From contig NZ_JACEGA010000001.1 of assembly GCF_014174405.1 (NCBI RefSeq), forward strand, positions 928,001 to 992,000: DNA of 64,000 nt. Reading direction: 5' to 3'. The position numbers and the translations under genes were made by a program. Positions within the stretch are counted from its first letter, which is position 1. Each line of letters opens with the position of its first letter. This DNA comes from Variimorphobacter saccharofermentans (lineage in GTDB: Bacteria > Bacillota > Clostridia > Lachnospirales > Lachnospiraceae). The notes under the pieces are model-generated. The model saw only the letters and a program-made list of their open reading frames with translations, did no database searches and had not been told where the DNA came from. Shown piece by piece: positions 1 to 64,000 of the stretch.

Positions 1-2
1 GA

Positions 3-1532
3 GAGCGCCGAAGAGCAAACATTGATATGTTGATTTCCCAAGCGGTACGTTTTGAAAAGGGAAGCTACAGCGGCCTGTTTCATTTTATTCGATATATTGA
101 AAAGCTTCACAAATACGAAGTGGACTTCGGTGAGGCTACCACTGCTGGTGAGCAGGATGATACGGTTCGTATTATGAGTATTCATAAGAGTAAGGGCTTG
201 GAGTTTCCCATTGTAATCGTTGCCGGCATGAGTAAGCAATTTAATACACAGGATATAAGAAGTAAGATTGTGTTACATAATGAATATGGTGTTGGACCGG
301 ATTATATCGACAGCGAGCGTAGAACTAAGATTGCTACACTGCCCAAGAAGGTTATTCAGAAGAAGGTTCAGATTGAAAATCTGGGTGAGGAGCTTCGTGT
401 ATTATATGTTGCTATGACACGAGCGAAGGAAAAACTGATTATGACCGGTTACTTAAAGTCCATGGAGGAGATTAAGGGTAAGGAATTCACATTTTTTGAG
501 TTGCTGGCAGCAAAAAGCTACCTGGATCTGGTATTGCCAGCCATGGTTAATCGGATGGATACCCTGCAGGTGGATAGGGAGGAGCCATTCATTATAAAAG
601 GTCAGGATATGCTTATAACGGTGCTTCCGAAAAGCCAGCTGTTGAAAGAGGAGATAGCCAGACAATTATTTATCCATCGTGACAGGGAAGAGTTAATGAA
701 CATCAATCCGGAGGAAGTGTATGAGGAAGAGTTTCGTAAGGAAATTCGAAAGAGACTGGAATTTACCTATCCATATCAGAAGGAAGCTGGATTAAAGGTT
801 AAGATGACTGTATCGGAATTGAAAAAGCTTGGTCAGTTCATGGATGAGGAGCAGAGTGTTAATCTTTATCAGGATCATAAACTGCCTATGAAGGAGATGA
901 CACAAGATAAGAGCATACACACGGAGAAAACCGTCCCCAGTAACACAGAAACCGAAAACGAGGAGTTCGAGGCGACCGTTCCGAACTTTATTTCGCAAAA
1001 TACTTCAGTAGTCACTGGAACAGATCGGGGAACTCTTTACCATAAGGTACTGGAGCTCATTGATTTACGAAGAACCAATTCATGGGAGGACTTTAATATC
1101 GAACTACAACGTCTGGTACAGGCAGGGAAAATTCAGGACAAGGATATCAGACAGTTAAAACTGGATAATATCTACCGCTTTACACAGAGTAGCGTGGCTT
1201 CCAGAATGCGTACCGCTCAGAAGGACGGCAAATTATATAAAGAGAAGCAATTTGTATTCGGGATAAAGGCAGCAGAGGTGATACCTTCATCGGACAGTGA
1301 AGAATTAATTCTGATACAAGGTATTATTGACGTTTTTTTCGAAGAAGAGGGAGAACTGGTGCTTCTCGATTACAAGTCTGATTTGGTTCGAAATCCGGAG
1401 GAGCTTATCAGCCGTTATAAGGTTCAATTAGAATACTATAAGAGGGCCTTAGAACAGATGCTTATGAAAAGAGTTAAAGAAATGATTATTTATTCCCTTC
1501 CATTTGGTAGCGAAATCAGAATAGATAGCTAG
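3..1532 (+). CDS. addA: AddA, helicase/nuclease subunit A (3' part only)
   Basis: C-terminal ~510 residues of the AddAB helicase-nuclease that processes double-strand breaks for recombination; the 5' part lies outside the window, and the frame is open from base 3. Visible are UvrD-type helicase motif V (VRIMSIHKSKGLEFPIVIV), motif VI (RVLYVAMTRAKEKL) and a C-terminal RecB-type nuclease domain with GTLYHKVLELID, then GIIDVFF, LLDYKSD and QLEYYKRAL. These supply the metal-binding Asp, Asp and Lys and the Gln/Tyr motif. About 1,200 residues is usual for the family, so a little over half is missing. AddA lacks the FeS cysteines found in AddB, and none are seen here. addB is presumably upstream. 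Identity is secure from motif order. Confidence 0.95.
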   Translation, partial: ERRRANIDMLISQAVRFEKGSYSGLFHFIRYIEKLHKYEVDFGEATTAGEQDDTVRIMSIHKSKGLEFPIVIVAGMSKQFNTQDIRSKIVLHNEYGVGPDYIDSERRTKIATLPKKVIQKKVQIENLGEELRVLYVAMTRAKEKLIMTGYLKSMEEIKGKEFTFFELLAAKSYLDLVLPAMVNRMDTLQVDREEPFIIKGQDMLITVLPKSQLLKEEIARQLFIHRDREELMNINPEEVYEEEFRKEIRKRLEFTYPYQKEAGLKVKMTVSELKKLGQFMDEEQSVNLYQDHKLPMKEMTQDKSIHTEKTVPSNTETENEEFEATVPNFISQNTSVVTGTDRGTLYHKVLELIDLRRTNSWEDFNIELQRLVQAGKIQDKDIRQLKLDNIYRFTQSSVASRMRTAQKDGKLYKEKQFVFGIKAAEVIPSSDSEELILIQGIIDVFFEEEGELVLLDYKSDLVRNPEELISRYKVQLEYYKRALEQMLMKRVKEMIIYSLPFGSEIRIDS

Positions 1533-1665
1533 AAGTTGGGTACACTCTAGAAGATAGAGGCTTTCGTAACAGCCTTATTCCATATCATTAGTTGGGTAAT
1601 ATAGGATTATTCAGAGCTTATAGTACCTAAAGATCAGGAATGATTATGTAGAAGGGTGTGTAATC

Positions 1666-1893
1666 ATGAGTAAAAAGAAGGAAAAGCCAATTGACTTAAG
1701 TAAGATAAAACCAGAAGAGGCATTAAAATATGAAATAGCCGAGGAGCTGGGATATCTGGATAAGGTTCTGGCCACAGGCTGGAAGTCACTGACGGCCAAG
1801 GAATCAGGTCGTATCGGTGGCATCATGACGAAGAAAAAAAGGGAACAGGAGAAAGCGGAAAAGCAACAGGAAAAAGAAGATGAGTTACAATAA
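1666..1893 (+). CDS. Small acid-soluble spore protein, alpha/beta type
   Basis: 75-residue, Lys/Glu-rich protein. Two conserved SASP segments are visible: KYEIAEELGY near residue 24, containing the Glu-Ile site cut by the germination protease GPR, and GRIGGIMTKKKR near residue 48, corresponding to the GSVGGxxTKRLV DNA-binding segment of classical SASPs. Such proteins coat and protect spore DNA. The lysine/glutamate-rich tail after residue 58 is longer than in the classical family, so it is a variant member. A GAAGGGTG ribosome site lies about 8 bases before the ATG. It is monocistronic and ends before a family B palindrome. The call rests on the two motifs. Confidence 0.75.
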   Translation: MSKKKEKPIDLSKIKPEEALKYEIAEELGYLDKVLATGWKSLTAKESGRIGGIMTKKKREQEKAEKQQEKEDELQ

Positions 1894-1924
1894 GGGCTTG
1901 CTAGGCTAACCTTGAAGGGCTATA

Positions 1925-2114
1925 GCATAATATTTTACAGGGATTATAACTAACCTCACGCAGACAGAAGTACTTGTTATTGATTTTATATGTCTCAGGC
2001 GAATATTTATATTCTCATACGAACAATAAATATTCGCCTGTTTCATACAAAATACATCAACAAGTTCTTCAAACAGTGCATTATGGTAAGATATAATCCC
2101 TGCAAATATTATGC
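1925..2114. repeat. Family B palindromic repeat, copy 1
   Basis: Imperfect palindrome filling the gap between the convergent SASP and xylR genes. The outer arms are GCATAATATTTTACAGGGAT and its near-complement ending at 2114. The inner marks CCTCACGCAGACAGAAG (left) and CAGTGCATTATGG (right) match copies 2-4, in the same orientation as copy 3 and opposite to copies 2 and 4. The centre holds GGCGAATATTTAT and ATAAATATTCGCC. Confidence 0.8.
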
Positions 2115-2126
2115 AATAGTCTCCAT

Positions 2127-3296
2127 TTATGCTTTGGTACGTATTTGATTTAATTTTAACATTTCAATTCCCAAGAACCCCTTGATTGCCACACAGATAC
2201 CACCCAGTAATATAGAGGTATCTTGAAGTGCAGAAGGAACAATATGCTGATAGCTGTTCATCTTGCTATTCAGGGATGCCTCAATTTGTTCCGTGATATG
2301 AGGAAAATGTATGGTAAAGGAACTGTTTATAATGACAATGTCGGGATTATAGGCATTTAAAATATTATTGATACCAACTGACATATATTTCACAAATTTA
2401 TTCATAATATCAATCGCATCAGGATCCTTTTGCTCATATGCTTTTTTGAATTGCTCAAAATCGACTTCTTCCATGTTTTTCTTAGCGGCAAATTCATTTA
2501 ATAAGGTTCTTTCGGATACATATTGTTCAAGACAACCCTTATTTCCACAGGGACATTGCTTCCCGTCTATTTCGATAATCGTATGACCGAATTCGCCTGC
2601 TCTACCATTGTACCCAGTATAAAGCTGGTGATTGACAATAATACCAAGACCGATACCGGAATGAACACTGATATTTGCCATATTGGAATAATCATATTGG
2701 AATGTTTTCTCTCCAATAACCGATAAATTTGCTTCGTTCTCCAGATATACCGGAGTGTTAAAATGTTGCTCCAATTCCTCGGCCAGATTGATACCGGATA
2801 AATTATAATAAGGAGCGAAAGAAACTTGATTATTGGCAATTACACCATGAATACCCAGTGTAATACCAACTAGACCATAGGGAGTATCCTCCGGTAATCG
2901 CATCGACTTAACAAGTTGAATCAGTACATTTACGATATTCCCTGTGCTTTTTGGAGTCTTAATCTGCTTTAAGCTACAATCCTCTCCAATCAAATCGGAG
3001 ACCAATGCGGAGATTGTATCTACACCGATATCAATGCAGATTACATATCCTGCTTTCTTGTTCAAACTTAATAAAATCGGTTTTCTTCCTAAACTTGTAT
3101 CATCGCTACCAATTTCAATCACCAGTTTTCTATTAATTAATTCTTGTACAATTGCAGATATGGTTGCTTTTGTTAAACCCAGATATTTCGCAATTGCTGC
3201 CCGCGAAATTACGGAATGATTAATGATTGTTTCCAAAACTAAATTGGTATTGATATCTCTAATGAGTTCTTTACTGCCTGTTACCATTACAGTCAC
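2127..3296 (-). CDS. xylR: ROK-family transcriptional repressor, XylR-like
   Basis: 389-residue sugar-responsive repressor. An N-terminal winged helix-turn-helix spans about residues 12-65 (SRAAIAKYLGLTKATISAIV). A ROK domain follows, with the nucleotide-fold strand VICIDIGVDTISALVSDL (85-102) and the ROK zinc motif GEFGHTI...CPCGNKGCLEQ (His238, Cys248, Cys250, Cys255). Length and domain order match Bacillus XylR. It is encoded divergently from a two-component system and upstream of a furanose/pentose ABC transporter and xylulokinase, so it probably represses that regulon. A TATTTGCAAATA palindrome before its own gene recurs just downstream of the -10 box of the transporter promoter. The effector (xylose or another pentose) is inferred from context. 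Confidence 0.82.
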   Translation of the reverse strand: MTVMVTGSKELIRDINTNLVLETIINHSVISRAAIAKYLGLTKATISAIVQELINRKLVIEIGSDDTSLGRKPILLSLNKKAGYVICIDIGVDTISALVSDLIGEDCSLKQIKTPKSTGNIVNVLIQLVKSMRLPEDTPYGLVGITLGIHGVIANNQVSFAPYYNLSGINLAEELEQHFNTPVYLENEANLSVIGEKTFQYDYSNMANISVHSGIGLGIIVNHQLYTGYNGRAGEFGHTIIEIDGKQCPCGNKGCLEQYVSERTLLNEFAAKKNMEEVDFEQFKKAYEQKDPDAIDIMNKFVKYMSVGINNILNAYNPDIVIINSSFTIHFPHITEQIEASLNSKMNSYQHIVPSALQDTSILLGGICVAIKGFLGIEMLKLNQIRTKA

Positions 3297-3394
3297 CTTT
3301 CGTAAATAATTTTATTTCATATAATATGCCATATACGTAGCATTGCAGCACCGCAATTTTCTAATAATTAATCTCATGGTAACATACTTTAAAT

Positions 3395-3412
3395 TATTTG
3401 CAAATAGTAATA
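3395..3412. promoter_or_regulatory. Candidate XylR operator before xylR
   Basis: TATTTGCAAATAGTAATA contains the perfect 12-bp palindrome TATTTGCAAATA. A near-identical 18-mer (one difference) lies at 8088-8105 in the ytfQ promoter. It is about 100 bp upstream of the xylR start, suiting autoregulation. No experimental support. Confidence 0.5.
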
Positions 3413-3435
3413 TCGTAATTTTTGCATTATAATGG

Positions 3436-3599
3436 GAAGAACCGATAAACAGAAGCAGAAATAATATCCGCCGCGGAGCCGTTCGCACTTAATTGCACCT
3501 AGTAGCGGTACATAAGGCTCTGAAAGACAGAGCCTAAGTACCGACAGGTGCAAATACTCCGCTATGGATATATTTCCTGCATCTGTCTACCGGTTCTTC
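3436..3599. repeat. Family A full palindrome, copy 1
   Basis: Complete unit with ends GAAGAACCG / CGGTTCTTC, sub-arms ATAATATCC/GGATATATT, GCGGAG/CTCCGC, GCACC/GGTGC, and the central CGGTAC hairpin at 3506-3543. Confidence 0.85.
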
Positions 3600-3705
3600 G
3601 CGGTACATAAGGCTCTGAAAAACAGAGCCCAAGTACCGACAGGTGCATATACTCTGTTCTGAATATATATCCGCCACGGAGCCACTTAATATACTATATC
3701 ATTAC

Positions 3706-3869
3706 GAAGAACCGATAGACAGGAGCAGAAATAATATCCGCCGCGGAGCCGTTCGCACTTAATTGCACCTAGTAGCGGTACATAAGGCTCTGAAAGACAG
3801 AGCCTAAGTACCGACTGGTGCAAATACTCCGCTATGGATATATTTCCTGCATCTGTCTACCGGTTCTTC
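3706..3869. repeat. Family A full palindrome, copy 2
   Basis: Same 164-bp unit as copy 1, nearly base for base, with its hairpin at 3776-3813. Followed by a diverged right-half unit (3871-3976) ending in TATTGGTTCTTC. Confidence 0.85.
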
Positions 3870-4081
3870 GCGGTACATAAGGCTCTAGAAGACAGAGCCC
3901 AAGTACCGAAGGTAAAGAAGCTCCGTACTGGATATATATCCATCCTCCGACTAGCGCCCATCCTATTGGTTCTTCGCGGTACATAAGGCTCTGAAAAACA
4001 GAGCCCAAGTACCGACAGGTGCATATACTCTGTTCTGAATATATATCCGCCACGGAGCCACTTAATATACTATATCATTAC

Positions 4082-4248
4082 GAAGAACCGATAGACAGGA
4101 GCAGAAATAATATCCGCCGCGGAGCCGTTCGCACTTAATTGCACCTAGTAGCGGTACATAAGGCTCTGAAAGACAGAGCCTAAGTACCGACAGGTGCAAA
4201 TACTCCGCTATGGATATATTTCCTGCATCTGTCTACCGGATCTTCTTC
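4082..4248. repeat. Family A full palindrome, copy 3
   Basis: Same unit with its hairpin at 4152-4189. The right end is slightly altered (CCGGATCTTCTTC) and runs into the last hairpin of the array at 4248-4285. Confidence 0.85.
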
Positions 4249-4362
4249 GGTACATAAGGCTCTAGAAGACAGAGCCCAAGTACCGAAGGTACAGAAGCTC
4301 CGTACTGGATATATCAGCTAGCGCCCATCCTATTGGTTCATAACGGTGCATGATTATAAACA

Positions 4363-4758
4363 GGTTGCTGAAGAGATTTCCTCATTCCGTTACTCTTGTG
4401 GGTGCGGTTACAGTTTTTATGTGCGCTTCTTAGGCATCTGAGTGAGCAATCATACAGTATGGGGCTGTGCAGAATATCAGCGGGGGTTATGACTTACCAT
4501 AATACACTGTCGGAAGAACAAATTGTTGATTTTATATGGATAAGGCGAACATTTATGTCCGCCTGAGACATGTAAAATCAGCAATTTGTACTTCCGTCTG
4601 TGTGTGAGGTAAGTCATAACCCCCGCTGGAATATTCTGCAACAGCCCATGTGTCCTAATTATATCAAGCGAACGAAGATACCTTTGAAGCGCTAATACGC
4701 TAATAAACTGCAACCGCACCCACAAGAGTAACGGATCAAGGAAATCTCTTCAGCAACC
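4363..4758. repeat. 396-bp giant imperfect inverted repeat
   Basis: 54-bp outer arms (4363-4416 and 4705-4758) are near-perfect complements: GGTTGCTGAAGAGATTTCC at the left and GGAAATCTCTTCAGCAACC at the right. Pairing continues inwards through GCGCTTC/GAAGCGC to a family B element (4462-4647) at the apex. The structure ends 21 bp before the -35 box of the two-component operon, so it sits upstream of the transcript as DNA. Confidence 0.85.
4462..4647. repeat. Family B palindromic repeat, copy 2
   Basis: Core CAGCGGGGGTTATGACTTAC at 4478 pairs with GTAAGTCATAACCCCCGCTG ending at 4628. Flanking GGGCTGTGCAGAATAT pairs with the segment ending at 4647. The inner marks CATAATACACTGTCGGAAG (left) and CTTCCGTCTGTGTGTGAGG (right) place it in the same orientation as copy 4. 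It forms the apex of the 396-bp inverted repeat. Confidence 0.85.
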
Positions 4759-4779
4759 GTCCCTCGAATGATATCTGTG

Positions 4780-4808
4780 TTGAAAATGTACAGAAAATTC
4801 GTTATGAT
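4780..4808 (+). promoter_or_regulatory. SigmaA-type promoter of the two-component operon
   Basis: TTGAAA, 17-bp spacer, TATGAT, ending 40 bp before the response-regulator ATG. It lies immediately downstream of the giant inverted repeat. Confidence 0.6.
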
Positions 4809-4848
4809 AGGTGGAGAAGCAAGAATTCTTACTAAAGGGGATGTCAGA

Positions 4849-6510
4849 ATGTTGAAAGTATTTTTGGTTGAGGACGAATATGTTGTTAGAGAAGGTATTA
4901 AGAATAACATTGCTTGGAAGGAACATGGATTTGACTTTTGTGGTGAAGCCAGTGATGGGGAACTGGCCTATACCCAGATACGCAAGTTAAAACCGGATAT
5001 CATTATTACCGATATTAAGATGCCATTTATGAATGGATTGGAGCTTAGCAGGTTAGTTAAGAAGGATCTACCCGAGGTTAAGATCATTATCTTAAGCGGA
5101 TATGAGGACTTTGAATTCGCCAAAGAAGCCATTAATATCGGGATAGAGGAATACTTATTAAAGCCGATTAATGCCCAGGATTTGCTTGATACAGTACAAC
5201 GGGTAAGCAAAAAGATCATGACAGAAAAGGAAGAAAGAGAGAACATGATGAAATTCCGAAAGGAAATGAGTGAAAATGAAATCCAGAACAAACGGAATTT
5301 CTTCCATGAATTAATGGATAACAGCCAATCATTGCCCTATATACTGGATAAAGGTAGGGAATTTGGAATTGATCTTAATGCAGGGTATTACAATATCATC
5401 CTCTTTAAAGCAAGCAGAGTAAAGCATCAGGAGGAGAACTTTTCGAATACACTGGTGCAGGCCTATGATGAGCTTACAAGTTATTTTGACAGCCAGAATA
5501 TCCTGTGGTTCGACCGGAATTTAGAAGGCTTTGCATTACTGATTATGGCGGAGACAGTAAAAGAAATGGAGGAATTACAAGCCACATACATATCACAGAT
5601 TGAGCAGATTATACGAAAATATAATAAAATAACGTATTTCGGCGGAGTTGGTTGTTATGTCAATCGATTGAGTGAATTATACTTATCCTTTGAGGAGGCC
5701 AACAGGGCATTTGCCTATCGATTTATCAAGGATGAGAATCAGTTCCTAGAAGCTGGTGCAATCAGAGAGATCAGACAGCAGGAAGATAATCCTTGGGCAA
5801 GCCTTACCGATACGGAGTATCTTGATAAAGAAATTGCAGAGAAGTTTCTCCGTAGTGGAGAGCTTGGGGAAGTAAGCTATTTTGTTGAGGAATACCTCAA
5901 GAACTTCAATCAGGCAGCGAAGGATTCCCTGATGTTCCGTCAATATATTGTTATGGACATGTATTTTATAACAGCGAATTTTATTGAAAAGCTGAATTAT
6001 AAAGAGAGCGGATTTAAGCTCGATAATCCATTTCAGAGTGCGCAGCATATGAACGAAATTGTAGATGATTATGATCATACCCTGAAGTTTATTACGGCAC
6101 TGTTTACAAAAGCAATCTCCTGCAGAAACGAAGCTGCTACGAAGAAATTTACCAATATTATTGAAGAGGTTAAGGAGTATATACACAAGAACTATCAGAA
6201 TGAAGAATTATCCTTAAATCAGGTAGCTTCCGTTGTAAATATCAGCCCCAGCTATTTGAGTACAGTGTTTAGCCAGGAGACGGGGCAGACATTCGTTAAA
6301 TATCTGACGGATTTAAGAATGAATAAAGCCATGGAGCTGTTAATGTGCACCAATAAAAGGAGCAGTGAGATTGGAATAGAGGTAGGGTACAAGGATCCTC
6401 ACTATTTTTCCTATTTATTTAAAAAGACCCAGGGATGTACACCGTTGCAATATCGTATGAATAAAAGCAAAAGCGGGGAGGATCAGGAGGATGCTAAAGA
6501 AAGGTATTAA
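4849..6510 (+). CDS. YesN-type response regulator (REC + AraC HTH)
   Basis: 553 residues. An N-terminal receiver domain shows the acidic pocket (VEDE, Asp9), phosphoacceptor Asp55 in IIITDIKMP and the conserved Lys in YLLKP. A long middle region follows, and then a C-terminal AraC/XylS double helix-turn-helix (SLNQVASVVNISPSYLSTVF, then IGIEVGYKDPHYFSYLFKK). I chose the ATG at 4849 because AAAGGGG lies 8 bases upstream and the receiver domain begins at once; the frame is open 27 codons further upstream. Its stop overlaps the histidine-kinase start by 20 bases. Such YesMN pairs commonly activate adjacent sugar ABC transporter genes, here the furanose transporter about 200 bp after the kinase. 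The ligand is not deducible. Confidence 0.88.
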   Translation: MLKVFLVEDEYVVREGIKNNIAWKEHGFDFCGEASDGELAYTQIRKLKPDIIITDIKMPFMNGLELSRLVKKDLPEVKIIILSGYEDFEFAKEAINIGIEEYLLKPINAQDLLDTVQRVSKKIMTEKEERENMMKFRKEMSENEIQNKRNFFHELMDNSQSLPYILDKGREFGIDLNAGYYNIILFKASRVKHQEENFSNTLVQAYDELTSYFDSQNILWFDRNLEGFALLIMAETVKEMEELQATYISQIEQIIRKYNKITYFGGVGCYVNRLSELYLSFEEANRAFAYRFIKDENQFLEAGAIREIRQQEDNPWASLTDTEYLDKEIAEKFLRSGELGEVSYFVEEYLKNFNQAAKDSLMFRQYIVMDMYFITANFIEKLNYKESGFKLDNPFQSAQHMNEIVDDYDHTLKFITALFTKAISCRNEAATKKFTNIIEEVKEYIHKNYQNEELSLNQVASVVNISPSYLSTVFSQETGQTFVKYLTDLRMNKAMELLMCTNKRSSEIGIEVGYKDPHYFSYLFKKTQGCTPLQYRMNKSKSGEDQEDAKERY

Positions 6511-7939
6511 GAAAATCTATTTGGATTCAAGTCTTGCAGCCAAAATACGACTCTCATATTTTATTATGGTAATTCCGATTTTAATCTTTATCGCTATATG
6601 GCTGATCTACTTTTCGGAATATAATAAGCAGTATGATAAACTAATCTATAATACCTCCGCTGCCAGTGCGTTTAGTATAGATTTTAAGAAGGAATTTGAT
6701 GATAAGGTCTATTTGTATATTATAGGCAGCCGGAGCTACGAGGAAGCGAATCTTCTTAGTGATATCGAAAATGCAAAATCCGTTATTGACAATATTAAGG
6801 ACATAAAGGATACCAAGAATTCCATGCCACGAATTGCACTGATTGAAAAGTATCTGAGTAATCTTCGAAAGTATGTGGAGATTATCAGAACAAATGTGGA
6901 AAAGGGAAATATGTATGATAAGAACATGGAAATCTGGGAAAATGACGTTCAGGTTGTTACCTCGCTTATCCAGGAGACTATATTGGAATATCTTTATTAT
7001 GAAACCAAGGAAATCGAGACCTATCGTAATGAGATGAACCGAGTATTTGGTCAGATGATAAAAGGTAGTATTCTTCTGATCTTTTTCTTAATGGTAATTA
7101 CTTTTGTTATATCCTTTGCCATTCCCAGAAGTATTACAAAGCCCATTCGATATCTGGGAAGGATTACAGAACAGGTTTCCCAGGGAGACCTTACGATCCG
7201 ATCGAAAATCGAAAATGGTGCGGAAGTAAAAATACTAAGTGATTCCCTGAATCAGATGATTCAACGTATCAGTGATTTGTTCGAAACAGTAAAAATCGAA
7301 CAAAAGAATCTTCGGGAGGCAGAGCTGGAGCTGCTGCAGATTCAGATAAATCCGCATTTTCTTTACAATACTCTGGATACCATCATTTGGCTTGCAGAGG
7401 CTGGTAAGCATAAAGAGGTAGTATCAACAGTGGGTGCTTTGTCTGATTTCTTTCGATCCTCATTGAATCAGGGCAAGGATATTATTACAATCGAAGAAGA
7501 AACAATACATTTTACCTGCTATCTGAAGATTCAACAGGTACGGTATCAGGATATTCTTGATTATGAGATCAACATTCCTCAAAGCCTCGGTAAATATCTG
7601 ATACCTAAGATTACCCTGCAGCCTTTAATTGAGAATGCGCTGTATCACGGGATAAAGAACAAGCGTGGAAAAGGTAAGATTGTCATTAGTGGCAGGGAGG
7701 AAGAGGATAAATGTGTCCTTATCGTAGAGGATAATGGAATTGGAATGACGGAGGACAGATTACAGCAGGTAATTGAATGCATGAACGGTAATGGACTGAC
7801 CAAAAATGATTTTTATGGACTATATAATGTGAATGAACGAATTCAACTGAAATTCGGCGAAAACTATGGCATCAGACTTCATAGTATCTTCGGGGAGGGA
7901 ACCCGGGTGGAAGTTTGCCTTCCCAAACGTAGTATATAA
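6491..7939 (+). CDS. YesM-type sensor histidine kinase
   Basis: 482 residues. TM1 is at about residues 20-43, an extracellular sensor of ~140 residues follows, TM2 is at about 187-210, then a HAMP segment (SITKPIRYLGRITEQVSQGD). The His_kinase domain has the phosphoacceptor motif QIQINPHFLYNTLDTI (His289), and the HATPase domain shows ENALYHGIKNK and VEDNGIGM. This is the classical LytS/YesM architecture of Firmicute carbohydrate-sensing kinases. A GGGGAGGATCAGGAGG ribosome site lies inside the end of the response-regulator gene, so the two are translationally coupled. The sensor domain is probably extracytoplasmic and may read free sugar or a sugar-loaded binding protein; that is inference. 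Confidence 0.88.
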   Translation: MLKKGIKKIYLDSSLAAKIRLSYFIMVIPILIFIAIWLIYFSEYNKQYDKLIYNTSAASAFSIDFKKEFDDKVYLYIIGSRSYEEANLLSDIENAKSVIDNIKDIKDTKNSMPRIALIEKYLSNLRKYVEIIRTNVEKGNMYDKNMEIWENDVQVVTSLIQETILEYLYYETKEIETYRNEMNRVFGQMIKGSILLIFFLMVITFVISFAIPRSITKPIRYLGRITEQVSQGDLTIRSKIENGAEVKILSDSLNQMIQRISDLFETVKIEQKNLREAELELLQIQINPHFLYNTLDTIIWLAEAGKHKEVVSTVGALSDFFRSSLNQGKDIITIEEETIHFTCYLKIQQVRYQDILDYEINIPQSLGKYLIPKITLQPLIENALYHGIKNKRGKGKIVISGREEEDKCVLIVEDNGIGMTEDRLQQVIECMNGNGLTKNDFYGLYNVNERIQLKFGENYGIRLHSIFGEGTRVEVCLPKRSI

Positions 7940-8057
7940 TTTAAGTAATTTATTCATAAAGTCTTATAGATTCAAAAAAAATCAACTTATTATTAAAAAA
8001 AACGAACTATTCTGATTATGGTGATAAAAAAATGAAATATTATCCATAGAATCTTTA

Positions 8058-8086
8058 TTGTAACTATTACGGATTCTTTGTATTAT
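8058..8086 (+). promoter_or_regulatory. SigmaA-type promoter of the ytfQ operon
   Basis: TTGTAA, 17-bp spacer, TATTAT. The candidate operator palindrome begins two bases after the -10 box and would cover the start site. Confidence 0.65.
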
Positions 8087-8087
8087 G

Positions 8088-8105
8088 TATTTGCAAATAG
8101 CAATA
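8088..8105. promoter_or_regulatory. Candidate XylR operator at the ytfQ start site
   Basis: TATTTGCAAATAGCAATA contains the palindrome TATTTGCAAATA inside a longer dyad (ATTATGTATT ... AATACATAAT, 8082-8111). One base differs from the 18-mer at 3395-3412 before xylR. Binding here would block initiation. Confidence 0.55.
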
Positions 8106-8130
8106 CATAATCAAGGAGGTAGGGAATAAT

Positions 8131-9159
8131 ATGAAAAAAATAGTTGCTTTATTGATCACAATTGCAATGGTATTTTCCATGGTAGCATGTGGTTCAAAGG
8201 GAGGAGACAGTCCTGCAAGCGGTGACAAATCCGCTAGCAAATCTGATGGGGCGAGCTCCGGTGATTTAATCGTAGTTGGTTTTTCCCAGGTTGGTGCAGA
8301 ATCCGATTGGCGTACAGCGAATACCGAATCCATGAAATCAACCTTTACCAAAGAGAACGGCTATGAGTTAATATTTGACGATGCACAGCAAAAACAAGAA
8401 AATCAGATTAAAGCAGTTCGTAACTTTATTCAACAGGATGTGGATTACATCGTAATCGCACCGGTTACAGAAACAGGTTGGGATACTGTATTACAAGAAG
8501 CAAAGGAAGCAGGAATTCCTGTTATTATCGTTGACCGTATGATCGACGTATCCGATGATAGCTTGTTTACAGCTTGGGTTGGATCTAACTTCCTTCAGGA
8601 AGGTTATGATGCAGTAAAATGGCTTGCTGAGTATCTAGAGAAAAATGGTAGAAAAGATGAACAGATCAATATCGTTACCTTACAGGGTACCATCGGTTCT
8701 TCCGCACAAATTGGACGTACTGACGGTTTTGCAGAGAAAATGGCAGCTTATCCTAACTGGACTATGTTAGAGAAGCAGACCGGTGAATTCACTCAGTCAA
8801 AAGGACAGGAAGTTATGGAATCCTTCTTAAAGTCCTATGATGACATTGACGTTGTAGTAGCTGAGAATGATAATATGGCATTTGGTGCAATTGATGCGAT
8901 TAAGGCAGCAGGTAAGACCTGTGGACCGAATGGAGATATTATCATCATATCCTTCGATGCTGTAGCAGCTGCATTTGATGCCATGATCGAGGGTACAATG
9001 AATGTTTCTATCGAGTGTAATCCTTTACACGGACCTCGTGTAGCTGAGATTATTAAGAAGTTAGAAGCAGGTCAGACAGTAGATAAGCTTCAGTATGTTG
9101 AAGAAGGTGTATTCCCCGCTGAAACAGCAGCAGAAATCAAACCAACACGTGCTTACTAA
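8131..9159 (+). CDS. ytfQ: Sugar ABC transporter substrate-binding lipoprotein, YtfQ-like
   Basis: 342 residues. The lipoprotein signal peptide has lipobox SMVAC with Cys20, then a Gly/Ser/Asp/Lys-rich linker and a type I periplasmic-binding fold (Peripla_BP_4). VVGFSQVGAESDWR, DDAQQKQENQIKAVRNF and VIVDRMIDV are hallmarks I associate with the galactofuranose-binding protein YtfQ rather than RbsB. It delivers a pentose or furanose sugar to the permeases encoded downstream. A GGAGG site lies upstream of the ATG. A terminator-like hairpin follows the stop, which would leave this gene expressed more strongly than the rest of the operon. Exact sugar (galactofuranose, arabinofuranose or xylose) cannot be read from sequence; xylB nearby favours a pentose. 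Confidence 0.85.
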   Translation: MKKIVALLITIAMVFSMVACGSKGGDSPASGDKSASKSDGASSGDLIVVGFSQVGAESDWRTANTESMKSTFTKENGYELIFDDAQQKQENQIKAVRNFIQQDVDYIVIAPVTETGWDTVLQEAKEAGIPVIIVDRMIDVSDDSLFTAWVGSNFLQEGYDAVKWLAEYLEKNGRKDEQINIVTLQGTIGSSAQIGRTDGFAEKMAAYPNWTMLEKQTGEFTQSKGQEVMESFLKSYDDIDVVVAENDNMAFGAIDAIKAAGKTCGPNGDIIIISFDAVAAAFDAMIEGTMNVSIECNPLHGPRVAEIIKKLEAGQTVDKLQYVEEGVFPAETAAEIKPTRAY

Positions 9160-9180
9160 TATTTAGGTAATAAAATGTAA

Positions 9181-9239
9181 TGGGTGTGACATATGGGGCT
9201 TAAGTGAGCAGGAATAAGCTCCCTGACACACCCATTTTA
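9181..9239 (+). terminator. Intra-operon hairpin (attenuating terminator) after ytfQ
   Basis: Outer stem TGGGTGTG/CACACCCA encloses an inner stem GGGGCTTA/TAAGCTCCC, followed by TTTTAT. It lies in the 145-bp gap between ytfQ and ytfR with no obvious new promoter, so partial read-through is the likely mode. Confidence 0.65.
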
Positions 9240-9304
9240 TATATAAAAATTGCTATTTAATTTTTATATAATCATAACCAGGTCAATGAAAGGATGGAGT
9301 CCAC

Positions 9305-10834
9305 ATGGATCAAAAGAATAAGGTCATATTAACAATGCGGCACATCAGCAAACATTTCCCCGGTGTGGTTGCCTTATCGGATGTAGACTTTACATTACGC
9401 GAAGGGGAAATCCATGCATTAATGGGTGAAAATGGAGCGGGAAAATCTACCCTGATCAAGGTACTTACAGGCGTAGAGGAGTTTGAAACGGGGGAAATAA
9501 GAGTAGGAGATAACCTTGAATCCATCATTAACCGGTCTCCTCATGAAGCACAGGAGAACGGAATCAGTACGGTATATCAGGAGGTCAATCTGTGTCCGAA
9601 CCTTACAGTTGCTGAAAATCTGTTTATCGGCCGTGAACCGATGAGATTTGGAATGATTGACTGGAAAACCATGAATAAAAAATCCAAAGAAATACTGCAG
9701 GAATTGGATATTGATATAGATGTTACGATAGCACTGGAGAATTACTCCATAGCAATTCAGCAAATGATAGCAATTGCCAGAGCAGTTGATATGTCAGCTA
9801 AGGTGCTTATACTGGATGAACCCACATCTTCCTTGGATGACAATGAGGTAGAGAAGCTGTTCCGGTTAATGAGACATTTGAAATCCAAAGGAGTTGGTAT
9901 CATATTTGTTACCCATTTCCTTGAACAGGTATATGAGGTATGTGACCGTATTACAGTACTCCGCAATGGAGCACTGGTAGGAGAGTACGAAATAGAGTCT
10001 CTTCCTAGGGTTCAGCTGGTTGCAAAGATGATGGGTAAGGATTTTGATGACTTGGCTACAATTAAAAAGCAGACCGATAATCAAGGAAAGAATACCGGAG
10101 AAGAACTAATTTCGGCAAGACAGCTTAGTCATACTGGTACAATTAAGCCTTTTGATCTTACGATTCATAAGGGAGAGGTAATAGGATTAACTGGGTTACT
10201 GGGAAGTGGTCGTTCCGAGCTTGCCAGGGCAATCTACGGTGCGGATAAGGCAGATTCCGGTGAGTTATTCATAAATGGTAAAAAAGTAATGATTAATGCA
10301 CCCATTGACGCAATGAGAGCGGGTATGGGATATCTGCCGGAGAACCGGAAGGAAGAAGGAATTATTGCGGATCTTTCTGTTAGGGAAAATATTATTATCG
10401 CTCTTCAGGCAAAACGGGGAATGTTCCGCCTGCTTAGTAAGAAGGAGCAGGAAGAATTTACGGATAAATATATTGATATTCTTAAAATAAAAACAGCGGA
10501 TCGTGAGGTTCCCGTAAAGCAGTTGAGCGGTGGTAATCAGCAAAAGGTAATTCTTGGACGATGGCTGTTAAATAACCCGGACTTTTTGATACTTGATGAG
10601 CCGACCAGAGGAATTGATGTCGGAACCAAGACAGAGATTCAAAAGCTTGTGGTTTCATTGGCTCAGGAGGGGATGTCCGTTATGTTTATCTCCTCAGAGA
10701 TAGAAGAAATGATCCGTACCTGTAGCAGGATGGCCGTACTCCGAGATGGATGCAAGGTCAATGAGCTTCATGAGGAGCAGCTGGATCAGGATAGTATAAT
10801 GAAGGCAATTGCGGGAGGTGCTGGAAATGAATAA
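9305..10834 (+). CDS. ytfR: Sugar ABC transporter ATPase, two ABC domains, YtfR-like
   Basis: 509 residues, the usual length for RbsA/MglA/YtfR proteins with tandem ABC domains. The first domain has Walker A GENGAGKSTL and Walker B VLILDEPTSSLD. The second has a Walker A-like TGLLGSGRSELAR (typically degenerate in this family), signature QLSGGNQQKV and Walker B FLILDEPTRGID. It energises uptake with the two permeases encoded next. The ATG follows GGATGGAG by about 6 bases. Its stop overlaps the start of the next gene (AATGAATAA), implying translational coupling. Confidence 0.88.
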   Translation: MDQKNKVILTMRHISKHFPGVVALSDVDFTLREGEIHALMGENGAGKSTLIKVLTGVEEFETGEIRVGDNLESIINRSPHEAQENGISTVYQEVNLCPNLTVAENLFIGREPMRFGMIDWKTMNKKSKEILQELDIDIDVTIALENYSIAIQQMIAIARAVDMSAKVLILDEPTSSLDDNEVEKLFRLMRHLKSKGVGIIFVTHFLEQVYEVCDRITVLRNGALVGEYEIESLPRVQLVAKMMGKDFDDLATIKKQTDNQGKNTGEELISARQLSHTGTIKPFDLTIHKGEVIGLTGLLGSGRSELARAIYGADKADSGELFINGKKVMINAPIDAMRAGMGYLPENRKEEGIIADLSVRENIIIALQAKRGMFRLLSKKEQEEFTDKYIDILKIKTADREVPVKQLSGGNQQKVILGRWLLNNPDFLILDEPTRGIDVGTKTEIQKLVVSLAQEGMSVMFISSEIEEMIRTCSRMAVLRDGCKVNELHEEQLDQDSIMKAIAGGAGNE

Positions 10835-11891
10835 GGCAAAGCATTTTATTAATAAAATCACCGGGTATCGATTGTTTCTCCCACTGCTTTGTTTGGCAAT
10901 CGTACTATTAATCAATGTGATTAAGACACCCAGTTTTTTTGAGATTACCATTAAAAACGGGGTATTCTATGGCTATATTGTTGATATTATTAACCGATCC
11001 AGTGAACTGGTAATACTGTCCATCGGTATGACACTGGTTGTAGCGGCTTCCGGAGGTACTGATATATCCGTAGGCGCAGTCAGCGCAGTAGCAGGTGCAA
11101 TAGCAATCTTTATCCTTGGAGGCGGTGAGACCAGTACGGACTTCTATCATGCTCCCTATATACTGGGCTTCATAGCAGCAATCATAGCAGGATGTGTATG
11201 CGGAGCCTGGAATGGTTTCCTGGTGGCGAAAATGAAGATACAGCCCATGGTTGCCACATTAATTCTATATACAGCAGGACGTGGTATAGCGCAATTGATC
11301 ACCGAGGGACAGATATTGTATCTTCGAGTAGATCATTTTAAACAGCTGGGAAGCTTTATACCGGGAATTCCTTTCCCAACCCCCGTATTTGTGGCGATCA
11401 TCTGTATCGCGTTAACCATGTTAATATTAAAAAAGACCGCACTTGGATTATACATTCAAACAGTAGGTATTAATGCAAAGGCTGCAAGACTGGTAGGCTT
11501 GAACTCTACGATGATTAAATTCCTTTCCTATACCTTCTGTGGTATTTGCTCTGGAATTGCCGGAATGATTATAACATCCCGTGTATATTCCATCGATGCC
11601 AATAATGCAGGACTTAATATTGAATTGGATGCAATCCTTGCGGTAGCGCTGGGTGGTAATAATCTGGGCGGAGGTAAATTCTCCTTACTCGGAAGTGTGA
11701 TTGGAGCTATTACGATACAGGCATTGACCACTACTTTATATGCGATGAAGGTATCGGCAGATCAATTATATGTATATAAAGCGATTGTCGTAATTCTGAT
11801 TGTAGCTCTGCAATCAACAGAGTTAAAAAGAATGTTACGTAACCTGAAAGCAAAGCTTACGGGAGTACAGGCTGGAAGGAAGGTGGCATAA
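10827..11891 (+). CDS. ytfT: Sugar ABC transporter permease, YtfT-like
   Basis: 354-residue inner-membrane permease of the BPD_transp_2 family with roughly 8-10 hydrophobic segments. The conserved motif GMTLVVAASGGTDISVGAV (the family's GGIDLSVG signature) lies near residue 70, and AARLVGLN, the coupling region, near 220. The ATG at 10827 sits inside the end of ytfR with GGGAGGTG upstream. The frame is open six codons further upstream, but that start would lie deeper in ytfR. It pairs with the following permease to form a heteromeric channel, as in YtfT-YjfF. Stop and next start share the sequence TAATG. Confidence 0.87.
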   Translation: MNKAKHFINKITGYRLFLPLLCLAIVLLINVIKTPSFFEITIKNGVFYGYIVDIINRSSELVILSIGMTLVVAASGGTDISVGAVSAVAGAIAIFILGGGETSTDFYHAPYILGFIAAIIAGCVCGAWNGFLVAKMKIQPMVATLILYTAGRGIAQLITEGQILYLRVDHFKQLGSFIPGIPFPTPVFVAIICIALTMLILKKTALGLYIQTVGINAKAARLVGLNSTMIKFLSYTFCGICSGIAGMIITSRVYSIDANNAGLNIELDAILAVALGGNNLGGGKFSLLGSVIGAITIQALTTTLYAMKVSADQLYVYKAIVVILIVALQSTELKRMLRNLKAKLTGVQAGRKVA

Positions 11892-12910
11892 TGAAAATAA
11901 AAGGGAAAAAGCTGGATGGAAATCAATTTCTTTTAGTCATAACCATTATTTTATTTGTGTTAATGTACATAGCCGGAATTATCGTATTTAAGGATAAGAA
12001 CTTTGGTAAATTACAGGTGTTTTTGAATCTGTTTATCAGCAATGCTGGTTTAATTGTAGCAGCAACTGGTATGACGATGGTCATTATTACAGGAGGAATT
12101 GATATATCAGTTGGTTCCGTAATTGCCATGACCTGCATGCTGTTAGCCTGGATGATGGAAATAAAGGGAATGGGAGCAGTACCAGCTCTTCTGATTGTAC
12201 TTGTAATCGGCTTAGTATATGGTTTAATTCAAGGCTGGCTGATAGCCTATCTAAAAATTCAGCCCTTCATTGTTACATTGGCTGGTTTGTTCTTTGCAAG
12301 AGGTATGACCGCTGTCATCAGTACAGATATGATTAGTATCAAAAATGAGACCTTCCTCAGTTGGGCAAATGCAAAAATATATTTTCCCTTTGGAGGAACC
12401 ATGAATCGAAAGGGAGTTATGGTATATCCCTATATCTATCCCAGTGTAATACTAGCATTGTTAATTCTGGTTCTGTTTTTTGTGATACTTAAATATTCAA
12501 AATTCGGTCGATCTGTCTATGCAGTCGGAGGAAATGAACAGTCAGCATTACTGATGGGTGTGAATATTCGCAGAACAAAGCTTAAGGTATATGCCATCAA
12601 TGGTATTCTCGGTACCTTTGCGGGATTTTTATTTGCATTAAATACCTGTGCTGGCTTCGTAGAACAGGCAAAGGGCTTTGAGATGGAGGCAATCGCTTCC
12701 TCTGTAATCGGTGGAGCACTATTAACCGGTGGTGTAGGTAATGTATTCGGAACCTTATTCGGTGTATTAATAAAAGGTACCATAGAGACCTTTATCACCT
12801 TCCAGGGAACATTGTCTTCCTGGTGGACGAAAATTACCATTGCGATATTGCTTGCATTTTTCATAATCCTTCAAAGCGTGTTAGCGTCGAAAAAGAGAAA
12901 TGTAAAATAA
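11891..12910 (+). CDS. yjfF: Sugar ABC transporter permease, YjfF-like
   Basis: 339-residue second permease of the same family, with multiple transmembrane segments, signature GMTMVIITGGIDISVGSVIAM near residue 58 and a cytoplasmic coupling stretch SALLMGVNIRRTKLKVYAING. The order binding protein, ATPase, permease, permease is the same as E. coli ytfQRT-yjfF and is the reason for the names here. Ribosome site AAGGAAGGTGG precedes the ATG. A palindromic terminator follows within a few bases of the stop. Confidence 0.86.
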   Translation: MKIKGKKLDGNQFLLVITIILFVLMYIAGIIVFKDKNFGKLQVFLNLFISNAGLIVAATGMTMVIITGGIDISVGSVIAMTCMLLAWMMEIKGMGAVPALLIVLVIGLVYGLIQGWLIAYLKIQPFIVTLAGLFFARGMTAVISTDMISIKNETFLSWANAKIYFPFGGTMNRKGVMVYPYIYPSVILALLILVLFFVILKYSKFGRSVYAVGGNEQSALLMGVNIRRTKLKVYAINGILGTFAGFLFALNTCAGFVEQAKGFEMEAIASSVIGGALLTGGVGNVFGTLFGVLIKGTIETFITFQGTLSSWWTKITIAILLAFFIILQSVLASKKRNVK

Positions 12911-12913
12911 ATC

Positions 12914-13005
12914 GGGCTGTGTAAAATGATGCATACTGGATGATGACTTACTTCACACATAGGGGGAGTAAGTCATTATTCTGCAAGTTGCATTTTAGCC
13001 CTTTT
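12914..13005 (+). terminator. Terminator of the transporter operon, derived from family B
   Basis: Stem GGGCT..TAAAATG..TGCA / TGCA..TTTTAGCCC, enclosing GATGACTTAC / GTAAGTCATTA, then CTTTTAT. The stretch TGACTTACTTCACACATAG closely resembles the end of family B repeats, so this looks like an internally deleted copy that now ends the transcript. Confidence 0.7.
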
Positions 13006-13114
13006 ATATCGTATTGGAATAAGGTGTCTAAAGTCTAATCCTTTTCTTGTTATATACTATGTCGAAATGATGGACAATGCGGATTCTTAAATAGAAAGAA
13101 ATGTAATTGTTTGC

Positions 13115-13143
13115 TTGACATAAATCCAGTGAATTGGTATATT
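13115..13143 (+). promoter_or_regulatory. SigmaA-type promoter of xylB
   Basis: TTGACA, 17-bp spacer, TATATT; a near-consensus promoter about 140 bp before xylB. The long leader between holds a dyad (ATGATAT ... ATATCAT, 13212-13233) and a short AAAGGGA/TCCCTTT hairpin near 13240, possible regulatory structures of unknown role. Nothing else is seen in the 375-bp gap beyond the terminator. Confidence 0.7.
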
Positions 13144-13284
13144 GATACTATATAGTTTATTCAATTAATCAATTAGAAGTGGCCTGTAAAATAAAATGAG
13201 TAGGTTAGGAAATGATATGAATAAGGATATCATCTCCTAAAAAGGGAGAATCCCTTTATAACAACTAAAAAAGGAGTAAAGATT

Positions 13285-14754
13285 ATGCTGTATATTGGTG
13301 TGGATTTAGGAACCTCTTCAGTAAAGCTTTTGCTGATGGATGAGGAAGGAAACATTAAAAGTATCGTAACTAGAGAATATGAACTGTATTTTCCGAAGCC
13401 GGGCTGGTCAGAGCAAAATCCGGAGGATTGGTATAGCGCATTAGTTGATGGAATAAGGGAATTAACCAAGGATTGCGATAAATCACAGTTTGATGGAATC
13501 AGTTTCAGTGGTCAGATGCATGGTATGGTTATTCTGGATGAGAAGGATCAGGTAATTCGTCCTGCTATTCTTTGGAATGATGGACGTACCCAGGCAGAAT
13601 GTGATTACTTAAACAATGAAATTGGAAGAGAAAAAATCTCATCCTATACGGCAAACATGGCGCTTACCGGTTTTACAGCACCAAAACTTTTATGGGTTAG
13701 AAAACATGAGCCTGATAATTTTGCTAAGATTAAGAAGGTTATGCTTCCGAAGGATTATATTGCATACAGATTGTCAGGAATTCATTGTACGGATGTATCC
13801 GATGCATCCGGTATGCTGCTATTTGATGTTAAGAATAAACGCTGGTCAAAAGAAATGCTGGATATCTGCGGACTGAAGGAAGAGCAGATGGCTAAGATAC
13901 ATGAGTCCTATCAGGTAGTAGGTACACTGAAGAAAGAAGTTGCACAGGAGCTTGGCTTACCGGAACAGGTAAAAGTAATTGCAGGTGGCGGAGATCAGGC
14001 GGTAGCAGCAGTTGGAACCGGAACCGTAGGCGAAGGTAAATGTAATGTTTCACTCGGAACCTCCGGTGTGGTATTTATCTCAACCAAGGAATTTGCTGTG
14101 GATAAGAATAATTCTCTTCATGCATTTGCTCATGCAGATGGAAAGTACCATTTTATGGGCGTTATGCTTAGTGCAGCAGCTTCTAACAAGTGGTGGATGG
14201 ATGAAATCATCGGAACCAAAGAATATGCAAAGGAACAACAGGATATTAAGACTCTGGGAGAGAATAATGTGTTCTTCCTGCCATACCTTATGGGAGAAAG
14301 AACTCCTCATAACAACCCGAATGCAAGAGGTACTTTTATCGGAATGACTATGGATACCACTCGTGCTGATATGACACAGGCTGTTTTGGAAGGTGTTGCA
14401 TTTGCACTCCGTGATTCCTTTGAGATCACCAAATCTCTTGGTGTGGACATTAGCCGAATTCGAATTAATGGCGGCGGTGCAAAGAGTCCGTTGTGGTGTA
14501 AGATCATCGCGAATGTGCTGAATGTAAAGGTGGATAAGATTAACTCCGAAGAAGGTCCTGCTTTCGGAGCAGCTATTTTAGCAGCTGTCGGATGTGGCAA
14601 ATATACTTCAGTGGAAGAGGCTACTTCCAAGTTAATCAAAGTGATTGAAACAACGGAGCAAGACCCTGAAATCGTTGCACGTTATAATAAGAAATATGAT
14701 ATCTTTAAGCAGTTATATCCTACATTGAAGGATATGTACGATAAAATGGTATAA
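13285..14754 (+). CDS. xylB: Xylulokinase
   Basis: 489-residue FGGY-family kinase that phosphorylates D-xylulose to xylulose 5-phosphate for the pentose phosphate pathway. It shows the phosphate-1 loop IGVDLGTSSVKLLLMD at the N-terminus, substrate-site motif FSGQMHGMV (the Gln-Met-His-Gly of xylulokinases), ILWNDGRTQ, GGGDQAVAAVGTG and the adenosine motif INGGGAKSPLW. Length matches the family (~490-500). AAAAAAGGAG lies 8 bases upstream of the ATG. It has its own near-consensus promoter and a strong terminator, so it is a separate transcription unit in the same pentose locus. xylA is not in this window. Confidence 0.93.
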   Translation: MLYIGVDLGTSSVKLLLMDEEGNIKSIVTREYELYFPKPGWSEQNPEDWYSALVDGIRELTKDCDKSQFDGISFSGQMHGMVILDEKDQVIRPAILWNDGRTQAECDYLNNEIGREKISSYTANMALTGFTAPKLLWVRKHEPDNFAKIKKVMLPKDYIAYRLSGIHCTDVSDASGMLLFDVKNKRWSKEMLDICGLKEEQMAKIHESYQVVGTLKKEVAQELGLPEQVKVIAGGGDQAVAAVGTGTVGEGKCNVSLGTSGVVFISTKEFAVDKNNSLHAFAHADGKYHFMGVMLSAAASNKWWMDEIIGTKEYAKEQQDIKTLGENNVFFLPYLMGERTPHNNPNARGTFIGMTMDTTRADMTQAVLEGVAFALRDSFEITKSLGVDISRIRINGGGAKSPLWCKIIANVLNVKVDKINSEEGPAFGAAILAAVGCGKYTSVEEATSKLIKVIETTEQDPEIVARYNKKYDIFKQLYPTLKDMYDKMV

Positions 14755-14822
14755 GCGGAGAATTGTTAATCTAATCAGGATTAATCGAAACTATGAATAA
14801 TAAAGAAGACGGGTTATAGAGT

Positions 14823-14884
14823 ATGCCGGTGTATTGTAAGATGTATTCCCATGGAATTCATACAATTACACCGGCATATTTCTT
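14823..14884 (+). terminator. Rho-independent terminator after xylB
   Basis: Stem ATGCCGGTGTAtTGTA / TACAATTACACCGGCAT, then ATTTCTT. The GCCGGTGTA/TACACCGGC core recurs in the purB terminator (30858). Confidence 0.8.
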
Positions 14885-14901
14885 ATGCAATTTCATTTCC
14901 A

Positions 14902-14930
14902 TTGATTACATATCTTATATATGATAGAAT
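14902..14930 (+). promoter_or_regulatory. SigmaA-type promoter of the methyltransferase-hslO pair
   Basis: TTGATT, 17-bp spacer, TAGAAT, 59 bp before the methyltransferase ATG. Confidence 0.5.
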
Positions 14931-14989
14931 GTTAAACGGTAAATAAATGCATAATATAATGAATATGGAATGGAAAGGAGCTGCGTATT

Positions 14990-15808
14990 ATGCAGCCATA
15001 TACCGGATTTGCATCTGTTTATGATATGTTTATGGATAATGTACCCTATGAAGAATGGGCTGAATATATTTGCGATTTATTACGACGCCATCAGATAAAC
15101 TCCGGTCTTGTTCTGGAGCTGGGTTGTGGTACTGGGAATTTAACCAGGCAATTGGCAGCGAAGGGATATGATATGATTGGGGTGGATAACTCAGAAGAGA
15201 TGCTTTCGATTGCCAGGGACAAAAGCGAGAACAGTGATGATAGTATCCTGTATCTATGTCAGGATATGAGAGAATTTGAGCTTTACGGGACAGTGTCTGC
15301 CGCAATCAGTGTCTGTGACAGTATGAATTATATCCTCACAGAGGAGGATCTGTTAAAGGTGTTCCGCCTAGTCAATAATTATCTTGATCCGAAGGGTATC
15401 TTTATCTTTGATTTAGATACCCAATATGCATATCAGGAGGTACTCGGAGATCATACCATAGCTGAGAACCGTGAGGAGGGAAGCTTTATCTGGGAGAATA
15501 CGTACTATGAGCAGGAAATGATAAATGAAGTCAATTTGACTTTATTCATTCCAGAGCAGGATGATTCCTTCCAGAGCGCAAAGATGAATAATGACAACGC
15601 TGGACTCTTTCGACGATATGAAGAGACCCACTATCGAAGAGCCTATACCATAGATACTATGAAACGATTGATCGAAGAGGCTGGTATGGAGTGGATAACA
15701 GTCTATGATGCTTATACAGTGGAAGAGCCTAAGGAAGATAGTGAACGTGTATATATTATAGCAAGAGAAAAATGGCAAGCAGATAAGTTATATGTAAATA
15801 AAGAATAA
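14990..15808 (+). CDS. Class I SAM-dependent methyltransferase
   Basis: 272-residue soluble enzyme with a Rossmann-type SAM fold: motif I VLELGCGTGNLTRQLA near residue 40, the acidic end of strand 2 in GVDNSEEML, DMREFELYG and ISVCDSMNYI. The C-terminal half carries the lid/substrate region (FRRYEETHYRRAYTIDTM). It resembles the Methyltransf_25/YodH-like group common in Clostridia; substrate unknown. Ribosome site AAAGGAG, 8 bases before the ATG. hslO follows 67 bp downstream, probably co-transcribed. Confidence 0.85.
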   Translation: MQPYTGFASVYDMFMDNVPYEEWAEYICDLLRRHQINSGLVLELGCGTGNLTRQLAAKGYDMIGVDNSEEMLSIARDKSENSDDSILYLCQDMREFELYGTVSAAISVCDSMNYILTEEDLLKVFRLVNNYLDPKGIFIFDLDTQYAYQEVLGDHTIAENREEGSFIWENTYYEQEMINEVNLTLFIPEQDDSFQSAKMNNDNAGLFRRYEETHYRRAYTIDTMKRLIEEAGMEWITVYDAYTVEEPKEDSERVYIIAREKWQADKLYVNKE

Positions 15809-15875
15809 TTCTTATGTGAATAATGATTAGGATATGAAAGAATAGGGTGTATTGTTTGACACCATGGAGGTAGGA

Positions 15876-16754
15876 ATGTCAGATTATATTGTTAGGGCAA
15901 CTGCTGCAGACAACCAGATTCGTGTCTTTGCAGCAACAACGAGGGAACTGGTGGAGTATGCCAGAAGCGTACATGACACAAGCCCGGTCGTAACAGCAGC
16001 ACTTGGAAGACTGTTGACCGCCGGTGCTATGATGGGAAGCATGATGAAGGGTGAGAAGGATATTCTGACTCTTCAGATTAAAGGTAGCGGACCAATTGAA
16101 GGATTAACCGTTACTGCTGATACAAAAGGAAATGTTAAAGGCTATGCATATCAGCCCCAGGTAATACTTCATGCGAATGATAAAGGAAAGCTTGATGTCG
16201 GAGGTGCTGTCGGAGCTGGGATGTTAAGTGTGATAAAGGATTTGGGCTTAAAGGAACCATATGTAGGACAAACCCATCTGGTATCCGGCGAGATTGCAGA
16301 GGACTTAACCTATTATTTTGCTGCCAGTGAACAGGTGCCCTCTGTAGTCGCACTGGGTGTTTTGATGAATAAAGACAATACGGTACGCCGGGCAGGAGGA
16401 TTTATCATACAGCTGATGCCCTTTGCCGAAGAACGGGTCATAGACGGTCTGGAGAAGAAAATTTCTGAGATCAGCAGTATTACGTCTTTATTGGATCAGG
16501 ATATGACACCGGAAATGATTTTAGAGTACATTTTATCTGATTTCGGCTTAGAAATCACGGATCGTATTCCGACTGCATTTTACTGTAACTGTACGAAGGA
16601 AAGAGTGGAGAAGGCCATTGTATCTATTGGAAAGAAAGACATTCAAGAAATGATAGATGACAATCAGCCCATTGAAGTAAACTGCCATTTCTGTAATCAG
16701 CATTATGAATTTACGATAGAAGAGCTAAAAGAAATCGTAAAGCGCAGCAGCTAG
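15876..16754 (+). CDS. hslO: Hsp33, redox-regulated chaperone
   Basis: 292-residue holdase chaperone activated by oxidation. The N-terminal core begins SDYIVRATAADNQIRVFAATTREL, a typical Hsp33 start. The C-terminal zinc redox switch has Cys237-x-Cys239 and Cys270-x-x-Cys273 (YCNCTKE ... NCHFCNQ), all four ligands present. The ATG at 15876 is chosen because GGAGG lies 5 bases upstream; a start eight codons earlier would put the ribosome site inside the gene. Disulfide formation unfolds the switch region and exposes a substrate site. Useful to an anaerobe meeting oxidants. Confidence 0.95.
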   Translation: MSDYIVRATAADNQIRVFAATTRELVEYARSVHDTSPVVTAALGRLLTAGAMMGSMMKGEKDILTLQIKGSGPIEGLTVTADTKGNVKGYAYQPQVILHANDKGKLDVGGAVGAGMLSVIKDLGLKEPYVGQTHLVSGEIAEDLTYYFAASEQVPSVVALGVLMNKDNTVRRAGGFIIQLMPFAEERVIDGLEKKISEISSITSLLDQDMTPEMILEYILSDFGLEITDRIPTAFYCNCTKERVEKAIVSIGKKDIQEMIDDNQPIEVNCHFCNQHYEFTIEELKEIVKRSS

Positions 16755-16787
16755 TAATATATTACAAAAAAATGATAAGGTAATACA

Positions 16788-16816
16788 TTGTCAGAAACCA
16801 GGAATAAGGATAAAAT
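16788..16816 (+). promoter_or_regulatory. SigmaA-type promoter of the GH94 gene
   Basis: TTGTCA, 17-bp spacer, TAAAAT, about 110 bp before the start codon. Confidence 0.55.
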
Positions 16817-16927
16817 GTTAAAGCTATAAGGAATTCGGACTTAATTGTCTGCATTCCATAAGTGCATTACTATGCAATATAACGCTGACACCCAATGCCG
16901 AGGTGCTTCAGTAGAATGGAGGGTTAT

Positions 16928-19321
16928 ATGAATTACGGTTATTTTGATGAGAAAAATAAGGAGTATGTTATTACAAGGCCTGATACACCGGCACCTTGGG
17001 CGAATTATCTTGGTTCACCGGAATACGGTGCAATCATTTCGAACAATGCAGGCGGGTACAGCTTTGTAAAAAGCGGTGCTAACGGAAGAATCACACGTTA
17101 CATCTTCAATCAGGAGGATAAACCGGGGAGATATGTTTATCTTCGAGATGACGATGAGAATGATTATTGGTCCGCTTCCTGGCAGCCTGTTGGTAAACCA
17201 TTGAGTGAATATCAAAATCAATGTCACCATGGTACAGCGTATACAACAATAAAGGCACAGTATAAGGGTATAGAGTCAGAAGTTCTTTATTATGTTCCGC
17301 TGAATAAGACCCATGAGGTGTGGAAGGTTACTATAAAGAATGCCAGTGATAAACCACGTAATATTTCCGCCTTTGGATTTATTGAATTTACAAATGAAAG
17401 CAATTACGAAAATGATCAGGTAAATCTGCAGTATACTTTATTTATTACAAAGACCTATTTCAAAGGGAATAAGATTCTGCAGGTGATTAATGAGAATGAT
17501 GGTAAGAATGCCGAAGGCTCCAATGGAAGAGAGCGTTTCTTCGGACTGGCCGGAGCAAAGGTAGAATCTTATAATGGTGACAAATCGCATTTTATTGGAA
17601 GCTATAGAAGCTTTGGTAATCCGATTGCGGTTGAAAATGGCTCCTGTGATAATGTATTAAACTATAATTCCAATGCCTGTGGAGCACTTCACACTAAGAT
17701 GACACTGAAGCCGGGAGAACAAAAGGAATTTATATTCCTTCTTGGACAAAAGAATGATAAGGAATCCAGTGATATTCTTTCATATTATAATGAGCCCGGT
17801 GTAGTGGATAAAGAATTAAGTGAATTAAAGAGCTACTGGCATGGTAAATTAGCCAACTTCCAGGTAAAAACACCGGATGATAATTTCAATGCCATGTTAA
17901 ATACATGGAATGCATATCAATGCTTTATCACCTTTATTTGGTCAAGAGCAGCATCCTTTATCTATGCGGGACTTAGAAATGGTTATGGATACCGTGATAC
18001 GGTTCAGGATATTCAGGGTATTATTCATCTGGATCCTGAAATGGCGAGAGAGAAAATCTGGTTTATGTTATCTGCACAGGTAGATAACGGCGGTGGTCTG
18101 CCATTAGTTAAATTTGATCATAATGCAGGACATGAAGATACTCCGGATGATGCCTCCTATGTACAGGCAACCGGCCATCCGGCATACCGTGCAGATGATG
18201 CACTTTGGTTGTTCCCCACTGTCTATAAATATATGGCTGAGACCGGTGATAAGAACTTCCTGGATGAGGTGATTCCGTATGCCAATAAGGATGAAGGAAC
18301 AGTGTACGATCATTTAAAGAGAGCAATTAACTTCTCCATGGAGCGTCTCAGTGTTCACAAGATGCCTGCGGGCCTTCACGCTGACTGGAATGACTGCCTG
18401 AGACTCGGCAAAAAAGGAGAATCAACCTTTGTTGCAATGCAGTTATATTATGCAATGTCTGTAATTCGTAATATTGCGGAAGATAAGAAGGATACTGAAT
18501 ATCTTGCTTATCTGGATAAGGTACAGACAGAACTGAAGGATACCATTAATAATAATTGCTGGGAAGAGGATCGTTTTATTCGAGGCTTCAAGGAGGATGG
18601 ACAGGTAATCGGTTCCAAGAAGGACCCGGAAGCCAGCATGTGGGTAAATCCTCAGTCATGGGCAGTAATCAGCGGTCTAGCTTCCAAGGATCAGGCAGAG
18701 AAAGCCTTAGAAAGTGTGCACCGCGAACTAAATACCAAGTATGGTGTAAGAACGATGGCACCCTCCTATGTGGATCATGCTTTTGATGGAGCGTTGGCTA
18801 TTCTGTTCAATCCGTCAACAAAGGAAAACGGTGGTATTTTCTCACAGCCACAGGGATGGATTATTCTTGCTGAGGCATTGATGGGTCATGGAAATCGTGC
18901 TTATGAATACTTTACAGAAACATGCCCTGCTACCCAGAATGATCATGCAGAAATTCGTGTAATCGAACCCTATGCACATGGTCAGTTTACCGAAGCGAAT
19001 GAGAGTCCGTTCTATGGAAGATCTCATACGCATTGGCTCACCGGAACAGCATCCACAGTAATGGTTGGCTGTGTAGAAGGTATTCTGGGTATGAGACCGG
19101 ATTTAAATGGTCTGACCATAGCTCCTAGTATTCCTAGCGAATGGAAAGAGTTCTCCATTGAAAAGACCTTCCGTGGCAAGAAATTGAACATAAAAGTACA
19201 GAATCCCAATGGTGCCGAAAGTGGCTGCAAAGAATTCTATGTTAACGGAGTAAAACAAGAGACCAATTACCTTCCTGAATCTATGATGAAGGATGTAAAT
19301 GATATTTTACTTGTAATGTAG
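16928..19321 (+). CDS. GH94 glycoside phosphorylase (cellobiose/chitobiose phosphorylase type)
   Basis: 797-residue intracellular enzyme that splits a beta-linked disaccharide with phosphate, saving ATP. The N-terminal beta-sandwich opens with GYFDEKNKEYVITRPDTPAP, and an (alpha/alpha)6 barrel follows. The general-acid motif HADWNDC is at residues 485-490, with phosphate-site segments TKENGGIF and SHTHWLTGTAS. Length matches cellobiose phosphorylase (~800-820). VITRPDTPAPWANYLG, RYVYLRDDDENDYW and SWQPV remind me more of the chitobiose/cellobionate clade than classical cellobiose phosphorylase (VITTPxTPYPWINYLG), so the substrate is left open. ATG chosen because GGAGGG lies just upstream. Single-gene unit followed by a family A repeat and a terminator. 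Confidence 0.85.
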   Translation: MNYGYFDEKNKEYVITRPDTPAPWANYLGSPEYGAIISNNAGGYSFVKSGANGRITRYIFNQEDKPGRYVYLRDDDENDYWSASWQPVGKPLSEYQNQCHHGTAYTTIKAQYKGIESEVLYYVPLNKTHEVWKVTIKNASDKPRNISAFGFIEFTNESNYENDQVNLQYTLFITKTYFKGNKILQVINENDGKNAEGSNGRERFFGLAGAKVESYNGDKSHFIGSYRSFGNPIAVENGSCDNVLNYNSNACGALHTKMTLKPGEQKEFIFLLGQKNDKESSDILSYYNEPGVVDKELSELKSYWHGKLANFQVKTPDDNFNAMLNTWNAYQCFITFIWSRAASFIYAGLRNGYGYRDTVQDIQGIIHLDPEMAREKIWFMLSAQVDNGGGLPLVKFDHNAGHEDTPDDASYVQATGHPAYRADDALWLFPTVYKYMAETGDKNFLDEVIPYANKDEGTVYDHLKRAINFSMERLSVHKMPAGLHADWNDCLRLGKKGESTFVAMQLYYAMSVIRNIAEDKKDTEYLAYLDKVQTELKDTINNNCWEEDRFIRGFKEDGQVIGSKKDPEASMWVNPQSWAVISGLASKDQAEKALESVHRELNTKYGVRTMAPSYVDHAFDGALAILFNPSTKENGGIFSQPQGWIILAEALMGHGNRAYEYFTETCPATQNDHAEIRVIEPYAHGQFTEANESPFYGRSHTHWLTGTASTVMVGCVEGILGMRPDLNGLTIAPSIPSEWKEFSIEKTFRGKKLNIKVQNPNGAESGCKEFYVNGVKQETNYLPESMMKDVNDILLVM

Positions 19322-19336
19322 TTTTTATATAACAGG

Positions 19337-19543
19337 GAAGAACCGATAGGATTAATGCAGAGAAACATATCCTCCGCGGAGCCGTTTCCACTAAGTTGCA
19401 CTGCGTAACGGTACATAAGGCCCTAAAGAACAGAGCCTAAGTACCGACGCGTGCAAATACTCCGCTCTGGATATGTTTTCTGCATTCGACCTATCGGTTC
19501 TTCGTCGGTACATAAGGCCCTGAAGAACAGAGCCTAAGTACCG
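19337..19543. repeat. Family A palindromic repeat, distant copy
   Basis: Full palindrome 19337-19503 (GAAGAACCGATAGG ... CCTATCGGTTCTTC) with central hairpin 19409-19446, followed by an extra hairpin at 19506-19543, the same full-plus-half arrangement as in the 3.4-4.3 kb array. More diverged (CATAAGGCCCT instead of CATAAGGCTCT). It lies in the 3' untranslated region of the GH94 gene. Confidence 0.85.
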
Positions 19544-19605
19544 ACTAGTATAAATATTTCGCTTTAATTTGTAATATAAGTTATAAGATGTATAAAAGTG
19601 AATTT

Positions 19606-19684
19606 AATCCACTCTGAGTAGGAATGATATCAGATATAGTATCACTAAGGCTATATGATATCGTACTTTAGGGTGGATTTTTTT
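19606..19684 (+). terminator. Rho-independent terminator after GH94
   Basis: Long stem AATCCACTCTGAGTA..ATGATATCA / TGATATC..TACTTTAGGGTGGATT, then seven T. The remaining sequence up to 19863 holds no other recognisable element. Confidence 0.8.
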
Positions 19685-19863
19685 GTGATCTTCTTGTTCT
19701 GCTTTATGAATTGAATCTAAGTTAGGAATACTATGTTTGTGAAACGTAATACATCAGGTTGTCGTCTAATCACTGAAAGAAACTTTACATAGTCTTAACA
19801 AAGGTGAAATCATGAAGAGATAGATATATGTTTGGATATCATGAGAGGTAAGGAGAGGGTTTT

Positions 19864-20760
19864 ATGCGCAAAGCAAAATATATGGTAGCAGTAATTCTGG
19901 TTTTGATCCTTTTTTTAGAAGGATGCAGTGGCTGTAAAGCAATAATAGAAGAAGGAGAAATCAATAATTCTTCTTCGTATAACGGTAAGGAAAATGATGA
20001 TGAACAAGACATGGATCACAGTAATGTGAATGTAGATGAGCAAGGCAAGGATAACGTCGATGACAGCAGTGATATGCCCGACGCAACACTTTATCGATTC
20101 CAGGCGGTAATTATCGATGCCGGTGATTCGATACTGGTAGCTCCCAATGAAGACAGCAATGAATATCGATCCTCGGATAAAATATTCGTAAGTATTACGA
20201 ACGCAATCATCCGGAATGAGAACGGAGAGGAAATAGATGCTGCGAAGCTGGAAGCAGGAGATCAGGTACAAATAGAATATAATGGGGCGATTCGGGAATC
20301 CTATCCGGCTCAGATGGATGCTTCCGGGGTTCAGGTAATTAAGAAAAACATATTAATGAAAGGCTACCTGGCAATAATTGATGATATATATCAGGAAGAT
20401 GATGCATTAAACTACGAGATTACAAAAATAGCAGTGGATACAACCGGGTGGAGTGATATCACTGCTCTGGAAAAGGAGATTCTATTGTCGGAACTGGGAA
20501 GAATATATGGATATGAGATAATCGAAGGAACCTTTGATGAGCTTGCGAAGCAAGGAGTGATCGATAAGGAGAATCTTTATTTTCCCGATGGTATCCTAAT
20601 CACATTATCAAATATATCCTATAACGAGAAGAAGCGCGAAATAAAATGTTCAATTAAAAAGTGGAGAAGCGGGCTGGGAGCCATCGGATCGGATAAGGTT
20701 ACCGCAAGCTATGATGGTTCAGAGTGGTCAATCAAGAAGGAAGATATGTGGATTAGCTAA
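19864..20760 (+). CDS. Putative lipoprotein of unknown function
   Basis: 298 residues. The lipoprotein signal peptide has lipobox FLEGC with Cys21, then an acidic, Asp/Asn/Ser-rich spacer (residues 28-72). A small beta-rich domain follows (YRFQAVIIDAGDSILVAPNEDSNEYRSSDKIFVSI ..., with EAGDQVQIEYNGAIRES) resembling the DUF3221/YobA-type lipoprotein fold, then a C-terminal region ending in a beta hairpin (YDGSEWSIKKEDMW). Anchored outside the membrane. Flanked by unrelated genes, with AGGAGAGGG before the ATG. Function unknown; the DUF3221 resemblance is tentative. Confidence 0.7.
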   Translation: MRKAKYMVAVILVLILFLEGCSGCKAIIEEGEINNSSSYNGKENDDEQDMDHSNVNVDEQGKDNVDDSSDMPDATLYRFQAVIIDAGDSILVAPNEDSNEYRSSDKIFVSITNAIIRNENGEEIDAAKLEAGDQVQIEYNGAIRESYPAQMDASGVQVIKKNILMKGYLAIIDDIYQEDDALNYEITKIAVDTTGWSDITALEKEILLSELGRIYGYEIIEGTFDELAKQGVIDKENLYFPDGILITLSNISYNEKKREIKCSIKKWRSGLGAIGSDKVTASYDGSEWSIKKEDMWIS

Positions 20761-20793
20761 TAATGCATCGATAGTAATACTTGTTTATCAGTT

Positions 20794-21933
20794 TTATGTA
20801 TTGGTGAGCATGTAAAATAAGCACAGCACAACCAGGAATACAAGATTATACAGCGAAAAAACACCTAAGTATTTACCTGGTTTTGCATGTTCCGTTTTGC
20901 AGTAGAATTTATATGATATTAAGCTTGCTAAGGATGCAACCAAGGTACCTAATCCTCCGATATCGGTACCGAGGATTAATGCTTTATAATTATCGGTGAA
21001 AGCGGATAATAGAACCGCAGTAGGGACATTGCTGATAATCTGGCTTGCTATTAGTGCAACAGTAAGCTCCCTGCTGACCAGTAAATTACCCAGATAATTC
21101 CTGATTACTGGAATGTTACCAATGTTACCAACAAATATAAAGAAGCAGACAAAGGTAAGAAGAAGGGAATAATCCACCTTTCTCAATATCTTGCGATCAA
21201 AGATTAAAATAACGACGAATACAATTAATAAAGTAAGACGATAGTCGAGTATTCGTATTACACAGGTAAGACAGACAAGAAAGAGAATGCAATACATGGT
21301 TAGCATGTAGCGTTTCTTATTGTCTGTTTTTTTCTCTTCACTTTTATTTATTATAGTAAGTTGAAGTGTTTCTTTTTTCATTAGGATTATCGTAATACTC
21401 AGTAATAAGAAGGATAGGATCGTATAGGGTAAGGTGATTTGTAAAAAATCAATCATTGATACATAATAAGTATTGTATAAATATAAATTCTGCGGATTTC
21501 CAATCGGAGTTAACATACTTCCCAGATTGGCAGCAATGGTATCCAGAACAATTACGGGTATAAAATACTTTTCCTGACCTGTCATCCTTAATATCATTAT
21601 GGCAAAAGGGACAAAGGTTATTAATGCAACATCATTTGTGATAAGCATGGAGGAAAAGAACGAAAGACTAATAAATACAAAGCTTAATGAACGAATGTTT
21701 TGAACCTTTTTTAAAAGCTTTTCAGACACTCGAATAAATATACCGGTATCATTGAGTCCGGCGACTACCGCCATAAGACAGAATAGAAGGCTCAGTACAC
21801 GAAGGTCCAGATAAGAAATGTAATGAAGGCTGGGCTTTACAAAGAACATGGTTACTATTGCTACGAAGGCAGAAATCAGAAGCACTGTTTCAGTTTTTAT
21901 TAGATGTTTTACTCTAGCATATAATTTCATCAT
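20794..21933 (-). CDS. SLC13/ArsB-superfamily anion permease
   Basis: 379-residue integral membrane protein with about ten hydrophobic helices. Family-typical segments are SSMLITNDVALITFVPFA (the ITND motif of ArsB/CitT-like permeases) and its C-terminal counterpart SQIISNVPTAVLLSAFT (SNVPT), plus ANLGSMLTPIGNPQNLYLY near the middle. These two inverted half-repeats line the transport path in this superfamily. Substrate (dicarboxylate, sulfate, arsenite or another anion) cannot be told. It is slightly shorter than typical members (~420) but has both halves. It converges with the lipoprotein gene; 34 bases separate the stops. Confidence 0.8.
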   Translation of the reverse strand: MMKLYARVKHLIKTETVLLISAFVAIVTMFFVKPSLHYISYLDLRVLSLLFCLMAVVAGLNDTGIFIRVSEKLLKKVQNIRSLSFVFISLSFFSSMLITNDVALITFVPFAIMILRMTGQEKYFIPVIVLDTIAANLGSMLTPIGNPQNLYLYNTYYVSMIDFLQITLPYTILSFLLLSITIILMKKETLQLTIINKSEEKKTDNKKRYMLTMYCILFLVCLTCVIRILDYRLTLLIVFVVILIFDRKILRKVDYSLLLTFVCFFIFVGNIGNIPVIRNYLGNLLVSRELTVALIASQIISNVPTAVLLSAFTDNYKALILGTDIGGLGTLVASLASLISYKFYCKTEHAKPGKYLGVFSLYNLVFLVVLCLFYMLTNT

Positions 21934-22171
21934 AATTCGTTTCCTTAATTATTACTATATTATTTATGTATTTGGATAATCAATACCCCGATAAATTCTA
22001 CGTCAATTAAGATAAAAATGCAATCATTGATTTTGATATTGCATGATTAGGTATTGGGTGATAAAATCTATATGTTGACGACAAAGAATGATTTGATTTT
22101 CCATATAAATACAATAAGGGATATTAGAGGATGAAACACAAAGCGGTGTTTACTGACGAGGAGATACTTGC

Positions 22172-23188
22172 ATGGAACAAATAGCAGTGAAACAACCAGG
22201 GGAAGGGACAGGAACTGCAAGGGATTATCTTTTTGATAATTTAAGAGCAATTTTAATTATATTAGTGGTATGGGGACATTTACTTACCTCGATGATGGGT
22301 GAGTCCGATGTAATAAAAAGTATTTATTATTTTATTTTCTTTTTTCATATGCCTGCAATGACTTTTGTTTCAGGTTATTTCTCTAAGAATCTGGAGAAGG
22401 TCAGAAGCAATGCCTTTGTAACGATATTAATACCTTATGTAATATTAAATATTTTAAATTATTCCTATAAGGTATTGGTCATTAAGGAATCGCTTTCTGG
22501 CTTTAAATTATTACGGCCATATTGGGGATTGTGGTATCTTCTGGCGCTATTTCTTTGGAAATTCTTTCTAAAGGATTTGGTGAAAATACGCTTTCTCCTG
22601 CCTTTAAGCTTTATTATAGCTTTACTTAGTGGATTTAGTAGTGAATTTGCGGATTATATGGCTCTCGGAAGGACAATCTGCTTTTTCCCGTTCTTCTTAC
22701 TCGGTTATTATTGTACGAAGGAGCATGTGGAGCGGATTCGAAAAATACCGAGGGTGTTTTCCTATATAGCAATCGTAGTTGTAGGTGGATTATCTACTTA
22801 TATCGTATATCAGGATATATTTAAAGTAGAAGTTCTGTACCTAAGAAGGCCATATCCGGAAGACATCAAATTGAAATCCATGTTATTCCGATGCTTAGTA
22901 TATGTGATTGCGATTATTATGATTTTGGTATTAACGAATGTTATGACTGCCAGAAGAACCTTTTTAACAAAGGTTGGAGCCAGTACGATGACAGTCTATA
23001 TACTTCATTTATTTACAATACCACTATTAGAAAAATATGAGATTCTAAAGGATAAGCCATATTGGTATCTTTTATATTCTGTTTTGATGACGGCACTGAT
23101 TACATTTTTATATACAAGACCGATAGTGAAACGGATATATGATGGGTTTATTGATTTTCTAACCGGTATCATCGTGAAAGAAAACTAG
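22172..23188 (+). CDS. Membrane acyltransferase, acyltransferase-3 / OafB type
   Basis: 338 residues with about ten transmembrane helices. It starts YLFDNLRAILIILVVWGHLL, the characteristic first helix of acyltransferase-3 proteins, with the catalytic His in GHL, and continues FFFHMPAMTFVSGYF. Such enzymes O-acetylate or otherwise acylate cell-surface polysaccharides, and this one is nearest in style to the fucose-4-O-acetyltransferase-like COG3594 group. The next gene (24-33 bp downstream depending on its start) encodes a glycosyl/glycerophosphate transferase, so the pair probably builds and decorates a cell-wall polymer. Ribosome site GAGGAG upstream. Confidence 0.82.
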   Translation: MEQIAVKQPGEGTGTARDYLFDNLRAILIILVVWGHLLTSMMGESDVIKSIYYFIFFFHMPAMTFVSGYFSKNLEKVRSNAFVTILIPYVILNILNYSYKVLVIKESLSGFKLLRPYWGLWYLLALFLWKFFLKDLVKIRFLLPLSFIIALLSGFSSEFADYMALGRTICFFPFFLLGYYCTKEHVERIRKIPRVFSYIAIVVVGGLSTYIVYQDIFKVEVLYLRRPYPEDIKLKSMLFRCLVYVIAIIMILVLTNVMTARRTFLTKVGASTMTVYILHLFTIPLLEKYEILKDKPYWYLLYSVLMTALITFLYTRPIVKRIYDGFIDFLTGIIVKEN

Positions 23189-23221
23189 AATTAACGTCAA
23201 CTGAGAAAGGCAATGGTGAAT

Positions 23222-25654
23222 ATGAAGCTTAGTATTATAGTTCCCTTTCATAAGGGAATACATTTTTTGGAGGATTGTTTTGAAAGTATCAGAGACCAGG
23301 GGCTGACAAATTATGAAACGATACTGGTCTTAGATCATGTGGAGGAGAATGTCTCTGAATTAATTGATATGTATCAGGATATCAATATTAAGACGGTTGA
23401 GCTAAATGGAGAAATACAACGGGACCGTAATTATGGTAAGCCTAGTGTTGAGCAGCAGCTTCAAGGATTTAGTGGGGTAGCCAGTGCAAGAAACGCAGGA
23501 CTGGATGCGGCTTCTGGCGAATATATTTATTTTCTGGATAGCGATGATTATATCTTAAATGGAACATTAACAATGCTGCTCAAAGAAGCGGAAGAGCAGA
23601 ATGCTGACTTTACATATGGGAAAAAAGCATCAACCTGGTTCCGTAGAATGGTATATCTTGCTGCACTTGCTGAAAAGAATGAAGAAACCAGTGAAGAACA
23701 GGATCCAGGTGATCACGAGCAGTCGGATGAGCATGAACAGGTAGTTCAGGAACAGACAGTACAGGAGCAGCTGAGGCAAGAAGCATCGGAGAACAATCCC
23801 GATTCAACAGATATGGAGGCTCCGGTTAATCTTTCACGCAGGGAGAGAAAGATTCTTAAGGTACAGAATAAGCTAGTAGAAGCAACAGGAATGGATGCGG
23901 AATTATTAAAGCTAAGAGCGGAGGCGTATCATAGCTTATTAGTTACTCGTAAAGGCTTACGTAATATATCAGTACTGGGAATTTTATTCCGTAAAAGCTT
24001 TATCGATGAGAATAGGATTCGCTTCAATGATGATTATATCTTCTTTTCGGACTCAACCTTTGTGGTACAAGTATTGCAAAAGATGAACACCGCATATTAT
24101 GTACAGGAAGCGGTATATGTAAAAAGAAAACATAATGACCCGATTCATTACCCGGCGTTATCCCAGTTAAAAGCGGAGGATAAATTCGAAGAGTATCTTC
24201 TCGCTTACAAGGAGTGCGTAAGCTACACCGCAGAAGGTTCTGTATTGCGAAGCTATCTGGAGAATAAGCTGATCTCATATTATGCGGGAACCTATGCTCC
24301 AAGACTTCGTAGAAGTGAGAAGGAGACTTGGCGTACCGATCGTTTTGATATGATGCGAAGTGTAATGCAGGAAGTCAATCCTGAGATAATTAAGCATCTG
24401 AAAAAATATAAGAAGCAAATAGTAAAAGCGCTGTTAAAAGGAAATGTAAAACGTGCAACCTATGTGGTAAGCAGACATCTGGGATTAAAGAAAGTAAAGA
24501 AAATAAGGAAAAATAAACGAGTATTTGCATATTATCTATATCACAAATTCTTTACAAAGATGTCCGTTAAGGAAAACTGGGTTCTCTGTGAGAGCTTTTT
24601 TGGCAAAAGCTATTCCGACAGTCCGAAGTATATATATGAATACTTAAGCAAAAACTATCCTGGTAAGTATCGTTTTATTTGGGTGGTAAACAAAAGAACG
24701 AAAATACCCTATCGTCATACCAGGGTAAAAAGGTTCAGTATACGATATTGCTATTATCTTGCACGCTGCAAATATGATGTGTTCAATGTCAGACAACCGG
24801 AATGGGTGAGAAAAAGGGAAGGAAACGTATTCCTGGAGACCTGGCATGGAACACCACTTAAGAAGCTTGTATTTGATCAAGAGGAAGTAATGGGAGCATC
24901 CCCTCTCTATAAAGCACAATTTTATAAGCAATCAAGGGTATGGGATTATCTTGTTGCGGCAAACCATTTTTCCACGGAAGCCTTTCGTAGTGCATTTTTA
25001 TTCGATAAGGAAATACTGGAATACGGTTACCCGCGCAATGATATTCTTCATAGCGAGAATAGGGAGCAAATTGCTTCAGAAATTAAGAAAAAGCTTCGTA
25101 TTCCGGAAAACAAGAAAACGATCTTATATGCGCCAACCTGGCGTGATGATGAATACTATGGCCGTGGAGAGTATAAATTTGCATTGAAGCTGGACTTACA
25201 TTTATTAAAGAAAGAGCTGGGTAAGGATTATGTGGTACTACTCCGTACACACTACTTTATAGCGGATTCCCTGGATGTAACCGGATTAGAGGATTTTGCT
25301 TTTAATGTAAGTAAATATGATGATATTTCAGAATTATATCTGATATCGGATATGCTGATTACGGATTATTCCTCCGTATTTTTCGATTATGCTAACCTGA
25401 AAAGACCAATTTTATTCTATACATATGACCTTGATAAATACCGTGATATGTTACGAGGCTTTTATATGGATATTGAGACAGAAGTACCCGGACCTTTACT
25501 ATTTACCAATGAAGAAGTCGTGGATGCAATACGTGATATTGACCATATTTCGGCTCAGTATAAGGATAAATATGATGAGTTCTATGAGAGATTCTGTAGT
25601 CTGGAGGACGGACATGCAGCAGAGAATATTGCAAAACGGGTTTTTAATTTATAA
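23222..25654 (+). CDS. GT2 glycosyltransferase fused to TagF-like glycerophosphotransferase
   Basis: About 810 residues in two catalytic modules. The N-terminal GT2 (GT-A) domain has KLSIIVPFHKG, ASARNAGLDAASGEYIYFLDSDDYI (metal-binding DxD). The C-terminal module of the CDP-glycerol:polyglycerophosphate transferase family has ETWHGTPLKKL, YAPTWRDDEYYG and LITDYSSVFFDYANLKRPILFY. Between them is an acidic Glu/Gln-rich insert (about residues 155-205, several xEQ repeats). The likely role is adding sugar and polyol-phosphate units to a teichoic-acid-like polymer at the cytoplasmic face. In-frame starts at 23213 (ATG), 23216 (GTG) and 23222 (ATG) are all possible; 23222 has better spacing from GAGAAAGG. 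Confidence 0.85.
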   Translation: MKLSIIVPFHKGIHFLEDCFESIRDQGLTNYETILVLDHVEENVSELIDMYQDINIKTVELNGEIQRDRNYGKPSVEQQLQGFSGVASARNAGLDAASGEYIYFLDSDDYILNGTLTMLLKEAEEQNADFTYGKKASTWFRRMVYLAALAEKNEETSEEQDPGDHEQSDEHEQVVQEQTVQEQLRQEASENNPDSTDMEAPVNLSRRERKILKVQNKLVEATGMDAELLKLRAEAYHSLLVTRKGLRNISVLGILFRKSFIDENRIRFNDDYIFFSDSTFVVQVLQKMNTAYYVQEAVYVKRKHNDPIHYPALSQLKAEDKFEEYLLAYKECVSYTAEGSVLRSYLENKLISYYAGTYAPRLRRSEKETWRTDRFDMMRSVMQEVNPEIIKHLKKYKKQIVKALLKGNVKRATYVVSRHLGLKKVKKIRKNKRVFAYYLYHKFFTKMSVKENWVLCESFFGKSYSDSPKYIYEYLSKNYPGKYRFIWVVNKRTKIPYRHTRVKRFSIRYCYYLARCKYDVFNVRQPEWVRKREGNVFLETWHGTPLKKLVFDQEEVMGASPLYKAQFYKQSRVWDYLVAANHFSTEAFRSAFLFDKEILEYGYPRNDILHSENREQIASEIKKKLRIPENKKTILYAPTWRDDEYYGRGEYKFALKLDLHLLKKELGKDYVVLLRTHYFIADSLDVTGLEDFAFNVSKYDDISELYLISDMLITDYSSVFFDYANLKRPILFYTYDLDKYRDMLRGFYMDIETEVPGPLLFTNEEVVDAIRDIDHISAQYKDKYDEFYERFCSLEDGHAAENIAKRVFNL

Positions 25655-25749
25655 TTACACATTATGATGTAAAACATGTCCAATTCGAAAGCGTATTTGT
25701 GCAATTAGTCAAATTTGTATTTTTATGCAATGAATCGACAAAATAATAG

Positions 25750-25777
25750 TTGCTTAATTATTCTCATTCATTATAAT
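25750..25777 (+). promoter_or_regulatory. SigmaA-type promoter of purC
   Basis: TTGCTT, 16-bp spacer, TATAAT, 69 bp before the purC ATG. No purine riboswitch fold was recognised in this leader. Confidence 0.55.
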
Positions 25778-25846
25778 AAAAGAGTAATGTAAGACTTCTT
25801 TTGGTATTCATTGATAAAATATTATAAAGGATAGGTGGAAGTTGCA

Positions 25847-26554
25847 ATGAAAAAATTAGACATGCTCTATGAGGGAAAAGCAAAAAAGGTATATAAGACG
25901 GATGTAGAAGATGTGTATATCGTTGATTATAAAGACGATGCGACAGCTTTCAATGGTCTGAAGAAAGGTACTATTCTTGGTAAAGGCGTTGTAAATAACA
26001 AAATGTCCAACCATCTTTTCCGCTTACTGGAGAAAGAAGGAGTTCCTACTCATTATGTGGAAGAGTTAAGTGATCGTGAGACAGCAGTGAAAAAGGTTGA
26101 AATTGTACCACTGGAAGTAATTGTTCGAAATGTATCCGCAGGAAGTTTTGCGAAAAAACTGGGTATGGAAGAAGGAATTAAATTAATCAGTCCTACCCTG
26201 GAATTCTCTTATAAGGATGACGCATTGGGCGATCCAATGATTAATGATTATTATGCCATTGCAATCGGTATTGCTACCAGAGAAGAAATAGATCGTATCA
26301 CAGAGCTGGTATTTAAGGTGAATGAAGTATTATGCAAGTATTTTGCAGAGTGCGGAATCGAGTTAATTGACTTTAAGGTAGAGTTCGGAAGATATCATGG
26401 ACAAATTATTCTTGCAGATGAAATATCTCCGGATACCTGCAGACTTTGGGATATTAATACACACGACAAGTTAGATAAGGATCGCTTCCGTAGAGATCTG
26501 GGCAATGTTGAGGATGCATATCAGGAAGTATTTAAGCGTTTAGGAATAAAATAA
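25847..26554 (+). CDS. purC: SAICAR synthetase (purine synthesis)
   Basis: 235-residue phosphoribosylaminoimidazole-succinocarboxamide synthase, which joins aspartate to CAIR using ATP. It opens [13 protein letters not shown], the family N-terminus, and continues with [25 protein letters not shown] and [21 protein letters not shown] is a signature. Length is typical. The ATG at 25847 is preferred over an in-frame GTG at 25835, which lies within the AGGTGG ribosome site. It is followed by a large hairpin terminator before purF, so coupling to purF would need read-through or a separate promoter. Confidence 0.95.
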
Positions 26555-26564
26555 TGGAAGTATG

Positions 26565-26684
26565 AGGCTGTTTAAAAGTGGTTTCATATCTCGGAATATT
26601 AAGTAAATAGGTTGACCCGGAAGAGCGGGTAAATTTATACGTTGATACCGTGATAAGAAATAAGACTTTTCAACAGCCTTTTGT
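26565..26684 (+). terminator. Long hairpin terminator between purC and purF
   Basis: Arms AGGCTGTTtaAAAGTggTTT and AAAtAAGACTTttcAACAGCCT are followed by TTTGTTGTT. An inner CCCG/CGGG stem lies near 26615. About 115 bp in all, unusually long for a simple terminator, so it may be a repeat-derived palindrome. Confidence 0.65.
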
Positions 26685-26748
26685 TGTTGCATGAGTTGAT
26701 AGATTGTGAAGATTTGATTCCCAGGTGGATAGAGAGGAAATAGGATAT

Positions 26749-28185
26749 ATGAGTATTGAATACCTTGAGAACCCCGATGAAATTCATGAAGAGTGTGGCG
26801 TATTTGGAGCCTATGACCTGGATGGAAATGATGTTGTATCTTCGATTTATTACGGCCTGTTTGCGTTACAGCATAGAGGGCAGGAGAGCTGTGGTATTGC
26901 GATCAGTGATACCAATGGCCCGAAGGGTAAAGTGAAGGTATGGAAGGGCATGGGCCTGGTAAGCGAAGTATTTTCACCCGAGAATTTGGAGACGCTGGCC
27001 GGCGGTAATATCGGTGTCGGACATGTTCGTTATTCTACAGCGGGTGGTAGTAACATTAGTAATACGCAGCCTCTAGTACTTAATTATGTGAAGGGAACCC
27101 TGGCACTTGCCCATAATGGAAACCTGGTTAACACTCCGGAATTACGAAGAGAGCTGGAATATACCGGAGCTATCTTTCAGACGACAATTGATTCTGAGGT
27201 CATCGCATATCATATTGCAAGAGAGCGTCTGAACAGCAAGACCGTTGAGGAGGCGGTATCCAGAGCCATGAAGAAAATCAGTGGTGCATATTCGCTGGTA
27301 ATTATGAGTCCCAGAAAGCTAATTGGAGCAAGAGACCCCTTCGGATTTCACCCGCTTTGTATCGGCAAGAGAAATAATGCCTTTATATTAGCATCTGAAA
27401 CGGCTGCTCTTCATGCAGTGGATGCGGAATTTATTCGTGATGTACTACCCGGCGAGGTAGTAATGATTGATAAGGATGGAATTCATTCGAATACGGAGCT
27501 ATGTACACCGAAGATAGCAAGATGTATTTTTGAATATATTTATTTTGCCAGACCGGATACCAGCTTTGATGGTGTAAGTGTATATAATTCCAGAATTATG
27601 GCCGGTAGAATCCTGGCACAGACCCATCCTGTTGAAGCTGATATTATAGTAGGTGTACCTGATTCCGGTAATGCTGCTGCATTAGGATATTCCATGGAAT
27701 CCGGAATTCCTTTTGGTATGGCCTTTGTGAAAAACAGTTATGTTGGACGTACCTTTATAAAGCCCAAGCAAGCAATGCGACAATCCAGTGTCCGTATTAA
27801 GCTCAATGTTTTGGCGGAGGTAGTTCGGGGCAAGAGGGTTGTAATGATCGATGATTCTATTGTCAGAGGAACAACCAGCGAGAAAATTGTTCGAATGCTT
27901 AAGAATGCAGGCGCTACGGAGGTACATGTAAGAATAAGCTCGCCACCGTTCTTACATCCGTGTTACTTTGGAACAGACATTCCGACAGGAGAACAACTGA
28001 TTGCTCATAATCATTCAGTGGAAGAAATTCGTCAGATGATCGATGCGGATTCTTTGGGATATCTGGAAGTGGAGCGTCTAAGTGATATGATTGGCGGAGA
28101 TACCGGATTTTGTGATGCCTGCTTCACCGGCAATTATCCCATTGATCCACCCAAGGAGGATATACGGGGAGAATTCGAGGCCTAA
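26749..28185 (+). CDS. purF: Amidophosphoribosyltransferase (purine synthesis)
   Basis: 478-residue first enzyme of purine synthesis, making phosphoribosylamine from PRPP and glutamine. A short propeptide (15 residues) precedes the catalytic Cys of CGVFGAYD, which is exposed after cleavage as in the Bacillus type. The N-terminal glutaminase domain has VGHVRYSTAG and LAHNGNL. The PRTase domain has VVMIDDSIVRGTTS. Cysteines in ARCIFEYIYFARPDT, SPPFLHPCYFG and GFCDACFTG fit the 4Fe-4S cluster of this oxygen-sensitive form. Start chosen at the ATG with AGAGAGGAAATAGG upstream; an in-frame GTG lies eight codons earlier. Confidence 0.95.
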   Translation: MSIEYLENPDEIHEECGVFGAYDLDGNDVVSSIYYGLFALQHRGQESCGIAISDTNGPKGKVKVWKGMGLVSEVFSPENLETLAGGNIGVGHVRYSTAGGSNISNTQPLVLNYVKGTLALAHNGNLVNTPELRRELEYTGAIFQTTIDSEVIAYHIARERLNSKTVEEAVSRAMKKISGAYSLVIMSPRKLIGARDPFGFHPLCIGKRNNAFILASETAALHAVDAEFIRDVLPGEVVMIDKDGIHSNTELCTPKIARCIFEYIYFARPDTSFDGVSVYNSRIMAGRILAQTHPVEADIIVGVPDSGNAAALGYSMESGIPFGMAFVKNSYVGRTFIKPKQAMRQSSVRIKLNVLAEVVRGKRVVMIDDSIVRGTTSEKIVRMLKNAGATEVHVRISSPPFLHPCYFGTDIPTGEQLIAHNHSVEEIRQMIDADSLGYLEVERLSDMIGGDTGFCDACFTGNYPIDPPKEDIRGEFEA

Positions 28186-28205
28186 TGAGAGAATCGGAGG
28201 TATGT

Positions 28206-29258
28206 ATGGAATTTTATGCAGATGATAGTAATGTAAACGTCATTGGAAGAAGCTTAATGATGAATAATACAAGATATCTGGGATATTCCTGTTCAGCAAT
28301 AGAGTTTGAATTTACTGGAACGAAAGTGGAAGCTGATATATGGACGGATTCTGATACACTGGAAACAGAATTAAAAGCATGGGTTGCAGTCTTTGTAAAT
28401 GATGAGGAGCTTCCGGTGAAGCGTTTTTCCTTGGAGAAGAACGGAATCTACCTGTTATATGAGGGAGCGAAGTCTCAGACGACGAAGATACGTCTTGTAA
28501 AATATTCGGAAGCAGCGTTTGGAAAGATTGGCATAAGATCAATCAGAATAGATAGCGACCAGCCACCTCGACCCACAAAGAAGAAGAGCAGAAGGATAGA
28601 GTTTATTGGAAATTCGATTACCTGTGGCTACGGGAATGAAGGAATATGGAATGTTGATACATTCCAAACCTCACAGGAAAATCCTTGGGAGGCCTATGCG
28701 GCTTTAACCGCGAGAAAACTGGAGGCAGATTATCAATTAGTTTGCTGGAGTGGTATCGGTATTATCTCAAACTATACAGAACAAGAGGTACCAAACACGA
28801 CGGAATGGCTGATGCCACAATTATATCCATATACGGACCGAGCAACGGATCAGGTGTTGGGTAACACTGAACCGGAAGTGTGGAAGAATGAGAGGTTTGA
28901 TCCCGATTGTATCGTAATTAATTTGGGAACGAATGATTCCAGCTATACGAAGAACATCAATGAACGGGTAGAAGCTTTCGGTAATCGTTATTATGAATTT
29001 GTTCGGGAGGTACGGAATAAGAATCCCAGATCAAAGATCCTATGCACATTAGGAGCCATGGGTCAGGACCTGTGTGAAGCCATACGGCAGCAGGTGGAAA
29101 GAATGAATAGCGAAGGTGACGATAACGTACATTTTATGGACTTCGACGTACAACGGGAGGAAGACGGGATCGGTACGGATTGGCATCCAAGTAAGGCCAC
29201 CCATAGAAAAATGGCTGTCAAACTAACGGATAAACTGAAAACAATAATGAACTGGTAG
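28206..29258 (+). CDS. CE2-type carbohydrate esterase (SGNH hydrolase)
   Basis: 350 residues. The N-terminal ~105-residue jelly-roll domain (NVIGRSLMMNNTRYLGYSCSAIEFEFTG) is followed by a SGNH hydrolase domain with nucleophile block FIGNSITCGYGNEG, block III VINLGTNDSS and the catalytic His in GTDWHPS. This two-domain order is that of CE2 acetyl-esterases such as CtCE2, which remove acetyl groups from xylan or mannan oligosaccharides. No signal peptide is seen, so it probably acts on imported oligosaccharides. ATG at 28206 chosen for GGAGG five bases upstream; an in-frame ATG overlaps the purF stop (TAATG). Its place inside the purine genes is odd. Confidence 0.82.
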   Translation: MEFYADDSNVNVIGRSLMMNNTRYLGYSCSAIEFEFTGTKVEADIWTDSDTLETELKAWVAVFVNDEELPVKRFSLEKNGIYLLYEGAKSQTTKIRLVKYSEAAFGKIGIRSIRIDSDQPPRPTKKKSRRIEFIGNSITCGYGNEGIWNVDTFQTSQENPWEAYAALTARKLEADYQLVCWSGIGIISNYTEQEVPNTTEWLMPQLYPYTDRATDQVLGNTEPEVWKNERFDPDCIVINLGTNDSSYTKNINERVEAFGNRYYEFVREVRNKNPRSKILCTLGAMGQDLCEAIRQQVERMNSEGDDNVHFMDFDVQREEDGIGTDWHPSKATHRKMAVKLTDKLKTIMNW

Positions 29259-29360
29259 TAAAAGGATCATTTTATTGCTATAATACTTGTTATAAAACAG
29301 GAATACATTGCCTGATCGAATAAGATAGGAACCGTCATAAACGGAGAAACGGAGGAAAAA

Positions 29361-30794
29361 ATGAGTTATGATAAGTATGTGAGTCCCCTATCCGAACGTT
29401 ATGCTAGTAAAGAAATGCAATATATTTTCTCACCGGATATGAAATTTAAGACCTGGAGAAAGTTATGGGTAGCATTAGCGGAAGCGGAGAGAGAGCTTGG
29501 ACTTAATATAACCGAGGAACAGATCGCTGAATTAAAAGCGCACATGGACGATATTAATTATGAGGTTGCGAAAGAAAGAGAAGCACTCGTTCGCCATGAC
29601 GTAATGTCCCATGTCTATGCTTACGGAGAGCAATGTCCGAAAGCAAAGGGGATTATCCATCTGGGTGCTACCTCCTGCTATGTTGGAGACAATACGGATG
29701 TAATTGTAATGACAGAGGCACTGAAGCTGGTTAGAAAAAAGCTGCTCAATGTAATGGCAGAGCTTTCTAAATTCGCAATGGAGTATCGCTCCCAGCCTAC
29801 CCTTGCATTTACTCATTTCCAGCCTGCACAGCCCACTACTGTAGGAAAAAGAGCATCCCTATGGCTTATGGAGTTAAAGCTGGATTATGATGATATAAAT
29901 TATCTGATTGACAGTTGTATGCTGTTGGGATCAAAAGGAACAACGGGTACCCAGGCAAGCTTTTTAGAACTCTTTGACGGGGATCATGATAAGATCAAAA
30001 AGCTAGATCAGAAAATTGCAGAGAAAATGGGCTTCCGTGGCTGTTATCCTGTATCCGGACAGACCTATTCCAGAAAGGTTGATACAAGAGTATTGAATGT
30101 CCTGGCGGGTATTGCTGCCAGTGCTCATAAATTTTCCAATGATATTCGTCTATTACAGCATCTAAAAGAAATTGAAGAGCCCTTTGAGAAAAACCAAATC
30201 GGTTCTTCCGCCATGGCATATAAACGAAACCCAATGAGAAGTGAACGTATCGCTTCCTTAGCAAACTATGTAATGGTGGATGCCCTAAATCCTGCTATTA
30301 CCTCAGCTACCCAGTGGTTTGAAAGAACCCTGGATGATTCTGCAAACAAGAGAATTAGTATTCCGGAAGCATTCCTTGCGGTGGACGGTATTCTCGATTT
30401 GTATCTGAATGTAGTGGATGGGTTAGTAGTATATCCGAAGGTTATTGAGAAGCGTTTGATGCAAGAACTTCCTTTTATGGCTACTGAAAATATTATGATG
30501 GATGCTGTGAAAGCCGGAGGAGACAGACAGGAGCTTCATGAGAAAATACGTACTCTTTCCATGCAGGCAGGCAGAAATGTTAAGGAATTTGGGTTGGAGA
30601 ATAATCTGCTTGAACTCATTGCAGCAGACCCGGCCTTCAACATGAGTCTGGAGGATTTAAAGGCTTCCATGGATCCTGCAAAGTATACGGGAAGAGCCAA
30701 AGAACAGACAGAAGAATTTATTCGTGATGTGATACAGCCTATTTTAGATGAAAATAAGGAGTTGCTAGGGTTAAAAGCAGATATCAAGGTGTGA
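29361..30794 (+). CDS. purB: Adenylosuccinate lyase
   Basis: 477-residue member of the fumarase/aspartase superfamily catalysing two fumarate-releasing steps of purine synthesis. It shows DYDKYVSPLSERYAS-type N-terminus (here YDKYVSPLSERYASKEMQYIFS), RHDVMSHVYAYGEQCP, GATSCYVGDNTD, THFQPAQPTTVGKRA and the mobile signature loop GSSAMAYKRNPMRSER with the catalytic Ser. Length matches the longer Clostridial/eukaryote-like PurB form. ACGGAGGAAAAA precedes the ATG. It ends in a strong terminator, closing the purine stretch that starts at purC. Confidence 0.95.
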   Translation: MSYDKYVSPLSERYASKEMQYIFSPDMKFKTWRKLWVALAEAERELGLNITEEQIAELKAHMDDINYEVAKEREALVRHDVMSHVYAYGEQCPKAKGIIHLGATSCYVGDNTDVIVMTEALKLVRKKLLNVMAELSKFAMEYRSQPTLAFTHFQPAQPTTVGKRASLWLMELKLDYDDINYLIDSCMLLGSKGTTGTQASFLELFDGDHDKIKKLDQKIAEKMGFRGCYPVSGQTYSRKVDTRVLNVLAGIAASAHKFSNDIRLLQHLKEIEEPFEKNQIGSSAMAYKRNPMRSERIASLANYVMVDALNPAITSATQWFERTLDDSANKRISIPEAFLAVDGILDLYLNVVDGLVVYPKVIEKRLMQELPFMATENIMMDAVKAGGDRQELHEKIRTLSMQAGRNVKEFGLENNLLELIAADPAFNMSLEDLKASMDPAKYTGRAKEQTEEFIRDVIQPILDENKELLGLKADIKV

Positions 30795-30857
30795 TGCTAG
30801 ATCATAAAGTACCACAATCAAACCCATAGTTTCAATATAGTAATAAAGAATATATAT

Positions 30858-30908
30858 TGCCGGTGCATCGGATATGAAATCACATAGCAGATACACCGGC
30901 ATATTTTT
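30858..30908 (+). terminator. Rho-independent terminator after purB
   Basis: Stem TGCCGGTGcAT / ATaCACCGGCA followed by TATTTTTT. Also faces the end of the convergent HMA gene. Confidence 0.8.
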
Positions 30909-30972
30909 TGCTCATTATGATGTGATGCCCTATAAAAATGGTTATTTGGGTTCAAAGATAAGCGAAAGAGTA

Positions 30973-31179
30973 TTAATCATTGACTTTACATCCTACATGC
31001 TCGATGGCATTACGAATACTACAATCATCTGCAGGATCGTTGTAGTGGACTTCAACAGTGCTTCGGCCAAGATCAATATTTACCTTCTGTACACCATCGA
31101 TCTCTTCCAGAACATTCTTTACCTGTGTTTTCACCGGATTATTAATTAATCCGCTTACATTATAATGTACCTGATTCAT
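30973..31179 (-). CDS. Small HMA-fold protein without a CxxC motif
   Basis: 68 residues. The pattern VHYNVSGLINNPVKTQVKNVLEEIDGVQKVNIDLGRSTVEVHYND matches the beta-alpha-beta-beta-alpha-beta heavy-metal-associated fold of copper chaperones (VEGMTCxxCxxxVxxALxxxxGVxxVxVxLxxxxVxV). The metal-binding GMTCxxC loop is replaced by SGLINNP, and the only cysteines are Cys54 and Cys64 near the C-terminus. It probably does not bind copper in the usual way. A perfect AAGGAGGG site lies 11 bases upstream, so it is a real gene. Function unknown; partner interaction through the fold is possible. Confidence 0.7.
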   Translation of the reverse strand: MNQVHYNVSGLINNPVKTQVKNVLEEIDGVQKVNIDLGRSTVEVHYNDPADDCSIRNAIEHVGCKVND

Positions 31180-31336
31180 TCGATGCTACCCTCCTTAATA
31201 AATGTTATTCTTAGTCTTTGATGAATTAAGAAAAATTAGTCATAGCAGGTAGCAATAATGAATTTTTAATGATTATTTATGATGGTACATTAACAGGAGC
31301 TCCAATTATGATCCCGTCTTCAAAATAGTCCCCTTA

Positions 31337-32143
31337 TTACAGTGGTAGATCCCGTCTCTGAAAGGTAAACAGCGCAACTGCGTAGGATAGAATTCCGATG
31401 ATACCCATAACAAAGAAGGATAAACCGAAGCCTTCACCGGAAGTGATTTTCTCCGGATTATACAGAGTAAATAGGGAGAAGTACCTTAAGAAATCAGTCG
31501 CTTCACCTACATCCGATATCATCTGAAACAGTAGAAAAGCTACCGGAAGTCCTGCACCCACCGCAAGTGAGTTCTTCGTATCGTTAAAAAAGCAGGAAGC
31601 AAAAAATCCGATGCCGGTTATCGCATAATACAGGAGTAATGCCCCGGCATTTAATATTACAAAGCCCTTTACATCTAATTCTCCTGGGAAGTTTATATTG
31701 CATACAATAATTCCTACTACAGTAATGATACCAATTAAAAGCGTAGTGCTGACAAGTAGATAAGTTGCCTGAGTTCCGGCAATTTTCATTCTGGCATTGG
31801 GAGTGGATAATAAATATGCCATGGACCCTTTATCTACAAGGGAGGCTATACTGCGGTTTGCAATAATAATGGTATATATCATGGGAAGCAGCAATATTAG
31901 AAACCCATAAAAATACGTAGCAATAAAACCTAACAGAGTACCCCCTGTTTCAGTAAAGCCCATAGCGGAAATCAGCTCTTTCGGAAACATTTCCAGAACT
32001 TCGTTTAAGCTGTCCTGGGATGCAGGATCATACATACTAATTATAATCGGAAGATACATCATGGAAACAGCTAATATAATTAGAAACACTATGTAGTTTT
32101 GCTTTAAGGTTGCCTTAAATAATGGTTTGCTTAACATCTTCAT
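31337..32143 (-). CDS. ABC-2 type transporter permease
   Basis: 268-residue membrane protein with about six hydrophobic segments, N-terminus LSKPLFKATLKQNYIVFLIILAVSMMYLP typical of ABC-2 permeases. It forms an exporter with the ATPase encoded immediately upstream in the same operon. In-frame starts: a GTG at 32158 that would overlap the ATPase stop, ATG at 32143 and ATG at 32137; AAGGAGG just before favours one of the two ATGs. Resembles the permeases of antibiotic or bacteriocin resistance transporters, but the substrate is unknown. Confidence 0.8.
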   Translation of the reverse strand: MKMLSKPLFKATLKQNYIVFLIILAVSMMYLPIIISMYDPASQDSLNEVLEMFPKELISAMGFTETGGTLLGFIATYFYGFLILLLPMIYTIIIANRSIASLVDKGSMAYLLSTPNARMKIAGTQATYLLVSTTLLIGIITVVGIIVCNINFPGELDVKGFVILNAGALLLYYAITGIGFFASCFFNDTKNSLAVGAGLPVAFLLFQMISDVGEATDFLRYFSLFTLYNPEKITSGEGFGLSFFVMGIIGILSYAVALFTFQRRDLPL

Positions 32144-32154
32144 TCTCCTCCTTT

Positions 32155-33054
32155 TCACACCTTGGACTTACTGGAGTTACCATAGTATTGCATGAATACG
32201 TCTTCCAGAGTACTGTTTTCAACTGATAAATCAAGAATGGTGTATTTTCCAAGCTCCTGTACTAAGGATGAGACATTACCCAATACGGAGACCTTTACGA
32301 TGGATCCATTCACAGAGATGCTTTCAAAATGGTTTTTCTCCGCAAAGGCAGCAGCGGAAGAAGGGGAGTCAAAGGTAATCAGATAGGTCCTGCGACGTTT
32401 TTCCTTCAGATTATGTATATCTTCCGTAGCAACCAATTCACCCTGTCGTATGATGCCGATGCGGTCACAGGTTCGTTCAATTTCCTCAAAGCTGTGGGAA
32501 GACATTAGAATAGTTTTCCCTTTTGCTTTTTCTTCAAGAATAAGATCCGCAAATATTTTCTGCATTAAGGGATCCAGACCACTAGTGGGTTCATCCAATA
32601 TCAGTACTTTGGGATTGTGCATGAAGGCGCAGATGATTCCGAGCTTTTGCTTCATTCCCTTTGACATCTTACGAATCCGGCCTTTCGCATCAAGCTCGAA
32701 GCGATCTATTAACTGGTCACGGTAGGAGAGATCAATCTTACCACGCATTTCTCCCATGAATTTGAGAAAATCCGCTCCATTCATCCCGTCAAAAAAAGCA
32801 ATTTCTGCAGGTAAATATCCTAAATCCTTCATAATGTCCGCTGTATTGGTGCGACATTCTTTGCCAAGAATCGAAGCATATCCTTTGTCCGGTGTCAAAA
32901 AACCCATCAGATGTCGGATTGTTGTCGTTTTCCCGGCACCGTTCGGACCAAGATAACCGAATACTTCTCCTTCGTTCACGGTAAAGGTTAAGTCAAAAAC
33001 TCCTTTATGGTTTCCGTAGTCCTTTGTTAATCCGTTGATTTCAATAATGGACAT
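32155..33054 (-). CDS. ABC transporter ATP-binding protein (ABC-2 exporter)
   Basis: 299 residues. Walker A GPNGAGKTTTIRHLMG, Q-loop region LGYLPAEIAFFDGM, signature MSKGMKQKLGI (KMSKGMKQ, typical of the CcmA/drug-resistance ABC-2 group), Walker B VLILDEPTSGLDPL, and a C-terminal ~80-residue accessory domain. Works with the following permease. Lies 111 bp downstream of the tetR gene on the same strand, so the three genes are probably one transcript from the operator-covered promoter at 33890-33918. Confidence 0.88.
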   Translation of the reverse strand: MSIIEINGLTKDYGNHKGVFDLTFTVNEGEVFGYLGPNGAGKTTTIRHLMGFLTPDKGYASILGKECRTNTADIMKDLGYLPAEIAFFDGMNGADFLKFMGEMRGKIDLSYRDQLIDRFELDAKGRIRKMSKGMKQKLGIICAFMHNPKVLILDEPTSGLDPLMQKIFADLILEEKAKGKTILMSSHSFEEIERTCDRIGIIRQGELVATEDIHNLKEKRRRTYLITFDSPSSAAAFAEKNHFESISVNGSIVKVSVLGNVSSLVQELGKYTILDLSVENSTLEDVFMQYYGNSSKSKV

Positions 33055-33165
33055 TTTTACTCCCCTTTCATATATAATTATATTTATTATGCCCTGCCGA
33101 ATGTATTGAGAAAGGCAGAGCCTTTCATATCAGTGGTGTTTCATGAAGATTTGATAGTACCGCAC

Positions 33166-33834
33166 TTATTTCAAATACTCTTCTTTATAAAAGGTGTTGC
33201 GAAATAATGTCATGTAGGCTTTGTATAAATCGACTGCTTCTTGAAAAATCAAAGAGAGTTGATTGTCAGATGACTTCTGTTTGTACTTGAGAGCGGCCTG
33301 ATTGGCACACCCTTCAGAACACCAGGTTATTAATTGAATCACCATCATTGGATTAATTCCTTCTTTGAATTTTGAATAATCAATTCCCTGGAAGAAAGCC
33401 ATAGCACGCTCATGCGTGTATCTTGTGTTGAACTTCTCTATTTCGCTCTTTACGCAGGGTGCTGTTTCAAATACTGATTTTTTCATGAAATCAGACATAT
33501 GCGGGTAGTCTATAGAACACTTCATCTTAAGTTGCTGAATGGCTTCTATACGCTCAAAAAAATCAGTGTAAATCATATAGGATGGGCAACCATCCGGTCC
33601 GGGACTGTCAACGATTTTTTCAAGTGTATTACCGCAGTATTCATACAAATACAGATAAAAATTCTTCTTCGATTCAAAGTAGTAGAATAAGCTGCCTTTT
33701 GATATACCGGCTTCTTTTGTAATAGCATCAACTGAGGATTTCGTATATCCGTATTCACTAAATATCTTAAGGCCAGCGTTTATAATCGCTAATCTCTTTG
33801 CTTCATCAAGATTTTCAAAGACATCGTAAGACAT
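33166..33834 (-). CDS. TetR-family transcriptional regulator
   Basis: 222 residues. N-terminal DNA-binding domain: AIINAGLKIFSEYGYTKSSVDAITKEAGISKGSLFYYFESKKNFYLYLYEY, the canonical TetR helix-turn-helix with the GSLFYYFxSK recognition end. The C-terminal ligand domain is not informative. ATG at 33834 has GAGAGG eight bases before it; an in-frame GTG nine bases earlier is less likely. Two copies of a TTGACCA/TGGTCAA palindrome overlap its promoter, so it most likely represses itself and the downstream ABC-2 transporter until a toxic ligand is sensed. Confidence 0.88.
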   Translation of the reverse strand: MSYDVFENLDEAKRLAIINAGLKIFSEYGYTKSSVDAITKEAGISKGSLFYYFESKKNFYLYLYEYCGNTLEKIVDSPGPDGCPSYMIYTDFFERIEAIQQLKMKCSIDYPHMSDFMKKSVFETAPCVKSEIEKFNTRYTHERAMAFFQGIDYSKFKEGINPMMVIQLITWCSEGCANQAALKYKQKSSDNQLSLIFQEAVDLYKAYMTLFRNTFYKEEYLK

Positions 33835-33867
33835 ATTTAGCACCTCTCATTCTTATCTAAGCTCTGT

Positions 33868-33886
33868 GTTGACCACTTTGGTCAAC
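33868..33886. promoter_or_regulatory. TetR operator 1
   Basis: GTTGACCACTTTGGTCAAC, a dyad with GTTGACCA/TGGTCAAC arms just downstream of the tetR -10 box on the minus strand. Its centre lies 33 bp, about three helical turns, from that of operator 2. Confidence 0.65.
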
Positions 33887-33889
33887 TTT

Positions 33890-33918
33890 ATAGTAACACA
33901 ATTGACCAAAGTGGTCAA
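33890..33918 (-). promoter_or_regulatory. tetR promoter overlapping operator 2
   Basis: On the minus strand TTGACC (33918-33913), 17-bp spacer, TACTAT (33895-33890). The -35 box is embedded in the palindrome TTGACCAAAGTGGTCAA (33902-33918), so repressor binding and polymerase binding exclude each other. Confidence 0.65.
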
Positions 33919-33950
33919 CAGCTTAATGAAATTCTAATCTTTAAGAAGAA

Positions 33951-33979
33951 TTGACAATTTTCAATTATGGTATTATTAT
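33951..33979 (+). promoter_or_regulatory. SigmaA-type promoter of the ROK / radical SAM operon
   Basis: TTGACA, 17-bp spacer, TATTAT; near-consensus. The only clear promoter found before the ROK regulator, the His/Tyr-x-Asp protein and the radical SAM gene. Confidence 0.65.
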
Positions 33980-34007
33980 TAAATAAACTTTTAAAAGTAT
34001 ATTTAAT
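33978..34007. promoter_or_regulatory. 30-bp palindromic operator candidate at the ROK promoter
   Basis: Arms ATTAAATAaACTTTT and AAAAGTaTATTTAAT form an almost perfect dyad overlapping the -10 box and the start site. Likely binding site of the ROK regulator encoded just downstream. Confidence 0.55.
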
Positions 34008-34024
34008 AAGTGGAGGTATATGAT

Positions 34025-35038
34025 ATGAAAATAGATGAATGTTCTCACTTTGATCAGGTTCGGGCTCAGAACAGAAAAACAATAAGGAATTTAATGAGGC
34101 ATTTTGCTTCGATTGGTAAAAGTGAACTTGCACGTATTTCCAGATTAAGCTTTCCCACTGTATCAGCAGTACTGAATGAATTACTAGATTCCAATGAAGT
34201 TATTATACTTCCGGAAGCAACTTCCCGAGGCGGGCGTCCGGGAGCAGAATATGCACTAAATCCTTTATATCATGTTGCAATCTGCGGATATCTGGAAGAA
34301 GAAACCCTTCATCTGCGTATCTGTGATACCTTAGGTAATACTTTAAGCGAGAAAATCATTGTAATAACGGAAGACATAAAACCAGAAGAATTATTAGAGC
34401 TATTTCAGGAAATACGGAAGGAATATCCTTCTTTATCAGTGATATCCTTAGGTGTTCCAGGTGTAGTTGATAAAGGAGTTATCTGCTCGCTTTCCTGCTT
34501 TACGAATATTAACGGCTTCCCAATAAAAGAGTATCTTGAGGATAACTTGGGACTACCGGTATTTATGGAAAATGACACCAACGTATTTACCTCGGCGGAG
34601 CGTGATATGTGGCCTGACTTGGTTCATTTATTCTTGAATCATGATTGTATCGGTTGTGGTATCCTTTTAAATGGTTCATTGATTAGGGGTGCGAACGGAT
34701 TTGCTGGAGAGCTGGAGCACTTATTAGTGGGAGATGGGACAGCTGATCGAAACTTGGGGACTATACTGAAAGATATTGCGGTAAGAGATACGAAGAAGAA
34801 GGATCATATCATTCAATTGTCTAAAATAATTAATACCTTTATATGTACGATCAACCCTCCCCATATTGCAATATCCGGATTCGAGATAAGTGAAGAGGAT
34901 TTGGATATTATCCTTTCCGTCTTAAAAGCAGGGATGGAAGAACGTTATTTGCCACAACTACACATTGTTGACGAGGTAGATGAACTCTATTTTACAGGAT
35001 TAACAGAGATTGTTTTGGATTATTGGAAATCGATATAG
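34025..35038 (+). CDS. Divergent ROK-family transcriptional regulator
   Basis: 337 residues. A winged helix-turn-helix (IGKSELARISRLSFPTVSAVLNELLDSNEV) precedes a ROK-like domain (ISLGVPGVVDKG, NINGFPIKEYLEDNLGLPVFMENDTNV, GIGCGILLNGSLIRGANGFAGELEH). The usual phosphate loop DxGGT is replaced (AICGYLEEETLHL) and the zinc motif CxCGxxGC after GELEH is absent (VGDGTADRN), so it is neither a sugar kinase nor a standard zinc-bearing NagC/XylR protein. ATG 34025 has GGAGG eight bases upstream. It begins the unit leading to the candidate peptide precursor 50 bp downstream, with no terminator between, and probably controls it by binding the palindrome at its own promoter. Confidence 0.8.
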   Translation: MKIDECSHFDQVRAQNRKTIRNLMRHFASIGKSELARISRLSFPTVSAVLNELLDSNEVIILPEATSRGGRPGAEYALNPLYHVAICGYLEEETLHLRICDTLGNTLSEKIIVITEDIKPEELLELFQEIRKEYPSLSVISLGVPGVVDKGVICSLSCFTNINGFPIKEYLEDNLGLPVFMENDTNVFTSAERDMWPDLVHLFLNHDCIGCGILLNGSLIRGANGFAGELEHLLVGDGTADRNLGTILKDIAVRDTKKKDHIIQLSKIINTFICTINPPHIAISGFEISEEDLDIILSVLKAGMEERYLPQLHIVDEVDELYFTGLTEIVLDYWKSI

Positions 35039-35088
35039 CTTAAAATTCTATACAAACAATAAACTTACACAGAAATGGAGGCAATTAT

Positions 35089-35211
35089 TTGGATTTGCTT
35101 TATCACCCAATTATATTGTATGCCAATATAAAACATGGTAAAATTAAATACAAATATCTGTTCATAACAAATATTAATGTCAAAGCCCAGTATAGAAAGG
35201 TTGCTAAATGA
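35089..35211 (+). CDS. 40-residue small ORF coupled to the candidate precursor gene
   Basis: Short TTG-start frame with GGAGG seven bases upstream (35077-35081). It encodes a basic, Tyr/Ile/Lys-rich peptide (DLLYHPIILYANIKHGKIK ... AQYRKVAK). Its TGA overlaps the ATG of the next gene as ATGA, the classical translational-coupling arrangement. No recognisable domain or signal peptide. It could be a leader or recognition peptide, a regulatory upstream ORF, or an N-terminal piece of the next protein separated by a frameshift. Start and overlap geometry argue that it is translated. No homology evidence available. Confidence 0.5.
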   Translation: MDLLYHPIILYANIKHGKIKYKYLFITNINVKAQYRKVAK

Positions 35212-35894
35212 AATTACTTTTAATCACAAAGAGTAAGAATAGACCAGTGGATGACCCATGGAGTTGGCTTAAAGGAGTGATCATAAATTCACAGGTAATT
35301 GAATTTAAAGGTAATATATTTGTATGGTTATATGAGCTTTATCCATTACTTGCGGACAAAATATATGAATATGAGGAAGACGTGGAATTAATTCTTGAAA
35401 TGTATCAGCGCTTTCGGATGACAGTCCCCAAGGTGTATTATGAAGATCAATTTAGGTCTCCTCAGAAAGAGAATGAGAAGAAAGATATTGAGAAGAAAGA
35501 TCATGAAAAGAAAGAAAATGGAGAAGAAAAAAGTATAGACAGTCTGTACGAGAAATATATTAAGCAGACACCTGATATTCCCTTATCAAATCTTAACAAT
35601 CATACGGACTACACCACACATAATGACTTTAATGGGTATGATGACCATGGCGACCATAGTCTGGATATACATGGTGATTATGGAAGGGATTATGATGATC
35701 ATATGGATAGCAGTAAATTTATTCATGGAGATTATATAGGGTGGAATAATAGACATGATGATGGTTACCAGGACTATGATGATCAATCACACGTCGATGA
35801 AACGCATAGCGATAGCTATAATGAGTATGATGATCACCAGCATAGAGATTATTTCTACACTGATTATAATGAACATACAGATATCAATAAATAG
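35208..35894 (+). CDS. Candidate RiPP precursor with 17 (His/Tyr)-x-Asp motifs
   Basis: 228 residues, no cysteine. Residues 1-83 look like a folded or recognition segment (KGVIINSQVIEFKGNIFVWL, YEEDVELILEMYQRFRM). 86-108 is a Lys/Glu-rich linker. From residue 132 to 225 an Asp/His/Tyr-rich tail carries 17 aromatic-x-Asp triplets, with aromatic residues at 132, 138, 144, 147, 155, 162, 165, 173, 183, 187, 190, 195, 200, 207, 212, 217 and 223 (for example HGD, YDD, HMD, HRD, YTD), plus WNN. A radical SAM/SPASM enzyme gene follows 23 bp later. Radical SAM maturases are known to cross-link such aromatic-x-Asp/Asn triplets into cyclophanes, so this is a plausible multi-core substrate. Alternatives: a metal-binding His/Asp-rich protein. 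Ribosome site AGAAAGG. Confidence 0.65.
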   Translation: MKLLLITKSKNRPVDDPWSWLKGVIINSQVIEFKGNIFVWLYELYPLLADKIYEYEEDVELILEMYQRFRMTVPKVYYEDQFRSPQKENEKKDIEKKDHEKKENGEEKSIDSLYEKYIKQTPDIPLSNLNNHTDYTTHNDFNGYDDHGDHSLDIHGDYGRDYDDHMDSSKFIHGDYIGWNNRHDDGYQDYDDQSHVDETHSDSYNEYDDHQHRDYFYTDYNEHTDINK

Positions 35895-35917
35895 GATTAG
35901 TTGAAAGAAGAAATTAA

Positions 35918-37048
35918 ATGGCGAAATATTATAATTATATAAACATGCTAGTCATGCCGACTGATATTTGTAATATGAATTGTATTTACTGCTTTCATAA
36001 CGAATTTCATGAAAAACAAGGGAAGATGACAGAGGAAACACTAAAGAAATTATACAGCATAACCCTTCCGCAATATAGACAGGTTAACATAATCTGGCAT
36101 GGTGGAGAACCTTTGGTTATGGGATTGGATTTCTTTAAGAATGCAATTTCCATGCAAAAAGAATACCCAGATTGTAAGGTGGAAAATCGTTTGCAGACTA
36201 ATTTAACACTAATGAATCAGGACTATTCTGAATTCTTTGCTAAAGAGAAGGTGGGTATCGGAAGTTCATTTGACGGATTATGTAATGATAGCTTAAGAGG
36301 AAATACGGATCAAATATTAAATGGAAGAGAAGTATTATTGCAGAATGGGAATTCATGTGGCTTTATCATGGTAGTATCCAGGAAGAATATTAACATGTTA
36401 GTGGAGGATTACCGTTATTTTAACGCACATAATATTAGCTATACGATAAATCTTTATGTTGATGCACTTGAAGATAAGAAAGAGGAGCTTTCACTGGATC
36501 CGTTTCATACGGTAGAGAGAATCAAACAGCTTTTTCATATCTGGATAGAAGATCCAAGCTGTAACATACATATTGATTATTTTGAGCGGTTTCTGAAATA
36601 TATTCTATATAAGGAAAAGCGTTTGTGTAAATACACCTCCTGTCTTGGAAAATGGGTCGGTATCCGGTATAACGGAGATATTGTTCCTTGTAATAGATAT
36701 TTCCCTGCGGAATATGGATACGGGAATGTCCATGATTTTCAAGATATCGGGGAAGCATTTGAAAGCGAGGGCTTCAAAAGACTGTTATCTGAGGCTATTT
36801 GCCGCCGAGAAAAATGTAAAGGTTGTGCAGCATTTGAGTTATGCTCAGGAGGATGCAATAACGAAGCGCTCAATGAAAAAGGTATTACGGAGAATGACGG
36901 AAACGGTTGTTTCATTTTCAGAGAAATTTATCTTTATATAAAAAAATACATGGAAGCCATTATTCAGGAGCGGAGCGTTTTAGATAGGATAAAAAACCCT
37001 CAGGTCCAAAATTTACTCAATCGCAAACGCAACCAATGTATGAATTAA
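35918..37048 (+). CDS. Radical SAM/SPASM peptide-modifying enzyme
   Basis: 376 residues. The radical SAM cluster motif Cys18-x3-Cys22-x2-Cys25 lies in DICNMNCIYCFH. IIWHGGEPLVMG is the GGE SAM-binding motif, and GSSFDGLCND follows. The C-terminal SPASM domain, expected to bind auxiliary 4Fe-4S clusters, shows CTSCLGKWVGIRYNGDIVPC, CRREKCKGCAAFELCSGGCN and a final GNGCF. This is the architecture of peptide and sulfatase maturases (AnSME, FxsB, cyclophane synthases). Immediate co-transcription with the repeated His/Tyr-x-Asp protein suggests that protein is the substrate. No sulfatase gene is nearby. Start from context; GAAAGAAG lies upstream of the ATG. Ends 82 bp before a strong terminator. 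Confidence 0.88.
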   Translation: MAKYYNYINMLVMPTDICNMNCIYCFHNEFHEKQGKMTEETLKKLYSITLPQYRQVNIIWHGGEPLVMGLDFFKNAISMQKEYPDCKVENRLQTNLTLMNQDYSEFFAKEKVGIGSSFDGLCNDSLRGNTDQILNGREVLLQNGNSCGFIMVVSRKNINMLVEDYRYFNAHNISYTINLYVDALEDKKEELSLDPFHTVERIKQLFHIWIEDPSCNIHIDYFERFLKYILYKEKRLCKYTSCLGKWVGIRYNGDIVPCNRYFPAEYGYGNVHDFQDIGEAFESEGFKRLLSEAICRREKCKGCAAFELCSGGCNNEALNEKGITENDGNGCFIFREIYLYIKKYMEAIIQERSVLDRIKNPQVQNLLNRKRNQCMN

Positions 37049-37129
37049 GGAGAACATTTCATTTCTGCAGATATAAATACGCAACCTTTCTTTATATTAT
37101 TAAAAATATAACAAAAATAACAAATCAAC

Positions 37130-37212
37130 CATAAGGAATCCCTTTCTTTTTGTAGTGATTTTCGCTAGACACATAATTCCGCTACAAAGGGAAAGAGGCT
37201 TCCTTATGTTTT
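37130..37212 (+). terminator. Hairpin terminator closing the radical SAM operon
   Basis: Stem CATAAGGAAtCCCTTTctttTTGTAG / CTACAAaGGGAAAGagGcTTCCTTATG followed by TTTT. Confidence 0.7.
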
Positions 37213-37246
37213 GGGCATTTTTATATAAATATTTATTACATTACCA

Positions 37247-37290
37247 AAAGAGTATTTGTCCTTTGGATAAAAGAAACACAAGTACTCTTT
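37247..37290. promoter_or_regulatory. Dyad upstream of the LysR promoter
   Basis: AAAGAGTAtttGT ... ACaagTACTCTTT, ending 5 bp before the -35 box of the next gene. Could be a LysR binding site or a second hairpin of the upstream operon. The rest of the 315-bp gap is AT-rich with no other element seen. Confidence 0.4.
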
Positions 37291-37294
37291 ATTA

Positions 37295-37323
37295 TTGCAT
37301 CCATAGAATAATATTGCTATAAT
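37295..37323 (+). promoter_or_regulatory. SigmaA-type promoter of the LysR-dut unit
   Basis: TTGCAT, 17-bp spacer, TATAAT, about 40 bp before the lysR-type ATG. Confidence 0.6.
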
Positions 37324-37364
37324 AAATCTATATATTATACCATGGCTACATAAGGAGAAATTAT

Positions 37365-38261
37365 ATGAATGTCAATCTGGAATATTATCGAATTTTTTAT
37401 CATGTAGCGAAAGCGGGGAGCTTTACTCAGGCAGGAGAAGAGTTGTGTATATCTCAGCCTGCTGTCAGTCAGGCAATCAAATTGCTTGAGTCAAGTCTTG
37501 GAAGTAAGCTCTTCATCCGGGTTCCCAAGGGAGTAAGGCTTACTCCTGAGGGTGAGGTGCTCTTTTCCTATATTCAAAGAGGATATGAGTACATATTACT
37601 AGGTGAAGCTAAATTTCAGAAAATGTTGGATTTAGAAAACGGAGAAATTCGAATCGGTGCCAGTGATATGACACTTCAATATTTCCTGTTGCCTTACTTA
37701 GAAAAGTTCCATCAAAGGTTTCCCAAAATTAAAGTTACAGTAACCAATGCACCGACTCCTGATACGTTAGAATATCTATATGAGGAGAAGATTGATTTTG
37801 GAATTGTAAGTGAACCCTTTGAAGCAAAGCCAGATATCGAGGTTGTTAAAGTAAAAGAAATTCAGGACACCTTTGTTGCAGGAAGCAGGTTTGATTATCT
37901 GAAGGACAGAGTGCTTAGCTTCAAGGAGTTGGAGGAATTGCCAATTATATGCCTGGAACATAATACAAGCTCCAGAAAATTCATAGATGAGTTCCTCGAA
38001 GACAATGATGTGGTAATGAAGCCGGAATTTGAATTAGCCATGAGTGATATTATTGTAAAGTTTGCATCTAGAAATCTTGGTATTGGTTGTGTGGTAAGGG
38101 ACTTCGCATTAGAAGCACTAAATACGGGCAAGCTTTTTGAACTGAGATTTGAACAAGAGCTTCCCAGACGACATTTTTGCATTATTACGGGGAACAACAA
38201 CCCGATATCTAAGGCGGCAAAGGAGCTACTTCGAATCATTCATTCCAAAGATTTGAACTAA
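37365..38261 (+). CDS. LysR-family transcriptional regulator
   Basis: 298 residues. N-terminal winged HTH (FYHVAKAGSFTQAGEELCISQPAVSQAIKLLESSLGSKLFIR) and a C-terminal periplasmic-binding-like effector domain starting at GEIRIGASDMTLQYFLLPYLEKF. Typical length. AAGGAG lies upstream of the ATG. The next gene (dut) begins 18 bp after the stop, so they are probably co-transcribed. The ligand is unknown; the same overall style recurs in the LysR protein at 62.1 kb, and the two may be paralogues. Confidence 0.9.
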   Translation: MNVNLEYYRIFYHVAKAGSFTQAGEELCISQPAVSQAIKLLESSLGSKLFIRVPKGVRLTPEGEVLFSYIQRGYEYILLGEAKFQKMLDLENGEIRIGASDMTLQYFLLPYLEKFHQRFPKIKVTVTNAPTPDTLEYLYEEKIDFGIVSEPFEAKPDIEVVKVKEIQDTFVAGSRFDYLKDRVLSFKELEELPIICLEHNTSSRKFIDEFLEDNDVVMKPEFELAMSDIIVKFASRNLGIGCVVRDFALEALNTGKLFELRFEQELPRRHFCIITGNNNPISKAAKELLRIIHSKDLN

Positions 38262-38279
38262 ATAGAAAGGAATAGATAA

Positions 38280-38717
38280 ATGCAGCAGACGATTAAAATA
38301 AAATATTTGAATGACCAACTTGAAAGACTGGAGTATATTGAGAACAAGTCCGACTGGATTGATTTGCGGGCGGCGGAAACTGTAACAATGAAAGCAGGAG
38401 AGTTCAAGCTGATTCCATTGGGAGTAGCAATGCAGCTTCCTAAGGGATATGAAGCTCATATTGTTCCAAGGAGCAGTACTTTTAAGAACTTCGGAATCCT
38501 ACAGACCAATTCAACTGGTATCGTAGATGAATCCTACTGTGGCGATAATGATCAATGGTATTTTCCGGCGTTAGCAATGAGAGATACTCAGATTAATCTA
38601 AATGACCGTATCTGTCAGTTCCGCATTGTGGAACACCAGCCCACGATTAAATTTCATGAGGTAGATACGCTAGGGAATGAAGATAGAGGAGGCATCGGTA
38701 GTACTGGTGTACAGTAA
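38280..38717 (+). CDS. dut: dUTP diphosphatase (dUTPase)
   Basis: 145-residue trimeric-type dUTPase, which hydrolyses dUTP to dUMP and keeps uracil out of DNA. Conserved motifs in order: WIDLRAAE (motif I), [12 protein letters not shown] (II), [17 protein letters not shown] (III), RICQFRI (IV) and the C-terminal arm [10 protein letters not shown] (V, the P-loop-like arm). Motif I (D-L-R-A) and the extra residues around DNDQWYF resemble the Clostridium/phage subtype. AGAAAGGAATAG precedes the ATG. Directly follows the LysR gene. Confidence 0.92.
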
Positions 38718-38787
38718 TTATTTTGATAATAACGAAACCGTAATCATTAAATTATAAATTAAAACAGGATATTTGGAGGAGAGATAA

Positions 38788-39246
38788 ATGGAAATAAGGA
38801 AGGCATACCTTAGCGAGATCGAGGAACTGGCTGCAATTCGAACGGAGTTTATTAACAGTCTCATAAGCTCGGAGATGACAATATCCGAAGAGTTTGAGAC
38901 AAATGCAAATGCGTATATGAGAAAGCATATGGCAGATGATTCGATGGTATCCTGGGTAGCAGTAGAGGACGGAAAAATAGTTTCAACCGCTATGGTATGC
39001 TACTATGAACTCCTGCCGATTATGTTGAATCAGTCAGGAAAATACGGATACATATACAACGTATATACTCTTCCTGAATATCGAAAAAGAGGATTGGCCA
39101 GCCAATTGCTTAATAAAATAAAAGAAGAGGCGAAGGAACGGCAAATTGGTCAGCTTCAATTACGTGCAACGGAAATGGGAAAACTCCTTTATGAAAAATT
39201 AGGATTTGAATTACTTAACAGAGAGATGGCATATATTGTAATATAG
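38788..39246 (+). CDS. GNAT-family N-acetyltransferase
   Basis: 152 residues. GNAT fold with acetyl-CoA-binding motif A: YIYNVYTLPEYRKRGLASQLLNKIKEEAKE (the RkRGlA pyrophosphate loop), followed by LQLRATEMGKLLYEKLGFELL. Substrate unknown. GGAGGAGAG lies upstream of the ATG. Short spacing (14 bp) to the next gene suggests an operon with the PLC-like protein. Confidence 0.85.
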   Translation: MEIRKAYLSEIEELAAIRTEFINSLISSEMTISEEFETNANAYMRKHMADDSMVSWVAVEDGKIVSTAMVCYYELLPIMLNQSGKYGYIYNVYTLPEYRKRGLASQLLNKIKEEAKERQIGQLQLRATEMGKLLYEKLGFELLNREMAYIVI

Positions 39247-39260
39247 AAAAAGAGGTAAAC

Positions 39261-39959
39261 ATGGCAGGTTTATTTACTCACATGGTCATAGCAAGGGAAA
39301 TAATAAAGGTTCTTCCGGAAGAGACAATCAAGGATCAAGGATTATTTTATTTAGGAAATTTAGCACCGGATGCAATTCATGTCAGGGAAGGATATATCAG
39401 AGCATTTAAAAAGCATACACATTTACGGGATGATATATCAGATCCCGAGTTTGCGCAGGAAGATAATCTTGAGTTATTCCATAAAAGAGTGGCGGATTTT
39501 ATCATACAGAATCGAGAACGAAAGGACGGCTTACTGGATCTTTATCGGGGTTATGTGGTTCATCTCCTTGCAGATGAATTATTTAACTGTACCATTCGTA
39601 AGGAATTCTGCGTTATTATGGAAGAACAGGGAATTGGACAGATGAATACCACGTTCTTTGAACGAATTATTACCGATATGAATCGGAACGATTTTTTATT
39701 AGCAGATCGCTATGAGGGAAGGGATGAGATCCGATACCAGCTGGAACAGGCTCCCATCCATCCAATTACCGATTATCTAAGTGAGCATGAAATGCGAGTA
39801 AGCAGGGATTGGATTATTAACCGCCATTTTGTAGAGAAGACAGAGGTGATTTTACCGGTATATATCAGTTATGAAAGAACTATGGCCTACATTCATATGG
39901 CGGTGGATAATATTATCACAAGGTTATCCGAGGGAGGAAGCTTACCATCAATGTTTTAA
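39261..39959 (+). CDS. Zn-dependent phospholipase C-like protein
   Basis: 232 residues. The N-terminus MAGLFTHMVIAREIIKVL, then GNLAPDAI and RGYVVHLLADELFN, match the zinc_dep_PLPC / S1-P1-like fold: an early His, an Asp in PD, and His-x3-Asp of HLLADE as candidate metal ligands. No signal peptide is visible, unlike secreted phospholipases, so it is probably one of the cytoplasmic hydrolase-like members common in Clostridia. Activity unproven. AGAGG ribosome site. Confidence 0.7.
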   Translation: MAGLFTHMVIAREIIKVLPEETIKDQGLFYLGNLAPDAIHVREGYIRAFKKHTHLRDDISDPEFAQEDNLELFHKRVADFIIQNRERKDGLLDLYRGYVVHLLADELFNCTIRKEFCVIMEEQGIGQMNTTFFERIITDMNRNDFLLADRYEGRDEIRYQLEQAPIHPITDYLSEHEMRVSRDWIINRHFVEKTEVILPVYISYERTMAYIHMAVDNIITRLSEGGSLPSMF

Positions 39960-39978
39960 CGAAGCTTATGTAAGGCTT

Positions 39979-40164
39979 CTAATCTAAAATCATCTCATTA
40001 GGCAGGGGACGGAAGCCGTATTTTTCGTATAGAGGTCTACCCATTGGAGATGCCTCCAAGGAGATCTTTACAATATTACGGCTTTTTGCTTCCTGAACCA
40101 AGCGGTCCAGCACCTGATATGCAATACCTTTCCTGCGATGCTCAGGTCTTGTATACATATTTTC
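39979..40164 (-). pseudogene. C-terminal fragment of a GNAT acetyltransferase
   Basis: On the minus strand an open stretch of about 60 codons reads MYTRPEHRRKGIAYQVLDRL ... then LYEKYGF, a clear GNAT motif A and C-terminus, ending in TAG. A TAA lies just upstream in frame and no N-terminal half is found, so the gene is broken. It lies next to two intact GNAT genes. No ribosome site. Confidence 0.7.
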
Positions 40165-40193
40165 TTAGTAGCTTAAGTTCCCTTCAAGGAACA

Positions 40194-40652
40194 TTATGTC
40201 AACTTCTTCTCCATAGTGTAGTAGCATAGAACTCTATGATTTTCCACTTCATACTTTAAATATTCGACAGGGTAATAACCGCGCCTTAGATAATAATCAT
40301 AAGAGGGTAAGGAGGCTTCCAGAAACGAGGTCGGATATTCCTTTGACACGGTTGCTTCAAGGAAATTCATCATCTCGTATCCGTAGCCTTTTCCCTGGTA
40401 TTCCGGTAGCACATACAATCGACCTATGGTTCTTCCGTCAATACTACCTGTAGCCACTATTTGGTCGTTATCCTCAATAACATATACCATATTCTGTTCA
40501 ATATCCGCTCTGATCTTTTCTTCATTATGATAATCCACAAAGAACTTTACCACTTCAGTAGGATAGTAATTCGGATAAATCCCTTCAATGGTTCGATGTA
40601 CAATGTCACATATGACAGGTGCATCACATCGCTCTGCAAGTAGAATCTTCAT
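40194..40652 (-). CDS. GNAT-family N-acetyltransferase
   Basis: 152 residues, intact GNAT. Motif A: IGRLYVLPEYQGKGYGYEMMNFLEATVSKEY (Q/RxxGxG/A loop). The C-terminal strand is LRRGYYPVEYLKYEV. ATG at 40652 is chosen because GGGGGGA lies upstream; the longer frame would add 17 residues with no ribosome site. Substrate unknown. Encoded head to tail with a decayed GNAT fragment. Confidence 0.82.
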   Translation of the reverse strand: MKILLAERCDAPVICDIVHRTIEGIYPNYYPTEVVKFFVDYHNEEKIRADIEQNMVYVIEDNDQIVATGSIDGRTIGRLYVLPEYQGKGYGYEMMNFLEATVSKEYPTSFLEASLPSYDYYLRRGYYPVEYLKYEVENHRVLCYYTMEKKLT

Positions 40653-40807
40653 AAAATCCCCCCTAATGCTTATACTTGTCATACTATTCTGTAGCAAATT
40701 CATTTTCTTATATTACTACTCGTGTTAAGCTATCTATTCTGGCAACACTTATGTTACTAAATAATTTTACAATTATACCATAAAATAAGAGTCTGACAAG
40801 TACTATT

Positions 40808-40836
40808 TTCCAAGAAATAAAGCAAATCTTTATAAT
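40808..40836 (+). promoter_or_regulatory. Weak sigmaA-type promoter of the ABC-F gene
   Basis: TTCCAA, 17-bp spacer, TATAAT, about 135 bp before the ABC-F ATG. The -35 is poor. Nothing else is recognised in this 318-bp gap. Confidence 0.35.
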
Positions 40837-40970
40837 GCGAATTGAAATAAATTCCAGCGGTTTTCTGACTGTACACCAACTACGTATACTGGACTTTTTT
40901 TGTCCCCTATGTTACGATAAGCAAGCAAAAATAAAACAGGACAACATTTTATATAGAGAGGTTCGAAGTA

Positions 40971-42794
40971 ATGAATTTATTAACAGTAGAGGATATGAGC
41001 AAAAGCTATACGGAACGAATGCTCTTTGATCAGGTAAGCTTCGGCATCAATGAGGGAGAGAAAATCGGCTTAATCGGTATTAATGGTACTGGAAAATCTA
41101 CTTTATTGAAAATAATCGCCGGGCTTGAGGAACCGGATTCGGGTACTGTTACTAAGGGAAAGAAGATACGTATCGGATATCTAGCACAGACTCCGGAATT
41201 CGATGAGAAGCTATCCATACTTCAAAATGTAGTTCTAAACCAGAAGGCAGAGGAAGAATATCGCAATCTGGAGGGAGAAGCAAAAGCTATGCTGTTAAAA
41301 ATGGGGATAACCGATTCCTCCGCTTCTCCGGGCATCCTATCCGGTGGACAGAAGAAACGTGTTGCCTTAGTCAGAACACTATTAACTCCGGCAGAAATTC
41401 TGGTATTGGACGAGCCCACCAATCATTTGGATAATGAGATGGCACAATGGCTTGAGGACTATCTGATTAAGTATCGAGGGGCCTTTCTTATGGTAACCCA
41501 TGACCGGTATTTTCTCGATAAGGTTACCAATAAGATATTAGAGTTGGATAAAGGTAAAATCTACAGCTATACTGCCAACTATACAAAGTTCTTAGAACTA
41601 AAAGCGGAGCGGGAAGATATGCTACTCGCATCGGAGCGCAAGGCAAAGAGCTTATTTCGCATGGAGCTTGAATGGATGCAGAGAGGTGCCAGAGCCCGTT
41701 CCACCAAGCAGAAGGCACATATTCAGCGCTTTGAGGAGTTGAGAGACCGGAAGGTGATTGAGACCGATGGTAAGGTGGAAATTAATGCGTTATCAGCCCG
41801 GATGGGTAAGAAGACGATTGAATTAAGCAATATCTCGAAAGGCTTTGGAGACAGAGTATTAATAAAGGACTTTACTTACATTTTGTTGCCTGGAGACCGA
41901 ATTGGTATTATAGGACCCAATGGCTGTGGTAAGTCAACCTTATTAAATATTCTCACCGGAATACTGCCGCCGGATGAAGGAACTGTAGAGATGGGAACCA
42001 CAATTCAGCTGGGGTATTTCTCACAGGAAAATGAATATATGGACGAAAGCCTCAAGGTAATTGATTATATTAAAGATACCGCAGAGTACATCCAAACCTC
42101 AGAGGGAACTGCAACGGCATCTCAGATGTGTGAGAGATTCCTGTTCAACGGCCCCATGCAGTATACCCGGATTGCTAAACTGTCCGGTGGCGAGAAGCGT
42201 AGATTGTATTTGCTTAAGGTGTTGATGGAAGCGCCCAATATTCTTGTTCTGGATGAACCAACCAATGATTTGGATATCCAAACCTTAACGATTCTGGAGG
42301 ATTACCTGGAGACATTTCCCGGGATTGTGGTTACGGTATCCCATGACCGCTACTTTCTTGACAAGATGGCAACACGTATTTTTTCCTTTGAGCGGGGGAC
42401 AATCCAGCAATATGAGGGTAATTATTCCGATTATTATGAAGCGAAGAACCTTCGTAATGCAGCTGCTTCAACTGAAAATGACTCGTCCGCCAGTGAAGTA
42501 ACGGAATCAAAAGCTGCAAGTATCGCTACCTGGAAGCAGAAGAGCTCAAAGCCGAAATTCACTTATCAGGAGCAGAGAGAGTTCGAAACGATTGATCAAG
42601 ACATTGCAGAGCTGGAAGATAAAATTAAGGAGACAGATTTGGATATCGCAAAAGCAGCTACAGACTATTCGAAGCTAAATGAGCTAATGGCTCATAAAGA
42701 AGCCTTGGAGAAGGCTCTTGAGGAGAAAATGGAGCGCTGGGTTTACCTAAATGATCTTGCCGAGCAAATCGAAGCGGCAAAGAATGAAAGATAA
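40971..42794 (+). CDS. ABC-F ATPase, Uup/YfmR type
   Basis: 607-residue soluble protein with tandem ABC domains and no membrane segments. Domain 1: Walker A GINGTGKSTLLK, signature LSGGQKKRV, Walker B ILVLDEPTNHLD. The interdomain linker (about residues 215-265) is rich in Arg/Lys (ELEWMQRGARARSTKQKAH), the part that contacts tRNA in the ribosomal E site. Domain 2: GPNGCGKSTLLN, LSGGEKRRL, ILVLDEPTNDLD. The C-terminal coiled coil (about 540-607) is typical of Uup/YfmR, linked to ribosome rescue or translation factor roles rather than antibiotic resistance. GAGAGG lies upstream. Single-gene unit. Confidence 0.87.
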   Translation: MNLLTVEDMSKSYTERMLFDQVSFGINEGEKIGLIGINGTGKSTLLKIIAGLEEPDSGTVTKGKKIRIGYLAQTPEFDEKLSILQNVVLNQKAEEEYRNLEGEAKAMLLKMGITDSSASPGILSGGQKKRVALVRTLLTPAEILVLDEPTNHLDNEMAQWLEDYLIKYRGAFLMVTHDRYFLDKVTNKILELDKGKIYSYTANYTKFLELKAEREDMLLASERKAKSLFRMELEWMQRGARARSTKQKAHIQRFEELRDRKVIETDGKVEINALSARMGKKTIELSNISKGFGDRVLIKDFTYILLPGDRIGIIGPNGCGKSTLLNILTGILPPDEGTVEMGTTIQLGYFSQENEYMDESLKVIDYIKDTAEYIQTSEGTATASQMCERFLFNGPMQYTRIAKLSGGEKRRLYLLKVLMEAPNILVLDEPTNDLDIQTLTILEDYLETFPGIVVTVSHDRYFLDKMATRIFSFERGTIQQYEGNYSDYYEAKNLRNAAASTENDSSASEVTESKAASIATWKQKSSKPKFTYQEQREFETIDQDIAELEDKIKETDLDIAKAATDYSKLNELMAHKEALEKALEEKMERWVYLNDLAEQIEAAKNER

Positions 42795-42806
42795 AATAAA
42801 TAAGTA

Positions 42807-42882
42807 AGGGCATTTCTGGGAGTGTTACTACCGCGTATATGAAGTACGCTTGTAGCTGTTAATCCCAGGAATGCCCTTTTAC
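42807..42882. terminator. Bidirectional terminator between ABC-F and DUF2164 genes
   Basis: Stem AAGGGCATTtCTGGGA / TCCCAGgAATGCCCTT with TTTTACTTT, and an inner GCGTA/TACGC stem. Serves two convergent genes. Confidence 0.75.
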
Positions 42883-42901
42883 TTTGTACATTCGATAAAT
42901 C

Positions 42902-43153
42902 TTATGGTACGGGTTTGTACAGGGAGTAAAAATCAGCTTCTACATCATCCATACGGTGAGCATACCATGTCTTTGTATCATCCAGAGCTTTGTTATAAAT
43001 ATACTTACCTAACGTATCCATAAAGAAGTCAAAAACACTTTCGGTAGCGATAATTCCAAGTGATTCGTCTCGCTCTGTCTCAAAATAGTATCTGATTTCC
43101 TCAAGAATTTGATCTTTTTCCTCTTTACTGAATTTCAAATCAATTGTATTCAT
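42902..43153 (-). CDS. DUF2164-family protein
   Basis: 83 residues. LKFSKEEKDQILEEIRYYFETERDESLGIIATESVFDFFMDTLGKYIYNKALDDTK is the pattern of the small DUF2164 family (IQxYFxxERdeeiGxxxAexlLdFf). Function unknown. AGGAGG lies 9 bases upstream of the ATG. Downstream of the ABC exporter genes on the same strand (21 bp gap), so possibly their last co-transcribed gene. Confidence 0.82.
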   Translation of the reverse strand: MNTIDLKFSKEEKDQILEEIRYYFETERDESLGIIATESVFDFFMDTLGKYIYNKALDDTKTWYAHRMDDVEADFYSLYKPVP

Positions 43154-43174
43154 ATAAGATCCTCCTAGGTAGGT

Positions 43175-45043
43175 TTATGCTGATCTCTCAAATTGGGAAT
43201 TATAGAGGTTCGCGTAGAAGCCGCCCTTCGCCAGCAGCTCTTCGTGGTTACCCTGTTCTACAATATCACCTTCATTCATTACTAGTATTAAATCTGCGTC
43301 ACGGATGGTGGACAGTCGATGAGCGATTATAAAGCTGGTTCTTCCCTTCATCAAGGAGTCCATCGCTTTCTGTATCAGAATTTCTGTTCTGGTATCAACG
43401 GAGCTGGTTGCTTCGTCGAGAATCAATATCTTAGGGTCTGCTAAGATGGCACGGGCAATGGTTAACAGCTGCTTTTGCCCCTGGGATACATTTGTTGATT
43501 CTTCGTTGAGTACCATGTTATAGCTATCAGGGAGCGTCTTGATAAAGTGATGAACATGAGCCGCTTTAGCAGCATTGATAACCTCTTCGTCCGTTGCATC
43601 TAATTTACTATAGCGAATGTTATCCATGATGGTTCCATTGAAAAGCCAGGTATCCTGAAGAACCATACCGAATAGCTTTCGAAGATCACTTCGGTTAAAA
43701 TCCTGAATATTATGACCATCTATGAGAATTTCACCACTGTTAATATCATAAAAACGCATTAGGAGCTTAACCATAGTGGTTTTACCTGCACCGGTCGGAC
43801 CAACAATGGCAATTTTCTGTCCTTCCTCTATTTTGGCGCTGAAGTTCTTAATAATTATTTTATCCTCACGATATCCAAAATGTACATTTTTAAACTCAAC
43901 GTTACCCTTAAGTCCTTCAATGGATACCGGATTTTCTACTGTCTGAACTTCTTCCTCTTCCTCTAAGAATTCAAAAATACGTTCTGCTGCTGCAGCGGTA
44001 CTTTGAAACATGTTCGCAACCTGAGACAGCTGTGTGATTGGTTGTGTGAAGTTGCGGATATATTGGAAGAATGACTGTATATTACCGATTGTAATGCTGC
44101 CCTTAATGGCAAGATAACCACCCAGTATAGCGACTCCAACATAACCGAGATTTCCGACAAACGTCATGATAGGCATCATTAAACCGGATAAAAACTGTGA
44201 TTTCCATGCAGATTCATACAGCTTCTCATTCTTTTCATTAAACTCATTGATTGAGTCAGCCTCCTTGTTGAAGACCTTTACAATGGAATGACCGCCATAT
44301 ACTTCTTCTACCTGTCCGTTTACATGGCCCAGATACTCCTGTTGCTGCTTGAAGTATTTTTGTGATTTCTTTACAATCAAGCTTACAATCAATGCGGATG
44401 TGGGAAGCATTAATAGGGCAAGTAGTGTCATTGGAACACTGATTAATAGCATTGCAATGAATACACCGATAATGCTAACAATGGAGGTAACCAATTGATT
44501 TAGACTTTGGTTCATACTCATACCCAGTGTATCAATATCATTGGTAACTCTCGAGAGTACTTCACCATGGGAAGTAGTATCAAAGTAATTCATTGGCATT
44601 CTGTGTATTTTTTTCGATAATTCATCACGTAACCGGTAGGTCACTTTCTGTGATATTCCGGTCATGATAATACCCTGTATAAAGGAGAAGAGGGAGCTGG
44701 CTGCATATAAGCCGACCAGGAGTAATATGATTTTGCCAAGGGCATTGAAATTAATCCCATCGCCTCCGTTTATTTTACTCATAAGTCCATTTGCAATTTC
44801 GGTAACAGCATCACCTGAGATGGTCGGACCGATTACTGAGAATATGGTACTTCCGGCGGAGAAAATCAACATGATTAAAAAGCCGAATTTGTATCTTCCA
44901 AGCTTCTTTATAAGCTTTTTCATGCTTCCCTTAAAATCCTTCGCCTTTTCACCGGGCATCATACCGGGATGACCTCCACCGCCCATTGTTCGTTTTCTGT
45001 TGTCTGGCTTCCTATTTTCCTGCTTGATTTCTTCCTTACTCAT
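43175..45043 (-). CDS. ABC exporter half-transporter, catalytic partner
   Basis: About 622 residues: a six-helix ABC transmembrane domain (residues ~60-340), then an ATPase domain with Walker A VGPTGAGKTTMVKLL, signature VSQGQKQLL (degenerate from LSGGQ), Walker B ILILDEATSSVD with the catalytic Glu, and the His switch IAHRLST. The N-terminal ~45 residues are polar with a GGGG stretch. The start (ATG, GGAGGAG upstream) overlaps the stop of the preceding exporter gene by 8 bases. It pairs with that protein in a heterodimer: this partner supplies the intact catalytic Walker B and the altered signature, as in BmrC/D and TM287/288-type multidrug exporters. Confidence 0.88.
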   Translation of the reverse strand: MSKEEIKQENRKPDNRKRTMGGGGHPGMMPGEKAKDFKGSMKKLIKKLGRYKFGFLIMLIFSAGSTIFSVIGPTISGDAVTEIANGLMSKINGGDGINFNALGKIILLLVGLYAASSLFSFIQGIIMTGISQKVTYRLRDELSKKIHRMPMNYFDTTSHGEVLSRVTNDIDTLGMSMNQSLNQLVTSIVSIIGVFIAMLLISVPMTLLALLMLPTSALIVSLIVKKSQKYFKQQQEYLGHVNGQVEEVYGGHSIVKVFNKEADSINEFNEKNEKLYESAWKSQFLSGLMMPIMTFVGNLGYVGVAILGGYLAIKGSITIGNIQSFFQYIRNFTQPITQLSQVANMFQSTAAAAERIFEFLEEEEEVQTVENPVSIEGLKGNVEFKNVHFGYREDKIIIKNFSAKIEEGQKIAIVGPTGAGKTTMVKLLMRFYDINSGEILIDGHNIQDFNRSDLRKLFGMVLQDTWLFNGTIMDNIRYSKLDATDEEVINAAKAAHVHHFIKTLPDSYNMVLNEESTNVSQGQKQLLTIARAILADPKILILDEATSSVDTRTEILIQKAMDSLMKGRTSFIIAHRLSTIRDADLILVMNEGDIVEQGNHEELLAKGGFYANLYNSQFERSA

Positions 45044-47279
45044 AAGCCAACTCCTCCTTTGACAATTGGGAAGCTGCAATCTGTTGATATACTTCACAAT
45101 TCTTTAAAAGCTCTTTATGGGTTCCTTTGCCAACGATGCGCCCGTCATTCAATACAAGAATCTGCTCAGCATTCATAATGGTACTGATTCTTTGAGCGAC
45201 GATAATTACGGTACTATCCGATAGTTCGCTCTTCAGGGTTTTACGAAGAGCCGCATCGGTCTTATAATCTAATGCAGAAAAGCTGTCATCAAAAATATAG
45301 ATTTCCGGATTTCTGGCAATCGCTCTTGCAATGGATAGACGTTGCTTCTGTCCACCGGATACATTGGTGCCGCCTTCTGAAATAGATGCCTCGTATCCCT
45401 CCGGTTTCGTATTAATAAATTCCTCTGCCTGTGCAATCCTTGCCGCTTTTTTCATAAATTCATCAGCAATATCGGGATTACCAAACTTGATGTTGGACTC
45501 AATGGTTCCACTAAAAAGTACACCCTTTTGAGGAACAAAGCCAAGCTTTTCGCGCAACTTATGTTGCTTTATTTTTGTGATATCGGTTCCGTCTATTAAT
45601 ATTGTACCCTGGGTTGCATCATAAAACCGAGGGATCAGATTAATCAGAGTTGATTTTCCACTTCCGGTGCTACCAATAATAGCAGTAGTCTGCCCGGGCT
45701 TTGCGATAAAGCTGATGTTGGACAGTACATCCTCCTCCGCATTCGGGTAACGGAAAGAAACATCACGAAATTCCAAAACTCCTTTTATCTTATCGTTAAG
45801 GGCTGCTTCCTCTACCGGATCCTGTATGGATATCTTTGTTGATAAAAGCTCATCCACACGGGCAGCAGATACAGAAGCTCTGGGAAGCATAATGGATAAT
45901 AGGGAAAGCATTAAAAATGAAATAATAATTTGCATAGCATAGGATATAAATGCAATCATATCACCAAGCTGCATTGTTCCTACATCGATTTTATCAGCAC
46001 CAACCCAGATGATTAATACTACAATCAGGTTCATAATGAGCATAATTGCGGGCATCATAATGGTCATAGTGCGGTTAACAAATAGATTATTTTTAGTCAG
46101 ATCGGTATTGGCTTTATCAAACCGCTTTTCCTCATGCTCTACCGTACTGAAGGCGCGGATTACCGGAAGTCCGGTCAAAATTTCTCTTGTAACCAGGTTG
46201 ATACGGTCAGTCAGTTTGGGTATTAATTTAAATTTTGGCATCGCTATCACCATTAATAAACCAATTAACAGAAATAGAGCGCCTACGCCAAGTATTAAAA
46301 TCCATGACATGGAGGTATTCGTATTGAGAACCTTTATGATACCGCCAATTGCCAGAATGGGGGAGTATACAACAATACGGATTAACATAACCAGCATATT
46401 CTGAATATTCTGGATGTCATTGGTGCTGCGGGTGATCAGGGAAGCGGTAGAGAATTGATCCATCTCTTTGTGCGAGAAGGACAAAACCTTCTGAAAGACA
46501 TCTTTTCGCAGATCTCTTCCCATTTTAGCAGCTATTCTGGAGCTGAGCAAGGATACCAGGATTGTGGCAAGCATTCCTAAGAAGGCCAGCCCGATCATTT
46601 TTGCACCCACAGTAAGAATGTATTCGGTCTGCATCTTATGAACATTAACCCCGATCGCATCATACTCGGCCTTTACATAGGCGATAGCGGATTGTTCTAT
46701 AATCATATCCGGCATTTTGGATAACTGCTCCCGGATACCAGCAATCATTTGTGTTCTGCTTTCTTCCGGTAGCATAGGAAGTATATCAAAAATAGTTGTT
46801 CCCTCCTGAATCATTCCGGGTGGAAAAGAGTCATAGATTTTTGACTGCATTTGAACGGAGGATTCTTCCTCACTTTCGAAAAAGAGTAAGAGGGTAGAGG
46901 GGAAGATCAGATTGTCGGAAAGCAATTCCTTATCTTTACCATCCCATTTATATAATTCTTCAGAACTTATTAACGGATACTTCTTCTCATACTCGGTCAG
47001 CTCTTTTTGGCTGAGGTCGGAAGTGTTAATTAATGTATAATGAGGAAGTATAGCTTGCTTTTCATCCTCGGTCATTAGTAAGGTCATTCTATCCAGCTCT
47101 GTTTTACGTATTACGGCGGGAACACCGCTGTCAATTCCGCTTTTAACAATACCTACATTTACGATATCTGACGTATATGAGGGTAGAGCTAAATCAGTAT
47201 AAGCCTGTATTACAAGTAAGACAATAACGATAAGCAGTGCTATACTCGATTTTTTTAAAAACTTAATTAGCTTTAACAT
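45036..47279 (-). CDS. ABC exporter half-transporter with large extracellular domain
   Basis: 747 residues. A ~170-residue extracytoplasmic insert (about 40-215) lies between TM1 and TM2, then five more helices and the ATPase domain: Walker A IGSTGSGKSTLINLIP, intact signature VSGGQKQRLSI, and Walker B IYIFDDSFSALD, where Asp replaces the catalytic Glu. This degenerate site, with the canonical partner encoded next, marks an asymmetric heterodimeric exporter. The size of the insert recalls BmrD-like subunits. Controlled with marR 50 bp upstream. Substrate unknown, probably hydrophobic drugs or peptides. Confidence 0.88.
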   Translation of the reverse strand: MLKLIKFLKKSSIALLIVIVLLVIQAYTDLALPSYTSDIVNVGIVKSGIDSGVPAVIRKTELDRMTLLMTEDEKQAILPHYTLINTSDLSQKELTEYEKKYPLISSEELYKWDGKDKELLSDNLIFPSTLLLFFESEEESSVQMQSKIYDSFPPGMIQEGTTIFDILPMLPEESRTQMIAGIREQLSKMPDMIIEQSAIAYVKAEYDAIGVNVHKMQTEYILTVGAKMIGLAFLGMLATILVSLLSSRIAAKMGRDLRKDVFQKVLSFSHKEMDQFSTASLITRSTNDIQNIQNMLVMLIRIVVYSPILAIGGIIKVLNTNTSMSWILILGVGALFLLIGLLMVIAMPKFKLIPKLTDRINLVTREILTGLPVIRAFSTVEHEEKRFDKANTDLTKNNLFVNRTMTIMMPAIMLIMNLIVVLIIWVGADKIDVGTMQLGDMIAFISYAMQIIISFLMLSLLSIMLPRASVSAARVDELLSTKISIQDPVEEAALNDKIKGVLEFRDVSFRYPNAEEDVLSNISFIAKPGQTTAIIGSTGSGKSTLINLIPRFYDATQGTILIDGTDITKIKQHKLREKLGFVPQKGVLFSGTIESNIKFGNPDIADEFMKKAARIAQAEEFINTKPEGYEASISEGGTNVSGGQKQRLSIARAIARNPEIYIFDDSFSALDYKTDAALRKTLKSELSDSTVIIVAQRISTIMNAEQILVLNDGRIVGKGTHKELLKNCEVYQQIAASQLSKEELAYE

Positions 47280-47329
47280 GTCAGATTCCTTTCTTGTTCT
47301 TGTTACTTTTCATGTATTTCTATAGAAGT

Positions 47330-47770
47330 CTAAGACTTGCTATCAGAATTACGAAGGTTCGATTTCATTTTTTCTAATAAGTGGTTAAAGGTTTGCAGCT
47401 CTTCATCACTGAAGCCGGTAAACAATTGTTCAAACATGGATATCAGAAATCGCTCTGCATGTTCCGCAAAATGCTTCCCTTCCGGTGTAAGATAGACACG
47501 CATGACCCGCTTATCTGTTGAATCGGGGACCCGATACACATAATGGTTGGCTTCCAGCTTATTCAGCATTCCCGTAATTGTTGCAGCGGTAACATGGGTT
47601 TTCTCTGACAGATCTTTTTGTGTAATTCCTTCGTGATGTTTGATCAGGGATAACAACTTAGGCTGCCCTGGGTAGAAATTCATATTATTCATCTTTTGAT
47701 AGGATTTTTGATGTATTGTTTTATAAACCTGTGACAGAGATTCAATGAGCTGCTTTACACTCGGCTCCAT
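47330..47770 (-). CDS. MarR-family transcriptional regulator
   Basis: 146 residues with the winged helix core: GITQKDLSEKTHVTAATITGMLNKLEANHYVYRVPDSTDKRVMRVYLTPEGK (the DxRxxxxxLT wing). First gene of a minus-strand unit followed by both exporter genes. GGAGG lies upstream of the ATG. A TTAGGTGCCTAA dyad lies just downstream of the -10 box of its promoter, so it is probably the exporter's repressor, released by drug binding. Confidence 0.9.
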   Translation of the reverse strand: MEPSVKQLIESLSQVYKTIHQKSYQKMNNMNFYPGQPKLLSLIKHHEGITQKDLSEKTHVTAATITGMLNKLEANHYVYRVPDSTDKRVMRVYLTPEGKHFAEHAERFLISMFEQLFTGFSDEELQTFNHLLEKMKSNLRNSDSKS

Positions 47771-47811
47771 TCTTTCATACCTCCTTTCTGACTCATTTCA
47801 TACTAATACTT

Positions 47812-47823
47812 AGGTGCCTAATT
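47812..47823. promoter_or_regulatory. MarR operator candidate
   Basis: Perfect palindrome TTAGGTGCCTAA between the promoter and marR, covering about +3 to +14 of the transcript. Confidence 0.6.
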
Positions 47824-47832
47824 AAATCGTAT

Positions 47833-47860
47833 TATAACATATCAAACAATGTAGTCAATA
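47833..47860 (-). promoter_or_regulatory. marR-exporter promoter
   Basis: Minus strand TTGACT (47860-47855), 16-bp spacer, TATAAT (47838-47833). Confidence 0.65.
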
Positions 47861-47990
47861 TAAAAGAGGGTGAAAAATTGATGTAAATTATTAAATTATC
47901 ATAAAGTATAACCATTTGTAATCAATGTTTACCATATATGTTAAATCTTTATTATTACTTTTATTCGATAAAAGAAGGCTGTTTATATTT

Positions 47991-48135
47991 CAGGGGTTAT
48001 GACTTACCTCACATACAGACAGAAGGATACATTGCTGATTTCACATGTCTCAGGCGGACATATAAGTTCGCCTTATCCATATATAATCAGCAATGTGTTC
48101 TTCTGGCAGTGCATTATGGTAAGTCATAACCCCTG
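47991..48135. repeat. Family B palindromic repeat, copy 3
   Basis: Ends CAGGGGTTATGACTTACC and GGTAAGTCATAACCCCTG are exact complements. Inner marks CTCACATACAGACAGAAG (left) and CAGTGCATTATGG (right), same orientation as copy 1. Lies in the 400-bp gap upstream of the marR promoter; the rest of that gap is AT-rich without other elements. Confidence 0.85.
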
Positions 48136-48173
48136 AATTATGAAAAAGCATCATAACATATACCGACTAGATA

Positions 48174-49271
48174 TTATTTTAATTCTTCAAGAATCACCTC
48201 AAGCAGGGCGTCATTGCGCTCCGGTGTCATAAAGCAAAAACGAATAAATTTATTGTTTAAGAATGGGAAGGTGGAGCAATCCCGGATCATATATCCCTTA
48301 CGTATAGCGGCCTCAAAGATATCCATCGAGGTGACCTCATCCTTCAGAATTTTGATTAGGATGAAGTTTGCAGTAGGTGTATAGTAACGGAGATTATGAG
48401 AAGCACTTAATCGTTCGCAGACGCGATCACGCTCTTTGGCAATCAGGCTACGGGTTTCCTTGATATAATCCTCATCCTTGAACATGATCTCACCGGCAAT
48501 GGCAGCCAGACTGTTAATTGTCCATGGATTTTTCCTCTGATTCATTTCCTTAAGCAGGTCTGCATTTCCACAGATGGCATACCCTAGCCGTAGACCGGGA
48601 GCAGCGAAGAATTTTGAAATTCCGCGAAGGATTATAATGTTGTTATAGTAACTGGTAAGTGGAGCTGATGTAATCTTCTGAACATCCTCCGTGAATTCCA
48701 CATAGGTTTCATCCACCATCACAAAGATACCCTTTTGCTTACATATATCAAGAATCTTACGCATATCATTTCGGGCGATTGCAGTGGAGGTAGGATTATT
48801 CGGATTACAGATAACGAGAAGATCCACGTCCTGAGTCAGCTCCTTCTCAAGGGAGGTGATATTCAAGGCAAAATCATTCTCTTCCTCTAATCTATAATAG
48901 AGGGTACTGCCTCTTCCGAGAGAAACCTCTCTCTCATATTCGGAGTAGGTTGGTCCGATGATCAGTGCTTTTTTAGGATTTTTAATCTGAATAAAAAGAG
49001 AGATTAATTCAGTAGAGCCGTTTCCAACCAATACACTATCTACATCAGTATGAACATACTCTGCAATACACTTTCTGAGTGAGGTATAATCCCTGTCAGG
49101 ATAACTCATAATGGCATCAATTCGTTCAGATAAAGTCAAGCGTAGCTTCGGAGAGATGCCTAGAGGATTGACATTGGCAGAAAAGCTGATGATATCCTCC
49201 TTCTTAATCTTGTATATCTTCTCAATGGTTTCTAAATCGCTTCCATGAAAATGATCGGAATGTTTTATCAT
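48174..49271 (-). CDS. PLP-dependent aminotransferase (HisC/CobD-like)
   Basis: 365-residue fold-type I PLP enzyme. The N-terminus FHGSDLETIEKIYKIKKEDIISFSANVNPLGISP matches the HGGD...DFSxNxNPxGP opening of threonine-phosphate decarboxylase (CobD) and histidinol-phosphate aminotransferases. VGNGSTELI, ICNPNNPTSTAI, MVDETYVEF (PLP-pyridine Asp) and LRGISKFFAAPGLRLGY with the Schiff-base lysine are present. No cobalamin or histidine genes nearby, so the substrate is open; CobD-like is the better match at the N-terminus. Monocistronic between a family B repeat and a divergent cluster. Confidence 0.82.
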   Translation of the reverse strand: MIKHSDHFHGSDLETIEKIYKIKKEDIISFSANVNPLGISPKLRLTLSERIDAIMSYPDRDYTSLRKCIAEYVHTDVDSVLVGNGSTELISLFIQIKNPKKALIIGPTYSEYEREVSLGRGSTLYYRLEEENDFALNITSLEKELTQDVDLLVICNPNNPTSTAIARNDMRKILDICKQKGIFVMVDETYVEFTEDVQKITSAPLTSYYNNIIILRGISKFFAAPGLRLGYAICGNADLLKEMNQRKNPWTINSLAAIAGEIMFKDEDYIKETRSLIAKERDRVCERLSASHNLRYYTPTANFILIKILKDEVTSMDIFEAAIRKGYMIRDCSTFPFLNNKFIRFCFMTPERNDALLEVILEELK

Positions 49272-49526
49272 TGTACTACCCCTTTCGATACAGTACAGCC
49301 TGGCAGAATTTCCGACAAGGATGGGACAAGCATATCCATAGTCGGTATAATTGCCTATTTATATATATACTGGATTTTTTTTGTTGATTGAATTATAATT
49401 ATTATAGCTTATTTTTATCAAAATGCAATCATTCATATACCAAAGAGTGTTCGAGGGTTTAGGTATTGCCATATTATGTGATTACAGATGCAAACTGCGT
49501 TGAAATAATTTACCTGGGGTGATTAT

Positions 49527-52500
49527 TTGAGGGAGAAGATTGAGCGCTTTTCAAAGGGGAAATATGATTTCGAACAGCCACAATTACAGCTATCGACAGA
49601 AGAGATCAGTATTACTGTCGAGACTGGTAAAGTATATGAGGGCAGCTTCACGATTGGAAACACAGCCGGGAGAGTGATGAAGGGAGTTGTTTACTCCTCA
49701 AGTCGTTTGCTGGTTTTACAGGAGGCTTCTTTTGGTGGAGCAGAAAACCTAATACATTACCGCTTTAATGCTGTTTATTTAAAAGCTGGAGAGACGCATA
49801 AGGGAGAGCTTCATGTGGTTAGTGACTGTGGAGAATCAACTATTCCGTTTATAATACAGACAGAAGTACCCTATTGCATGACCTCCTTAGGTAAGACAAA
49901 GGATCTATTCCAGTTTACCAATCTGGCAAGAATGGACTGGTCGGAGGCGAAAAAGGTTTTCCGCTCGGAAGATTTTGAACGCATCTTTTTAAGCAATGAG
50001 GACCGGTACCGTTTTATATATCAAAAATTAATCAAAAATATCTCGACCAGTCAAGCACTGGAAGAGTTTCTGATAACCATCCATAAAAAATCACCAATTC
50101 GCCTTAATATCGATAAAACATATGCGGAGTATCAGGTAAAGAATGAAAGCTTCCTGGACAAACTGACCTTAACAAAGGATCACTGGGGTTACTCTGAAAT
50201 CAGAGTCCATACGGATGCGCCCTTTATAGAACTAGAGCAGAAGTTCCTGTGGGCGGACCGCTTTATCGGGAACACCTATCAGATGTTTTATCGGATAAAT
50301 GCAGAGAAATTAAAGCCGGGAAATCATTTTGGACATATCTGGATTACTACTGCCTATCAGACAATTCAAGTTTCGATTCAATGTAAATGCAGTCATGAAG
50401 ATGGTGCAGAGAATCGTCCATATGATGTCAAATACTCAGAGTATGCTTTAATCGAGAATTATTTACATTTTCGGTTAAATCGTATTGATCTGGTAAAGTA
50501 TTTAGAGAATACGGAAGATATCATGAATGAGATACCGAGCGGACAGAATGAATTTATGAAATTTCTGCTGAAACTCCATATGGCGATTCTATCCGGTAAG
50601 CGAAAGCAGGCGGAGAATCTGTTATCCTCCCTGCCAGAGGATGAAACCATAAGAAAGGAACAATCCATACCAGAGTATTGTGCTTATCTATATCTGATTG
50701 CTCTATATCGTAAGGAGGAAGCTGTAACCGATCATGCAGCGCAGACTATCCGTAAATATTATGAGAACGGTTATAATGATTGGAGCATTCTATGGTTTTT
50801 ATTATATACAGATAAGCGATATGAGAAAAACAAGGAACAGAAGCTGTTAGACATTAAAGAGCAATTTGAATTAGGCTGTCACAGTCCGATTCTGTATTTT
50901 GAAGCAGTGCAGATCTATAATGAGGAGCCATTTTTACTTCTGGAATTAACACAATTCGAGATACAGACAATTAATTTCGGTATAAGAAATTACATGATAT
51001 CTCAGGAGACTGCGCTACAATATGCCTATCTGACCAATAAGAGAAAGACCATGCACCCGCTCCTATATCGTGGATTGACGAGACTATACGACGAGTACGA
51101 TACGAAGGAGATATTATCCGCAATTTGCTGTATGCTGATCAAGGGTTTTAAGCGTTCTGAGAAGTATTTTCATTGGTACCGTCTTGCAGTAGAGGCCCAG
51201 CTTCGCATCACAGAATTATATGAATACTATATGTATACGGTAAGCGATACGATGCAGGAAATGCTGCCTCAACCGATTTTACTGTATTTTATTTATAATA
51301 GTTCACTAAATGACAGTAAAAAGGCGTTTCTGTATGCCAATGTGGTAAAGTATAAGGACAAAATAGATAACATCTATCATTCTTATTATAAACAAATGGA
51401 GCTGTTCAGTTTTCGGATGCTGGAGGCACATGAAATAAACCGTAACTTAGCAGTTTTATATCAGGAGTTTGTGCTAGGACGACCGCTTACTTCTGAATTG
51501 GCAAAGCATTTACCCTATGTGATATACCGATATGATCTGGAATGCAGTAATCCCAATATAGTCAGCGTTACCGTAGCCCATAGGGAGCTTAATATTCAGG
51601 ATACGGTACCGATTATACAAGGAAAAGCACAAATTGATCTGTATACAAAGAGTGCAGAGCTCTTCTTCCAGGATAGCCATGGAAATCGATATGTGGAATC
51701 AATTCCACATACTACAACGGCGCTGATAAATACAGAGGAGATTGAAGGGAATCTTCTTCCTTATAGCAATCATCCGAAGCTATTACTTCATTTGTTTGAT
51801 CGATATCAAGACTATCGGATTGTTAACAAGAATGCTATACTGCTCCGCAAGAAGGTTCTGGAGATGGAGGGCCTGGCAGAAGAGTACTATACGGAATGCT
51901 TGCAAGCATTGATTGAGTATTATTATGAGAATTATGATGATGAGCTACTGGAATATTATTTAAGAAAGCTTGATTTGAGAAAAGTCCGACCATCAGAGCG
52001 TAATCAGTTTTTGGAGATGATGGTAATTCGTTCCTGCTATGACAAAGTGCTCGAGGCCTTTGACGAATTTGGTTACGAAGGCATCTCGATTAACAGATTA
52101 TTAAAGCTTTGTTCCGGATGGATAATCTCACCAGCAGACCAAATGCAGCAGGAACTCATCCTTTCCTTAGGCTATTATATCTTTTCTCAAGGAAAATATG
52201 ACATCGCCATACTTCAATATCTAATACAGCACTATCAGGGAGCATTAAAGGATATGATTCACCTGTGGCAGGCGGGTAGATCCTTTGAGCTACCGACTCA
52301 TAGCCTGGATGAGCGACTGATTACACAGATGCTGTTTACAGAATCAGAACTGGAATATAGCTATAGTGTATTTCTTTCTTACTACAAAGGAATATCTAAT
52401 CATACTCTGGTTAGGGCATTTCTTTCGTATTTTGCATTTTGCTATCTGGTACATGACCGGGCGATTGCTGTAGAGCTGTTTCCGATTATGCGTAGGGAGC

Positions 52501-53075
52501 TGAATTACGAAGAGAATGATATTTGTCTGGCAGCTTGGCTAAAATATCAGAGCTCAAATCAAAATCTTACTGAGAACGAACGGATTTATGTGGAATTCAG
52601 TATACAACGATTGGTTCGTAAGGGGATTAAGCTTTGGTTCTTCCAAAACTATAGCAGTATAGTTACCCTGCCGGAACAGATTCGAAACAGATATTTCATT
52701 CTATATAGAGGTAATCCAAAGTATAAGGTATATCTTCATTATCGAATCGTCAGTGATAAGGAACAGGATTATATTACAGAGAGATTACCTAACACGTTTC
52801 TTGGAATTCACAGCAAGGAAATAATTCTGTATCATAATGAGGTGTTAGAGTATTACATTACCCAGGAGACTGCTGAGGGTGAAATTGAAACACAACACAC
52901 AGAAATCCGGTTTTATTTCGATGATAAGGAGAAGGAGATTTCTCATTATGCTCATATTAACCGTATCCTGAAAGCAATTGAAGCTCAGGATGATGTAGGT
53001 CTTATGGAGCTTATGATAGATTATGTACAACAGGAGCATATAATTTCGGCTTGTTTTGAGCCCATCCTATTATAA
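49527..53075 (+). CDS. Giant beta-sandwich / helical-repeat protein (DUF5717-like)
   Basis: 1,182 residues; begins with TTG, GGGGTGA upstream. No signal peptide or membrane helix. Residues 1-125 form a beta-rich domain (LQLSTEEISITVETGKVYEGSFTIGNT ...), and a second beta-sandwich repeats near 205-295 (LTLTKDHWGYSEIRV ... GHIWITTAYQTIQVSIQCK). From about 310 to 980 the sequence is helical and TPR-like, rich in Tyr and Leu. The C-terminal part is beta again. It resembles what I recall as the DUF5717 family of Lachnospiraceae, function unknown. First gene of a four-gene cluster with an actin-like protein, so perhaps a cytoplasmic scaffold. Identity of the family is from memory. Confidence 0.65.
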   Translation: MREKIERFSKGKYDFEQPQLQLSTEEISITVETGKVYEGSFTIGNTAGRVMKGVVYSSSRLLVLQEASFGGAENLIHYRFNAVYLKAGETHKGELHVVSDCGESTIPFIIQTEVPYCMTSLGKTKDLFQFTNLARMDWSEAKKVFRSEDFERIFLSNEDRYRFIYQKLIKNISTSQALEEFLITIHKKSPIRLNIDKTYAEYQVKNESFLDKLTLTKDHWGYSEIRVHTDAPFIELEQKFLWADRFIGNTYQMFYRINAEKLKPGNHFGHIWITTAYQTIQVSIQCKCSHEDGAENRPYDVKYSEYALIENYLHFRLNRIDLVKYLENTEDIMNEIPSGQNEFMKFLLKLHMAILSGKRKQAENLLSSLPEDETIRKEQSIPEYCAYLYLIALYRKEEAVTDHAAQTIRKYYENGYNDWSILWFLLYTDKRYEKNKEQKLLDIKEQFELGCHSPILYFEAVQIYNEEPFLLLELTQFEIQTINFGIRNYMISQETALQYAYLTNKRKTMHPLLYRGLTRLYDEYDTKEILSAICCMLIKGFKRSEKYFHWYRLAVEAQLRITELYEYYMYTVSDTMQEMLPQPILLYFIYNSSLNDSKKAFLYANVVKYKDKIDNIYHSYYKQMELFSFRMLEAHEINRNLAVLYQEFVLGRPLTSELAKHLPYVIYRYDLECSNPNIVSVTVAHRELNIQDTVPIIQGKAQIDLYTKSAELFFQDSHGNRYVESIPHTTTALINTEEIEGNLLPYSNHPKLLLHLFDRYQDYRIVNKNAILLRKKVLEMEGLAEEYYTECLQALIEYYYENYDDELLEYYLRKLDLRKVRPSERNQFLEMMVIRSCYDKVLEAFDEFGYEGISINRLLKLCSGWIISPADQMQQELILSLGYYIFSQGKYDIAILQYLIQHYQGALKDMIHLWQAGRSFELPTHSLDERLITQMLFTESELEYSYSVFLSYYKGISNHTLVRAFLSYFAFCYLVHDRAIAVELFPIMRRELNYEENDICLAAWLKYQSSNQNLTENERIYVEFSIQRLVRKGIKLWFFQNYSSIVTLPEQIRNRYFILYRGNPKYKVYLHYRIVSDKEQDYITERLPNTFLGIHSKEIILYHNEVLEYYITQETAEGEIETQHTEIRFYFDDKEKEISHYAHINRILKAIEAQDDVGLMELMIDYVQQEHIISACFEPILL

Positions 53076-53126
53076 GTGGCATTTACCATAACGATATGAG
53101 CATGCGATAAGTGAGGTGGTGAAGGT

Positions 53127-54395
53127 ATGAATACCCAGAAAAAGGTTATTGTTGGTTATGATTTATGTGATGATTATTCTCAGGTTTGCTGTTATAGCTA
53201 TAAATTAAATGAACCAGTTCTGATCGGGCCCAGGGAATATGAAAAAGAGGAGGAATATCGGATTCCTACTGTTTTATGCATGAAAAATGAGACGAAGCAA
53301 TGGCTATATGGGGAGGAGGCCATTCATTGCGCAAAAATGCAAGAGGGCTATCTGGTGGAGCATATACTTGATAAAGCTTATAACCGGGATGAAATCGAGA
53401 TTCAACAGCAAAAAATAAGCGGTATTACACTGTTGGAAAAGTTCTTTAGAAAATCATTAACACTGGTGAAAACCCATTTTCCAACAGATCCGATTACAAA
53501 GCTGGTAGTTTCGATAAAGAATACAGATCCGAATCATGTTAACATAATCTACGAAGCGCTAAGCTCTCTTGGTCTGGAGAAGGACAGGGTGGTAATTCTT
53601 AATCATGCTGGAGCATTTCTTTATTATGCGTTAAGTCAGGATAGCGCTTTATGGAGAAATGATGTGGGACTTTTTGATTATTCAAGGGAAGGCTTATACT
53701 ATTATCAGGCAAGCATCAATCGAAGAGTTAAGCCAATGGTAGTTGATTTGAAGAAAACAAATTACAGTACCCACCTAAATTATGAAATGAGAAATCAGAA
53801 AAAGGAGAATTTGGCTTACATATTTGAGAATACAGCGAACACCGCTTTATATAAACAGATTGTGTCAACCCTTTATATAACCGGTGAGGGCTTTGAAGGA
53901 GACTGGGCAGAAGCAGCTATAAAGAATCTCTGCGTTGGACGAAGAGTATTCTATGGACAGAATTTATATTCCAAGGGTGCCTGCTATGCAGCTAAGGAGT
54001 TATCTGGTGATCAGGTCTTAGGAGAAATGGTTCTTTTGAATGAGGATATGATCAAAAACTCTGTACTGCTCAGGGTATATAAGGATGCTAAATTTGCAGA
54101 AGTGCCTCTGGCAGAGGCCGGTGAGGTCTGGTATGATATCAATAGGTGCTTGGAAGTCATACCGGAGGGAAATGCAGAACTCGAGATTATCTTAAAGAAT
54201 ATCGTAACGAAAGAATCAGTGAGGGAAAGAGTTCTGCTTCAGCAATTACCGCAACGCCCGGACCGGATGACCAGGCTTTCCATACATTTACAATGCCCGG
54301 ATAAATCAACAGGAATCATTACGGTAACTGATTTGGGATTTGGGGAGCTTTATCAGGGAACCGGACGTATATTGGAATTTGCAGTAGGAGTATAA
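53127..54395 (+). CDS. Actin/Hsp70-like (ASKHA-fold) protein (DUF5716-like)
   Basis: 422 residues. VIVGYDLCDDYSQVCCYS at the start corresponds to the first phosphate loop of the actin/Hsp70 fold. IPTVLCMKNETKQWLYGEEA resembles the Hsp70 IPSxVxF...GxxA turn. LVVSIKNTDPNHVNIIYEALSSLGL, NHAGAFLYYALSQ, DVGLFDYSREGLYYY and YITGEGFEGDWAE give the remaining ASKHA elements (the GxGF adenosine segment). Key catalytic residues look altered, so ATPase activity is uncertain. GAGGTGGTGAAGG lies upstream, 51 bp after the giant gene. Probable partner of the neighbouring proteins. Confidence 0.65.
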   Translation: MNTQKKVIVGYDLCDDYSQVCCYSYKLNEPVLIGPREYEKEEEYRIPTVLCMKNETKQWLYGEEAIHCAKMQEGYLVEHILDKAYNRDEIEIQQQKISGITLLEKFFRKSLTLVKTHFPTDPITKLVVSIKNTDPNHVNIIYEALSSLGLEKDRVVILNHAGAFLYYALSQDSALWRNDVGLFDYSREGLYYYQASINRRVKPMVVDLKKTNYSTHLNYEMRNQKKENLAYIFENTANTALYKQIVSTLYITGEGFEGDWAEAAIKNLCVGRRVFYGQNLYSKGACYAAKELSGDQVLGEMVLLNEDMIKNSVLLRVYKDAKFAEVPLAEAGEVWYDINRCLEVIPEGNAELEIILKNIVTKESVRERVLLQQLPQRPDRMTRLSIHLQCPDKSTGIITVTDLGFGELYQGTGRILEFAVGV

Positions 54396-54441
54396 TAGGG
54401 CATTGGAATACATTTCGATAAGAACAGCGGGGAGATAAATC

Positions 54442-55269
54442 ATGGGAAAGCTGATACTTTGCAGTGGGGAACGAACTAATAAGCCATATCTGTTTACTTC
54501 ATCTGGAATACGGGTTTATTCAATGGAGGAATTGTGTTATTATATATACCATCATGTATATTATGTTGATGAAGAGATGATATCCGATACGCTAATTGAT
54601 TGGATCGATACAGAGCTGAAGCTTACTGAAAGAGCTGCAAAACTAAAACAGCTGAAGCAAATGAATGCAGATTTAAAGACGCTGGTAACTGTGATTATGT
54701 GTAGCGCGGATTATTATACAGAGTATGAGATAAAAAGCCTGTTAAAGCTGTTGGACGAGATAACCGATATGCCTTTCATTAAGCGGAAGTGTCTGAAAGC
54801 AGGATTCAGTCTGAAAAGTGGAAACTATCATGAGGCAGCTGCGGAATATGAGCGCATCTTAAATTCCCAGGAGGCGGCATTATTATCTCCGGAGGAATAT
54901 GGGGATCTTTATCATAATCTTGGTGTGGCGAAGGCCCATACTACAGGGCTTTTGGAAGCGGCGGAGCTGTTTTGTCAGGCTTATGAACGCAATCACAGGG
55001 AGGAATCCCTGAAGCAATATTTATATGCTCTTCTGCTCAGTGGGAGACAGGAGCTATTCCAGGAAAAGCGTAGGGAATATTTCATTAGCGCGGAGCTTGA
55101 ACAGGAGTTAGTGGACCGACTTGATCAATGGAAGGATGAGGCAAATAGCACTGCTCTATTGCAGGAATTAATTCAAATGAAGGAAGAAAGAGAGCAGGGA
55201 AGTCAAAATCTTTATCAAAGAGCAAAGGAGCTGGCGGCTTCCTGGAAAGAGCGAGTACGTCAGAAATAG
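54442..55269 (+). CDS. TPR-like helical protein, third gene of the cluster
   Basis: 275 residues, mostly helical, no membrane segment. After a short beta N-terminus (GKLILCSGERTNKPYLFTSSGIRVYSMEELCYYIYHH) a run of amphipathic helices contains TPR-like pairs (AGFSLKSGNYHEAAAEYERIL, LYHNLGVAKAHTTGLLEAAELFCQAYERN). The C-terminus is a charged helix ending in KERVRQK. Probably an adaptor binding the actin-like or giant partner. 46 bp separates it from the previous gene; GGGGAG lies upstream. Confidence 0.65.
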   Translation: MGKLILCSGERTNKPYLFTSSGIRVYSMEELCYYIYHHVYYVDEEMISDTLIDWIDTELKLTERAAKLKQLKQMNADLKTLVTVIMCSADYYTEYEIKSLLKLLDEITDMPFIKRKCLKAGFSLKSGNYHEAAAEYERILNSQEAALLSPEEYGDLYHNLGVAKAHTTGLLEAAELFCQAYERNHREESLKQYLYALLLSGRQELFQEKRREYFISAELEQELVDRLDQWKDEANSTALLQELIQMKEEREQGSQNLYQRAKELAASWKERVRQK

Positions 55270-55354
55270 AATCAATGATAAGTGATTTGCTTATATAGAA
55301 TAATAAATCTTACAAAAGTAAAGTATGCTGCGTAACAGATAGGAGAGGGATGAA

Positions 55355-56557
55355 ATGGGAATCTTTAAGTTATTCTCCAAAAAAGAGAAAAAGTATATAG
55401 AAGAAGAACAGGTAATATCAGGTACTTCTGGCAATACCACTGTAGAGGTGAAAAAAGAAGGAAAGCGTGCTGTGAAGCTTACTTCGAAAGTGGAACAGAT
55501 AGGTTATATCAAGGATAACTGCGAAATCATTTTGGAAAGTAACCGACAGATTGAGGAAGCGAAAGCAGAATATCAGGCAGTAACCTCGTATCTTACCGAC
55601 ATGCAAAAGATTGATTTGATTCCTCAGGAGGAGAGAGAGAATTTAGAGGATGCAGCAAGGAAAATAATCAATTTGACCAAGGAGAGAAACAAGCTTCAGA
55701 ATAGAAATAATATTCTCACAGATTCTCAATACCGTCTGTATGAACGTTATGAGCTACAGATACCAAGAGAATTGCCTACCATAAAAGAGAACGAAGAATA
55801 TCAGAATATGATAAAGCAGGACATGGAGCACCTGGAGAAGGAAAGAAAAAGAATCGAACAGGAGCAAAAGGATATCATTAAGAAGCAGGCATATTTGAAG
55901 GGAATTGGTATCACTACTGCGATTATTGTATTAATATTATTTGGAGTGTTTTCCGTACTTGGCCAGTATACCGAGGCAAATCTTACAATACCCTTTTTAC
56001 TTACTGTACTTATGGGTATGGTATTGGCATTTTATATTTTTATGGAGGCAAGAAATAACACCTCAGCGAATGCAATGATTCAAGTGAAACGTAATCGCCA
56101 GATTATGCTTATGAATAAGGTTAAAATAAAAGCAGTTAATAACCGCAATTATTTGGATTATACGTACAGCAAATATATGGTCGACAGCTACGAGCAATTG
56201 AAGGCAAATTGGGAGGAGTATGTCAAAGCAAAGGATGAGGCAAGGCGCTATCAAAGCAATACACAGCTTTTAGAATTCTATAATAATGAGTTAATCAGTG
56301 AATTAAAGAAGTATGAATTAGCAGATGCGGAGATCTGGATTTACCAGCCCTCAGCAATCCTGGATAGTAAGGAGATGGTGGAAGTACGCCACCGTCTGAA
56401 TGTACGTCGACAGAAGCTTCGGGAACGGATTGAGACCAATACCAACCAAAAGGAGGAGGCATATTCCTCTATTAAATCGACAATGAAAACGTATCCGGAA
56501 TGTGTGGATGAAGCGGAAAAGCTGTTACGAAGATATCGTCTGGAGCTGGAGGAGTAA
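55355..56557 (+). CDS. Membrane-anchored coiled-coil protein, last gene of the cluster
   Basis: 400 residues. The N-terminal ~50 residues are polar. Coiled coil runs at about 55-120 and 145-180 (NMIKQDMEHLEKERKRIEQEQKDIIKKQ). Two transmembrane helices lie at about 183-203 and 210-231 (VLILFGVFSVLG; LLTVLMGMVLAFYIFM). A second charged coiled-coil region follows at 250-400. Both ends face the cytoplasm, so it could hold the soluble cluster proteins at the membrane. No known domain recognised. AGGAGAGG lies upstream. The operon ends in a terminator 16 bp later. Confidence 0.7.
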   Translation: MGIFKLFSKKEKKYIEEEQVISGTSGNTTVEVKKEGKRAVKLTSKVEQIGYIKDNCEIILESNRQIEEAKAEYQAVTSYLTDMQKIDLIPQEERENLEDAARKIINLTKERNKLQNRNNILTDSQYRLYERYELQIPRELPTIKENEEYQNMIKQDMEHLEKERKRIEQEQKDIIKKQAYLKGIGITTAIIVLILFGVFSVLGQYTEANLTIPFLLTVLMGMVLAFYIFMEARNNTSANAMIQVKRNRQIMLMNKVKIKAVNNRNYLDYTYSKYMVDSYEQLKANWEEYVKAKDEARRYQSNTQLLEFYNNELISELKKYELADAEIWIYQPSAILDSKEMVEVRHRLNVRRQKLRERIETNTNQKEEAYSSIKSTMKTYPECVDEAEKLLRRYRLELEE

Positions 56558-56572
56558 CAATAAGCATAAAGC

Positions 56573-56640
56573 AACTGTCCTGAAATCCTTCTCAAGGGTG
56601 TCATAAATGATGATCTTGAGAGATTCTCAGGACAGTTTTT
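56573..56640 (+). terminator. Terminator of the four-gene cluster
   Basis: Stem AACTGTCCTGA..TCTCAAG / CTTGAGA..CTCAGGACAGTT followed by TTTTT. Confidence 0.85.
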
Positions 56641-56705
56641 CATACATTTCGGATATTTTATAGTATGGACAGATTTTAAATCATATATGTTTAAGACAGC
56701 TCCGA

Positions 56706-57164
56706 TTATTTAAGTGCAATATAAATATGAACAAGGGCATTTTCGATATCATTGTTGAGATATTCTTCAAAATCGCAGGTAAATGCCCGATCCAAATCCA
56801 TTGTCCATAATTCCTGCCAGAAAGCAGCAATTGCCTGTTGCATATGTCCTTGAACAGTAAACTTTGCATATCGCCCCTTTGGTATATGCTTCACAATTAC
56901 ATCATTTTGCAGTGTTCCGACAGAGCTTACCTCACAACCAACTGTAACCTGATAGGAGCCTTTCTCTTTATTCTCGTAATCGGAATAAATTCCCAAAGTT
57001 GTTGGACCGACCTTGTTCTCAATCGAAGAAAAAATCCCATTTTGAAAGAAATCCTGCCATAGCTTACCAATAATATAGGGCATGTTTTCATCGGAGTTAC
57101 TGGTCTGTGCAGTAAGTCCAATCACGGTTTTTTCATTTAGATCCACTAATTCATAATTCATCAT
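56706..57164 (-). CDS. GyrI-like effector-binding (AraC_E_bind) protein
   Basis: 152 residues forming a single GyrI-like / Rob effector-binding domain: ELVDLNEKTVIGLTAQTSN at the start, LGIYSDYENKEKGSYQVTVGCEV in the middle and IPKGRYAKFTVQGHMQQAIAAFWQELW at the end. No DNA-binding domain is present, so it is a stand-alone ligand binder, as in small-molecule sequestering or hydrolysing members of the family. AAGGAG lies upstream. Its promoter region carries a long dyad. Confidence 0.82.
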   Translation of the reverse strand: MMNYELVDLNEKTVIGLTAQTSNSDENMPYIIGKLWQDFFQNGIFSSIENKVGPTTLGIYSDYENKEKGSYQVTVGCEVSSVGTLQNDVIVKHIPKGRYAKFTVQGHMQQAIAAFWQELWTMDLDRAFTCDFEEYLNNDIENALVHIYIALK

Positions 57165-57236
57165 GATTTATTTTCTCCTTTTCTTTTAAGGGAATGTTAG
57201 TGCATTCCCCTTAGTTTTAATGTAAGTATAACAAAG

Positions 57237-57264
57237 ATAATATGACAACAGAATGTCATATTAT
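57237..57264. promoter_or_regulatory. Perfect dyad at the gyrI-like promoter
   Basis: ATAATATGAC-8-GTCATATTAT, overlapping the -35 region of a minus-strand promoter candidate (TTCTGT, 17, TATACT). A second hairpin, AAGGGAATG/CATTCCCCTT (57188-57211), lies in the 5' leader. Regulator unknown. Confidence 0.5.
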
Positions 57265-57425
57265 AATATATAAAACTAAGAAGTTGCTTTCTCCCCAACT
57301 TCCTAACTAATAAACATTACAGAATGTATGTCCGCTGTCGAATGAGAACATATTATGTCGAAATTGCATAAAATGATATGAGAACAGAAAGCTGATATCA
57401 GTGACTGAGAATTAAGGTGATGATT

Positions 57426-57668
57426 ATGAAAAGAAAAAAGAGGGGTAAGTTTCTGAAAATGGTTTTAATCGGGATGTTTGTATACCTCATTCTTTTTACC
57501 TGTGTATGCCTTTATATCACCTATAAGACGGGTGTGGAACCCAATACCTTAATTACCTGTGTATTTACCTTTTGCGGAGTGGAAGGTGGATTGTCCGCAT
57601 GGATAAGGAACACAAAGGAGAAGAAAAAGGATATGAGAGATAAGAAAATGGAAGAGGACGAATACTGA
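57426..57668 (+). CDS. Small phage-like membrane protein
   Basis: 80 residues with one or two hydrophobic segments (MVLIGMFVYLILFTCVCLYITY, then NTLITCVFTFCGVEGGLSAWI) and a Lys/Glu-rich tail. The segment TGVEPNTLITCVFTFCGVEGGLSAWIR looks like short membrane proteins from Clostridial phage lysis regions. AAGGTG lies upstream of the ATG at 57426, with in-frame GTG and ATG just before. The next gene is a peptidoglycan hydrolase, so a holin-like role is possible but unproven. Confidence 0.55.
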   Translation: MKRKKRGKFLKMVLIGMFVYLILFTCVCLYITYKTGVEPNTLITCVFTFCGVEGGLSAWIRNTKEKKKDMRDKKMEEDEY

Positions 57669-57740
57669 TATGAGTTTGTATTGGCTTATATCATGATATC
57701 AATTGCTTTCTTTATAATAGATGGAAAGGAGTGAAAACTC

Positions 57741-58178
57741 ATGGCCGCTAAAACTACGAAAAGCAATAAACAGAAGATAAATTCTGATAAAGCAAAAAAA
57801 TCTGATACTGACTCCTCCGCAATCAGAAACGAGATTGTGGAATATGCCTTAAAATTCGAAGGAAATCCCTATGTCTGGGGTGGTACCAGTTTAACAAAGG
57901 GGGCTGATTGCTCCGGTTTTACACAGTCGGTATTTCGGGACAAAGGTATTATGATACCTAGAAACTCCAGGGCTCAGGCAACTGGAGGGAAAAGGGTATC
58001 AATAAAGGATATAAAACCTGCTGATCTGATTTTCTATGGAAGAGGAGGAACTATTAATCATGTAGCTATTTATATTGGTAATAATAAGGTAATATCAGCC
58101 AGCAATGCAAAAACCGGAATTCGAGTCACCAAATACGATTACAGAAAACCACTCAAGGCCGTAAGTTATATTGATTAA
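57741..58178 (+). CDS. NlpC/P60 family cysteine peptidase
   Basis: 145 residues. After a Lys/Ser/Thr-rich N-terminal stretch (~25 residues) the NlpC/P60 domain has EIVEYALKFEGNPYVWGG, catalytic Cys57 in GADCSGF and catalytic His107 in TINHVAIYIG. It cuts peptidoglycan stem peptides. No signal peptide or cell-wall-binding repeats, which fits a phage-type endolysin released by a holin; the preceding gene is a small membrane protein. Alternatively it is an intracellular enzyme of unknown role. GGAAAGGAG lies upstream. Confidence 0.82.
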   Translation: MAAKTTKSNKQKINSDKAKKSDTDSSAIRNEIVEYALKFEGNPYVWGGTSLTKGADCSGFTQSVFRDKGIMIPRNSRAQATGGKRVSIKDIKPADLIFYGRGGTINHVAIYIGNNKVISASNAKTGIRVTKYDYRKPLKAVSYID

Positions 58179-58198
58179 TGGGTATTTCAAAAAATTAC

Positions 58199-58227
58199 TT
58201 GACAGGATACAAAACATTTCTTAATAT
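58199..58227 (+). promoter_or_regulatory. SigmaA-type promoter of the T-box / valS unit
   Basis: TTGACA, 17-bp spacer, TAATAT; near-consensus, about 90 bp before T-box stem I. Confidence 0.75.
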
Positions 58228-58319
58228 AGAACTAATATTTCTATTAGAATTAAGATAGAATAATTAATACTGAAATTTTTCGTATTCGTTTTACAACTTC
58301 ATTTTGTGAAATGTATTGA

Positions 58320-58555
58320 TGGAGAGGATTAGATAAGCAGCGCAAATCAGAGAGAGACACTCGGAGGCTGAAAGGTGTTTCAAAGCGAACTTATTGAAGG
58401 TAGCTCCGGAGCAGTATTTCCGAAACCAGATGGTGCGTAAGAAATACCGGGAAGTCCCGTTACAGACCAAGAGATAGTAAAACCATATTTATGGATTTGC
58501 TATGAATAAAGGTGGTACCACGGCTCTTCGTCCTTTAAAGACGAAGAGCTTTTTA
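58320..58555 (+). ncRNA. T-box leader riboswitch (valine)
   Basis: Leader that senses uncharged tRNA. The conserved T-box AATAAAGGTGGTACCACGG (58505-58523) sits before the terminator stem GCTCTTCGTC/GACGAAGAGC with TTTTT (58524-58555). Stem I starts around 58320 (AGAGAGAGACACTCGGAGG). The likely specifier codon is GTA (Val) at 58400-58402 in GAAGGTAGCTCC, in keeping with the valS gene 63 bp downstream. The antiterminator pairs the T-box bulge with the tRNA acceptor end when valine is short. Specifier assignment is by pattern only. Confidence 0.9.
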
Positions 58556-58618
58556 TCGTATCGGATTAGAGCATTAAAAGTCTAAATAGAGATAACTTAA
58601 CAGGAAAGGAAGATCAGT

Positions 58619-61279
58619 ATGGAAAAAGAACTCGCAAAAACCTATGATCCCAGGAACATTGAAGAAAAGCAATATCAAAAATGGGTGGATAAGAAATATT
58701 TTCATGCAGAAGTGGATAGAAGTAAGAAACCTTTTACAATCGTGATCCCCCCGCCGAATATTACCGGTCAGTTGCACATGGGGCATGCATTGGATAATAC
58801 CATGCAGGATATTTTAATTCGCTTTAAAAGAATGCAGGGCTATAATGCGCTTTGGCAACCGGGAACCGACCACGCCAGTATAGCTACTGAGGTTAAGATT
58901 ATTGAGCAGTTAAAAAAGGAAGGAATCGAAAAAGAGGACCTTGGTAGAGAGGGCTTCTTAGAAAGAGCCTGGAAGTGGAAGGACGAGTACGGCGGTAGAA
59001 TTATATCACAGCTTAAGAAGCTGGGCTCCTCCTGTGACTGGGACAGAGAGCGCTTTACCATGGATGAGGGGTGCTCCGAAGCTGTAAATGAGGTATTTAT
59101 CAAGCTATACAAGAAAGGCTATATTTATAAAGGATCCAGAATTATTAACTGGTGCCCAATTTGTCAGACCTCCATCTCAGATGCAGAGGTTGAACATGAA
59201 GAACAGGCAGGACATTTCTGGCATATCAAATATCCGATTGCAGGAGAAGAAGGATTTGTGGAGATCGCTACCACAAGACCGGAAACCATGCTGGGTGATA
59301 CGGCAGTAGCTGTTCATCCTGACGATGAGAGATATCAGCATTTGATCGGGAAAAAGGTAATTCTGCCTATTGTTAACAAAGAAATCCCGATAGTAGCGGA
59401 TTCCTATGTAGACAAAGAATTTGGTACGGGAGTTGTTAAAATCACTCCCGCCCATGACCCGAATGACTTTGAGGTAGGAAAGAGACATAATCTGCCGGAG
59501 ATCAATATCATGAATGATGATGCTACCATCAATGAATTCGGTGGCAAATATGCCGGAATGGATCGTTATGAAGCTCGTAAGCTAATCGTAAAGGAACTTC
59601 AGGAGCTTGGTCTTCTGGTTAAGATAGAAGATCATGTTCATAATGTTGGTATCCATGACCGTTGTAAGACCACTGTTGAACCGCTTATTAAGCAGCAATG
59701 GTTTGTACGCATGGATGAACTGATTAAACCCGCCATTGAAGCCGTAAAATCAGGAGAGATCCAATTTGTACCGGAGCGTTTTGATAAAATATATTTTAAC
59801 TGGGCAGAGAATATCAGAGACTGGTGTATCTCCAGACAGTTATGGTGGGGACATCGAATTCCTGCATATTATTGTGACAAATGTGGTGAAGTAGTTGTAA
59901 CAAAATCAGCACCGGAAGCCTGCACGAAATGTGGGCATACCCATCTTCATCAGGATGAGGATACTCTGGATACATGGTTTAGCTCGGCTCTATGGCCGTT
60001 CTCAACCTTAGGATGGCCGGAGAAGACGGAGGATCTGGATTACTTCTATCCGACTGATGTGCTGGTAACTGGCTATGATATTATATTCTTCTGGGTACTA
60101 CGTATGGTATTCTCAGGATATGAACACATGGGACAGAAGCCCTTCAGTAAGGTGTTGATCCATGGTCTGGTACGTGATTCCCAGGGCCGTAAGATGAGTA
60201 AATCCCTAGGTAACGGTATTGATCCATTGGAGGTTATTGATAAATACGGTGCAGATGCACTTCGCTTCAGTCTGATTACCGGTAATGCGCCGGGAAATGA
60301 TATGCGTTTTTACTGGGAACGAGTAGAAGCCAGCAGAAACTTTGCCAATAAGGTATGGAATGCTTCTCGCTTTATCATGATGAACCTAGAAAAGGCAACT
60401 ATTGGTAAGACCATAGATGAGAAGCTTTTAACCATTGCTGATAAGTGGATTCTTTCTAAGGCAAATACCTTGGTGAAGGAAGCTACGGAGAATATGGAGA
60501 GCTTTGAGCTGGGTATCGCAGTTCAGAAAATATATGATTTTATATGGGAAGAATTCTGTGATTGGTATATCGAAATGGTGAAGCCAAGATTATACAGTGA
60601 GACCGATGAGACAAAGGCAGCAGCATTATGGACTTTGAAGCATGTATTGGTTACTTCCTTACAGCTATTACATCCGTATATGCCGTTTGTAACTGAGGAA
60701 ATCTACTGTACCCTACAGGAATTGTCGGGTGATCTGGGTGCGGAATCTATAATGATTTCAAAATGGCCGGAGTTTAATGACAGCTATTCTTATACAGAGG
60801 AAGCAGAGGCAGTGGAATTAATTAAGGAGGCTGTTAAGGGAATTCGTAATGTAAGAAATGAGATGAATGTTCCGCCGAGCAGAAAGGCAACTGTTATTGT
60901 TGTATCGGAAAATGCTTCGATAAGAAACATCTTTACAGATAGTAAGGTATTCTTTGCAACACTTGGTTATGCCAGTGAGGTATTCGTTCAAGCGGACAAA
61001 ACTGGAATATCAGAAGACGCAGTATCTACTGTGATTCCGGGTGCGGTTATTTACATTCCATTTGCCGATTTGGTAGATATCGAGAAGGAGATAGAAAGAC
61101 TTCAGAAGGAAAAGATTCGTCTGGAAGGAGAGCTAAAAAGAGTTAACGGAATGCTGGCGAATCCGAACTTTATTAATAAAGCGCCGGAAAGTAAGCTTGC
61201 AGAGGAACGTGCTAAGCTGGAAAAATATACGGATATGATGAAGCAGGTTACAGAACGATTGGAACACTTGAGTAAATAG
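58619..61279 (+). CDS. valS: Valyl-tRNA synthetase
   Basis: 886-residue class I synthetase. HIGH motif in [20 protein letters not shown] in [11 protein letters not shown], the editing (CP1) domain with [17 protein letters not shown] and [15 protein letters not shown], the [18 protein letters not shown] zinc-knuckle region (Cys pairs CDKC, CTKC), and the C-terminal coiled coil (residues ~815-886) typical of ValRS. Length normal. AGGAAAGGAAG precedes the ATG. Regulated by the T-box upstream. Confidence 0.97.
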
Positions 61280-61364
61280 ATACCATTGGATTAGGAAAGG
61301 CTTAAGGTATAAGCTTATTCCTAGAAGATATGCGATTAGCGCAAGCTATTAGAGGGAGGTTATT

Positions 61365-61853
61365 ATGCTTCAAGACGAATATATCGGTTTTACGATTGAA
61401 AAACAAAAGCATATTGCACTCATTGCACATGACAGTAAGAAAGACGAAATCGTGGAATGGGTAGAGGCAAATAAGGACATATTAAAGAATCATTTTCTCT
61501 GTGGGACCGGTACAACTGCCCGCATGATAGCGGATAAAACAGAACTTCCGGTAAGAGCATATAATAGTGGACCACTTGGAGGCGATCAACAGATCGGTTC
61601 CAGAATCGTTGAAGGAAATATTGATTTCGTAATATTTTTCTGGGATCCGCTAGAGTCACAGCCACATGATCCGGATGTAAAAGCATTACTTCGAATCGCT
61701 GCTGTATATGATGTTCCTATTGCGAACAACCGCGCAACAGCAGACTTCCTAATTACATCAAAGTATATGAATGAGGAATATGAGAGAAGAGTTGTTAATT
61801 ATAATAAGGTCATTCAGAGAAGATTAGTCGAATTCAAGAAAGAAGACCAGTAA
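61365..61853 (+). CDS. mgsA: Methylglyoxal synthase
   Basis: 162 residues. Makes methylglyoxal from dihydroxyacetone phosphate, a bypass of lower glycolysis under phosphate stress. It shows IALIAHDSKKDEIVEW, CGTGTTA (phosphate loop), SGPLGGDQQIG with the catalytic Asp, and FFWDPLESQPHDPDVKALLRIA. All family blocks are present. AGGGAGG lies upstream of the ATG. Ends before a family B repeat and faces a convergent LysR gene. Confidence 0.95.
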   Translation: MLQDEYIGFTIEKQKHIALIAHDSKKDEIVEWVEANKDILKNHFLCGTGTTARMIADKTELPVRAYNSGPLGGDQQIGSRIVEGNIDFVIFFWDPLESQPHDPDVKALLRIAAVYDVPIANNRATADFLITSKYMNEEYERRVVNYNKVIQRRLVEFKKEDQ

Positions 61854-61894
61854 AACTGACCATGTCTTACTAAGCTTGTTAAACTAACTTCGAG

Positions 61895-62082
61895 GGGCGA
61901 ATGCATAATATATCAACAGGGATATAACTTAGCATAATGCACTGTCGGAAGAACTTATTGTTGTATTTTGCATGTCTCAGCCGAATATTTATATTTGCCT
62001 GAGACATACAAAATCAACAATCTGTACTTCTGTCTGTGTGTGAGGTAAGTCATATCCCTGTAAATATATAATGTATTCGCCC
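61895..62082. repeat. Family B palindromic repeat, copy 4
   Basis: Outer arms GGGCGAATGCATAATATAT and ATATATAATGTATTCGCCC. Core CAGGGATATAACTTAG / GTAAGTCATATCCCTG. Marks GCATAATGCACTGTCGGAAG (left) and CTTCTGTCTGTGTGTGAGG (right), same orientation as copy 2. Sits between convergent mgsA and LysR genes. Confidence 0.85.
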
Positions 62083-62098
62083 TTTGCATTGGTGGAAC

Positions 62099-62992
62099 CT
62101 ATATCGTTTGCATGGTTTCCTTACTGAGACTATCGATAAAGAACTTTGCTGCATCGGAGAGAGGAATATCATTATTATATGCAGTAACAAGCTTTCGCAC
62201 AGGAATTTCCTGATCAGTCTGAATTACAGCCAAATCCTCCAACTCCTTAACGCAATAATCCGGGATGAATGCTATACCAAGTCCAATCTTTGCCAAATCA
62301 ATCAGTAAATCATTACTGCTTAATTCGATTGCCGGAACCAGATCTAAGGAGTGTTCCAGGAAAAGATTGTGAAGAAAAATACTGGTAGTAGAACGTTTAT
62401 CAAGCATTAATATGGGATATTCCTGTAACTCCTGAAGAGTGATGGGACGGTTTGTCAAGGGGAACGCTTCCTGATTTGCTATAAAGATATCCCGGAATTC
62501 TTTTACAGGGATGATCTGCATTGTATTATTTATGGCGGGATTTGGGGAGTTCGTAACGATTACGTCTACCTCATTCCGTTCCAGAAGCTTTGCGCACTGG
62601 AGAGAGGTACCGTTGGTGACCTTAATATGGATATTTGGATATTGCTTATGAAAGTTATTTAAGAAGGGAACGAGATAATAGCGACATATGGTATCACTTG
62701 CACCAATACGTAACTGGACACCGCTTTTGGGGTCGGCGCACAGCTGGTTCTCCCCACGGCTGATCAGATTAATAGCTGGTTCGATATGCTTAAGAAGTAA
62801 CTCACCCTCCTTCGTAAGTGCAACCCTTTTGGTACTTCGAATAAATAGAACCTGATTTAGCCGCTTTTCCAATGTCTTGATAGACTGACTGACAGCGGAT
62901 TGTGAGATGAACAACGCTTCAGCAGCTTCCGAAAAGCTAAGACTTTTCGCAACATGATAAAATACTTTGTACAGCTCATAATTAATATCCAT
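62099..62992 (-). CDS. LysR-family transcriptional regulator
   Basis: 297 residues. HTH: FYHVAKSLSFSEAAEALFISQSAVSQSIKTLEKRLNQVLFIRSTKRVALTKEGELLLKHI. Effector domain: LRIGASDTICRYYLVPFLNNFHKQYPNIHIKV. Similar to the regulator at 37.4 kb through much of its length (shared FYHVAK, SQxAVSQxIKxLE, IGASDxxxxYxLxPxLxxFHxxxP), so the two are probably paralogues. Divergently oriented to a chemoreceptor gene. Target unknown. Confidence 0.9.
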   Translation of the reverse strand: MDINYELYKVFYHVAKSLSFSEAAEALFISQSAVSQSIKTLEKRLNQVLFIRSTKRVALTKEGELLLKHIEPAINLISRGENQLCADPKSGVQLRIGASDTICRYYLVPFLNNFHKQYPNIHIKVTNGTSLQCAKLLERNEVDVIVTNSPNPAINNTMQIIPVKEFRDIFIANQEAFPLTNRPITLQELQEYPILMLDKRSTTSIFLHNLFLEHSLDLVPAIELSSNDLLIDLAKIGLGIAFIPDYCVKELEDLAVIQTDQEIPVRKLVTAYNNDIPLSDAAKFFIDSLSKETMQTI

Positions 62993-63105
62993 ATTATCCT
63001 CCCTGACATTAAATAAGTATCCCAGAATCGTTGAGTAGCATATATCTCATAGTATGATTTGATTATTAGTAAACCTAATAAAAGAGACACCATATATTAA
63101 TATTT

Positions 63106-63134
63106 ATTATAAGACAAGTTACATTATAATGCAA
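63106..63134 (-). promoter_or_regulatory. SigmaA-type promoter of the LysR gene
   Basis: Minus strand TTGCAT (63134-63129), 17-bp spacer, TATAAT (63111-63106), 114 bp before the start. Confidence 0.55.
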
Positions 63135-63227
63135 GTAAATGATGGATCTGGTTTTATACAATAGAAAAGATGAGTTATTTCAAAAACATAAAAAAATTAC
63201 ATACTACTATATGAATGTCGTAATTTA

Positions 63228-63256
63228 TTGTAAATTAGCTTTTTATGGTATATAAT
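63228..63256 (+). promoter_or_regulatory. SigmaA-type promoter of the chemoreceptor gene
   Basis: TTGTAA, 17-bp spacer, TATAAT, ending 50 bp before the GTG start. No sigmaD motif recognised. The rest of this 314-bp divergent gap is AT-rich with nothing else seen. Confidence 0.5.
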
Positions 63257-63306
63257 GTATTCATATTACATGAAATTACGAAAATTAGCTTCAAAGGGGG
63301 ATGCGT

Positions 63307-64000
63307 GTGAAAAGTATTAAGACCAAATTATTACTATCTTTTTCGGTATTAATCATTTCTGTTGCGATATTAATATCATTTTTTGCGACTGTAACAGGGA
63401 GTGAGATGTTAAGCGAAAGTGCACAGAATACGGTTGATTTGATGGCAGAGGACGGAGCAAAATTAGTTAAGAGCAGAATGGAGACTGTGATTAAGGAGCT
63501 TTCTGTCATCTCTCAACAAAATGAGATAAGATCCATGAGTTTGAATAACCAGTTAGTAATTCTGAATGAAGCAAAAGGGAACTCCGTATTTATGGATCTT
63601 GCAATTGTTCAGAAGAATGGGACAGCTACCTATACGGATGGATCAGAGAAGGATTTGAGCGATCGCGATTATATCACGAAAGCTCTGGCAGGAGAAGCAA
63701 ATATCTCGGATGTGATTATTAGTAAGGTTACAGGAGAAGCAGTAATCATGGTTGCCGTACCCATTAAAAACGGAGATGCAGTAGTGGGAGCATTGATAGG
63801 TCGACTGAATGGTACTGCGTTGAGCGATGTTACGAATGATACCGGATATGGAGAAAAGGGTTATGCGTATATGCTAAATAATTCTGGACAGGTTATCGCC
63901 CATCCGAATTCCGATATGGTTATGAATCAGGTTAATCCTATTGTTGAAGCAGAAACACAGCCATCCTATCAGTCCTTGTCAAAGGCGATTCAGGTAATGC
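63307..64000 (+). CDS. Methyl-accepting chemotaxis protein, N-terminal part
   Basis: 231 codons, running off the window. A GTG start is chosen because GGGGG ends six bases upstream; the in-frame ATG at 63301 abuts that site. The N-terminal signal-anchor helix (TKLLLSFSVLIISVAILISFFA) is followed by an extracellular sensor of the double-Cache (dCache_1) type, recognisable from the stretch DLSDRDYITKALAGEANISDVI, VAVPIKNGDAVVGALIGRL and GEKGYAYMLNNSGQVIAHPN. HAMP and methyl-accepting signalling domains are expected beyond the window end. Probably senses amino acids or organic acids. Confidence 0.85.
   Translation, partial: MKSIKTKLLLSFSVLIISVAILISFFATVTGSEMLSESAQNTVDLMAEDGAKLVKSRMETVIKELSVISQQNEIRSMSLNNQLVILNEAKGNSVFMDLAIVQKNGTATYTDGSEKDLSDRDYITKALAGEANISDVIISKVTGEAVIMVAVPIKNGDAVVGALIGRLNGTALSDVTNDTGYGEKGYAYMLNNSGQVIAHPNSDMVMNQVNPIVEAETQPSYQSLSKAIQVM

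Follow-up and report, generated by a model that had tools for sequence, protein, structure and literature searches.

The question raised by this locus, which lies in the 64,000-nucleotide stretch of DNA that was analyzed (the window), is what a radical SAM enzyme does to the protein encoded immediately upstream of it, the tail of which repeats a (His/Tyr)-x-Asp motif. The answer we favor, and consider probable, is that the two form a RiPP-type substrate/enzyme pair, that is, a triceptide-like poly-cyclophane system acting on HxD and YxD. Comparable pairs occur in other microbes, and the unit resembles a branch, unnamed and unusual in its build, of an enzyme class already known. The gene pair, the motif, the leader pattern, and the conservation of the aromatic and Asp residues are directly supported parts of this reading. 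Aromatic-x-Asp cyclophane formation, as proposed in the first-pass annotation, stands as the best chemical model, with the pairing and the selection on the motif supported and the cyclophane bonds themselves proposed.

The substrate is a protein of 228 residues (35208-35894, + strand, as for its parts below), the start of which is shared by two homologues. It opens with an extra N-terminal region (residues 1-84, 35208-35459), conserved in the related proteins P0002 and P0003, followed by a charged K/E linker (residues 85-108, 35460-35531), the length of which varies among the aligned homologues. Behind these lies an internal leader, SIDSLYEKYIKQT (residues 109-121, 35532-35570), with the pattern found at the front of the short precursors of related loci, and then a core of 94 residues (132-225, 35601-35882) that contains 11 HxD and 6 YxD motifs. 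The earlier count of 17 motifs in a 94-residue tail was thus reproduced: residues 126-228 hold 17 (H/Y)xD, every one within 132-225, and the single further aromatic-x-D, YED at residue 78, falls outside the core. The tail also contains no cysteine, as had been claimed (0 counted). At the other spacings considered (1 and 3-7), H/Y-to-Asp pairs number 2-7, compared to 17 at +2. In a diverged homologue, the aromatic residues are identical to those of the window core at 17/17 positions and the Asp at 17/17, compared to 8/17 for the middle residues, and selection on the aromatic and Asp residues of the motif is supported at the level of sequence.

The claim of a long folded N-terminal region survives in part. 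The extra region is there, as an add-on ahead of an internal canonical leader, but its fold is not confidently predicted (weak beta-beta-beta-alpha-alpha, pLDDT about 55, range about 50-58), and because the AlphaFold model of the whole precursor (3 sequences) has a mean pLDDT of only 41.3, it provides no fold to rely on. Pfam returned nothing over cut-off for the precursor (Rpc25, 16 of 25.1 bits; GCD14, 11.5 of 26). The stated difference from short precursors holds for the window protein and for both of its homologues; among the precursors examined, all others are short (44-140 aa).

The enzyme (376 aa, 35918-37048, + strand) is encoded 23 bp further on, and its earlier assignment as a radical SAM/SPASM protein directly following the precursor is borne out by Pfam (Radical_SAM 43.3 bits, cut-off 29.5; SPASM 24.3 bits, cut-off 21.5), by its homologues, and by its cysteine patterns. 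The CX3CX2C radical SAM motif (residues 18-25, 35969-35992, + strand) is invariant in alignment A1, the SPASM cysteines are present in their full pattern (residues 237-331, 36626-36910, + strand), and the radical SAM barrel has no preceding N-terminal extension. Together with an adjoining precursor with aromatic-x-residue motifs, the CX3CX2C motif and the SPASM cysteines are hallmarks of triceptide systems, the three-residue cyclophane-forming rSAM enzymes (3-CyFE). The nearest solved folds of the enzyme family, from VIA-align, are anSME, which is closest, and the multiple-cyclophane synthase ChlB. Among the best 25 of 62 NCBIfam models, the enzyme falls short of the cut-off for each named family of peptide maturases, with scores against the cyclophane-enzyme models of 92 of 310 bits (GrrM/OscB), 83 of 425 (AmcB), 70 of 445 (YhhB), and 43 of 370 (FxsB). 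PHROGs matches are to general rSAM families, and all matches in plasmid and phage collections have <60% identity (about 22-27%), mostly to proteins annotated as sulfatase maturase or unannotated. Matches to viperin from PADLOC were put down to general rSAM similarity.

It is conceivable, albeit rather unlikely, that the same HxD/YxD substrate undergoes a different chemistry, such as formation of an ether or C-N link, epimerization, or oxidation of the Asp or aromatic ring. Related rSAM/SPASM enzymes do differ in their chemistry, the best-scoring models for the window enzyme (among the best 25 of 62) being sulfatase maturase and DynA, and DynE is described in PMC11002830 as making a C-C plus a C-N link. 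However, a spacing of exactly +2 and an Asp that does not vary suit i to i+2 coupling.

In all five loci whose enzyme is 45% or more identical to that of the window, an (H/Y/W)xD-rich ORF of precursor type lies directly upstream of the enzyme, in agreement with the pairing of enzyme and substrate put forward in the first-pass annotation. Homologues of the enzyme beside an unrelated substrate, which had been named there as grounds for rejecting the pairing, are absent from these close loci; the distant archaeal relatives carry a different core behind the same leader. This leader, LYxxYhxQ[ST], is conserved and opens the short precursors of related loci. Besides the sub-cut-off scores for the cyclophane-enzyme models and the place of sulfatase maturase among the top-scoring named relatives, a point against the favored reading is that the +2 spacing is only weakly enriched in 5 of 15 cores, where 127 to 476 of 5000 shuffles do as well. 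Across unrelated taxa, the enzyme is again accompanied by a leader and an xD-rich core, which argues against a tail that stays unmodified, as a protein that binds metal or is simply acidic and His-rich, with an enzyme that acts elsewhere, for example, on a sulfatase. Metals are bound by His and Asp, and sulfatase maturase (TIGR03942) is the enzyme's highest-scoring NCBIfam model among the best 25 of 62 (161.3 bits), but this score does not reach the cut-off of 349.45 bits, and Tyr, which is disfavored for metal binding, takes the place of His at the same positions, so we regard this explanation as distinctly improbable. Finally, a chance density of motifs in a low-complexity tail, which the biased composition (24 D, 13 H, and 12 Y of 103 residues) might invite, is contradicted both by shuffling of the tail (mean 5.8, maximum 14, and 17 in 0/100,000 shuffles) and by the retention of the motifs through two homologues, and its probability is negligible.

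For the favored poly-cyclophane reading, the enzyme would dock on the leader within the upstream protein and then move along the next 94 residues, coupling the His or Tyr ring to the Asp two residues on through a C-C bond, presumably at the beta-carbon, to give up to 17 three-residue cyclophanes. The product would be a rigid, acidic, ring-rich rod, linked via the charged linker to the 84-residue N-terminal region, and since no protease or exporter gene was recognized alongside the pair, it may be retained as a modified cellular protein.

The enzymes themselves carry an element that could bear on docking. In 25 of the 36 nearest enzymes, among the matches listed, the C-terminus is formed by a substrate-like motif, NPxh...HxDxHxD; the window enzyme carries the NP element (NPQVQNLLNRKRNQCMN, 36995-37045, + strand) without the HxD tail of its near relatives. 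In four archaeal loci, the enzyme ends without the NP element, which instead opens the next ORF, and this ORF is clearly HxD-rich in 2/4 loci. These arrangements suggest that NP may be a docking element able to sit in cis or in trans. In a quick LG+G4 tree of 128 enzymes with the C-terminal parts removed, the HxD tail needs 7 changes, compared to a shuffled mean of 26.5, and the window enzyme belongs to no supported subset. A broader and doubtful proposal is that, in a poly-cyclophane family, the enzyme may itself include the docking element, as an NPxh helix at the C-terminus followed in most near relatives by the enzyme's own HxDxHxD (with possible, borosin-like self-modification), whereas the next ORF includes it in the four archaeal loci, with the window enzyme keeping NP without the tail and the precursor keeping its leader internal, behind the extra region; the product would then be a rigid multi-ring rod on a cellular protein and not a released peptide.

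Several known systems resemble parts of this arrangement. In HxsABCD, a His-Xaa-Ser repeat protein is encoded beside radical SAM genes, which recalls the His-x-residue repeats and gene order here, but the system uses two rSAM enzymes and has Ser in place of Asp. The leaders of proteusins are unusually long, and in borosins the substrate can sit on the enzyme itself; both use other enzymes and other chemistry. As described in PMC11002830, the triceptide enzyme YxdB makes Tyr-Asp links on Tyr-x-Asp and is thus likewise an rSAM/SPASM enzyme acting on aromatic-x-Asp; going by that description, the window system differs in that 11/17 motifs are HxD, in its internal leader, and in its added N-terminal region. 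According to the same source, the triceptide enzymes HaaB and YhhB use C2 of His or C3 of Tyr as ring partner and join it to Ala or Arg, whereas the partner here would be Asp, and the window enzyme stays at 70 bits against the YhhB cut-off of 445. The multiple-cyclophane synthase ChlB (9gm3, 9gmc) shares 18% identity in structural alignment, and the 376-aa window enzyme has no HEXXH domain. PMC9062424 describes TvgA/TvgB, in which one rSAM enzyme modifies a repeat substrate many times, as would be the case here, but the repeats are TVGG and the product is cyclopropylglycine. No HxD cyclophane motif, that is, no His-Asp cyclophane, was found in the portion of the literature surveyed.

If this reading is correct, one enzyme would place up to 17 strained rings of two kinds (imidazole and phenol) in a single protein, with Asp as partner, extending known chemistry by a His-Asp cyclophane and by a polycyclophane on the scale of a protein, and offering a natural repeat system for tests of processivity. 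Moreover, a leader shared with archaeal systems of different core, together with an NP element on the enzyme in bacteria but, in some archaea, on a neighboring ORF, would open to direct tests how enzymes that lack a recognized RRE find their substrates.

The predicted succession of strands and helices along the N-terminal region gave rise to the idea of a PqqD-like RRE. Compared to the PqqD profile, the region gave a probability of 0.39%, with 25/100 column shuffles as good, for a 3-row profile with little power, and PF05402 (PqqD) has no match in the window's own genome. Across 391 genomes of the class, the region was found in the window itself and in one 30% match, the frame of which reads like a sensor histidine kinase and was taken as chance. 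The best match to PDB sequences has an E of 1.7, PHROGs gave nothing significant for the region, and a viral-contig scan with P0003 found none. Of the 34 genomes searched within the genus, 20 match P0003 somewhere at E up to 10, the best E outside its own genome being 0.001, with most matches in the linker-like part; among nine genomes in searches for relatives of G183, one gave a match, G183 itself.

Upstream of the pair lies a gene for a ROK-family regulator (34025-35038, with a GTG start at 34010 in the ORF listing, + strand; Pfam ROK 51.9 bits, cut-off 22.9), which may regulate the unit, a link that is positional. It had been called divergent, but it is transcribed in the same direction as the pair and divergent only from a TetR-like gene (33166-33843). 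A strong promoter-like site, TTGACA-17-TATTAT (33951-33979, + strand), precedes the ROK gene with 11/12 matches; a promoter shared with the pair, as the first-pass annotation had it, is not established, because such sites are no more frequent in the scan than in shuffles (18, compared to a mean of 17.8) and the ROK gene lies 169 bp away from the pair. A 34-nt palindrome (33976-34009; 17-nt arms, 94% complementary, no spacer) also lies ahead of the ROK gene and could serve as its operator. For the 19-nt inverted repeat at 33867-33920, a role at the TetR-like gene seems more likely. At the other end, the predicted terminator was upheld: a terminator-like hairpin at 37130-37208 (+ strand; -34.6 kcal/mol, z -5.8) is far more stable than expected, being matched by 0/200 shuffles.

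The candidate precursor (228 aa, 35208–35894, + strand) is separated by 23 bp from the radical SAM/SPASM enzyme (376 aa, 35918–37048, + strand), as given by the ORF listing, and ribosome sites judged from the sequence are plausible for both. The precursor start is supported by an N-terminus common to two homologues and, since Met occurs only at positions 1, 65, 71 and 166, there is no ATG shortly ahead of the leader at residue 109. Residues 132–225 hold 11 HxD and 6 YxD motifs, and this total of 17, compared with a shuffle mean of 5.8, was reached in 0 of 100,000 shuffles.

A search of the full precursor against 5.8 billion clustered proteins, by a method that requires shared 5-residue words, gave three matches at E ≤ 10 among 63 candidates, namely the protein itself and the homologues P0002 and P0003, which are 83% and 55% identical to it in a MAFFT alignment (82% and 43% by BLAST). 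In P0003, 17 of 17 aromatics and 17 of 17 Asp residues are identical to those of the window protein, together with 8 of the 17 middle residues, and P0002 retains all 17 motifs, one having His in place of Tyr. Conservation of this kind is what chemical use of the first and third residues would lead one to expect. The genome carrying the pair contains one precursor-like match.

The enzyme/substrate pair is real, conserved and recurring. We obtained 326 enzyme homologues at E ≤ 0.001; among the 120 listed, one is the enzyme itself and the other 119 are 44–61% identical. Our scan of genome contigs for enzyme relatives kept 80 loci. Best-segment identity is 45% or higher in five of these, namely L004 from Clostridia, L005 from Selenomonadaceae, L006 from Ruminococcus, L007, and L065 from Clostridiales, where a contig end cuts the enzyme gene to leave only 85 residues. 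An (H/Y/W)xD-rich ORF lies immediately upstream of the enzyme in all five, with two such ORFs in L065. At a density of at least five aromatic-x-D motifs per 60 residues, 15 loci are listed among 89 scanned, including the window again (L001 and L085), L004 again (L084), and L029, with a long protease-like protein (by reading) that we took as a chance match; the Bacteroidales loci are all absent from these 15. The enzyme is rare, being found at E 1e-60 in 5 of 391, 2 of 397 and 6 of 398 genomes in the class, family and phylum draws, respectively (each counting the window's own genome), and several of the positive genomes carry distant members adjoining other substrates. We note that in another species of the genus (G636:C38, L107) a contig end leaves only the C-terminal third of a related enzyme, such that any upstream precursor would fall outside the contig.

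The aromatic-to-Asp +2 spacing was tested on 15 cores with hand-chosen ends. In 10 of these, including the window protein, P0002 and P0003, the observed count is equalled or exceeded by no more than 2 of 5000 shuffles, and the spacing is weaker in L006, L065a, L090, L043 and P0127 (127 to 476 of 5000 shuffles). Trp serves as the first motif residue once, in L007.

Short precursors start with MSIDELFSEYESQT, MSISDMYNVYLQQT, MSNDELYKIYLKQA and similar sequences. The leader pattern [LMI][FYCITL]xxYxxQ[STADI], which was composed after viewing the precursors, was matched 44 times when 11,720 reading frames were scanned. In 24 cases an enzyme lies no more than 500 bp away; these comprise five copies of the window, three of L004, then L005, L006, L007, L090, eleven archaeal loci, mostly labelled methanogens (L008–L014, L020, L021, L031 and L061), and L033, where the frame overlaps the enzyme and the match was taken as chance. 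Both L065 precursors also match, and were left out of the 24 because the enzyme is cut. In 13 of 16 frames outside the window's own (counting the two from L065), the leader begins at residue 4–11, the other three being L010 (at 23), L020 (at 92) and L061 (at 82), of which the latter two frames appear over-extended, whereas in the window protein the pattern begins at 113. Judged by its leader, the window protein is thus a canonical precursor to which an 84-residue region and a K/E linker have been added. A profile search retrieved five more precursors (P0124–P0128), every one opening with such a leader, with P0124 and P0128 being near-copies of the L007 and L065 precursors, respectively. Among the eleven archaeal loci with this leader, cores were read for L008–L010; they are rich in Cys, with TYWPF or YSYWPF at the end. 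One leader would appear to serve two cores, HxD-type and archaeal Cys-rich.

NPxh is present in 109 of the 120 enzymes listed. Unexpectedly, two close [HY]xD motifs occur in the last 45 residues of 25 of the 36 enzymes ranking nearest to that of the window (P0005–P0040), and of 27 of 119 among the homologues listed, such a tail typically reading NP-x-h-xxx-LL...HYDVHHDS; the window enzyme ends in NPQVQNLLNRKRNQCMN, without these two motifs. In the model of the relative P0021, the NP helix (356–363) lies mostly within a block at pLDDT 95, and the HxD tail (373–383) is at pLDDT <50, mobile or unplaced. In the archaeal loci L027, L028, L033 and L043, the last 60 enzyme residues lack NP, and the next ORF starts with NPVLARVI, NPVLARVI, NLIIKKAL and NPIVRKAL, respectively, followed by HxD-type motifs (11 in L028, 5 in L043, few in L027 and L033). 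Searching 22,039 frames for an NP-like element followed by two motifs returned these four loci and the L004 enzyme (four copies), as well as chance-like matches in L009 and L055. We read the NP element as a putative docking element, supplied in cis by the bacterial enzymes and in trans at the four archaeal loci, based on a short similarity in few loci.

Our best model is that the aromatic would be coupled, i to i+2, with the Asp C-beta. The parts of the literature consulted describe a C3(Tyr)–Cb(Asp) link for YxdB, a C2(His)–Cb(Ala) link for HaaB, and Tyr or His joined to Arg for YhhB (PMC11002830). Aro-Xaa-Asn and Aro-Xaa-Xaa-Asn motifs, as well as TvgB, are listed in PMC9062424, and PMC12636437 describes a fused cyclophane enzyme with a hydroxylase acting on Asp and His, and cites a title in which ChlB is termed a multiple cyclophane synthase. 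A His-x-Asp cyclophane was not found in a literature search covering mostly titles and abstracts, which does not establish its absence from print. This is probably a triceptide-like polycyclophane system with an unnamed enzyme clade; what is new is the HxD-rich repeats and the internal leader, together with the enzyme tail seen in relatives.

Upstream of the pair, on the minus strand, are ABC-type genes and a TetR-like gene (names by reading), preceded by a perfect 19-nt inverted repeat (TGTTGACCACTTTGGTCAA, 33867–33920) that is a probable TetR operator. A ROK gene follows, co-directional with the pair, and downstream are a terminator hairpin and a LysR-like gene (by reading). No protease or exporter was recognized between the TetR-like and LysR-like genes, though a transporter is possibly encoded by the ABC-type genes ~1 kb upstream. 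The link of the ROK gene to the pair is positional only, because at E 1e-20 its protein finds, besides itself, just 26–27% matches in 34 genomes of the genus. Ten neighbor genes in L004–L007 were tested against Pfam, giving AraC-type, SHMT, aminotransferase, DEAD helicase, AAA_5, serine recombinase and citrate-transporter-like (slightly below cut-off) proteins and three without a match, with no recurring third gene among the ten. In L006 (region 4591–11632), the HxD pair is near restriction-type genes (AAA_5 protein, Vsr and REase_II matches), and that of L007 adjoins serine-recombinase genes; both are possibly mobile islands.

The viral contig IMGVR_UViG_3300037044_000078 (L090, 4844–7283) encodes a 45-residue YxD-type precursor with the family leader pattern, then a radical SAM gene, then holin-like and amidase-like ORFs (by reading only), and may represent a phage-borne version of the pair adjoining lysis genes. 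At L112 (G1077:C1:2261000–2273000) and L108 (G048:C25:4000–14000), radical SAM gene groups lie beside long aromatic-rich repeat proteins of 385 and 1307 aa, respectively, with amidase-like ORFs (by reading) at both and a holin-like ORF at L112; these repeat proteins are possibly radical SAM-modified phage or prophage proteins. Finally, small TAT-like or lipoprotein-like proteins near radical SAM genes (L068 437–688, L080 92–325, L063 2187–2624 and L053 7195–8291) carry C-terminal dense YxD, SDW or EYxD repeats, with a TAT model score slightly below cut-off in L068 and L080, and our guess is that they are possibly YxdA-type precursors.
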